Shown: positions 1-22,624 of the stretch, piece after piece
Numbering within the stretch: position 1 is the first letter of the stretch
Layout: each line of letters begins with the position of its first letter
Source: a virus
IMG/VR virus record: IMGVR_UViG_3300005511_000807
Coordinates: 1-22,624 of that record
Length of the DNA: 22,624 bases
Reading direction: 5' to 3' (one strand)
Position numbers and translations under genes: made by a program
The notes under the pieces: generated by a model
Told to the model about the DNA's origin: nothing
Seen by the model: only the letters and a program-made list of their open reading frames with translations
Database searches by the model: none

Positions 1-978
1 GTGCTGGTGTCGGCGGTGGCTGGCGCGGCTGTTGGCATGCCGGCCTATGCCAGCTCGAACTTCGCCGGCGGCACCGACGGCGCCAACAACATCACCGGCG
101 CGCTGCTGCTCGGCTCCGACCTGGGCAGCCGCACCGGCATGTACAGCCTGCGCAGTTCCGGTGCGGCGGTGGCCATGCTGACCGACTGCGACGACATCAG
201 CACCTTCGCGGCGCAGGCTGCGTTCGGCCTGTCCGAAGGCATCTACATGGTCGGCGTGACGCCGCAGGGCGACACCCCGGCGGCGGCGGCTGCGGCCAAG
301 GCCGCGGCCAACATCGATTCGTATGCGTTCAAGCTGCTGCTGGGCGACTGGGTCTACTGGAGCGATCCGGTCAACTCGATTACCCGCGTCATCTCGCCGC
401 AGGCGTTCGTGGCGGGCCTGCTGGCCAATCTGTCGCCGGAGCAGTCCGGTCTGAACAAGGCCTTGTACGGCATCGTCGCCACCCAGCGCAGCCTGCAGAA
501 CCGCGCCTACTCGTCGGCCGAGCTGCAGGTGCTGGGCCAGGCGGGCATCGACGTGATCGCCAATCCGGTGCCGGGTGGCGCTTACTTCGGTACGCGCTTC
601 GGCCACAACACCTCGTCCAACCCGGTGACCAACGGCGACAACTACACCCGCATGACCAACTACATCGCCTACACGCTCAACACCGGCATGGGCAAGTACG
701 TTGGCCGCCTGCAGTCGAGCCGCGCCGACGATCCGACCCGCCTGCAAGCCAAGGCCACGGTGGACGCCTTCCTGGCCAATATGCGGCAGCAGGGCCAGGT
801 GGCGGACTTCTCCACCATCTGCGACCTGAGCAACAACCTGGCGCCGCGCATCGCCACCGGCTACATGCAGATGGACGCCAAGGTGCAGTACCTGTCGGTG
901 GTCGAGAAGTTCCTGATCAATATGGAGGGCGGCCAGTCGGTGCAGGTTGCCCGCACCAGTACCGTGGCCGCCAACTAA
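1..978 (+). CDS. Contractile tail sheath protein, 3' part
   Basis: This is the C-terminal 325 residues of a phage tail sheath protein, which polymerises around the tail tube and contracts to drive it through the host envelope. Sheath proteins of this family are usually about 450-500 residues, so the gene begins upstream of the window and the GTG at base 1 is not a supported start. The last 110 residues carry the compact C-terminal sheath domain: GKYVGRLQSSRADDPTRLQA, then an amphipathic helix (VDAFLANMRQQGQV) and the closing strands with EKFLINMEGGQ. The tube gene follows after a terminator-like hairpin, the usual sheath-tube order. Identification rests on overall sequence character plus context. 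Confidence 0.85.
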   Translation: MLVSAVAGAAVGMPAYASSNFAGGTDGANNITGALLLGSDLGSRTGMYSLRSSGAAVAMLTDCDDISTFAAQAAFGLSEGIYMVGVTPQGDTPAAAAAAKAAANIDSYAFKLLLGDWVYWSDPVNSITRVISPQAFVAGLLANLSPEQSGLNKALYGIVATQRSLQNRAYSSAELQVLGQAGIDVIANPVPGGAYFGTRFGHNTSSNPVTNGDNYTRMTNYIAYTLNTGMGKYVGRLQSSRADDPTRLQAKATVDAFLANMRQQGQVADFSTICDLSNNLAPRIATGYMQMDAKVQYLSVVEKFLINMEGGQSVQVARTSTVAAN

Positions 979-1000
979 GGCGGTTTTCACTTTCATCCAT

Positions 1001-1026
1001 GCCGCCTGAGGGCGGCTTTTTTATTT
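1001..1026 (+). terminator. Intrinsic terminator-like hairpin between sheath and tube genes
   Basis: GCCGCC (1001-1006), loop TGAG, GGCGGC (1011-1016), then six T, A and three T. It sits 22 bases after the sheath stop and just before the tube ribosome binding site. It may set the sheath:tube ratio or protect the upstream mRNA 3' end. Confidence 0.75.
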
Positions 1027-1036
1027 GGAGCGACAT

Positions 1037-1474
1037 ATGTCGGCAGCAAATCAAACTTTGGGCAAGGACATCCGCGTCGTCATCACGACGGCCACCGGCA
1101 ACTTGAACATTCCCACCACGGCGATCATGAAGTTCGACGCCCAACCTGTCACCACCGAGGAGAAGCGCACCGGCCTGGACGGCGAAGCGCGCCATACGGT
1201 TACGCACAACGGCTGGAAGGGCTCGTTCGAAATCGACCGCTTCGACAGCACGCTGGACGACTTCTGGGCCCAGGCCGAAGCCAACTACTACAACGGCATG
1301 AACGTGCCGTACGGCTTCATCCAGGAAACCATCCAGGAGCCCAACGGCGGCGTCTCGCAGTACCGCTATGAAAAAGTGGTCTACAAGCTGACCGAGCTGG
1401 GCGCGCGTGAAGGCGACAAGACCGTCAAGATGAAACTGGAATTCATGGCCTCGCGCCGCTTGAAAGTCCAGTAA
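1037..1474 (+). CDS. Phage tail tube protein
   Basis: The 145-residue protein has the size and position of a contractile-tail tube subunit (Mu gpM / P2 FII role), which forms the rigid inner tube of stacked hexamers. It is rich in beta strand, with alternating polar and hydrophobic runs (RHTVTHNGWKGSFEIDRFD; YRYEKVVYKLTELGAREGD; VKMKLEFMASRRLKVQ). This agrees with the tube fold. The start was set at ATG 1037 because GGAG at 1027-1030 lies six bases upstream; an in-frame TTG at 1025 lies before that site. The gene is flanked on both sides by terminator-like hairpins, which fits a protein needed in high copy. The assignment is from context and fold character rather than a diagnostic motif. Confidence 0.8.
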   Translation: MSAANQTLGKDIRVVITTATGNLNIPTTAIMKFDAQPVTTEEKRTGLDGEARHTVTHNGWKGSFEIDRFDSTLDDFWAQAEANYYNGMNVPYGFIQETIQEPNGGVSQYRYEKVVYKLTELGAREGDKTVKMKLEFMASRRLKVQ

Positions 1475-1488
1475 GCCCCGTGCTGCAA

Positions 1489-1522
1489 GGCGCGCGTCCA
1501 TCCGGCCGCGCGCCATTTTTTT
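1489..1522 (+). terminator. Strong hairpin plus T-tract after the tube gene
   Basis: GGCGCGCG (1489-1496) pairs perfectly with CGCGCGCC (1507-1514) around a 10-base loop, followed by A and seven T. It ends about 18 bases before the start of the tail chaperone gene. Confidence 0.75.
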
Positions 1523-1539
1523 ATTGAACAGGAACTGCA

Positions 1540-1899
1540 ATGAACAAACCAACTATTTCCATCGAGACGGTGTCGGACGACATCGTCAAGGCCGCCAACG
1601 CACTCGCCACCGTCGTCGCGGGCGGCCTGCGCATCGGCCTGAAGAAGCCGAACGTGCTGCGCCAGTACCAGATCGTCGAAACGGTCGGCGCTTCGGCGCG
1701 CAACGAGGTCTACATGGGCATGGTCATGCCGCTGCTGTGGGTGACGCAGATCGACGGCGACGACCAGCCGCCGCCATCGACCAAGCGCGAGCTGGAAGCG
1801 CTGATCTCGCGCCTGGGCGAGGACGGCATCAGCGCCGTCATGAGCCATGTGGCGGAGCAGGCCGACACCGCCGTGTCCGAGGCCGCCGTAAAAAACTAG
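1540..1899 (+). CDS. Tail assembly chaperone, short (gpG-like) form
   Basis: This 119-residue protein sits between tube and tape measure genes, where contractile and long non-contractile tail phages encode a pair of assembly chaperones. The short form (lambda gpG, Mu gp41 position) is made by normal termination and helps coat the tape measure during tube assembly. The start ATG follows CAGGAACTG, giving an acceptable AGGA site. The N-terminal half is compact and mixed alpha/beta (RIGLKKPNVLRQYQIVETVG), and the C-terminal half is helical and acidic. The final codons are GTA AAA AAC TAG, and the heptamer A_AAA_AAC at 1890-1896 is an ideal -1 slippery sequence. The short product is therefore only one of two expected proteins. 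Function is inferred from position and the frameshift. Confidence 0.8.
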   Translation: MNKPTISIETVSDDIVKAANALATVVAGGLRIGLKKPNVLRQYQIVETVGASARNEVYMGMVMPLLWVTQIDGDDQPPPSTKRELEALISRLGEDGISAVMSHVAEQADTAVSEAAVKN

Positions 1900-2069
1900 C
1901 ACGGAACCCCGCATTCGCCACGGTGGTGTACCTGGTGAAGAACGGGGTTCCGTTCGATGTGGCGCTGAGCCTGCCGGAAGAAGTCGGCACTGCCTGGGCC
2001 ATCGCCCTGGGCGAGCAAGAGGGCGGCGAGTTCGATTTCGCCGCGATGCGCTGGATGCCCAGGAAGTAG
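1540..2069 (+). CDS. Tail assembly chaperone, -1 frameshift extended (gpGT-like) form
   Basis: A -1 slip on A_AAA_AAC (1890-1896) re-reads C1896 and continues in the frame CTA GCA CGG through to the TAG at 2067-2069. This adds 57 residues (LARNPAFATVVYLVKNG... ending AMRWMPRK) to the 119-residue protein, giving about 176 residues. The downstream frame has no ATG near its beginning and no ribosome binding site, so fusion is the only sensible route to its expression. In lambda and many other tailed phages the extended protein binds the tape measure and recruits tube subunits, and the G:GT ratio matters for assembly. The tape measure gene begins 22 bases later. A perfect 10-bp stem (1901-1910 with 1944-1953) just downstream is the likely stimulator. 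Confidence 0.8.
1890..1953 (+). promoter_or_regulatory. Programmed -1 ribosomal frameshift signal
   Basis: The slippery heptamer A_AAA_AAC (1890-1896) is in the correct phase and ends directly at the zero-frame TAG (1897-1899). Four bases after the heptamer, ACGGAACCCC (1901-1910) is perfectly complementary to GGGGTTCCGT (1944-1953). The resulting 10-bp stem encloses 33 bases that could fold further or form a pseudoknot. Confidence 0.85.
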
Positions 2070-2091
2070 GGCGCGGTTTACAGGAGTTCCC

Positions 2092-3924
2092 ATGGCAAAA
2101 CCATACCAAATGATGTTGAAGTTACAGCTGTCCAATGGCGCCAGCAAGGGCTTGCGGGAGATCGCGAAGGCGCTGAAGCTGGTCGAAGATGGCGCGGGCA
2201 GGGCGCAGAAGAATCTGTCCGCGCTGGAGGAGATACTGGGCAAGCTGAAGGGCAAGGACGACGAGAAGGGCAAGAAGAAAAAAACTGGCGAAGCAATGGC
2301 CGGCGTCGCCGACAAGATGTTCGGCGCGTTCAAGTCGCCATACGAGGCGGCGGCGGAAGCCGCGCAGGCGCAGTCGGATTTCGAGACGCTCAACCTGGGC
2401 GCACAGAACAACGCCGCGGTGTATGCCAAGGCGGCCGCGTTGTCGCACAAAACGCTGGGCACCGGCATCGCCGACAACATCTCCCGCATACGCGATCTGA
2501 ACGATGCCTTCGGCGATCTGCCGAAATCGCTGGCGCTGTCGGAGGACTTCGCCAAATACTCGTTCGCGGCCAAGGTCGCCAACGGCGGCAAGGATGTCGA
2601 GGGGCTGACGGCGAATGCAGCCAAGGCCTTGGCTCTGCGCGGTGCGCCTGTCACGGGCGCCGATGCGGTGATGCGCAGCGAGCTGGATTTGCAATCGAAG
2701 GTGAATTTCGCCACCGGCGGCAAGGTCAACGGCGCGGAATTCGTGGCTGCGGCCAAGGCCGGAAAACAGGCGTATCAGCATTTCGACAAGGAGTATCTGT
2801 ACGGCCAGTTCTCCGCCTACATGGCGCAGGAATCCGGCGAGACGGCCGGCGCCAATGCGCAAGGCGCCTACGCGACGCTGGTGGGCGGCGGCATGGATGG
2901 CAAGGCCAAGGGCTTTCTGTCCCAGCTGGGCCTGCTGCAAGCGCGCGGCAAGGGCAAGGGCGGCGAGGCCGGCTTGAGCGCGGCCAACGTCGCGCTGATG
3001 GAGCACCGTCCCGACAAATTCATCGCCGAGGTGCTGGCGCCGGCGATCCGCAAAAAGTACGGCAACATCGACGACGCCAAGATGGTGTCGCTGCTGTCGA
3101 AAAACTTTGACGAGCACACCGCGAGCTTTATCGGCGACCAGATCGTCAACCAGCCGCGTTTGCAATCCCAGGCCAAGACGTATGAGAAGGCCAGCAACTA
3201 CGGCAGCGCCTACCAGCAATACCTGAAATCGCCGAAGGGCGCGGAGTTGGCGGCGGCGCAGGCGTGGAAGAATTTGCTGACCGTGATCGGCAGCGTGTAC
3301 CTGCCCAAAGTCACCAGCGCCTTGCTGTTCTTCGCCAAGACCATGGACAAGCTGGGCAACTGGCTGGGGCGCTTCCCGGTACTGACGCAGATTGCGGTCT
3401 ACGGCTTCGGCTTGCTGGCCGGCGCATTGAAGATAGGCGGAACGGTGCTCTCGTTGGGTGGCAATTTTTCCTGGCTGTGGAAGGCCATCAAGCGGATCGG
3501 CCCGCTGCTGCGGATGATAGTTCCGGCCATTGTGGCGATGGGCGAAGCGGTGATCGGAATGCTGACGCCGGTAGGTTGGGCAATTGCCGCCATCGTCGGC
3601 CTGAGCGTCGCGATCGGCGGCATCTGGTATTGGTTCCACAAGGATGCTCCCAAGAAGCCCGGTGCGCCGGCCATTCCCGCCGGTGCGACGGCGGGCGCGG
3701 CTGCCGCGCCGCGCAGCCTGCCGCCGGTCGCACCGCGCACGGCCATCAACCCGGTGCCGCCGCCTGCGCCTGCGCCGGTGTTCAAGGTCGAGAACAAGCT
3801 CGACTATCGCGGCATCACCACCCGCGTGCTGCAGGAAGCGGGCGCGCGGATGGCCGGGCCGCCCACCGGCCCCAATAACTTCGACGGCACGATGAACCTC
3901 GCCTCCGTCGCCTACGCAGGATAG
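2092..3924 (+). CDS. Tail tape measure protein
   Basis: At 610 residues this is the longest gene of the tail module, placed directly after the chaperones as tape measures are. It sets tail length and is ejected during DNA delivery. The N-terminal 100 residues are lysine- and alanine-rich helix with coiled-coil character (ALKLVEDGAGRAQKNLSALE). Hydrophobic segments follow at about residues 433-458 and 470-516, typical of the membrane-active region. Next is a proline/alanine-rich linker (about 523-560) and a short conserved-looking tail (LDYRGITTRVLQEAGARMAG ... FDGTMNL). The start has a good AGGAG site. For a contractile-tail phage this is a moderate-length tape measure, predicting a fairly short tail. 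Many long open frames on the opposite strand here are GC-driven shadows. Confidence 0.9.
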   Translation: MAKPYQMMLKLQLSNGASKGLREIAKALKLVEDGAGRAQKNLSALEEILGKLKGKDDEKGKKKKTGEAMAGVADKMFGAFKSPYEAAAEAAQAQSDFETLNLGAQNNAAVYAKAAALSHKTLGTGIADNISRIRDLNDAFGDLPKSLALSEDFAKYSFAAKVANGGKDVEGLTANAAKALALRGAPVTGADAVMRSELDLQSKVNFATGGKVNGAEFVAAAKAGKQAYQHFDKEYLYGQFSAYMAQESGETAGANAQGAYATLVGGGMDGKAKGFLSQLGLLQARGKGKGGEAGLSAANVALMEHRPDKFIAEVLAPAIRKKYGNIDDAKMVSLLSKNFDEHTASFIGDQIVNQPRLQSQAKTYEKASNYGSAYQQYLKSPKGAELAAAQAWKNLLTVIGSVYLPKVTSALLFFAKTMDKLGNWLGRFPVLTQIAVYGFGLLAGALKIGGTVLSLGGNFSWLWKAIKRIGPLLRMIVPAIVAMGEAVIGMLTPVGWAIAAIVGLSVAIGGIWYWFHKDAPKKPGAPAIPAGATAGAAAAPRSLPPVAPRTAINPVPPPAPAPVFKVENKLDYRGITTRVLQEAGARMAGPPTGPNNFDGTMNLASVAYAG

Positions 3925-3928
3925 ACAC

Positions 3929-4900
3929 ATGGCAAACACAGCATTTACCCTGACCCTGGGAAGCGAGACTTTCCAGGACTTTGAAATCCCCGAAAGCATT
4001 CCGCTCGGCGGCAGCCAGAAGCTGGTGGTGCACCAGTTGCCCGGCGGCGTGCGCGTGGTGCAGGCGATGGGCGCCGAGGACGATCCGATCCAGTGGTCCG
4101 GCCTGTTCCTCGGCGCCAACGCGCTGCAACGCGCCCGCGCCATCGACCTGATGCGGGTGGAAGGCAGCCAGCAGCAGCTCAGCTTTTTCGAATACAAATA
4201 CCGCGTCGTCGTCAAAAGCTTCAAGTACGTGGTGGAGCAGCGCCACCGCGTGCGCTACACGCTGGAGCTGGACGTGGTCGAGGACAGCACCCGCGCGCGG
4301 CCGTCGGCCAAGGCCGCCGACCTCAACGCCGCCATCAGCGCCGACGCCGCCAAGGCCGGCGCCATCGCGGCCAAGGTCGGCGATCCGAAGCTGACCGGCT
4401 TGATGAAGACGATGAACGACAGCATCAAGTCGGTCTCCGATTTCGTCCAGGCCGGCAGCAAGACCATCAACGGCGTGCTGGAGCCGGTGCGCGGCGTCGC
4501 CACCCAGGTCAAGGGCATGATCGCCGAGGCCGGCGCGGTGCTGCAAACGGTGACCACGCTGGGCGGCATCCTGCCCAACAACCCGGTCGCGCAGCAGGCC
4601 GCCAAGTTGACCAAGCAGCTGGACGCGGCCGTCAAGCTGCCGGACCTGCATCAGTTGCAAGCCGTGGTCGGCCGCATCGAAGCCAACCTGACGCGCGCCT
4701 CGGGGGCGGTGACATCCTTGCAGAAGGTGGTGGTCGGCGGCGAGAGCCTGTACCGGCTGGCCGCCAAGGTCTATGGCGACGCCACCAAGTGGATCGCCAT
4801 CGCCCAGGCCAATAAAGTCACCGATCCCCAGGTGACGGGCGTGCGGACGCTGGCGATACCGCCTACGCCGCCGGACAACGGAGGAGTACCCGGCCCATGA
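3929..4900 (+). CDS. Baseplate/tail protein (Mu N / DNA-circulation-like position) with C-terminal LysM domain
   Basis: This 323-residue protein lies between tape measure and hub genes, where Mu-like phages encode protein N. Residues 1-125 are beta-rich and resemble the N-terminal domain of DNA-circulation/gpU-like tail proteins (LVVHQLPGGVRVVQAMGAED; FEYKYRVVVKSFKYVVEQRH). Residues about 130-260 form an alanine-rich helical region. Residues about 268-312 are a LysM-like module (GESLYRLAAKVYGDATKWIA, then VRTLAIPP). LysM modules occur in other contractile baseplate proteins, where they mediate assembly or peptidoglycan contact. The gene starts five bases after the tape measure stop and overlaps the next start by four bases (ATGA). 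The exact role (completion protein versus hub-adjacent component) is uncertain. Confidence 0.7.
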   Translation: MANTAFTLTLGSETFQDFEIPESIPLGGSQKLVVHQLPGGVRVVQAMGAEDDPIQWSGLFLGANALQRARAIDLMRVEGSQQQLSFFEYKYRVVVKSFKYVVEQRHRVRYTLELDVVEDSTRARPSAKAADLNAAISADAAKAGAIAAKVGDPKLTGLMKTMNDSIKSVSDFVQAGSKTINGVLEPVRGVATQVKGMIAEAGAVLQTVTTLGGILPNNPVAQQAAKLTKQLDAAVKLPDLHQLQAVVGRIEANLTRASGAVTSLQKVVVGGESLYRLAAKVYGDATKWIAIAQANKVTDPQVTGVRTLAIPPTPPDNGGVPGP

Positions 4901-5997
4901 TCAATCAAGCACAGCCAACAAGCGCCGCCAACCGGCCGCGCGGCATGGTCTATGCCAACGGCGCCGCGCTGGACGGCGTGATCGGATTCGAGGTGAACAA
5001 CAACGCCTTCTTCGTGGCCGACACTTTCCGGCTGACGCTGTCCATTGCGGCCCAGCCGGCCGGACGCGGCGTCGATTTCTGGTCGCGCCAGGAACAGCTG
5101 GAGCTGGAGTTCCTGCTGGGCTTCCCGTCCGATCCCGGCCAGGTCGCCAAGTCCGATTTGACCAGCTTCCTGATCGGCTATGCCGACACGCTGGACGTCG
5201 ATCTCGACGCCGGCACCATCGTGCTGGCGGGGCGCGACTTGAGCTCCAGGCTGATCGACTTCAAGCGCACCAAGGTGTTCAGCAGCGGCACGCTGGTGGC
5301 GTCCGATGTCGTCAGCCAGATCGCCAAGGCGCAGGGGCTGACGCCGGCGGTAACGCCGACCACGGTGGCGGCCGGCGGCTACTACCAGATCGTCAAGGCA
5401 CTGGTGGCGTCCAACGTCAGCTACTGGGACATCGTCACCAAGCTGGCGCAGTACGAAGGCTACCAGGTGTATGTGCGCGGCCGTTCATTGCACTTCGAAC
5501 CGCGCACCGCCAAGAGCGCCGATCCCTACGTGCTGCGCTGGAAGGCGGGCGGCGTGGCCGAGTCCAACGCCATGCAGCTGGGCTTCCAGCGCAATCTGTC
5601 GCTGGCCAAGGACTTGCGCGTGAAAGTGCTGTCCTTCCACAGCAAGACCAACCAGGCCGTCAGTGAAGTGGCCGAGCGCAAGCGCGTGAGCGATGGCGCT
5701 GCCGTGCCGTTCGACGGCGAGCCGCAGGAGTATGTGCGCACCTTTCCCAATCTCGACGCCAGCCAGGCCAAGGCCAAGGCCAAGGCAATCTTGCAGGAAT
5801 TGTCGGCGCACGAAATGAGCTTGAAAGCCGACCTGCCGGGCGATGTGCTGCTGATGCCGACCAGCCTGATCCAGGTGAACGACACCGGCAGCGCCTTCGA
5901 CCAGGCTTACTACACGGCCTCCGTCACGCGCCGCTATTCGGTCGACGGCGGTTTCAGCATGTCGGTCGAAGCCAAGAACCAACTTCCCAACACTTAG
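4897..5997 (+). CDS. gpD-like baseplate hub protein
   Basis: This 366-residue protein sits between the LysM protein and the spike, the position of Mu gpP (gp44) and P2 gpD, the late-control/hub family. That family makes the central trimeric ring joining tube and spike. Features in keeping are the N-terminal strand-rich domain (LDGVIGFEVNNNAFFVADTF), the central LAGRDLSSRLIDFKR segment and the following helical part with YWDIVTKLAQYEGYQVYVRG, which resembles the family's core. The C-terminus closes with SVDGGFSMSVEAKN. Its ATG overlaps the preceding stop by four bases, so translation is coupled. No C-terminal LysM is present; it is on the upstream protein instead. Confidence 0.82.
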   Translation: MINQAQPTSAANRPRGMVYANGAALDGVIGFEVNNNAFFVADTFRLTLSIAAQPAGRGVDFWSRQEQLELEFLLGFPSDPGQVAKSDLTSFLIGYADTLDVDLDAGTIVLAGRDLSSRLIDFKRTKVFSSGTLVASDVVSQIAKAQGLTPAVTPTTVAAGGYYQIVKALVASNVSYWDIVTKLAQYEGYQVYVRGRSLHFEPRTAKSADPYVLRWKAGGVAESNAMQLGFQRNLSLAKDLRVKVLSFHSKTNQAVSEVAERKRVSDGAAVPFDGEPQEYVRTFPNLDASQAKAKAKAILQELSAHEMSLKADLPGDVLLMPTSLIQVNDTGSAFDQAYYTASVTRRYSVDGGFSMSVEAKNQLPNT

Positions 5998-6011
5998 CCG
6001 GAGGAGCATGC

Positions 6012-6686
6012 ATGAACAATCTCATCAACAGTATTCGCCTGGTGTCGCAGACGGCCGGGCAGGGCCTGGCGCGCACCCGCATCGGCACCGTCACCAGCTA
6101 CGACCCCAACACCTACAGCGCCAAGGTGCTGCTGCAACCGGAGGGCGTGGAAATCGGCTGGCTGCCGATCACCAGCGCCTGGAGCGGCAACGGCTGGGGC
6201 CTGTTCAGTCCGCCCACTTCGGGCGACACGGTGCAGCTGGAATTCCAGGAGGCCAGCATGGACGCCGGCCTGATCGTCGGCCGCTTCTACAGCGACCAGG
6301 CGCGGCCGCTGCCGGCGCCCAGCGGTGAGTTGTGGGCCGTGCACAAGAGCGGCGCGCAGTTCAAGCTGCTCAACAGCGGCGCCGCCGTGTTCAGCGACGG
6401 CCACGGCGCCAGCATCACGCTGAACGGCGACGGCAGCATCACGTCGGCGGCGTCGAGCTGGAACCACAGCGGCACGTTCAAGCTCAGCGGCGACGCCACC
6501 ATCAGCGGCAAGCTGGCTGTAAGTGCCGATGCCTCGATCACCGGCAAGCTGGCCGTCAGCGGCGATGGCGCCGTCGATGGCAAGCTCACCGTCGGTGGCG
6601 ATGTCCGGGGCGCCGGCGTCAGCCTGCGCACCCATACCCATCCCGGCGTGCAGTCCGGCCCGGGGATGACGGGAGCACCGGTGTGA
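6012..6686 (+). CDS. gpV-like baseplate spike protein
   Basis: This 224-residue protein is the membrane-piercing spike at the tail tip. Residues about 20-95 form the OB-fold domain (RIGTVTSYDPNTYSAKVLLQ, then GWLPITSAW and SGDTVQLEFQEASMDAGLIV). Residues about 105-200 form the beta-helix stalk, including three degenerate repeats of the type D-A-x-I-x-G-K-L-A-V (160-198). The C-terminal tip contains HTHPGVQSGPG. Its H208-T-H210 is the HxH motif that coordinates the buried iron in P2-type gpV. The start at ATG 6012 is preceded by GGAGGAG (6000-6006); an ATG at 6008 is out of frame. The stop overlaps the GTG start of the next gene (GTGA). Confidence 0.92.
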   Translation: MNNLINSIRLVSQTAGQGLARTRIGTVTSYDPNTYSAKVLLQPEGVEIGWLPITSAWSGNGWGLFSPPTSGDTVQLEFQEASMDAGLIVGRFYSDQARPLPAPSGELWAVHKSGAQFKLLNSGAAVFSDGHGASITLNGDGSITSAASSWNHSGTFKLSGDATISGKLAVSADASITGKLAVSGDGAVDGKLTVGGDVRGAGVSLRTHTHPGVQSGPGMTGAPV

Positions 6687-7048
6687 GCGATCTTTCCCAC
6701 TACATCGGCGGCGACCTGGCGCTGTCCGTCACCGGCGACCTGGCATTGAGCAGCGGCACGCTGGAAGGCCAGCAGCGCATCCTGCGGCGCCTGCTGACCA
6801 ATGCCGGCGACTATCTGTGGCAGCTGGACTATGGCGCCGGCGTGTCGCAGGAAATCGGCAAGACGCTGGACGCCGGCCGCCTGCGCGCGCTGATCCGCGA
6901 GCAGTTGTTCAACGAGGCCATCGTCTCGCACCAGCCTGATCCGGTGATCCTGATCAGTCCTATCGACAACGGCATCAGCGTGCGCATTCAGTACGTCGAT
7001 GCCGAAGTCCAGCAGCCGGTCAATCTGGCATTCAACCTCAACAGGTAA
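6683..7048 (+). CDS. gpW / T4 gp25-like baseplate wedge protein
   Basis: The 121-residue protein belongs to the small wedge family (P2 gpW, T4 gp25, Mu gp46), which links the central hub to the wedges and initiates sheath polymerisation. The family-like core is ILRRLLTNAGDYLWQLDYGA, followed by VSQEIGKTLD and a C-terminal strand region (ILISPIDNGISVRIQYVDAE). The start is GTG 6683, which overlaps the spike stop by four bases and has GGGAG about eight bases upstream. It is chosen over longer in-frame extensions because those run inside the spike gene. The next gene starts three bases after the stop. Confidence 0.87.
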   Translation: MSDLSHYIGGDLALSVTGDLALSSGTLEGQQRILRRLLTNAGDYLWQLDYGAGVSQEIGKTLDAGRLRALIREQLFNEAIVSHQPDPVILISPIDNGISVRIQYVDAEVQQPVNLAFNLNR

Positions 7049-7051
7049 ATC

Positions 7052-8170
7052 ATGAGCATCTCTACCAAAACTTTCGCCACCCTGGTGGCCGACCAGGTGG
7101 CGGCGATCCAGTCCAGGACTTCCGGCCTGATCGACTTCACCATCGGCTCCATGCTGCGCGCGCTGGTCGAAACCAACGCCGCGCTGGCCCAATGGCTGCA
7201 AGGCATCGCCATGCAGCTGCTGTCGACCATGCGCGCCGCGACCGCCAGCGATGCCGACCTCGACAGCTGGATCGCCGACTACGGCCTGGCGCGGTTGCCG
7301 GCGCTGCCTGCGGTGGGCGCCGTCACCTTCGCCCGCTTCACGCCGACCAGCCAGGCGCTGATCCCGTTCAGCACGCAGGTGCGCACCGCCGACGGCAGCC
7401 GCAGCTACACGGTCGCGGCCGACACCAGTCATCCGGCCTGGACGGCGGACGGCTATGTGCTGGCGGCTGGCGTGCCCAGCCTGACCGTGCCGGTGCGCGC
7501 CAACGTCGCCGAGGCGGCGGGCAATGCCGGCGCCGGCCAGGTCAGCGTGCTGTCGCAGGCGGTGACGTATGTCGACACCGTCAGCAACGCGCTGTCGTTC
7601 TCCGGCGGCGCCGATGCCGAAACCGACGCCGCGCTGCGGACCCGCTTCGTGGTCTACATCGCCTCGCTGTCGCGCGCCACCCGGGCCGCGATCGGCTACG
7701 CGATCAGCTCGGTGCAGCCGGGCGCGGTCTACACCATCACCGAGAACCAGCAGTACAACGGCACGGCCGATCTCGGCTACTTCTACGTGGTGGTGGACGA
7801 CGGATCCGGCGCGCCGTCGGCGGGCTTTATCAACGCCGTCAGCAGCGCCATCGAAGCGGTGCGGGCGATCACCACGCGCTTCGGCGTCTACACGCCGGTG
7901 ATCGTGCCGGTCGCGGTATCGCTGGCGGTGACGCTGGCCTCCGGCTACGACACCGTCGCCACGCGCGGCCAGGTGCAGGCCGCGATCCAGAACTACATCA
8001 ACGCGCTGGCGCTGGGGCAGACGCTGACCTACACCCGGCTGGCGCAGGTGGCGTACGACGCCTCGCCCGGCGTCACCAATGTGACGGCGATGCAGCTCAA
8101 CGGCGGTAGCGCCGACGTTGCGGTGACGGCGCGGCAGGTGTTGAAGTTCTCGACCGTGACGGTGTCCTGA
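7052..8170 (+). CDS. gpJ-like baseplate wedge protein
   Basis: The 372-residue protein matches the Baseplate_J family (Mu gp47, P2 gpJ, T4 gp6-like), which forms the wedge arms of contractile baseplates. The N-terminus is typical: FATLVADQVAAIQSRTSGLI followed by FTIGSMLRALVETNAALAQW. The AATASDADLDSWIADYGLAR-type segment precedes the beta-rich domain. The family hallmark GGADAETDAALRTRF lies at about residues 185-200, with VYTITENQQYNGTADLGYFY after it. The stop codon shares one base with the ATG of the gpI-like gene (TGATG), so the two wedge proteins are translationally coupled, as in P2 and Mu. Confidence 0.93.
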   Translation: MSISTKTFATLVADQVAAIQSRTSGLIDFTIGSMLRALVETNAALAQWLQGIAMQLLSTMRAATASDADLDSWIADYGLARLPALPAVGAVTFARFTPTSQALIPFSTQVRTADGSRSYTVAADTSHPAWTADGYVLAAGVPSLTVPVRANVAEAAGNAGAGQVSVLSQAVTYVDTVSNALSFSGGADAETDAALRTRFVVYIASLSRATRAAIGYAISSVQPGAVYTITENQQYNGTADLGYFYVVVDDGSGAPSAGFINAVSSAIEAVRAITTRFGVYTPVIVPVAVSLAVTLASGYDTVATRGQVQAAIQNYINALALGQTLTYTRLAQVAYDASPGVTNVTAMQLNGGSADVAVTARQVLKFSTVTVS

Positions 8171-8748
8171 TGGCGGCCGGGGACAACGGCGACATCGTCG
8201 CCCGCCTGAAGGCCACGCTGCCCACCTGGTTCAGCGACAGCTCGCCGGTGCTGGATGCCTTGCTGTCCGGCTGGGCGGCGAGCTGGTCCTTCGTGTATGC
8301 GCTGCTGGCTTATGTTAAGCAGCAAAGCCGCTTGCTGACCGCCAGCGATGGCTGGCTGGACATGATTGCGGGCGACTTCTTCGGCCTCGGTTTGCAGCGT
8401 CAGCCGTACCAGACCGACCAGAGCTATCGGACCGCGATCCAGGCCAACATCTTCCGCGAGCGCGGCACGCGCGCCGGCGTGATCAAGCTGTGCCAGGACA
8501 TCACCGGCCGCACGCCCATCCTGATCGAAGCCGGGCGGCCGCAGGATTACGGCGCGTATGGCCAGCCGACCGGCTTCTACGGCCGGGGCCGCTACGGCAC
8601 GCTGAGTACGACGCCGTATGAGTGCTTCGTCAAGGTGTACCGGCCGTTGTCGGGGACGCCGCAGTACGGCATCGCCGACGCCGATATCTACGCCGCCATC
8701 GACGCGGTGCGGCCGCACAACGTGACGGTCTGGGTGCAGCTGCTGTAA
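8170..8748 (+). CDS. gpI-like baseplate protein
   Basis: This 192-residue protein directly follows gpJ, where P2 gpI or Mu gp48 proteins are found. These attach tail fibres to the baseplate. The N-terminal half is helical with tryptophans (VLDALLSGWAASWSFVYALL) and a run ending in DMIAGDFFGLGLQRQPYQTD. Then comes RTAIQANIFRERGTRAGVIK. The second half is strand-rich with AYGQPTGFYGRGRYGTLS and ends in IDAVRPHNVTVWVQLL. The AIDAVRPHNVT closing motif is a common ending of gpI-like proteins. It is the last gene before the fibre block and is followed by two terminator-like hairpins. Confidence 0.78.
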   Translation: MAAGDNGDIVARLKATLPTWFSDSSPVLDALLSGWAASWSFVYALLAYVKQQSRLLTASDGWLDMIAGDFFGLGLQRQPYQTDQSYRTAIQANIFRERGTRAGVIKLCQDITGRTPILIEAGRPQDYGAYGQPTGFYGRGRYGTLSTTPYECFVKVYRPLSGTPQYGIADADIYAAIDAVRPHNVTVWVQLL

Positions 8749-8797
8749 GGGCTGCTGCGTTTTTTTATCCACAAGGCTGCTACCCGCGGCCTTTTTT
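8736..8797 (+). terminator. Tandem terminator-like hairpins before the tail fibre gene
   Basis: The first is weak: GCAGC (8736-8740) with GCTGC (8754-8758), then a T-run from 8760. The second is stronger: AAGGCTGC with GCGGCCTT (8773-8793, one G-T pair, five-base loop) followed by T and C residues. Together they separate the baseplate genes from the fibre genes. Confidence 0.6.
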
Positions 8798-8811
8798 CTT
8801 TCAGGAGCAGT

Positions 8812-9651
8812 ATGGATCGCGCAACTGTTTATAACGGCGAGGAACTGATCGAGACCGACATTTTGAACGGCAACAAGTTCGCCATGATCGGTCTCGCCAA
8901 ACTCGCCCAGGCCGTGCTGGGCACGGCGCCGGTGTTGCAAGGCCTGGCCTGCACGCCGGGCACGGGCCTGACGGCGGCGATTGCCGCCGGCCAGGTGTAT
9001 CAAATGGCGGCGGTCGACGCGACGCCGTATTCGTCGCTGGGCGTCGATGCGCGGCAGGTGCTCAAGCAGGGCATCCTGGCCGACCCGATCGCGCTGCCCG
9101 TTCCGGCGCCTGGCACGGCCGGCAAGTCGATCAACTACCTGGTGCAGGTGCAGTTCCAGGAGGTTGATACGGGGGCGCTAGTGCTGCCGTTTTATAACGC
9201 CAGCAATCCGGCCATTCCGTACAGCGGGCCGGGCGGTTTGGGCACGTCGAGCATGACCATCCGTTGCGGCAAATGCGCGGTGCAGGTCAAGGCCGGCGCG
9301 ATGGCCAATACCGGCTCGCAGGTGACGCCGACGCCCGACGCTGGTTGGATCGGCGCCTACAGCGTGCAGGTGGACTACGGCATGACCACGGTGCCGGCGC
9401 TGAACATCGTGCCGGTGGCGGGGGCGCCGTTCCTGACGCTGGCGTTGCCGCAGGCGGCGCCGCTGAACAGCCCGGCCTTCACCGGCACGCCGACGGTGCC
9501 GACGCCGGCGCCGGGCGACAGCAGCCAGAAGGCGGCCAGTTCGGCGTTCGTGTCGGCGGCCATCAGCAGCGTCAACACGTCGCTGTTGTCGGTCATCAGT
9601 AATAACAGCAAGGGGCAGTACTCCGACATGTATTTTTACGGCCAACTCTAA
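8812..9651 (+). CDS. Tail fibre protein
   Basis: The 279-residue protein begins with a baseplate-attachment-like segment (RATVYNGEELIETDILNGNK). A glycine-rich strand domain follows, and then at residues 218-250 comes the tail-fibre repeat motif LNSPAFTGTPTVPTPAPGDS with SSAFVSAAI. That motif is shared by many lambda, P2 and Mu type fibres. It ends in a serine-rich helix (SVNTSLLSVISNNSKGQYSD). The cysteines in RCGKC (151-155) are unusual for a fibre. The AGGAG ribosome site lies in the spacer after the tandem hairpins. It is short for a receptor-binding fibre, so it may be the proximal fibre segment that carries the proteins encoded downstream. Confidence 0.85.
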   Translation: MDRATVYNGEELIETDILNGNKFAMIGLAKLAQAVLGTAPVLQGLACTPGTGLTAAIAAGQVYQMAAVDATPYSSLGVDARQVLKQGILADPIALPVPAPGTAGKSINYLVQVQFQEVDTGALVLPFYNASNPAIPYSGPGGLGTSSMTIRCGKCAVQVKAGAMANTGSQVTPTPDAGWIGAYSVQVDYGMTTVPALNIVPVAGAPFLTLALPQAAPLNSPAFTGTPTVPTPAPGDSSQKAASSAFVSAAISSVNTSLLSVISNNSKGQYSDMYFYGQL

Positions 9652-9660
9652 GAGGACAAC

Positions 9661-9975
9661 ATGGCAAGCTATGTAGCAAAAGCGTCGCCCCCGGCGGCGA
9701 CCTATACCACGCTGGGCACCGCGCCCAACGAGATGACGGTGAATATCCGCTGCATCAATCTCGATCCGCTGAACGCCATCACGGTGCGGCTGGCGATCTC
9801 GCCGGCGGTGGTGGCACCGGCCATGCCAGCTGCGGCCGACTGGATCGAGCCTCTCGATCTGGTGATTCCGGCCGGTTCGCTGCTGGAAGAGACAGCGGTG
9901 GCCTTGGTGGCCGGCGAAACAGTCACGGTTTTCAACAGCGCGTCCACGGCAGTGTGGCGCATGCACGGACGTTAA
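9661..9975 (+). CDS. Small beta-rich fibre-associated protein
   Basis: This is a 104-residue protein of unknown family in the fibre block. It has no signal peptide or membrane segment. Its pattern (MTVNIRCINLDPLNAITVRL, then LDLVIPAGSLLEETAVALVA and GETVTVFNSASTAVWRMHGR) suggests an immunoglobulin-like or capping beta-sandwich. Similar small proteins between fibre genes are often fibre accessories or tip proteins; that role is inferred only. It starts nine bases after the fibre stop with an AGAGGA ribosome site, and the next gene follows after 12 bases. Base composition is still GC-rich, in contrast to the next gene. Confidence 0.6.
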   Translation: MASYVAKASPPAATYTTLGTAPNEMTVNIRCINLDPLNAITVRLAISPAVVAPAMPAAADWIEPLDLVIPAGSLLEETAVALVAGETVTVFNSASTAVWRMHGR

Positions 9976-9987
9976 TAAGGAGTAGCA

Positions 9988-11619
9988 ATGGGACGAATTC
10001 TTTCAGGTGGCGCCAATGGTTCTTCCGTATCGGGTGGCGGCACGTTACAAAATCTCAGTACGGTGGTTGTTACCGGCGAACCGGTAGTACAAGGGCAACT
10101 GGCGTGTATCGGCGGCGATGGCCTGGCTTACTACACACTGGATCCCTCCGGCCCTGGCGGCGCTTTGCGGCCGGCATCCGGGTTGGCCGCGCCGGCACTG
10201 CCGTTTGCGGCGGGGCCTACACTTCCTCTTCCTGGGTCGACGAGCCTGCTGAGCGCCGGCTGCACACTGTCGAACGGCAATGCCGTCCTTGTCTGGACAA
10301 GCGGTAACTCTCTGCAGTTTGGTATTTACAATCCGCTGGGTGTGCAGCAGGGAGTAATAGTCACGCTGCCCCGTTTATACCCTAGTATTAATTTCTATGC
10401 TGTGGCGTTAAGCGGTGGCGGTTTCGCGCTTGCGTATCAAGAAGTCGGGACCGCAGCGGTCACGGTCGCCGTATTCAGCAATACTGGAACGCAAATCCTC
10501 GCACCGCTTGTAGTCGAAGCTGGTGTGGCTGCTACTTCGCTCGCGATCGCCGCATTGGCAGGCGGCGGATTCGCAGTCGCGTATTGCAACTCGTCCGGTA
10601 TCGTCCGCTATGCGGTGTACTCGGCGACCGGTGTAGTTGTTCAGGCGCCGGCGGCCTCAGGCTTGATTAATGTACTGACGAGTTCACCGTGCGCTGTCAG
10701 CGTCGGAGCTTTGACTGGCGGCGGGTTTGTGGTTGCCGGTTTTGTGAGTCCTGCGATATCGACTTACTTTTCGCGTTTCAATGCCGCAGGCGTGGTGCAG
10801 CAAAGCGCAATAAGCGCTTTTTCGACCGGCGGTGCTTCTGCCGGCTACTGTACCGTGTCTGCGGTTGGCCTGGCTACTGGTGGATTTATCGTTGTTCAAT
10901 ACTGCAACAGCGTCTCAGGCACCGTAGTATCGACTTTTTCTGCAACAGGCACGGCTGTAGGCGGGATATATGGAATTGGAAACAGCTCTACCAATGCGTT
11001 TACCCCCGCATTCACTGTGACGCCGCGCCCAGACGGAAGCGCTTTGGTCAACACACAAGGTTATTTGTTTGTCGCTACAAACGCCGGTACGTACGGTGCA
11101 CAAGCTTCGATAACCAATGGATATGGGAATGCGGTGACGGTAACGGACAACGGGGTTGTCATTGCCTGCGGGAGTACCGGAACTATTGAGGTTCGAGACG
11201 CAAATCTCACTCTCATGACGTCGTTTCAGAACAGTTCTCTAGGCATCTGGAGCTCTTATGTGAATACCACGCCGATTTGTCTGCTTGCTGTGGGGCGTAG
11301 TCCAGTAAAGCCGGCTGTTCCATTGGTGATGATCATGACCCCGGGAGGGAGCCCCGGAGCTCGGTACGTTACTTTAGCGCTGAGCGGTGCTTCCATCCCA
11401 AAAACTACGCCTATCGGTGTTTTTGGCGCCAGTGCTGCGGCTGGCTCGGCGGTCCCAGTTCAATACCAAGGTGTCGCCACTCTAGCAACAGGTTTTGTGC
11501 AGCCCTTCAGTATCGATGCTAATTCGTCGGCCCCCCCAGGACAACGCATGGCTATCGTTGGCAATCAAGCGATCTTGTCCGGGCTTCAGTCGCCACAGAA
11601 TCGTCGCCAGATTAACTAA
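9988..11619 (+). CDS. Large repeat-containing tail fibre / receptor-binding candidate
   Basis: This is a 543-residue protein. From about residue 95 to 330 it carries repeats spaced 46-54 residues apart. Each has a small-residue turn with GGGF or a variant (NGNAVLVW at 97, SGGGFALAY at 142, AGGGFAVAY at 191, TGGGFVVAG at 243, TGGFIVVQY at 297), followed by strands and F-x-x-T/A-G-style turns such as VFSNTGT, YSATGV, FNAAGV, FSATGT. More degenerate copies may follow. This is what a beta-propeller or similar strand-repeat fold looks like. The C-terminal 90 residues (ALSGASIPKTTPIGVFGASA onward) form a separate region. It is the likeliest receptor-binding component, by position and by its clearly lower G+C than neighbouring genes. 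No homologue is recognised with certainty. Confidence 0.7.
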   Translation: MGRILSGGANGSSVSGGGTLQNLSTVVVTGEPVVQGQLACIGGDGLAYYTLDPSGPGGALRPASGLAAPALPFAAGPTLPLPGSTSLLSAGCTLSNGNAVLVWTSGNSLQFGIYNPLGVQQGVIVTLPRLYPSINFYAVALSGGGFALAYQEVGTAAVTVAVFSNTGTQILAPLVVEAGVAATSLAIAALAGGGFAVAYCNSSGIVRYAVYSATGVVVQAPAASGLINVLTSSPCAVSVGALTGGGFVVAGFVSPAISTYFSRFNAAGVVQQSAISAFSTGGASAGYCTVSAVGLATGGFIVVQYCNSVSGTVVSTFSATGTAVGGIYGIGNSSTNAFTPAFTVTPRPDGSALVNTQGYLFVATNAGTYGAQASITNGYGNAVTVTDNGVVIACGSTGTIEVRDANLTLMTSFQNSSLGIWSSYVNTTPICLLAVGRSPVKPAVPLVMIMTPGGSPGARYVTLALSGASIPKTTPIGVFGASAAAGSAVPVQYQGVATLATGFVQPFSIDANSSAPPGQRMAIVGNQAILSGLQSPQNRRQIN

Positions 11620-11631
11620 CAGGAGAAAAAT

Positions 11632-11889
11632 ATGGCAACAGGAATTATAGGGGCATTCTCCAACGGAGCATTGACCTATACCGCGCCGACAGATGCAAAA
11701 CTCAGCATCTCCTTCGCCGCCGGTGCAAATGTTGGATCGCTGCTCATCAATGGAATTGTGGCATTTGCTTATAGTAGTACCAACCCAAACAACGTATCGC
11801 TTACTCACTTTGTCGGTGCTGGACAAACTGTCACCATATCTGTTCAGAGCTATGGGAATTGCATTGTGTCTGTATTGGAAGGGTCGTAA
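11632..11889 (+). CDS. Small beta-strand fibre-associated protein
   Basis: This 85-residue protein is composed almost wholly of short strands and turns (GIIGAFSNGALTYTAPTDAK, LLINGIVAFAYSSTNPNN, GAGQTVTISVQSYGNCIVSV). It has no membrane segment and no charged catalytic-looking residues. It follows the large repeat protein by 12 bases with an AGGAG site. It shares the lower G+C of that gene, so the two were probably acquired together. A small fibre-tip or trimerisation cap is plausible from location and fold character; no family is recognised. Confidence 0.6.
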   Translation: MATGIIGAFSNGALTYTAPTDAKLSISFAAGANVGSLLINGIVAFAYSSTNPNNVSLTHFVGAGQTVTISVQSYGNCIVSVLEGS

Positions 11890-11891
11890 CT

Positions 11892-12344
11892 ATGAAATTG
11901 ATTTTTGTAAAAGACAGCTTGGTCGTAAGCCTTGGTTTTGTAACTGCTCCGGGAGCATCGATCGCTTCAGCCGTAGCGGGGGCGGAGGAATATGAGGTGG
12001 AGAGTGACACGCCGGTAGACATCGGCTGGAGCTGCAAGCTGGTTAATGGTGCTCCGGTCTTCGCTCCGTCGACCGCCCGACCGCTGCTCACGCCGATGTC
12101 GCTGTACATGGCCTTCACCCCCGCCGAACGCATCGCCATCAAAGCTTCGAAAGACCCGATGGTCGCCGAGTTCTGGGCCATGTACCAGCTGTCGGTACAG
12201 CTCGACAAACCAACCGACCCCAACCTGGCCTCGGTGCGCGACATCGTCGCCTACCTGGCCAAGCCGGCGTCGCCCGGCCCTGGCGGCGGCATCCTCGCGT
12301 CGCCGGAGCGGGTGCAGCAGATCCTGGCCGGCATCCCGCAGTAA
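11892..12344 (+). CDS. Putative tail fibre assembly or fibre-associated protein
   Basis: This is a 150-residue protein starting at ATG 11892, two bases after the previous stop. A longer in-frame start would run inside the preceding gene. The N-terminal half has strands with the motif DIGWSCKLVNGAPVFAPSTA, reminiscent of the Y/W-x-x-D/N-G-x-x-F pattern near the start of many fibre assembly and DUF-type fibre-end proteins. The C-terminal half is helical: LTPMSLYMAFTPAERIAIKA, FWAMYQLSVQLDKPT and the closing SPERVQQILAGIPQ. The first half is AT-richer and the second half GC-rich, which marks a mosaic junction near 12050-12090. It ends the fibre block and precedes a strong terminator hairpin. Chaperone function is inferred. 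Confidence 0.55.
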   Translation: MKLIFVKDSLVVSLGFVTAPGASIASAVAGAEEYEVESDTPVDIGWSCKLVNGAPVFAPSTARPLLTPMSLYMAFTPAERIAIKASKDPMVAEFWAMYQLSVQLDKPTDPNLASVRDIVAYLAKPASPGPGGGILASPERVQQILAGIPQ

Positions 12345-12364
12345 ATAGCAACGTTCAACACCAC

Positions 12365-12388
12365 AGCCACCTTCGGGTGGCTTTTTTT
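12365..12388 (+). terminator. Intrinsic terminator before the lysis cassette
   Basis: AGCCACC (12365-12371), UUCG-type tetraloop TTCG, GGTGGCT (12376-12382) and six further T. This is a textbook rho-independent terminator 20 bases after the fibre block. Confidence 0.85.
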
Positions 12389-12407
12389 ATGCCTGGAGAA
12401 CATGCGC

Positions 12408-12629
12408 ATGACACACGAAACCATCGAAACCGGCGCCGCCATGCTGGCCAAGACCGCGCCGCCCATCGCCGTCGTCGGTGCCGAATACATCGGCATCACG
12501 CTGCCGGAACTGGTCCACCTGGCGACCCTGTTCTACGTCGGCCTGATGATCGTCCACAAGTGCTGGCACATGTGGAAGGAATGGAAGACCGGCAAAATCA
12601 CGCCCGAGTCGGAAGGGGAGCTGCCATGA
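12408..12629 (+). CDS. Holin-like small membrane protein
   Basis: This is a 73-residue protein directly upstream of an endolysin gene. It has one clear membrane segment near the C-terminal half (LVHLATLFYVGLMIVHKCW) and a weaker hydrophobic stretch before it (PPIAVVGAEYIGITLP). A basic and then acidic tail follows (KEWKTGKITPESEGELP). Size, topology and position fit a small holin that permeabilises the inner membrane for endolysin release. The start at ATG 12408 is preferred because GGAGA (12395-12399) lies eight bases upstream; ATG 12402 is only two bases from that site. The stop overlaps the endolysin ATG (ATGA). Holin families are very diverse, so the call rests on context. Confidence 0.7.
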   Translation: MTHETIETGAAMLAKTAPPIAVVGAEYIGITLPELVHLATLFYVGLMIVHKCWHMWKEWKTGKITPESEGELP

Positions 12630-13093
12630 CCCCCGCCGACTTCATCGCCGCCATCGGCCCCGCCGCCCGCGCCTCGGCCGTCCGTACCCGGGTGCCGGCC
12701 AGCTTCGCGCTCGCCGAGGCGGCACTCGAATCCGGCTGGGGCGCGTCGCAGTTGGCGCTGCAAGCCCGCAACCTGTTCGGCGTTAAGGCCGACCCATCCT
12801 GGCGCGGCGACGTGCTGCTGATGCCCACCCGGGAATTCCTCAAGGGCCAGTGGCAGATGCAGCCAGCCCGCTGGCGCAAGTATCCGGATTGGCAAGGTTG
12901 CATCGACGACCACGCCGCCTTCCTGCTGGCCAACCCGCGCTACAAGCCGGCGTTTTCCTGCCGCGGCGGCGAGGCGTTCGCGCGCGCGGTGGCCGCCGCC
13001 GGCTACGCCACCGATCCGCAATATGCCGACAAGCTGATCGCCGTGATGCGCGGCCGCCAGCTGTCCATCTTCGACCGCCCGGAGGCGCCATGA
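12626..13093 (+). CDS. Endolysin, FlgJ/GH73-type glucosaminidase
   Basis: The 155-residue protein consists of a single glucosaminidase domain of the FlgJ type, which cleaves peptidoglycan glycan strands to release phage particles. The key segment is PASFALAEAALESGWGASQL (residues 24-43), with the expected catalytic glutamate at E35 in LESGWG. Then comes NLFGVKADPSW, typical of these enzymes, and later YPDWQGCIDDHAAFLLANPR and AVAAAGYATDPQYADKLIAV. There is no signal peptide, so export depends on the holin. It overlaps the holin stop and the DUF1353 start by four bases each (ATGA at both ends), giving a tightly coupled lysis operon. Confidence 0.93.
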   Translation: MTPADFIAAIGPAARASAVRTRVPASFALAEAALESGWGASQLALQARNLFGVKADPSWRGDVLLMPTREFLKGQWQMQPARWRKYPDWQGCIDDHAAFLLANPRYKPAFSCRGGEAFARAVAAAGYATDPQYADKLIAVMRGRQLSIFDRPEAP

Positions 13094-13482
13094 AATCCGC
13101 CTTCCTGACCCCGCTGATCACCGAGTGCGTCGACGACCTGGCCGCCGGCGGACGCGGCACCTGGCGCGTGATGGCGCCGTTCCGCTATCAATCTGAAATC
13201 CTCGGCCGGGTGATCGAAGTCGAAGCCGGCTTCCTGACCGACTACGCCAGCGTGCCGCGCCTGCCGGTGCTGTACCTGCTGTTCGGCGACACCTCGCACA
13301 AGGCGGCCGTGATCCACGACTGGCTCTACCATCACCACGAGGTGTGCGACGAAGCCACCGCCAACCGCGTGCTGCGCGAGGCGTCGGAAGCCGACGGCAT
13401 TCCGGCCTGGCGCCGCCTGGGGATTTATCTGGGCGTCCAAATTGGCGGCACGCCGTCATGGAGGGCGGACGGTCCCGCTTAA
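13090..13482 (+). CDS. DUF1353 family protein in lysis cassette
   Basis: This 130-residue protein resembles the DUF1353 family, found in phage genomes near lysis and late genes with no settled function. Recognisable elements are GFLTDYASVPRLPVLYLLFG (47-66), HKAAVIHDWLYHHHEVCDEA (70-89) and the helical C-terminus with WRRLGIYLGVQIGG. The conserved H-x(5)-H-D-W-L-Y-H-H cluster suggests metal binding or a hydrolase-like active site, but this is inference. It overlaps the endolysin stop by four bases and occupies the position where Rz/Rz1 spanin genes commonly lie. No spanin pair (membrane anchor plus lipoprotein) is visible. Confidence 0.8.
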   Translation: MKSAFLTPLITECVDDLAAGGRGTWRVMAPFRYQSEILGRVIEVEAGFLTDYASVPRLPVLYLLFGDTSHKAAVIHDWLYHHHEVCDEATANRVLREASEADGIPAWRRLGIYLGVQIGGTPSWRADGPA

Positions 13483-13534
13483 ACCACCCATATTATTGGT
13501 ACACTGCTGCATCCGAAAATTCTGAAAGAAGAAA

Positions 13535-14239
13535 ATGACCTCCGGCACACTGCCCAACAATGCGACCACCGAAGAAACCTGTTCCTGGTTAAGTGAACAG
13601 ACCGGCACGCCATGGAACCTGGCGCGCTTGTTGGAAGCGGGATTGACTCCCCATGTCTGGCTGGATTATTCGGAGGAATATGCCGGCTTATTCGCCGAAG
13701 GGATTACCCGTTATCCCGCACCGATATTCTTTATCGAAGATACCCAGCGGCTTGCCGCCGGCAGCTCTGATGTATTAATTCGGATGACGCGCGATTCGGA
13801 CAAGATAGTCTTTAAACTGAAACCACCGGGTATCACCATGCCTTTGGACGCGCTGCGTTTCTTCCATCGGGATATAGCCAATGTATTGGAAAATATATTG
13901 AACCCGAAAGAGGAAGTTGTCGCAACGCCTCCGAAGGAGGTTCTTAAAGGGATTACCAAGGAAGAAGTGCTGCGCGTATTCGGCGGCATGGCCAAGCTGG
14001 ACTGGGAAAAATCGCTGGCGAGTGGCATCGGCATATTCGGCGATGATGGTGCACGGGTCAGAAAGAATTCCCGTGCCGGGAAGAATACCCATCTGTGGAA
14101 TCCCGTGACGCTGGCGCTGGGATTAAACGATGTCTATCGCGTGCCGATGTCGCATTTGAAGAAGGCCTTCGCCACCCAGCCGGACCTGCGCCCCTGGAAA
14201 GCGTCCTGGCTGGAGTCTCTGGCTCTGCTTGGAGAGTAA
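13535..14239 (+). CDS. Protein of unknown function at prophage edge
   Basis: This is a 234-residue soluble protein with no signal peptide or membrane segment. Residues about 10-120 form one domain (SWLSEQTGTPWNLARLLEAG, then LTPHVWLDY and IEDTQRLAAGSSDVLIRMTR). A lysine/proline linker lies at 121-140. Residues about 140-234 form a second, helical domain rich in tryptophan (HLWNPVTLALGLNDVYRVPM; PWKASWLESLALLGE). I recall similar two-part proteins only as unnamed prophage-borne proteins, and no function can be assigned. It is separated from the lysis cassette by 52 bases, is visibly less GC-rich than the tail genes and has only a weak ribosome site (GAAAGAAG). It is the best candidate for cargo carried by the element. 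Confidence 0.7.
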   Translation: MTSGTLPNNATTEETCSWLSEQTGTPWNLARLLEAGLTPHVWLDYSEEYAGLFAEGITRYPAPIFFIEDTQRLAAGSSDVLIRMTRDSDKIVFKLKPPGITMPLDALRFFHRDIANVLENILNPKEEVVATPPKEVLKGITKEEVLRVFGGMAKLDWEKSLASGIGIFGDDGARVRKNSRAGKNTHLWNPVTLALGLNDVYRVPMSHLKKAFATQPDLRPWKASWLESLALLGE

Positions 14240-14300
14240 AATTATGCCAACAATTGGCTTGTTCGCGCCGCTTTCTGGCGCACACCCGTAGGAGCAGCAG

Positions 14301-14726
14301 ATGACGATAGACACTCTGAACTTCACGCCGTGGTCCGCGCTGTTGGGCGGCATACTCATCGGCGCAGCGGCCGCGATGCTGGTCCTGTTGAATGGCCGAA
14401 TTGCCGGCATCAGCGGCATCTTGGGCGGATTATTGCGGCCTGCGCGGGGCGATATTCTCTGGCGTATTGCTTTTATTGCCGGACTCATAATCGCCCCAAT
14501 AAGCTATGGCGTATTTTATGCGTGGCCCGAGATTCAGGCTGAAGCCGATACCGGGGCATTAATTGTTGCCGGTTTGTTGGTCGGGATCGGCACCCGATAC
14601 GGCAGCGGCTGCACCAGTGGGCATGGCGTTTGCGGAATATCGCGGCTGTCCCCACGTTCAATCACGGCGACCATCATTTTCATGGCGGCCGGTTTTGTTA
14701 CTGTCTACTTGATAAGGCACTTATAA
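14301..14726 (+). CDS. YeeE/YedE-family membrane protein, first half-transporter
   Basis: This 141-residue integral membrane protein is of the YeeE/YedE (sulfur-transport) family. It has hydrophobic segments at about residues 13-30, 53-75, 86-98 and 120-138. The diagnostic motif [12 protein letters not shown] is at 101-112 with cysteines C104 and C111, the residues that relay thiosulfate or related sulfur compounds in TsuA-type proteins. It is a half-length protein whose partner is encoded immediately downstream (TAATG, one-base overlap); the two together correspond to one full-length YeeE. A good GGAG site precedes the ATG. A persulfide dioxygenase or ArsR/BigR regulator often sits beside such pairs, but neither is next to this one; the prophage may have separated them. 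Confidence 0.9.
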
Positions 14727-15139
14727 TGGTTATCGCATTTCTAAGCGGCCTGCTATTTGGCCTTGGCCTGATTATCTCTGGCATGGCCAACCCCGCCAAA
14801 GTGTTGGGTTTTCTGGATTTAGCCGGAAAATGGGATCCTTCGCTGATATTCGTCATGTGCGGAGCCATCGCGGTAGGGTTTTTTGCGTTTTTATATGCCG
14901 GCCGTCGTAAAACGACTTTGCTCGGCACTGAATTGAAATTGCCCACTGCAACTAAAATCGATCGCCGCTTGGTAATCGGGTCGATATTATTCGGCGCAGG
15001 CTGGGGAATTGCCGGTTTTTGCCCTGGACCTGCTCTGGTAGGGCTAGGAATGGGCTTGCCGAAGGCTATTTTGTTCGTGCTGGCGATGCTGGCCGGCATG
15101 GGGATTTTCGAGTTGCTCGAACGCCGGCGCGGTGGATAA
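14726..15139 (+). CDS. YeeE/YedE-family membrane protein, second half-transporter
   Basis: The 137-residue partner of the preceding gene has membrane segments at about 3-20, 40-58, 83-97 and 108-128. It carries the conserved IAGFCPGPALVGLG motif, with C99 as the expected sulfur-relay cysteine, and the N-terminal signature GLGLIISGMANPAKVLGFLD. Together the two half-proteins are expected to import a sulfur-containing ion such as thiosulfate, or to handle sulfane sulfur; the exact substrate is not shown by sequence. The start ATG overlaps the upstream stop by one base. Its TAA stop lies within the left end of the dispersed element at 15132, whose hairpin may serve as terminator. Confidence 0.9.
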   Translation: MVIAFLSGLLFGLGLIISGMANPAKVLGFLDLAGKWDPSLIFVMCGAIAVGFFAFLYAGRRKTTLLGTELKLPTATKIDRRLVIGSILFGAGWGIAGFCPGPALVGLGMGLPKAILFVLAMLAGMGIFELLERRRGG

Positions 15140-15250
15140 GTTACCGCTGCGACAAAATTGCGCAGCGGTCTATTTTGCTTTTGAAACAGCAACTTAGCGT
15201 TGTCCAGTCCGGCTTGTTAACAAGCTTATCCACAGAATTTGTTAACAACC
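15132..15250 (+). repeat. Dispersed intergenic element, copy 1
   Basis: The element is 119 bp. GTGGATAA (15132-15139) forms the left edge and contains the TAA stop of the transporter gene. A hairpin CCGCTGCG / CGCAGCGG (15144-15151 with 15161-15168, loop ACAAAATTG) is followed by T-rich DNA. The right block has two TTGTTAACAA palindromes (15214-15223 and 15239-15248) flanking TTATCCACA (15226-15234), a perfect DnaA-box 9-mer. The same architecture recurs at 17249-17366 in the same orientation; the right 37 bases differ at only two positions. Confidence 0.85.
15144..15182 (+). terminator. Terminator-like hairpin after the YeeE pair, within element copy 1
   Basis: A perfect 8-bp stem (15144-15151 / 15161-15168) with a nine-base loop is followed by TCTATTTTGCTTTT. 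It starts four bases after the transporter stop. The interrupted T-run makes it a moderate terminator. Confidence 0.55.
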
Positions 15251-15265
15251 CGGACTTTGTATCGA

Positions 15266-17200
15266 TCAGCGCAAGCCGGGCATCACCTGCACCTCGACGC
15301 CGGAGTACATCGCCGGTGCGTGATACACGCGTTGCGTGGCCTTCTGGAAGTCCTCGGGCTTGGCCTTTGGAATGTCCACGAAGGTTTGCGGATTCAAGTC
15401 CACCAGCGGGAACCACGAACTCTGGATTTGCACCATGATGCGGTGGCCGCGCCGGAAAGTGTGGTTGACGTCGCTCATCGCGTAGTTGACCGCTTCCACC
15501 TTGCCCGGCGTGAACGGCTCCGGTTTTTCGAAGCTGTTGCGGAACTTGCCGCGCAGCGGATCGCCGCGCACCAGCTGCTGGTAGCCGGCCATGGTCAGGG
15601 TCGGCTTCGGCACATCGGAGCCGCGTTCCTCGTCGCCGCTACCCGGATACTCGGCCGGATAGACGTCGATCAGCTTGACGACCCAGTCGGCATCGGTGCC
15701 GGTGGTGGAGATGAACAACTTGGGCTTGACCGGCCCGGCCAGCGTGATGTCCTCTTCCAGCACTTCGCTGCGATAGGTCAGCACGTCCGGGCGCGACGAC
15801 GCGAAGCGCTGGTCGCCGACCATGTATTCCTGCGGCGCGCCCTGCGCCGGATAGGCCGTGAACGGCACCGGCTTGCGCGGATCGGCCACGTATTCGTCGT
15901 AGGCTTCGCCGGCGGCCGGCTGCTTCCAGCTCAGCGTGCCGTTCGGTCCGAGGAACAGCGTGCGCGCCTGCGTTTGCTTGGGCGGCCAGGCGGCGTAGTT
16001 GCGCCAGACATTGCTGCCCGTCTCGAAAGCATACACTTCCGACACGTTCTTGTTCGCCACGCCTTTCAGGTGTTGTTCGAAGAACGGATACAGGATATTG
16101 CTGCGGAATTGCTCGCCGGTCTTGGCATCGAACTTGACGTAGCCGAGGGTTTTGCCGTCGGCGCGGCCCCAGGCGCCATGCGACCACGGGCCCATCACCA
16201 GGCCGTTGTAGATGCCGGGATTGTTGCGCTTGATGCTGCTGTAGGTGGTCAGCGGGCCTTGCAGGTCTTCGGCGTCATACCAGCCGCCCACGGTCAGCAC
16301 GGCGGCCTTGATGTTCTTCAGGTGCGGCGCGATGTTGCGGGTCTTCCAGAATTCGTCGTAGGTCGAGTGCTCGATGGTCGGCTGCAGCAGCGCGCGCTGT
16401 TTCGCCGACATGGTGCCGAGGATGTTGGACAGCGTCAGGTGCTTGAGGAAGAACTCATAGCCGTCGGCGGTGCCGTAGTCGAAGCGGTCCCAGGTTTTCG
16501 GCAGCGGCGTCGGATTTTCCGCTTCCACGAAGGCCGAGTAGAAATCGAAGTTCGCTGCCAGCATGAAGGCGCCGCCGTGATACGAGTCGTCGTTCATGAA
16601 CAAGTCGGTGACGGGCGCCTGCGGCGACGCCGCCTTGATCGCCGGATGCGAATCGATGATGCTGGCCGACGTGTAGAAACCCGGATACGAGGTGCCCAGG
16701 ATACCGACCTTGCCGTTGTTGTTGGCGACGTTCTTCAGCAGCCACTCGACGGTGTCGTGCATGTCTTCGCTTTCGTTGCCCTGGCCCTTGGCGCGCTTGG
16801 GCGCAACGTGCGGTGTCATCTCGACCCATTTGCCTTCGGACATATAGCGTCCGCGCACGTCCTGCTTGACGAAGATGTAGCCGCTGTTCTCGAAGTCCTG
16901 CGACGGGCCGATGTGTTCGGGGTAGAAGTCGACGCCGTAGTGCAGCTCGCCGCCCGACTGCACGCCCGCGCTGTACGGCGTGCGCTGGATCAGGAAGGGA
17001 TAGGTCTTGCCGGCATCCTTGGGTACGTACACGGCGGTGAACAGGCGCACGCCGTCGCGCATCGGGATGCGGAATTCGTACTTGGTGTAGTGCTCGCGCA
17101 GGCTGTATTTCGGCGGGCCGCCGGCATCGGCGGCGCCGGCCTGGACGGAGAGGCAGCCCAGCATCAGGGCGAGGGCAAGTGCGGTGAGACGGGGTTTCAT
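15266..17200 (-). CDS. Exported CocE/NonD-family serine hydrolase
   Basis: This 644-residue alpha/beta-hydrolase is of the CocE/NonD (X-Pro dipeptidyl-peptidase S15-like) type. It begins with a Sec signal peptide (MKPRLTALALALMLGCLSVQ, cleavage after AGA near 23). The start at 17200 is chosen because AAGGA lies four to five bases upstream and the signal peptide begins there; an in-frame ATG at 17227 would add nine residues. The triad is visible: nucleophile S171 in GILGTSYPGF, D309 in VGGWYDAED and H341 in MGPWSHGAWG. The C-terminal third is the jelly-roll domain of the family (FTPGKVEAVNYAMSDVNHTF; HRIMVQIQSSWFPLVDLNPQ). Members act on esters, beta-lactam side chains, cocaine or dipeptides, so the natural substrate is unknown. 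It is flanked by the two element copies. Confidence 0.92.
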   Translation of the reverse strand: MKPRLTALALALMLGCLSVQAGAADAGGPPKYSLREHYTKYEFRIPMRDGVRLFTAVYVPKDAGKTYPFLIQRTPYSAGVQSGGELHYGVDFYPEHIGPSQDFENSGYIFVKQDVRGRYMSEGKWVEMTPHVAPKRAKGQGNESEDMHDTVEWLLKNVANNNGKVGILGTSYPGFYTSASIIDSHPAIKAASPQAPVTDLFMNDDSYHGGAFMLAANFDFYSAFVEAENPTPLPKTWDRFDYGTADGYEFFLKHLTLSNILGTMSAKQRALLQPTIEHSTYDEFWKTRNIAPHLKNIKAAVLTVGGWYDAEDLQGPLTTYSSIKRNNPGIYNGLVMGPWSHGAWGRADGKTLGYVKFDAKTGEQFRSNILYPFFEQHLKGVANKNVSEVYAFETGSNVWRNYAAWPPKQTQARTLFLGPNGTLSWKQPAAGEAYDEYVADPRKPVPFTAYPAQGAPQEYMVGDQRFASSRPDVLTYRSEVLEEDITLAGPVKPKLFISTTGTDADWVVKLIDVYPAEYPGSGDEERGSDVPKPTLTMAGYQQLVRGDPLRGKFRNSFEKPEPFTPGKVEAVNYAMSDVNHTFRRGHRIMVQIQSSWFPLVDLNPQTFVDIPKAKPEDFQKATQRVYHAPAMYSGVEVQVMPGLR

Positions 17201-17248
17201 GAGTTCCTTGTTGGATGAAGAAGTCAAAACCCGCCTAGTGTAATGCCA

Positions 17249-17366
17249 GTGGATAACTTTGACTGCGACAATTTTGCGCAGCCCTTATTTTTCCTTTGAA
17301 AACATCAGCTTGGCATCGGCGCCGCCGCCTTGTTAACAGCCTTATCCACAGAATTTGTTAACAACC
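17249..17366 (+). repeat. Dispersed intergenic element, copy 2
   Basis: This is a 118-bp relative of 15132-15250. GTGGATAA is at 17249-17256. Hairpin CTGCG / CGCAG (17263-17267 with 17277-17281) has the nine-base loop ACAATTTTG and is followed by T-rich DNA. TTGTTAACAG is at 17330-17339, the perfect DnaA-box 9-mer TTATCCACA at 17342-17350 and TTGTTAACAA at 17355-17364. The central 40 bases are diverged. It lies between the aldehyde dehydrogenase stop and the hydrolase start. Confidence 0.85.
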
Positions 17367-17370
17367 GCGC

Positions 17371-18804
17371 TTACAGCATCGGCAGCTTCAGGCTGTCCAC
17401 CACCATGCGTATCAGGCGCAGGCGGCCCGAGGTGTAGGGCGGGAAGAACAGCTTGATGAGCATCAGCGGCGAGGCGCGCAGCACCGCGCGCTCGTGCGAG
17501 AAAGCCTTGAAGCCGTACTCGCCGTGCGCACTGCCCATGCCCGAATTGTTGACGCCGCCAAATGGCAGATTGCCGTGCGCGAAATGCGCGACGCAGTGAT
17601 TGACGCAGGCGCCGCCGGAGCTGGTCTGCTTGAGCACCTTGTCGATGTTGGCCTGGCGCGTGCTCCACACGTACAAGGCCAGCGGCTTGGGCGCGGCGTT
17701 GATGGTGGCGATCACCTGGTCCAGCTCGCGGTATTCGATGATGGGCAGCAGCGGTCCGAAAATTTCTTCCGACAGGATGGCGGCGCCGGCCGGTATCTGT
17801 TCGATCAGCGTCGGCGCGATGTAGCACTGCGCCTCGTCGACTTCGCCGCCGGTGTGTACCACGGCGCCACGTTGCAGCGCATCCGCCAGCAGGCCAGCCA
17901 GGCGTTGCGTGTGGCGCTGGTTGACCACGCGTGTCAGATCGGGGCTCTGCTTTTGCGCGGCCGCGTCGGCGCCGTAGCGCTGTTGCAGCACCGTGCGGCA
18001 GGCGGCGATGAAGGCGGGCTTGACGCTGGCATGCACATACACATGGTCGGGCGCCACGCAGGTCTGGCCGTTGTTGAGGAACTTCCCCCACATCAGCGTT
18101 TCCGCCGCCAGTTGCAGGTTGGCGCTCTCGTCGACGATGGTGGGCGACTTGCCGCCCAGTTCCAGCGTCACGCTGGCCAGGTGCTGGGCGGCGGCGGTCA
18201 TCACCAGCTTGCCGACCGACGGCGAACCGGTGAAGAAAATATGATCGAAGGGCAGCTGGAGCAGGGCGTGCGAAGTCGGCTGGCTGCCTTCGAACAGCGC
18301 CACTTCGTCGGCCGGGAACACGTCGGCGATGATGCGCGCCATCAGCGCCGACACGGCAGGCGTCATCTCCGACGGCTTGATGATGGCCGTGTTGCCGGCG
18401 GCCAGCGCCGACACCAGCGGGCCGAAGCACAAGCTCAGCGGATAGTTCCACGGCGCGATGATCAGCACCCGTCCGCGCGGCTGGTACTGCACCGACGCGT
18501 AGGTGCCCAGCATGGTGGTGGTGGGCCAGTGGCGGCGCGGCTTCATCCAGCGCTTGAGCGCGCCCAGCACCTGGCGGATTTCCTCCATCACCGGCAGGAA
18601 CTCCGATGCTTCGACCTCGGCCGGGGACTTGCGGTAGTCGCTCTCGAAGGCCGCATAGAACGCTTCGCGCTGCGCCATCAGCGCGTCGCGCAGGCGCTTG
18701 ACCCGGGCGATGCGCTCGGCGGCGGCCGATGCGCGCCAGCGTAGCGCGGTGGCCTGCTGGGCGTCGAAAGCCGCTTTGATCTGCTGCACGTCCGCTTCGT
18801 TCAT
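17371..18804 (-). CDS. Aldehyde dehydrogenase, coniferyl-aldehyde-dehydrogenase type
   Basis: This 477-residue NAD(P)-dependent aldehyde dehydrogenase is of the short class-3/coniferyl type and has no N-terminal extension. Landmarks are the cofactor-binding IIAPWNYPL (115-123) and KPSE (143-146), the nucleotide-fold turn FTGSPSVGKL (191-200), general-base E215 in TLELGGKSP and nucleophile C249 in NNGQTCVAPDHV. Later come EEIFGPLLPI and the PFGGVNNSGMG closing motif. The hydrophobic C-terminus (LMLIKLFFPPYT) is typical of the membrane-touching class-3 group. The preferred substrate, an aromatic or long-chain aldehyde, is inferred. The start has GGGGGA eight bases upstream. A promoter with an inverted-repeat spacer lies between it and the co-oriented LysR gene. 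Confidence 0.93.
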   Translation of the reverse strand: MNEADVQQIKAAFDAQQATALRWRASAAAERIARVKRLRDALMAQREAFYAAFESDYRKSPAEVEASEFLPVMEEIRQVLGALKRWMKPRRHWPTTTMLGTYASVQYQPRGRVLIIAPWNYPLSLCFGPLVSALAAGNTAIIKPSEMTPAVSALMARIIADVFPADEVALFEGSQPTSHALLQLPFDHIFFTGSPSVGKLVMTAAAQHLASVTLELGGKSPTIVDESANLQLAAETLMWGKFLNNGQTCVAPDHVYVHASVKPAFIAACRTVLQQRYGADAAAQKQSPDLTRVVNQRHTQRLAGLLADALQRGAVVHTGGEVDEAQCYIAPTLIEQIPAGAAILSEEIFGPLLPIIEYRELDQVIATINAAPKPLALYVWSTRQANIDKVLKQTSSGGACVNHCVAHFAHGNLPFGGVNNSGMGSAHGEYGFKAFSHERAVLRASPLMLIKLFFPPYTSGRLRLIRMVVDSLKLPML

Positions 18805-18841
18805 GGCTGCCGTCCCCCGCTGTTGTCAATGTTGGAGGATC

Positions 18842-18870
18842 ATTATTGCTGCTATTTTTGCAGCAAGCAA
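18842..18870 (-). promoter_or_regulatory. Probable aldehyde dehydrogenase promoter with inverted-repeat spacer
   Basis: On the minus strand, TTGCTT (18870-18865) and AATAAT (18847-18842) are 17 bases apart, a good sigma-70 arrangement with a near-consensus -10. The whole spacer, GCTGC-AAAAATA-GCAGC, is an inverted repeat (7-bp arms if extended to TTGCTGC/GCAGCAA). This suggests a regulator-binding site over the promoter, or a hairpin after the LysR gene, whose stop is nine bases upstream. Confidence 0.5.
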
Positions 18871-18878
18871 GTGCTTGA

Positions 18879-19784
18879 TTAGTGGCTTTGATCGGGGGCG
18901 ATGCTGTCGATCAGCGCACGGCAGGCGGCCGACATGCGCCGGTGCGGCGCGTAGATCAGCGAGAACGGCCGGCTGCGGCCGCGCATCTCGGGCAGCAGCT
19001 CGACCAACTGGCCGTTGCCCAGCCTTTCCTCGACGACGAAGCGGTAGGTCTGGCACACGCCCAGCCCCTGTTGCGCCATCGACACCACGCCCAGCACATC
19101 GTCGGCCAGCCGCATGCGCGGCGGCGCCGGCCAGTCGACATCGCTGCCGTCCACCCGCAGCAGCCATGGCGCTTGCCGGCCGGTGCTGGGCATGGTGAAG
19201 GGCAGGCAGGCGTGGCTGGCCAGCTCGTCCAGGTCGCGTGGCGTGCCGGCCCGGCGCAGATAATCCGGCGCGGCCACCAGGCACAGCGCCGCGTCTTCCA
19301 GCCGCCGCGCGACCAGGCCGCTGTCGGCCAGTTCGCCCAGGCGTATCGCCATGTCGTAGCCCTCGTCGACCAGATCGACATTGCGGTTGGCGATGCTCAG
19401 TTCGACCACGACCTTGGGATGGCGCTCCATGAAGGGCCGGAGCAATTGCGGCAGCCGGTAGTGGCCGTAGGTGGTCGGCGCGCTCAGGCGCACCGTGCCT
19501 GACAGCTCGCCGCCCTGGCCCTGGATGGCGCGCTCGGCGTCGGCGATCAGGCCGAAGGCGCTGCGGGCTTGCTCCAGGTAGAGCCGGCCCGCCTCGGTCA
19601 CGCTCAGGCGGCGCGTGGTGCGCCGCATCAGTTGCACGCCGAGCCGGGCTTCCAGCCGGGCCACGGCGCGGCTCAGCACGGACGGCGTGGTGCCCAGCGT
19701 TACCGCCGCCGCGCTGATCGTGCCCTTGTCGACGATGGTGACGAAGGCCTCCACATCGGCCATATGATCGAATTGCCTGCCCAT
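18879..19784 (-). CDS. LysR-family transcriptional regulator
   Basis: This 301-residue protein has the standard LysR layout. The N-terminal winged helix-turn-helix spans residues about 7-66 (FVTIVDKGTISAAAVTLGTT, then SVLSRAVARLEARLGVQLMR and RRLSVTEAG). A linker helix and a two-lobed effector-binding domain follow (about 92-295, beginning GTVRLSAPTTYGHYRLPQLL). The ATG at 19784 gives a normal spacing to the helix-turn-helix; an earlier in-frame start is possible but not needed. It is divergent from the DJ-1/PfpI gene across 102 bases and upstream of the co-oriented aldehyde dehydrogenase. LysR proteins usually control the divergent neighbour, so the PfpI-like gene is the first candidate target. 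The effector is unknown. Confidence 0.93.
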   Translation of the reverse strand: MGRQFDHMADVEAFVTIVDKGTISAAAVTLGTTPSVLSRAVARLEARLGVQLMRRTTRRLSVTEAGRLYLEQARSAFGLIADAERAIQGQGGELSGTVRLSAPTTYGHYRLPQLLRPFMERHPKVVVELSIANRNVDLVDEGYDMAIRLGELADSGLVARRLEDAALCLVAAPDYLRRAGTPRDLDELASHACLPFTMPSTGRQAPWLLRVDGSDVDWPAPPRMRLADDVLGVVSMAQQGLGVCQTYRFVVEERLGNGQLVELLPEMRGRSRPFSLIYAPHRRMSAACRALIDSIAPDQSH

Positions 19785-19886
19785 TCATGCCTTTCAAGAA
19801 CAAATGATTTGGTGGTGCGCATATTTACACACTTTACAGGCATCAATAAAGTGGCGCTACCACCACACACACACAGGAGCGTCGCC
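19785..19886. promoter_or_regulatory. Divergent LysR / PfpI control region
   Basis: This 102-base AT-richer spacer lies between the LysR and PfpI-like genes. GGTGGTGCGC (19811-19820) and GCGCTACCACC (19854-19864) form an interrupted inverted repeat with one extra base. TTTACA (19833-19838) could be a -35 for the PfpI-like gene, but no good -10 follows. On the minus strand, TTGATG and TATGCG are 17 bases apart. GGAG (19876-19879) is the PfpI ribosome site. Confidence 0.45.
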
Positions 19887-20732
19887 ATGAACACCACCAT
19901 CCTCAAAGCCGCTGCCGGTACCGTGCTCGGCCTGGCCGCCGTCGCCGCCAACGCCGCCAACGTGCTGGTTGTACTGTCCGACGAATCGCAGCTGGCGCTG
20001 CGCGACCAGCGCAGTTTCAGCACCGGTTTCTACGCCAACGAACTGATGCAGCCGGTCAAAAAGCTGCTGGACGCGGGCCACACGCTGACCTTCGCCACGC
20101 CGCTCGGCAAGGCGCCGACGCTGGACCGCAGCTCGCTCGATAAAATGTACTTCGGCAATGACGAAGCCAGCATGCGCCAGCACGTCGAGTTGCTGGACAA
20201 GCTGCAGCTGACGTCGGCCGAGCATTCGCCGGTGGTCAGCCTGGCGCGCGTCGAACAGAACGGTTACGGCCACTACGATGCGATCTACATCCCGGGCGGC
20301 CACGCGCCGATGCAGGACTTGCTGCACAGCGCGCCGCTGGGCCGCTTGCTGCGCGACTTCCACGCCAACGCCAAGCCGACCGCGCTGGTGTGCCACGGCC
20401 CGATCGCCTTGCTGTCGGCGCTGGAGCAGCCGGCGCGCTTCACGGCCACGTTGGAGCAGGGCGCGCATGCCGCCCCGGCGCCGGCCTGGATCTACGCCGG
20501 CTACAAGATGACGGTCTTCAGCAATGCAGAAGAGGATGCGTCCAAAGGGATGTTGAATGGCGGCGCGATGAAATTCTGGCCGCAGGATGCGCTGCAAAAA
20601 GCCGGCGGCTCCTTCAGTAGCGCCGCCAGCTGGCAGACCTGGGTGGTGGCCGACCGCGAACTGATCACCGGCCAGAATCCCGCCTCGGCCAGCGCCGTCG
20701 CCGACCAGTTGCTGGCGCGCCTGAAGCGCTGA
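19887..20732 (+). CDS. Exported DJ-1/PfpI-family protein
   Basis: This 281-residue protein has an N-terminal signal peptide ([20 protein letters not shown], likely cleaved after ANA near 23), so it is probably periplasmic, which is less usual for this family. The DJ-1/PfpI core is clear: strand [19 protein letters not shown] with the conserved E52, [16 protein letters not shown] and the nucleophile elbow [10 protein letters not shown] with C169 and H170. The long form with an insertion around 80-120 resembles the Hsp31/HchA and glyoxalase III branch more than small PfpI proteases. Detoxification of reactive aldehydes or a repair role is plausible but unproven. The start has GGAG seven bases upstream. 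It is divergent from the LysR gene and ends six bases before a convergent gene. Confidence 0.88.
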
Positions 20733-20738
20733 TCCCGC

Positions 20739-21467
20739 TCAGTTGGGACGGAAGCGGTCGACGATGGCCTGGATCTCGCCGCGCCGCTTCAGCGCCTGGA
20801 TCGCCCGGTCCAGCGCCGGCAGCGCCAGCTTGCCGCGCGGCGGCAGCGCGCAGTAGCTGTCGAAGGCAAACACCTTGTAGACCACCGGGTTGAGCAAGGC
20901 CCGATCCGGGTGGGTTTTGCGCTGATAATCGTAGTACAGCGAATTGGTCAGCATGTAGCTGAAGCGCTTGCGCAGCAGCTTGGACAGGTTGAAGTCATCG
21001 CTGATGGCGTCGTCGCGGGAGAACTCATCGCCCAGCGGCGTCTCCAGATGCGCGTAGCGGTAGCCGAGGATGGTGCCGATGCGCTGCCGGCGCAGCTCGG
21101 CCACGCCGCGCACCGCCGCCGTATCGAGGCGGGTGGCGACGATCTCGTTGTTGGTGAAGATGGCGTCCGACCACAGCCAGTCCTTGCCGTCCAGCCATTC
21201 CGGCCGCAGGTCGCACAGGATGTCGGCCTGGCCGTTGGACAGCGGCGCTTCGACCCGCTTGCGCGGCACGTTCAGATAGCGCGGCGTCATGCGCAGCTCA
21301 CGCGCCAGCGCGTCGCCGAATTCCTTGAGCAGTCCGCCCACCAGCACGCCATCACGGAAATCCGTCATCGGCATCGCGCTGCCGGTGGATACCACGTAGA
21401 CCAGTTCCTCGGCGCGACCAGGCAAGGCCAGCAGTAAGCTGGTGAAAAAAATAAGAATAAACCTCAT
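20739..21467 (-). CDS. Periplasmic solute-binding-like protein (SBP family 3)
   Basis: This 242-residue protein has a signal peptide (MRFILIFFTSLLLALPGRAE, cleavage after GRA near 19) and the fold pattern of amino-acid-type periplasmic binding proteins: LVYVVSTGSAMPMTDFRDGV, LLKEFGDALARELRMTPRYL, LSNGQADILCDLRPEWL and the C-terminal LDRAIQALKRRGEIQAIVDR. No permease or ATPase genes are adjacent, so it is an orphan. It could be a sensor-like or accessory protein rather than a transporter component. Ligand unknown. It is convergent with the PfpI-like gene and divergent from the flavin reductase gene across 86 bases. The ribosome site is weak. Confidence 0.8.
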   Translation of the reverse strand: MRFILIFFTSLLLALPGRAEELVYVVSTGSAMPMTDFRDGVLVGGLLKEFGDALARELRMTPRYLNVPRKRVEAPLSNGQADILCDLRPEWLDGKDWLWSDAIFTNNEIVATRLDTAAVRGVAELRRQRIGTILGYRYAHLETPLGDEFSRDDAISDDFNLSKLLRKRFSYMLTNSLYYDYQRKTHPDRALLNPVVYKVFAFDSYCALPPRGKLALPALDRAIQALKRRGEIQAIVDRFRPN

Positions 21468-21553
21468 CCGGCTATCATACCTGTAGTGGCAACGGACGCC
21501 ACCGGCCTGTGCGAAAATGTCGCATCGGCGCGGCAGCGCCTTCGGGATTGAAC

Positions 21554-22189
21554 ATGGACGACCGCTATTTCTACCAACCTGCGCTGGGCCACGGCCTGCC
21601 GCACGACCCTTTCAACGCCATCGTCGGGCCGCGTCCGATAGGCTGGATATCTTCGCGCGGCGCGGACGGCAGCCTCAACCTCGCGCCCTACAGTTTCTTC
21701 AACGCGTTCAACTACACGCCGCCGCTGATCGGCTTTTCCAGCCAGGGCCGCAAGGATACGCTGCGCAACGTCGAGCAGACCGGCGAGTTCGTATGGAACC
21801 TGGCCACGCGCCCGCTGGCCGAGGCCATGAACGCCAGCTGCGCGCCGGCGCCGCCGGAGGTGGACGAGTTCGTGCTGGCCGGCCTGACGCCGGTGGCATC
21901 GACCATCGTCGGCGTGCCGCGCGTGGCCGAGAGTCCGGTCGCCTTCGAATGCCGGTGCAGCCAGATCATCCGCCTGAACAACGCGGCCGGCGAACCGACC
22001 GACGGCTGGCTGATCATGGGGGAGGTGGTGGGCGTGCACATCGCGCAGACGCTGCTGCGCGATGGCGTGTACGACACGGCGGGCTCGCAAACCATCTTGC
22101 GCGGCGGCGGCCCGGCCGATTACTTCGAGATCAAGCGGGACAGCCTGTTCCGCATGAAGCGGCCCGACTATCCCAAGGTGGATCAGTAG
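21554..22189 (+). CDS. Flavin reductase-like FMN-binding split-barrel protein
   Basis: This 211-residue protein is of the flavin reductase-like family. Family features are the N-terminal AIVGPRPIGWISSRGADGSL (22-41), LAPYSFFNAFNYTPPLIGFS, KDTLRNVEQTGEFVWNLATR and VAFECRCSQIIRL, followed by the GEVVGVHI strand. These proteins bind FMN and either reduce it for a partner oxygenase or act as flavoredoxins. No partner oxygenase is next to it. The start at ATG 21554 is used because the family homology begins just after it; the ribosome site is weak. Its stop lies inside the 3' end of the convergent asparaginase gene, a seven-base overlap of coding ends. Confidence 0.88.
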   Translation: MDDRYFYQPALGHGLPHDPFNAIVGPRPIGWISSRGADGSLNLAPYSFFNAFNYTPPLIGFSSQGRKDTLRNVEQTGEFVWNLATRPLAEAMNASCAPAPPEVDEFVLAGLTPVASTIVGVPRVAESPVAFECRCSQIIRLNNAAGEPTDGWLIMGEVVGVHIAQTLLRDGVYDTAGSQTILRGGGPADYFEIKRDSLFRMKRPDYPKVDQ

Positions 22190-22624
22190 GTGTAGAACAT
22201 GCGCTGGATGTCCTTGCTGTCGTTGGTCCGGGTCAGGGCCAGCATCAGCAGGATGCGCGCTTTTTGCGGGTTCAGCGTATCGGAAACGACGAAGTCCAGC
22301 TCGTCGTCATTGGCTTCGCCGTTGCGCGCCACGATGCCCTGGCCGACCCGCGCCGAACGCACGATCAGCACGCCTTGCTTGCGGGCTGCCGTCAGCGATG
22401 GCAACACCTTGGCGGCCAGGCTGCCGTCGCCGACGCCGGCGTGGATGATGCCCTTGGCGCCCGCCGCCACCAGCGCGTTCAGCGCCACCGGATTGACGTT
22501 GGCGTAGCCGTAGACGATGTCGACTTGCGGCAGCGCGTCCAGTTTGCTGATGTCAAACTCGGTGTCGACGGTGTGCTTGCGGGTCGACGCGTGGTAGAAG
22601 TAAGGCTTGTTGCCCTGGAAGTAG
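22183..22624 (-). CDS. Type II L-asparaginase, C-terminal part
   Basis: The frame is open from the TGA at 22185-22183 to the window edge, giving about 146 C-terminal residues; the start lies to the right of the window. The sequence is typical of the asparaginase C-terminal domain: GNKPYFYHASTRKHTVDTEF, then DALPQVDIVYGYANVNP. Next come the GAKGIIHAGVGDGSLAAKVL motif, GVLIVRSARVGQGIVARNGE and LNPQKARILLMLALTRTNDS, ending QRMFYTY. The enzyme hydrolyses asparagine to aspartate and ammonia. Type II (usually periplasmic) is favoured by the C-terminal sequence, but the signal peptide region is not visible. It converges with the flavin reductase gene and overlaps its stop by seven bases. Confidence 0.9.
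   Translation of the reverse strand, partial: YFQGNKPYFYHASTRKHTVDTEFDISKLDALPQVDIVYGYANVNPVALNALVAAGAKGIIHAGVGDGSLAAKVLPSLTAARKQGVLIVRSARVGQGIVARNGEANDDELDFVVSDTLNPQKARILLMLALTRTNDSKDIQRMFYTY

Follow-up and report, generated by a model that had tools for sequence, protein, structure and literature searches.

Origin and gene neighbourhood of the slip signal

The prophage DNA analysed here (22,624 bp, the first 22,624 positions of IMG/VR record IMGVR_UViG_3300005511_000807; hereafter the window) carries in a tail-assembly gene a −1 slip signal for a second, longer protein, and the zero-frame stop codon of this gene directly follows the slippery heptamer. Tail chaperone genes are an established setting for frameshifting. 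The locus raises the question of whether its signal works as a programmed frameshift and what a stop codon in that position does.

The tail genes and the elements of the slip signal were on the plus strand. The window started within a tail sheath gene (1–978), of which the C-terminal 325 aa were present (Pfam PF17482, E 3.8e-7; phrog_23 tail sheath, E 7.8e-29). A putative tail tube protein, assigned on position and size, was encoded at 1037–1474 between the sheath and chaperone genes, with its ATG at 1037 within the listed ORF 1025–1474; its match, phrog_12993 (E 1.2e-52), is a PHROG without assigned function. The short zero-frame product of the tail assembly chaperone gene (1540–1899) was 119 aa long, and a tail tape measure protein of 610 aa followed at 2092–3924 (phrog_28, E 1.5e-12; phrog_1272, E 2.7e-12, both tape measure). 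The position of the chaperone gene between the tube and tape measure genes is the arrangement of the lambda G/GT type.

The chaperone matched no Pfam family and one PHROG without a function (phrog_20383, E 3.2e-27). The first PDB match of its predicted fold was the HK97 chaperone gp13 (2ob9), a weak match with E 0.24, rmsd 4.4 over 97 residues and a Z of 4.5, which is below the level that excludes chance. The predicted fold also matched several phage chaperones in BFVD with Foldseek probabilities of 0.97–0.99. Elsewhere in the window, the ORF after the endolysin (13063–13479) matched phrog_1158, labelled tail assembly chaperone; the place is unlikely for such a gene and the label may be wrong. 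From a reading of the translations, host-like genes come after the lysis genes (14301–22189), which probably places the end of the phage part near 13.5 kb.

Slippery site and fusion product

The heptamer AAAAAAC at 1890–1896 fitted X_XXY_YYZ in phase, with the zero-frame codons AAA at 1891–1893 and AAC at 1894–1896, and the zero-frame stop TAG followed directly at 1897–1899. The coordinates thus agreed with the earlier note, which had placed an in-phase A_AAA_AAC directly against the TAG, and translation of the sequence reproduced the 176-residue shifted reading that it had described. A −1 shift on A_AAA_AAC lengthened the product from 119 to 176 aa through a 57-aa extension in the −1 frame (1896–2069), with the junction VKNLARN and the end at 2069. 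Among the 13 listed genes of the window, the chaperone gene was the sole one with a stop abutting a slippery heptamer.

Conservation in related tail operons

Scans of viral and genome contigs, with both the chaperone and its extension as queries, yielded several hundred loci. A phage collection searched with the chaperone or extension of the window gave no match. The loci fell into A1, which unites the branch of the window with a large related group, and a second clade called A3 or B; the A1 and A3 chaperone profiles matched each other with 99.7% probability.

A −1 slip site was present in 170/170 distinct homologous sites and was immediately followed by a zero-frame stop in 159 of the 170. 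The adjacent stop was found in 93/104 representatives after thinning to under 90% identity and in 9/11 clusters at 50% protein identity. Most slip sites were AAAAAAC, AAAAAAG, AAAAAAA or GGGAAAC, with one AAG AAG and one CGA AAG. The latter stood in place of the heptamer directly before TAG (L025:2843–2851), and CGA AAG is known to give low-level −1 shifting in Bacillus cdd and IS1222 (PMC5009743). In the exceptions, TCG, TTA, TCC or GAG replaced the stop and the zero frame ended 1–12 codons later. The 11 sites lacking an adjacent stop appeared otherwise intact, which argues that adjacency is not essential. One of the loci, from Oxalobacteraceae (L285:1797–1842), had the heptamer and stem of the window with TCG instead of the stop and a zero-frame ORF longer by 12 codons.

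The −1 extension was open in all 104 representatives over 55–70 codons, and codon positions in that frame varied as in a protein-coding sequence. No ATG, GTG or TTG was present in −1 codons 1–17 in 50/104 sites, and no start position was conserved.

Tail clusters with a related chaperone were also found in Rugamonas rivuli (L291:1–5652) and Rugamonas aquatica (L292:4694–11555). Before the sheath gene, these loci encoded only a repressor with an S24-peptidase domain, a replication-like protein, a helicase loader and phrog_13532, and no capsid, portal or terminase was matched in them. They may be tailocin loci, encoding a phage-tail-like bacteriocin, or defective prophages.

Selection on the position of the stop codon

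The three bases that follow the heptamer are also part of the −1 coding sequence, and the expected frequency of stops at this position was calculated given the −1 protein and codon usage. For the 61 sites of A1, 4.05 stops were expected and 54 observed, which argues that the stop is not required by the −1-frame protein. For the 42 sites of A3, 21.8 were expected and 39 observed. The stop in A1 forces CTA, GTA or ATA in the −1 frame, the rarest synonymous codons. The excess persisted after clustering at 50–80% protein identity; homologous sites are not independent, and the probabilities attached to the excess account for kinship by this clustering only. The stop-adjacent sites of A1 mostly read UAGC, a four-base context constrained by the −1-frame Ala codon, which may be a weak terminator.

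Placed on a tree with many unresolved forks, the sites required a minimum of 20 changes of heptamer type, 6 of stop identity, 8 of hairpin strength and 10 of adjacency, the last with scattered losses. Since adjacency was almost always kept while heptamer, stop and hairpin changed, and since stops were in excess, the position of the stop is itself under selection. Overall, comparison among relatives shows selection on the slip site, the −1 extension, the stop position and, in the branch of the window, the hairpin.

Downstream hairpin

The earlier note had proposed a perfect 10-bp stem enclosing a long loop. Positions 1901–1910 were indeed the exact reverse complement of 1944–1953, and folding lengthened the basal stem to 11 bp (1901–1911 with 1943–1953), its 3′ arm also coding N-G-V-P in the −1 frame. 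The open loop did not stand: the 33-base interval folded as a hairpin of its own at 1914–1939 (1914–1920 with 1933–1939, 1922–1925 with 1929–1932), and its apical pairs covaried among relatives, so this reading was rejected. The candidate stimulator is therefore one long nested hairpin, separated from the heptamer by a 4-nt spacer that contains the stop codon.

Perfect 10-bp inverted repeats with a spacer up to about 60 nt occurred 12 times in the window against 1.9 in shuffles, and the repeat alone was thus not rare in this window. The structure at the heptamer site was exceptional. Its fold had a z of −4.2 against dinucleotide shuffles (0/200 as stable) and of −6.7 against shuffles keeping the −1-frame protein (row L027, 0/100 as stable), and was the strongest of its group in the synonymous-shuffle test. 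The same test gave a mean z of −3.6 in clade B, with 41/42 sites in the best 5%, and no hairpin selection in most sites of a third group. Sites of this group (e.g. L048, L062, L092, L106) retained the slip site and abutting stop without sign of a selected downstream hairpin, which argues that the family can do without the hairpin. A consensus fold across all 100 collinear sites produced no structure; this was attributed to the third group and was resolved by splitting by clade.

Covariation scored 0.274 over 14 relatives against 0.165 ± 0.021 in shuffles. Double changes were found in 11/19 hairpin pairs and every slid register scored lower, and the result from 58 relatives agreed. Members of both alignments were picked partly by folding strength, and the shuffle and slid-register controls are for this reason the better evidence. 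Compensatory changes were found in the branch of the window and in the second large clade, with both sides changed and pairing kept, e.g. GGAACCCC/GGGGTTCC, GGCACCCC/GGGGTGCC and GGGACGCC/GGCGTCCC. They affected the basal stem (pairs 16-60, 18-58 and 19-57 of alignment A5) and the apical hairpin (pairs 31-45 and 34-42 of A5); the apical pairing of the window was one base out of the family register. Covariation and the protein-preserving shuffles point to a downstream RNA structure as in a canonical −1 signal, with a predicted stimulating role.

With regard to an upstream Shine-Dalgarno stimulator of the dnaX type, which is an optional element of such signals, anti-Shine-Dalgarno pairing peaked about 5–7 and 13–16 nt upstream, at levels no higher than synonymous shuffles give. 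The earlier note had made its reading depend on whether related operons conserve the heptamer and the stem; this was examined here and did not go against that reading, with the third group lacking the hairpin.

Comparison with known frameshift systems

Lambda gpG/gpGT (G_GGA_AAG), HK97 and P2 (E/E′) likewise have a slippery site in a gene between the major tail or tube gene and the tape measure gene (PMC5009743). Comparison of the window with these systems found no sequence similarity and a weak fold match. The slip site is separated from the stop by 5 sense codons in lambda, about 5 in HK97 (counted by eye) and 6 in P2, whereas the distance in the family of the window is 0 and is conserved. 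In the PRFect work, the slip site is reported to lie on average 26 nt (SEA-PHAGES) and 36 nt (Xu phages) from the stop (PMC10274946). An archaeal-host system described in PMC5009743 shares the kinds of heptamer and the kind of gene with the window but differs in host.

Rous sarcoma virus and barley yellow dwarf virus also have a stop directly after a −1 heptamer, followed by RNA structure (PMC4373837), but these signals act on eukaryotic ribosomes in other genes and use pseudoknot or long-distance stimulators, unlike the nested hairpin of the window. Closer in design are the isolated Komagataeibacter phages phiKX1 and phiKX2, which have AAAAAAC abutting TGA, a GGCACCCCG/CGGGGTGCC stem and a homologous sheath. 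Their chaperone is only distantly related to that of the window, and its annotation splits it into two hypothetical proteins. In phiKX1 (LC644975), where chaperone and −1 extension lie at L193:6488–7029, the second of these proteins starts at an internal Met, and the frameshift was missed. A literature search retrieved no account of tail chaperone genes in which an abutting stop is conserved, with the 2004 survey of Xu, Hendrix and Duda outside its scope and a prior description possible, and the selected, family-wide abutting stop seems to be a variant not described before.

Proposed mechanism and alternative explanations

A working −1 programmed ribosomal frameshift in the tail assembly chaperone gene, as the earlier note had read it, is very probably the correct explanation, given the conserved slip site, the conserved extension of 55–70 codons, the covarying hairpin and the gene position. 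The chaperone would be made in two forms at a set ratio. Termination at the TAG would give the 119-aa form. Alternatively, the tRNAs on AAA and AAC, stimulated by the nested hairpin, would slip back one base together and reading would continue as CTA GCA into the 176-aa fusion. Position and design suggest that both proteins are made and act like gpG and gpGT of lambda, where the binding partner of gpG is the tape measure and that of the T part of gpGT is the tail protein (PMC5009743).

Two explanations that dispense with ribosomal slippage were considered and rejected. Slippage of the polymerase on the A run would fit the six or seven A of the A_AAA_AAN sites, but is most improbable: 37/104 representatives had GGGAAAC, CGAAAG or AAGAAG, which lack a long homopolymer and all fit tRNA re-pairing, and a hairpin 4–6 nt downstream is a ribosomal layout. 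The two ORFs may instead be expressed separately with an incidental overlap, as the annotators of phiKX1 called them, or the downstream ORF may be a decayed gene. The extension was open and of similar length in all 104 representatives, and half of the sites lacked a start-like codon ahead of the conserved motif, so that separate initiation offers no explanation and this reading too has hardly any likelihood left.

The role of the stop within a real frameshift was less clear-cut. The abutting stop may create a two-way choice between slip and release, in which competition from the release factor helps to set the ratio; this reading was favoured, with low confidence and at a probability somewhat under even. 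Tentatively, and with slightly less confidence, slip site and stop may form one unit in which, for as long as the stop occupies the A site, tandem slippage faces competition from the release factor. The speed of termination, by RF1 in UAG lineages and RF2 in UGA lineages, would then tune the chaperone ratio, and the hairpin would be optional, gained or lost by lineage. The earlier note had suggested that the stop may pause ribosomes. Its view of the stop placement as special held, the placement being conserved and selected, but the pausing role is unlikely. In such a role, the stop in the A site would raise slippage with the tRNAs in the E and P sites. Selection on adjacency is compatible with this, as is work described in PMC4373837 indicating that slippage can occur when the A site holds the codon that follows the heptamer, and A_AAA_AAC, less shift-prone than A_AAA_AAG in E. 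coli (PMC5009743), could need help. However, in earlier E. coli work cited in PMC4373837, −1 shifting at the HIV slip site fell when a stop was placed immediately behind it, and extra RF2, the cognate release factor, abolished the shift; competition is for this reason favoured over stimulation.

The stop may also have no kinetic role and simply give the short chaperone a clean end, sparing the hairpin and extra zero-frame codons from ribosomes that have not shifted, which is a credible though tentative alternative. The stops 1–12 codons later seem to be tolerated in the exceptional sites, and mutation of the natural stop at the same position in Rous sarcoma virus is reported in PMC4373837 to have had no effect. 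Against this, the later ends in lambda, HK97, P2, the SEA-PHAGES and the Xu phages argue that a short chaperone can generally be ended cleanly without a stop so near, and the zero distance has persisted through many changes of heptamer and stop.

Implications

The family offers a natural evolutionary experiment on a long-debated question, namely whether −1 slippage is possible, or open to control, once the A site already contains the next codon. Across hundreds of related sites, heptamer, stop and hairpin vary independently of one another with the place of the stop retained, and a few natural variants lack the stop, TAG being replaced by TCG or TGA by TTA, both synonymous in the −1 frame. In addition, an unannotated frameshift product would be identified in a large group of contractile-tail phages, two isolated phages included.

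Follow-up and report, generated by a model that had tools for sequence, protein, structure and literature searches.

What is the role of two short, similar repeats, each with a DnaA box between GTTAAC palindromes, in bacterial DNA next to prophage genes? DnaA is the protein that starts chromosome copying, and a DnaA-reactivating sequence is termed a DARS. DnaA reactivation was worked out in E. coli, where IHF and Fis shape the complex at DARS2. The window analysed here is a whole 22.6-kb virus contig (22,624 nucleotides), and copy number was therefore judged from relatives. The DNA around the two repeats (15132-15250 and 17249-17366) is that of the host, close to Rugamonas, with prophage genes adjoining. 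Comparison with these relatives suggests that each copy is probably a DARS-like chromosomal site that promotes ADP release from DnaA, with such solo copies forming a third class of these sites.

The two window copies

Both copies lie on the strand and at the coordinates originally assigned to them (Table 1). A repeat search of the window matches 15147-15250 to 17263-17366 (78% identity). The preliminary description was also correct in that each copy holds an exact DnaA box, an inverted DnaA box with one mismatch (15131-15139 and 17248-17256), and two GTTAAC motifs, which together are all four in the window, and in that minus-strand genes stop 15 and 4 bases from the copies' right ends. The two solos represent a duplication flanking a peptidase gene.

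The window contains five DnaA boxes at ≤1 mismatch against 1.69 expected, a count reached in 1 of 100 shuffles, and four GTTAAC motifs are unremarkable alone (12/100 shuffles). Chance is ruled out by conservation: a search of Oxalobacteraceae retrieved 44 further copies in 39 stretches, all with the 31-nt GTTAAC-to-GTTAAC core.

Table 1. Features of the two window copies, in window positions. Both copies were among the sequences used to build model R1, so their R1 scores are self-matches.
Feature	Position	Strand	Basis or remark
Solo DARS-like element, copy 1 (class B)	15132..15250	+	R1 score 96.4 bits (15130-15250)
Left edge GTGGATAA, inverted near-DnaA box, overlapping the upstream gene's stop	15132..15139	-	sequence
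15-bp palindromic site GCGACAAAATTGCGC, putatively Fis-like, first described as a hairpin	15149..15163	.	50 bp to core
Degenerate IHF-like site, 2 mismatches vs WATCAANNNNTTR	15183..15195	+	read from sequence
DnaA box III position, TTGTTAACA, 6/9 vs consensus	15214..15222	+	
DnaA box II, TTATCCACA, exact	15226..15234	+	
DnaA box I position, inverted, TTGTTAACA, 5 bp from box II	15240..15248	-	
Solo DARS-like element, copy 2 (class B)	17249..17366	+	R1 score 95.6 bits (17247-17366)
Left edge GTGGATAA of copy 2	17249..17256	-	
15-bp palindromic site GCGACAATTTTGCGC, copy 2	17265..17279	.	50 bp to core
Degenerate IHF-like site, copy 2, 2 mismatches	17300..17312	+	17 bp to core
DnaA box III position, copy 2, TTGTTAACA	17330..17338	+	
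DnaA box II, copy 2, TTATCCACA, exact	17342..17350	+	
DnaA box I position, copy 2, inverted, 5 bp from box II	17356..17364	-	

Architecture of the DnaA-box core

When reverse-complemented, the core of each copy consists of a 9-mer, 5 bp, TGTGGATAA, 3 bp, and a second 9-mer. This is the DARS box layout: three box positions, with II and III in direct repeat, I and II head-to-head, and gaps of 5 and 3 bp. Excerpts of published work describe the same spacing in both E. coli DARSs, with box I opposite to II and III (PMC5742627), and report direct pairs at 2-3 bp in DnaA targets generally, so only box I is DARS-specific (PMC11317965). Among 13 published ChIP-listed E. coli double boxes, an inverted box at gap 5 is found in DARS1 (8/9) and the DARS2 pair (7/9 and 6/9); the remaining 10 score just 1-4 there, and rpoH has an inverted 8/9 box, but at gap 4.

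The spacing is strict in relatives. Across 12 related genomes, the gap between boxes II and I is 5 bp in 61 of 66 matches and 12 bp in the other five, which mark candidate origins 0.3-0.6 Mb from dnaA; no match in these genomes had only another spacing, and a looser pattern read backward gave 7 matches. Of the 399 genomes searched in the order, 120 have the full core pattern and none has the backward control; the exact core is absent from the other 279, which weighs against a DARS.

Mean consensus matches of nine for boxes I, II, and III are 6.0, 9.0, and 6.0 in solos; 6.8, 8.6, and 6.0 in arrays; 7.7, 8.9, and 7.4 in single xseA cores; and 8.1, 8.9, and 7.4 in hemE/priA cores, all in sets whose selection patterns already fixed a portion of every box. 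Set A1 was collected with a pattern that fixes GTTAAC and TTATCCACA. The direction of solo boxes I and III is unreadable because TTGTTAACA is nearly palindromic, and the weakness of these outer boxes (6/9 each) counts against a DARS.

A GTTAAC-binding protein that works with DnaA on the solos, with the flanking motifs as its own sites rather than DnaA boxes, is very unlikely. GTTAAC is palindromic, and in six family genomes solo-type copies read TTGTTAACA-3-TTTTCCACA-5-CGTTAACAA in 15 of 18 R1 matches, keeping GTTAAC on both sides where box II is TTTTCCACA; box I is TTGTTAACG, its frame lost and its match weaker still. However, in 11 of 12 copies that do not match the original search pattern it is GTTAAC that is altered and the TT....ACA frames that persist, and the array, xseA, and hemE/priA cores have equal spacing and DnaA-box-like flanks, mostly without GTTAAC. 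GTTAAC could still have a separate role. The lineage that keeps GTTAAC as its outer DnaA box decays came from 19 extra stretches retrieved to test dispersal, and it too counts against the DARS reading.

IHF-like and Fis-like sites

Sites matching the IHF consensus with ≤1 mismatch lie at fixed gaps in 61 of 90 array cores, 31 of 54 solos, 27 of 34 single xseA cores, and 21 of 21 hemE/priA cores; shuffles gave 1.9-5.2. The IHF-like sites of both window copies are degenerate, with two mismatches each, which weighs against a DARS, as does a site order unlike that of DARS2. The order is either core, IHF at 17 bp, and palindrome at 50 bp, or core, palindrome, and IHF at 84 bp.

The palindrome had been described as a hairpin. 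Copy 1 does contain the 9-bp stem and 9-base loop, but the feature makes more sense as a palindrome of 15 bp set at a constant 50 bp from the core. It occurs near this gap in 57 of 90 array cores and 41 of 55 solos (for the solo pattern GC-N3-W5-N3-GC, 0.6 expected). It is rarer in single xseA (10/34) and hemE/priA (3/21) cores, against 0.2-1.0 in shuffles across the four classes, and this minority presence is a further point against a DARS. A Fis-like protein is encoded in 15 of 15 genomes and may occupy this AT-centred site.

A non-coding RNA or terminator pair with the hairpin as its functional part is the least probable of the explanations considered. As single-stranded DNA, copy 1 folds better than shuffles (z -4.3), as does copy 2 (z -2.2). 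However, the window has no Rfam match at gathering score, two-sided change affects one of 14 predicted pairs, no terminator-like site was found at 14900-17500, and the core stays in several copies in which the hairpin decays. The Rfam, pairing, and terminator results disfavor this candidate.

Copies in relatives

The element was first taken for an undescribed, dispersed, possibly mobile unit. Its conservation, constrained ends, relation to DnaA, and lack of an Rfam match in the window all held; its dispersed or mobile character for the most part did not. Each genome has one to a few solos, at loci largely common to several genomes. Of 55 solos, 38 carry the near-DnaA box at their left edge. 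R1 matches are absent from 70 of 294 genomes of the family, a point against the DARS reading. Rugamonas rivuli (G001), with 95.75% identity to the window over 7.4 kb of the right flank, has two solos 4.3 kb apart, an array, and a hemE/priA core.

A MITE- or REP-like unit, short, mobile or repetitive, and ending in DnaA boxes, would account for a pair of similar copies spaced 2.1 kb, for tandem sets in G221 and G167, and for six family genomes with 2-3 retrieved copies each at different places. Most of these places have an aligning counterpart in another of the six genomes, and the solo pattern occurs in 0 stretches of viral_contigs, a set that may omit records close to the window. The numerous copies scattered over non-homologous sites that such a repeat predicts were not found; one lineage has a few copies, at several loci common to its genomes. 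Low copy number and the sharing of loci speak against a mobile repeat, although this lineage has copies at more than one locus, and the explanation is highly improbable.

Genomic loci, position, and orientation

Across the order, the core occupies two syntenic loci: xseA-exbB/tolQ, near mid-replichore, and hemE-priA, which is origin-proximal. Sixty core regions comprise 30 at xseA, 13 at hemE plus priA, three at priA, one at mutL-uvrC, and 13 elsewhere, without a recognised neighbour; these last 13 count against a DARS. Ten named Oxalobacteraceae have 4-7 strict cores per genome at xseA-exbB/tolQ, and the array in this family is an amplified form of that site.

In 10 of 12 genomes the xseA class lies 0.44-0.72 along the arm (exceptions 0.22 and 0.29); the hemE-priA class lies at 0.05-0.13, and the solos, measurable in three genomes, at the origin-distal positions 0.67, 0.74, and 0.78. 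Relative to the fork, 25 of 26 loci are co-oriented. The origin-proximal position of hemE-priA counts against a DARS.

Earlier positions used dnaA as the origin and were replaced once candidate origins were found away from it. These superseded figures placed xseA at 0.47-0.72 in 19 of 22 genomes (exceptions 0.07, 0.29, and 0.38), with 20 co-oriented and two not, and gave 16 anti-oriented and three co-oriented hemE-priA sites in 19 genomes. The final set leaves out G069, G277, G238, G287, G254, and G176, in which no origin was located, and G520, G539, G311, G445, G522, and G411, in which the arms are unequal with dnaA as origin. Among the genomes left out, G520 (xseA) and G445 and G522 (hemE/priA) were anti-oriented in the superseded figures.

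The gene neighbourhoods raise the possibility of DnaA-controlled transcription. Cores adjoin xseA, hemE, and priA, and an excerpt of PMC11317965 places E. coli DARS1 upstream of uvrB and DARS2 upstream of mutH. However, window copy 1 sits between convergent genes, a search for sigma-70-like promoters (other types lay outside it) found none at 14900-17500, and a promoter would need no core array. Control of adjoining genes is very unlikely.

Comparison with E. coli DARS2, DARS1, and datA

The elements resemble E. coli DARS2 (rppH-mutH) in their 9-5-9-3-9 core spacing (MG1655) with box I inverted, in having candidate IHF sites flanking box III rather than box I, in mid-replichore position (DARS2 at 0.41 vs 0.44-0.72 for the xseA class in 10 of 12 genomes), in a box II strand that follows the fork, and in the presence of a Fis-like protein. 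They differ in the multi-unit arrays of Oxalobacteraceae, in their neighbour genes, in IHF distance (58 and 74 bp in E. coli vs ~17 or 84 bp here), and in the palindrome at 50 bp, since E. coli DARS2 has no G-N4-W5-N4-C near that distance. The core-IHF-Fis spacing of DARS2 is thus not found in these elements.

DARS1 (bioD-uvrB) shares the 9-5-9-3-9 core, an origin-distal position (0.66 of the arm vs 0.67, 0.74, and 0.78 for solos), and an intergenic region without an IHF match at ≤1 mismatch. Unlike DARS1, solos have the opposite orientation relative to the fork, a box I farther from consensus (8/9 in DARS1), and, in many cases, an IHF-like site and palindrome.

Pure DnaA titration, or a datA-like function in which the elements and array only soak up DnaA or, together with IHF, stimulate ATP hydrolysis, is the strongest competing explanation but still unlikely. 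As in datA, DnaA boxes occur with an IHF site; arrays hold several strong boxes plus IHF sites, and the double box listed for datA, TTGTAAACA-3-TTATCCACA, resembles solo boxes III-II. The hemE-priA class lies near the origin, as does datA (0.20), which is closer to that class than either E. coli DARS is. However, datA (4/9) and nine other non-DARS double boxes lack an inverted box precisely at the 5-bp gap, and titration alone needs no fixed head-to-head spacing at syntenic loci.

Proposed mechanism and implications

As a DARS-like site, the element would bind DnaA on the strong central box II and on two weaker boxes: box III, a direct repeat 3 bp from II, and box I, head-to-head 5 bp from II. 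Head-to-head contact between DnaA molecules across boxes I and II would cause the loss of bound ADP, and apo-DnaA would then leave and reload ATP. The complex would take its form from the Fis-like palindrome at 50 bp and from an IHF site at its own constant distance. The comparisons establish core spacing, conservation, synteny, position, and orientation, and from these DnaA, IHF, and Fis occupancy, ADP release, and an influence on initiation timing are predicted.

A broader scheme is quite possible, though held more tentatively than the assignment itself. In the beta-proteobacteria of this order, reactivation could rest on two shared DARSs, hemE-priA and xseA, and in Oxalobacteraceae on the xseA array plus origin-distal solos, whose dose may time initiation. 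The scheme would distribute dose along the chromosome, with nearly all sites fork-oriented, in genomes of 5-7 Mb.

A review mentions conservation of DARS2 in beta-proteobacteria. Literature searches found no description of the xseA, hemE-priA, or solo loci, and a weak search returned nothing on DARS in beta-proteobacteria among the matches listed. Among the listed papers that use the term DnaA-reactivating, no title or listed abstract opening names beta-proteobacteria; these papers concern E. coli or the Thermotoga origin or are general reviews. If the sites work, DARS would be a control system broader than usually shown, and the natural arrays, with their differing unit numbers, would offer a dose series for relating site number and position to initiation timing. 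The strict spacing also lends itself to simple pattern searches for other DARS candidates. Clusters of DnaA boxes outside oriC also occur in Bacillus subtilis, according to an excerpt of PMC13220808.

DARS-type spacing of the core

The two solo copies in the window belong to a real, conserved element whose DnaA-box core has the spacing of the E. coli DnaA-reactivating sequences (DARS). Read from the opposite strand, the core comprises an inverted box I, box II, and box III: TTGTTAACA-5-TGTGGATAA-3-TGTTAACAA in the window elements (reverse complement) and TTCTGCACA-5-TGTGGATAA-3-TGTTAGCAA in a typical unit of the Oxalobacteraceae array. The E. coli MG1655 sequence gives TTATCCACT-5-TGTGGATAA-3-TGTGTATTA for DARS1 and TTATTCACC-5-TGTGGATAG-3-TGTGAAGAA for DARS2, with identical spacings of 5 and 3 bp. 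Excerpts of PMC5742627 and PMC10380432 describe boxes I-III as equally spaced at both E. coli DARSs, with box I opposite and the head-to-head pair as the essential mark.

E. coli DnaA targets in general carry direct box pairs spaced 2-3 bp (PMC11317965, in excerpt), so the inverted box was chosen as the test. Among the 13 double boxes listed in that excerpt, an inverted box at gap 5 scores 8, 7, and 6 of 9 at the three in DARS1/DARS2 and 1-4 at the other 10; E. coli rpoH has an inverted 8/9 box at gap 4. Across 12 one-contig genomes, several of them close relatives, TTATCCACA with TGTNNNNAA 0-12 bp behind yields 66 matches, of which 57 have gap 5, 4 are printed at 3 and also readable at 5, and 5 have gap 12; the backward control yields 7. 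The full core pattern matches in 15/15 one-contig genomes and in 120/399 genomes of the order, against 0/399 for its backward control. The 6/9 score at gap 5 belongs to a second double box of E. coli DARS2 (L105), on its mutH side.

The best-supported reading of this DARS-like element, an inferred one, is that it would act as a DnaA-reactivating site; among its classes, the solos give this reading the least support. Published statements on DARS range, as far as the excerpts go, differ: PMC4245941 gives E. coli-related gamma-proteobacteria as the group in which the DARS2 core, like Fis, is conserved, PMC10380432 places DARS-like sequences in many proteobacteria, and PMC5742627 describes conservation of the DARS2 layout across E. 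coli-proximal beta- or gamma-proteobacteria. DARSs outside gamma-proteobacteria have thus already been mentioned. In the portions of the literature searched, neither the xseA, hemE-priA, and solo sites nor DARS arrays are described.

Array and single-core loci

R1, a sequence-only model of the solo element, was run on 21 genomes identified through named loci; among the matches listed, 21/21 have matches of the solo type plus a single cluster in which weaker matches are spaced about 130-310 bp apart. Ten clusters from ten named Oxalobacteraceae contain 4-7 strict cores apiece. Each of the ten has an exbB/tolQ-like gene no more than 300 bp away, and 8/10 have xseA within 250 bp; of the two other stretches, L085 has no xseA match and L089 has xseA 4.9 kb away. 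The xseA-proximal array unit, whose box III is often TTACGCACA, may be ancestral, since 6 array cores carry a reversed IHF site at gap 84 as single-core genomes do.

Synteny was surveyed for 60 core regions, among the matches listed, from genomes of the order outside those drawn in the family search, some of which may still be family members. These cores adjoin xseA (30, almost always together with exbB/tolQ-like or lpxK genes), hemE and priA (13), priA alone (3), uvrC-mutL (1), or none of the twelve query genes (13). The xseA, hemE, priA, lpxK, mutL, and uvrC assignments pass NCBIfam cut-offs, and the ExbB/TolQ, ExbD/TolR, and SodB labels fall below them. The hemE-priA core also occurs in Rugamonas rivuli and genomes G142, G219, and G252.

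The solo class

Scanning genome contigs with GTTAAC-N2-8-TTATCCACA-N2-8-GTTAAC returns 47 stretches, 39 of them Oxalobacteraceae by title (Duganella, Rugamonas, a few Pseudoduganella, one Janthinobacterium, and two without a genus name); the pattern has 0 matches in viral contigs. Every one of the 44 copies in the 39 stretches has a 31-nt core; core length in the 8 others is 27-32 nt. Four stretches (L013, L015, L024, L042), from Halalkalibacter and Paenibacillus, carry the pattern in apparently DnaA-box-rich DNA that may be oriC. ORF clusters around the solo copies are common to most Oxalobacteraceae stretches; L025, L029, L046, and L047 share none with other stretches, and L016 and L036 have a separate neighbourhood in common.

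Alignment A1 holds 46 copies, including the window's two, and because it was collected with this pattern, its invariant GTTAAC and TTATCCACA are partly built in. R1 was applied to reach beyond the pattern. Of 42 distinct R1 matches compared for variants, 12 lack the pattern: eleven retain exact spacing and the TT....ACA frames with GTTAAC altered or box II variable, and the twelfth has a single base change in box III. Judged from the sequences, retention of frames and spacing while GTTAAC changes is the variation expected of DnaA boxes.

A further sample took in G196, G245, G297, G088, G174, and G303, six genomes of the family with several R1 matches each at 49-70 bits; one extra place each in G015 and G016 and the R. 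rivuli hemE-type core were added to it. Of its 18 R1 matches, fifteen read TTGTTAACA-3-TTTTCCACA-5-CGTTAACAA exactly or almost so; AGTTAACAA stands in one more, and those of G015 and G016 have TTATCACCA as box I. The six-genome lineage (L252-L267) has TTTTCCACA as central box with CGTTAACAA behind it at unchanged spacing; GTTAAC is retained but box I no longer has its DnaA frame, which counts against the DnaA-box reading. For many of its 16 places there is an aligning place in a second genome of the six, so copies of the element that the preliminary description called dispersed occupy several loci shared between genomes instead of being freely scattered.

Within the family of R. rivuli, R1 matches 224/294 genomes (E at most 0.001, stricter filters); this family, presumably GTDB's broad Burkholderiaceae, may exceed Oxalobacteraceae. 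Members of the solo class come from Oxalobacteraceae contigs and from genomes of that family, the scope of R1.

Flanking IHF-like and Fis-like sites

The IHF consensus WATCAANNNNTTR (at most 1 mismatch; expectation from mononucleotide shuffles) lies upstream of 61/90 array cores against 5.2 in shuffles, with gap 17 in 52 of them, and upstream of 31/54 solos against 1.9, with gap 17 in 29. It lies in the opposite orientation at 27/34 single xseA cores against 2.9, with gaps of 82-86, and at 21/21 hemE/priA cores against 2.7, with gaps of 84-85. The window copies have IHF-like sites with 2 mismatches. At E. coli DARS2, sites with one mismatch stand at 58 and 74 bp; the second is oriented as at single xseA and hemE/priA cores and falls about one helical turn short of their 84.

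The nine-base-loop hairpin reported earlier is present and is better read as a 15-bp AT-centred palindrome. GC-N3-W5-N3-GC occurs at 57/90 array, 41/55 solo, 10/34 single xseA, and 3/21 hemE/priA cores (0.2-1.0 expected), 49-51 bp from the core in all instances except two array ones. The palindrome resembles the Fis consensus and is a candidate Fis site; 15/15 genomes encode a Fis-like protein. G-N4-W5-N4-C is absent near 50 bp at E. coli DARS1 and DARS2.

Position and orientation on the chromosome

Replichores were mapped from dnaA, dif, and candidate origins (DnaA boxes, TACTACTA-type repeats, and AT-rich DNA), located by pattern in 8/27 genomes; a local search gave those of G142 and G293. 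Candidate oriC lies 0.3-0.6 Mb from dnaA, not adjoining it, in the 9 one-contig genomes mapped, and as start gives arms equal within about 7% in 8/9 (exception G167). The position set comprises genomes with candidate origins plus 4 where dnaA gives near-equal arms, leaving out G069, G277, G238, G287, G254, G176, G520, G539, G311, G445, G522, and G411.

Cores of the xseA class occupy 0.22-0.72 of the arm in 12 genomes (0.44-0.72 in 10), solo copies are at 0.67, 0.74, and 0.78 in 3, and hemE-priA cores fall within 0.05-0.13 in 11. The strand of box II is co-directional with the fork in 11/12, 3/3, and 11/11, respectively, counts that are not independent events because the genomes are related and symmetric inversions preserve fork-relative orientation. 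With dif at an assumed position, the E. coli values are 0.41 for DARS2, 0.66 for DARS1, and 0.20 for datA. Positions of DARS and datA matter in E. coli, according to the excerpt of PMC5010248.

The window copies and their host DNA

Both copies are present in the window with the same orientation and all the parts first listed for them. The record is a virus contig. Phage tail domains occur in 3/4 ORFs tested in its left part (sheath C-terminal; baseplate V with Apex; baseplate J), and its right part carries sulphur-transport/DUF6691 genes, an S15 peptidase, an aldehyde dehydrogenase, and a LysR regulator. The right flank shares about 96% identity with loci of R. rivuli and R. aquatica, which makes a Rugamonas the most likely host. 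The segment between the copies differs in peptidase ORF number between the window and these two species.

Coordinates of solo copies and related features (L, genome stretch)
Feature	Location	Context
Solo copy 1 (+)	window 15132-15250	begins on DUF6691 gene stop; flanking genes convergent
Solo copy 2 (+)	window 17249-17366	between start of peptidase and stop of aldehyde dehydrogenase
Inter-copy segment	window 15132-17366, both copies included	one peptidase ORF (2.1 kb)
Inter-copy segment, R. rivuli and R. aquatica	L090 6295-10735	two peptidase ORFs (4.3 kb)
Third exact DnaA box	window 8765-8773	between two ORFs of prophage tail region
xseA-proximal array unit (example)	L081:8773	
DARS-type core, G411	L197:3040, L133:5440	between uvrC and mutL
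Candidate oriC	L224:about 5000	
Candidate oriC	L226:5083	
Candidate oriC	L227:4880	
Candidate oriC	L228:4815	
Candidate oriC	L234:15400-15900	
Candidate oriC	L245:16500-17000
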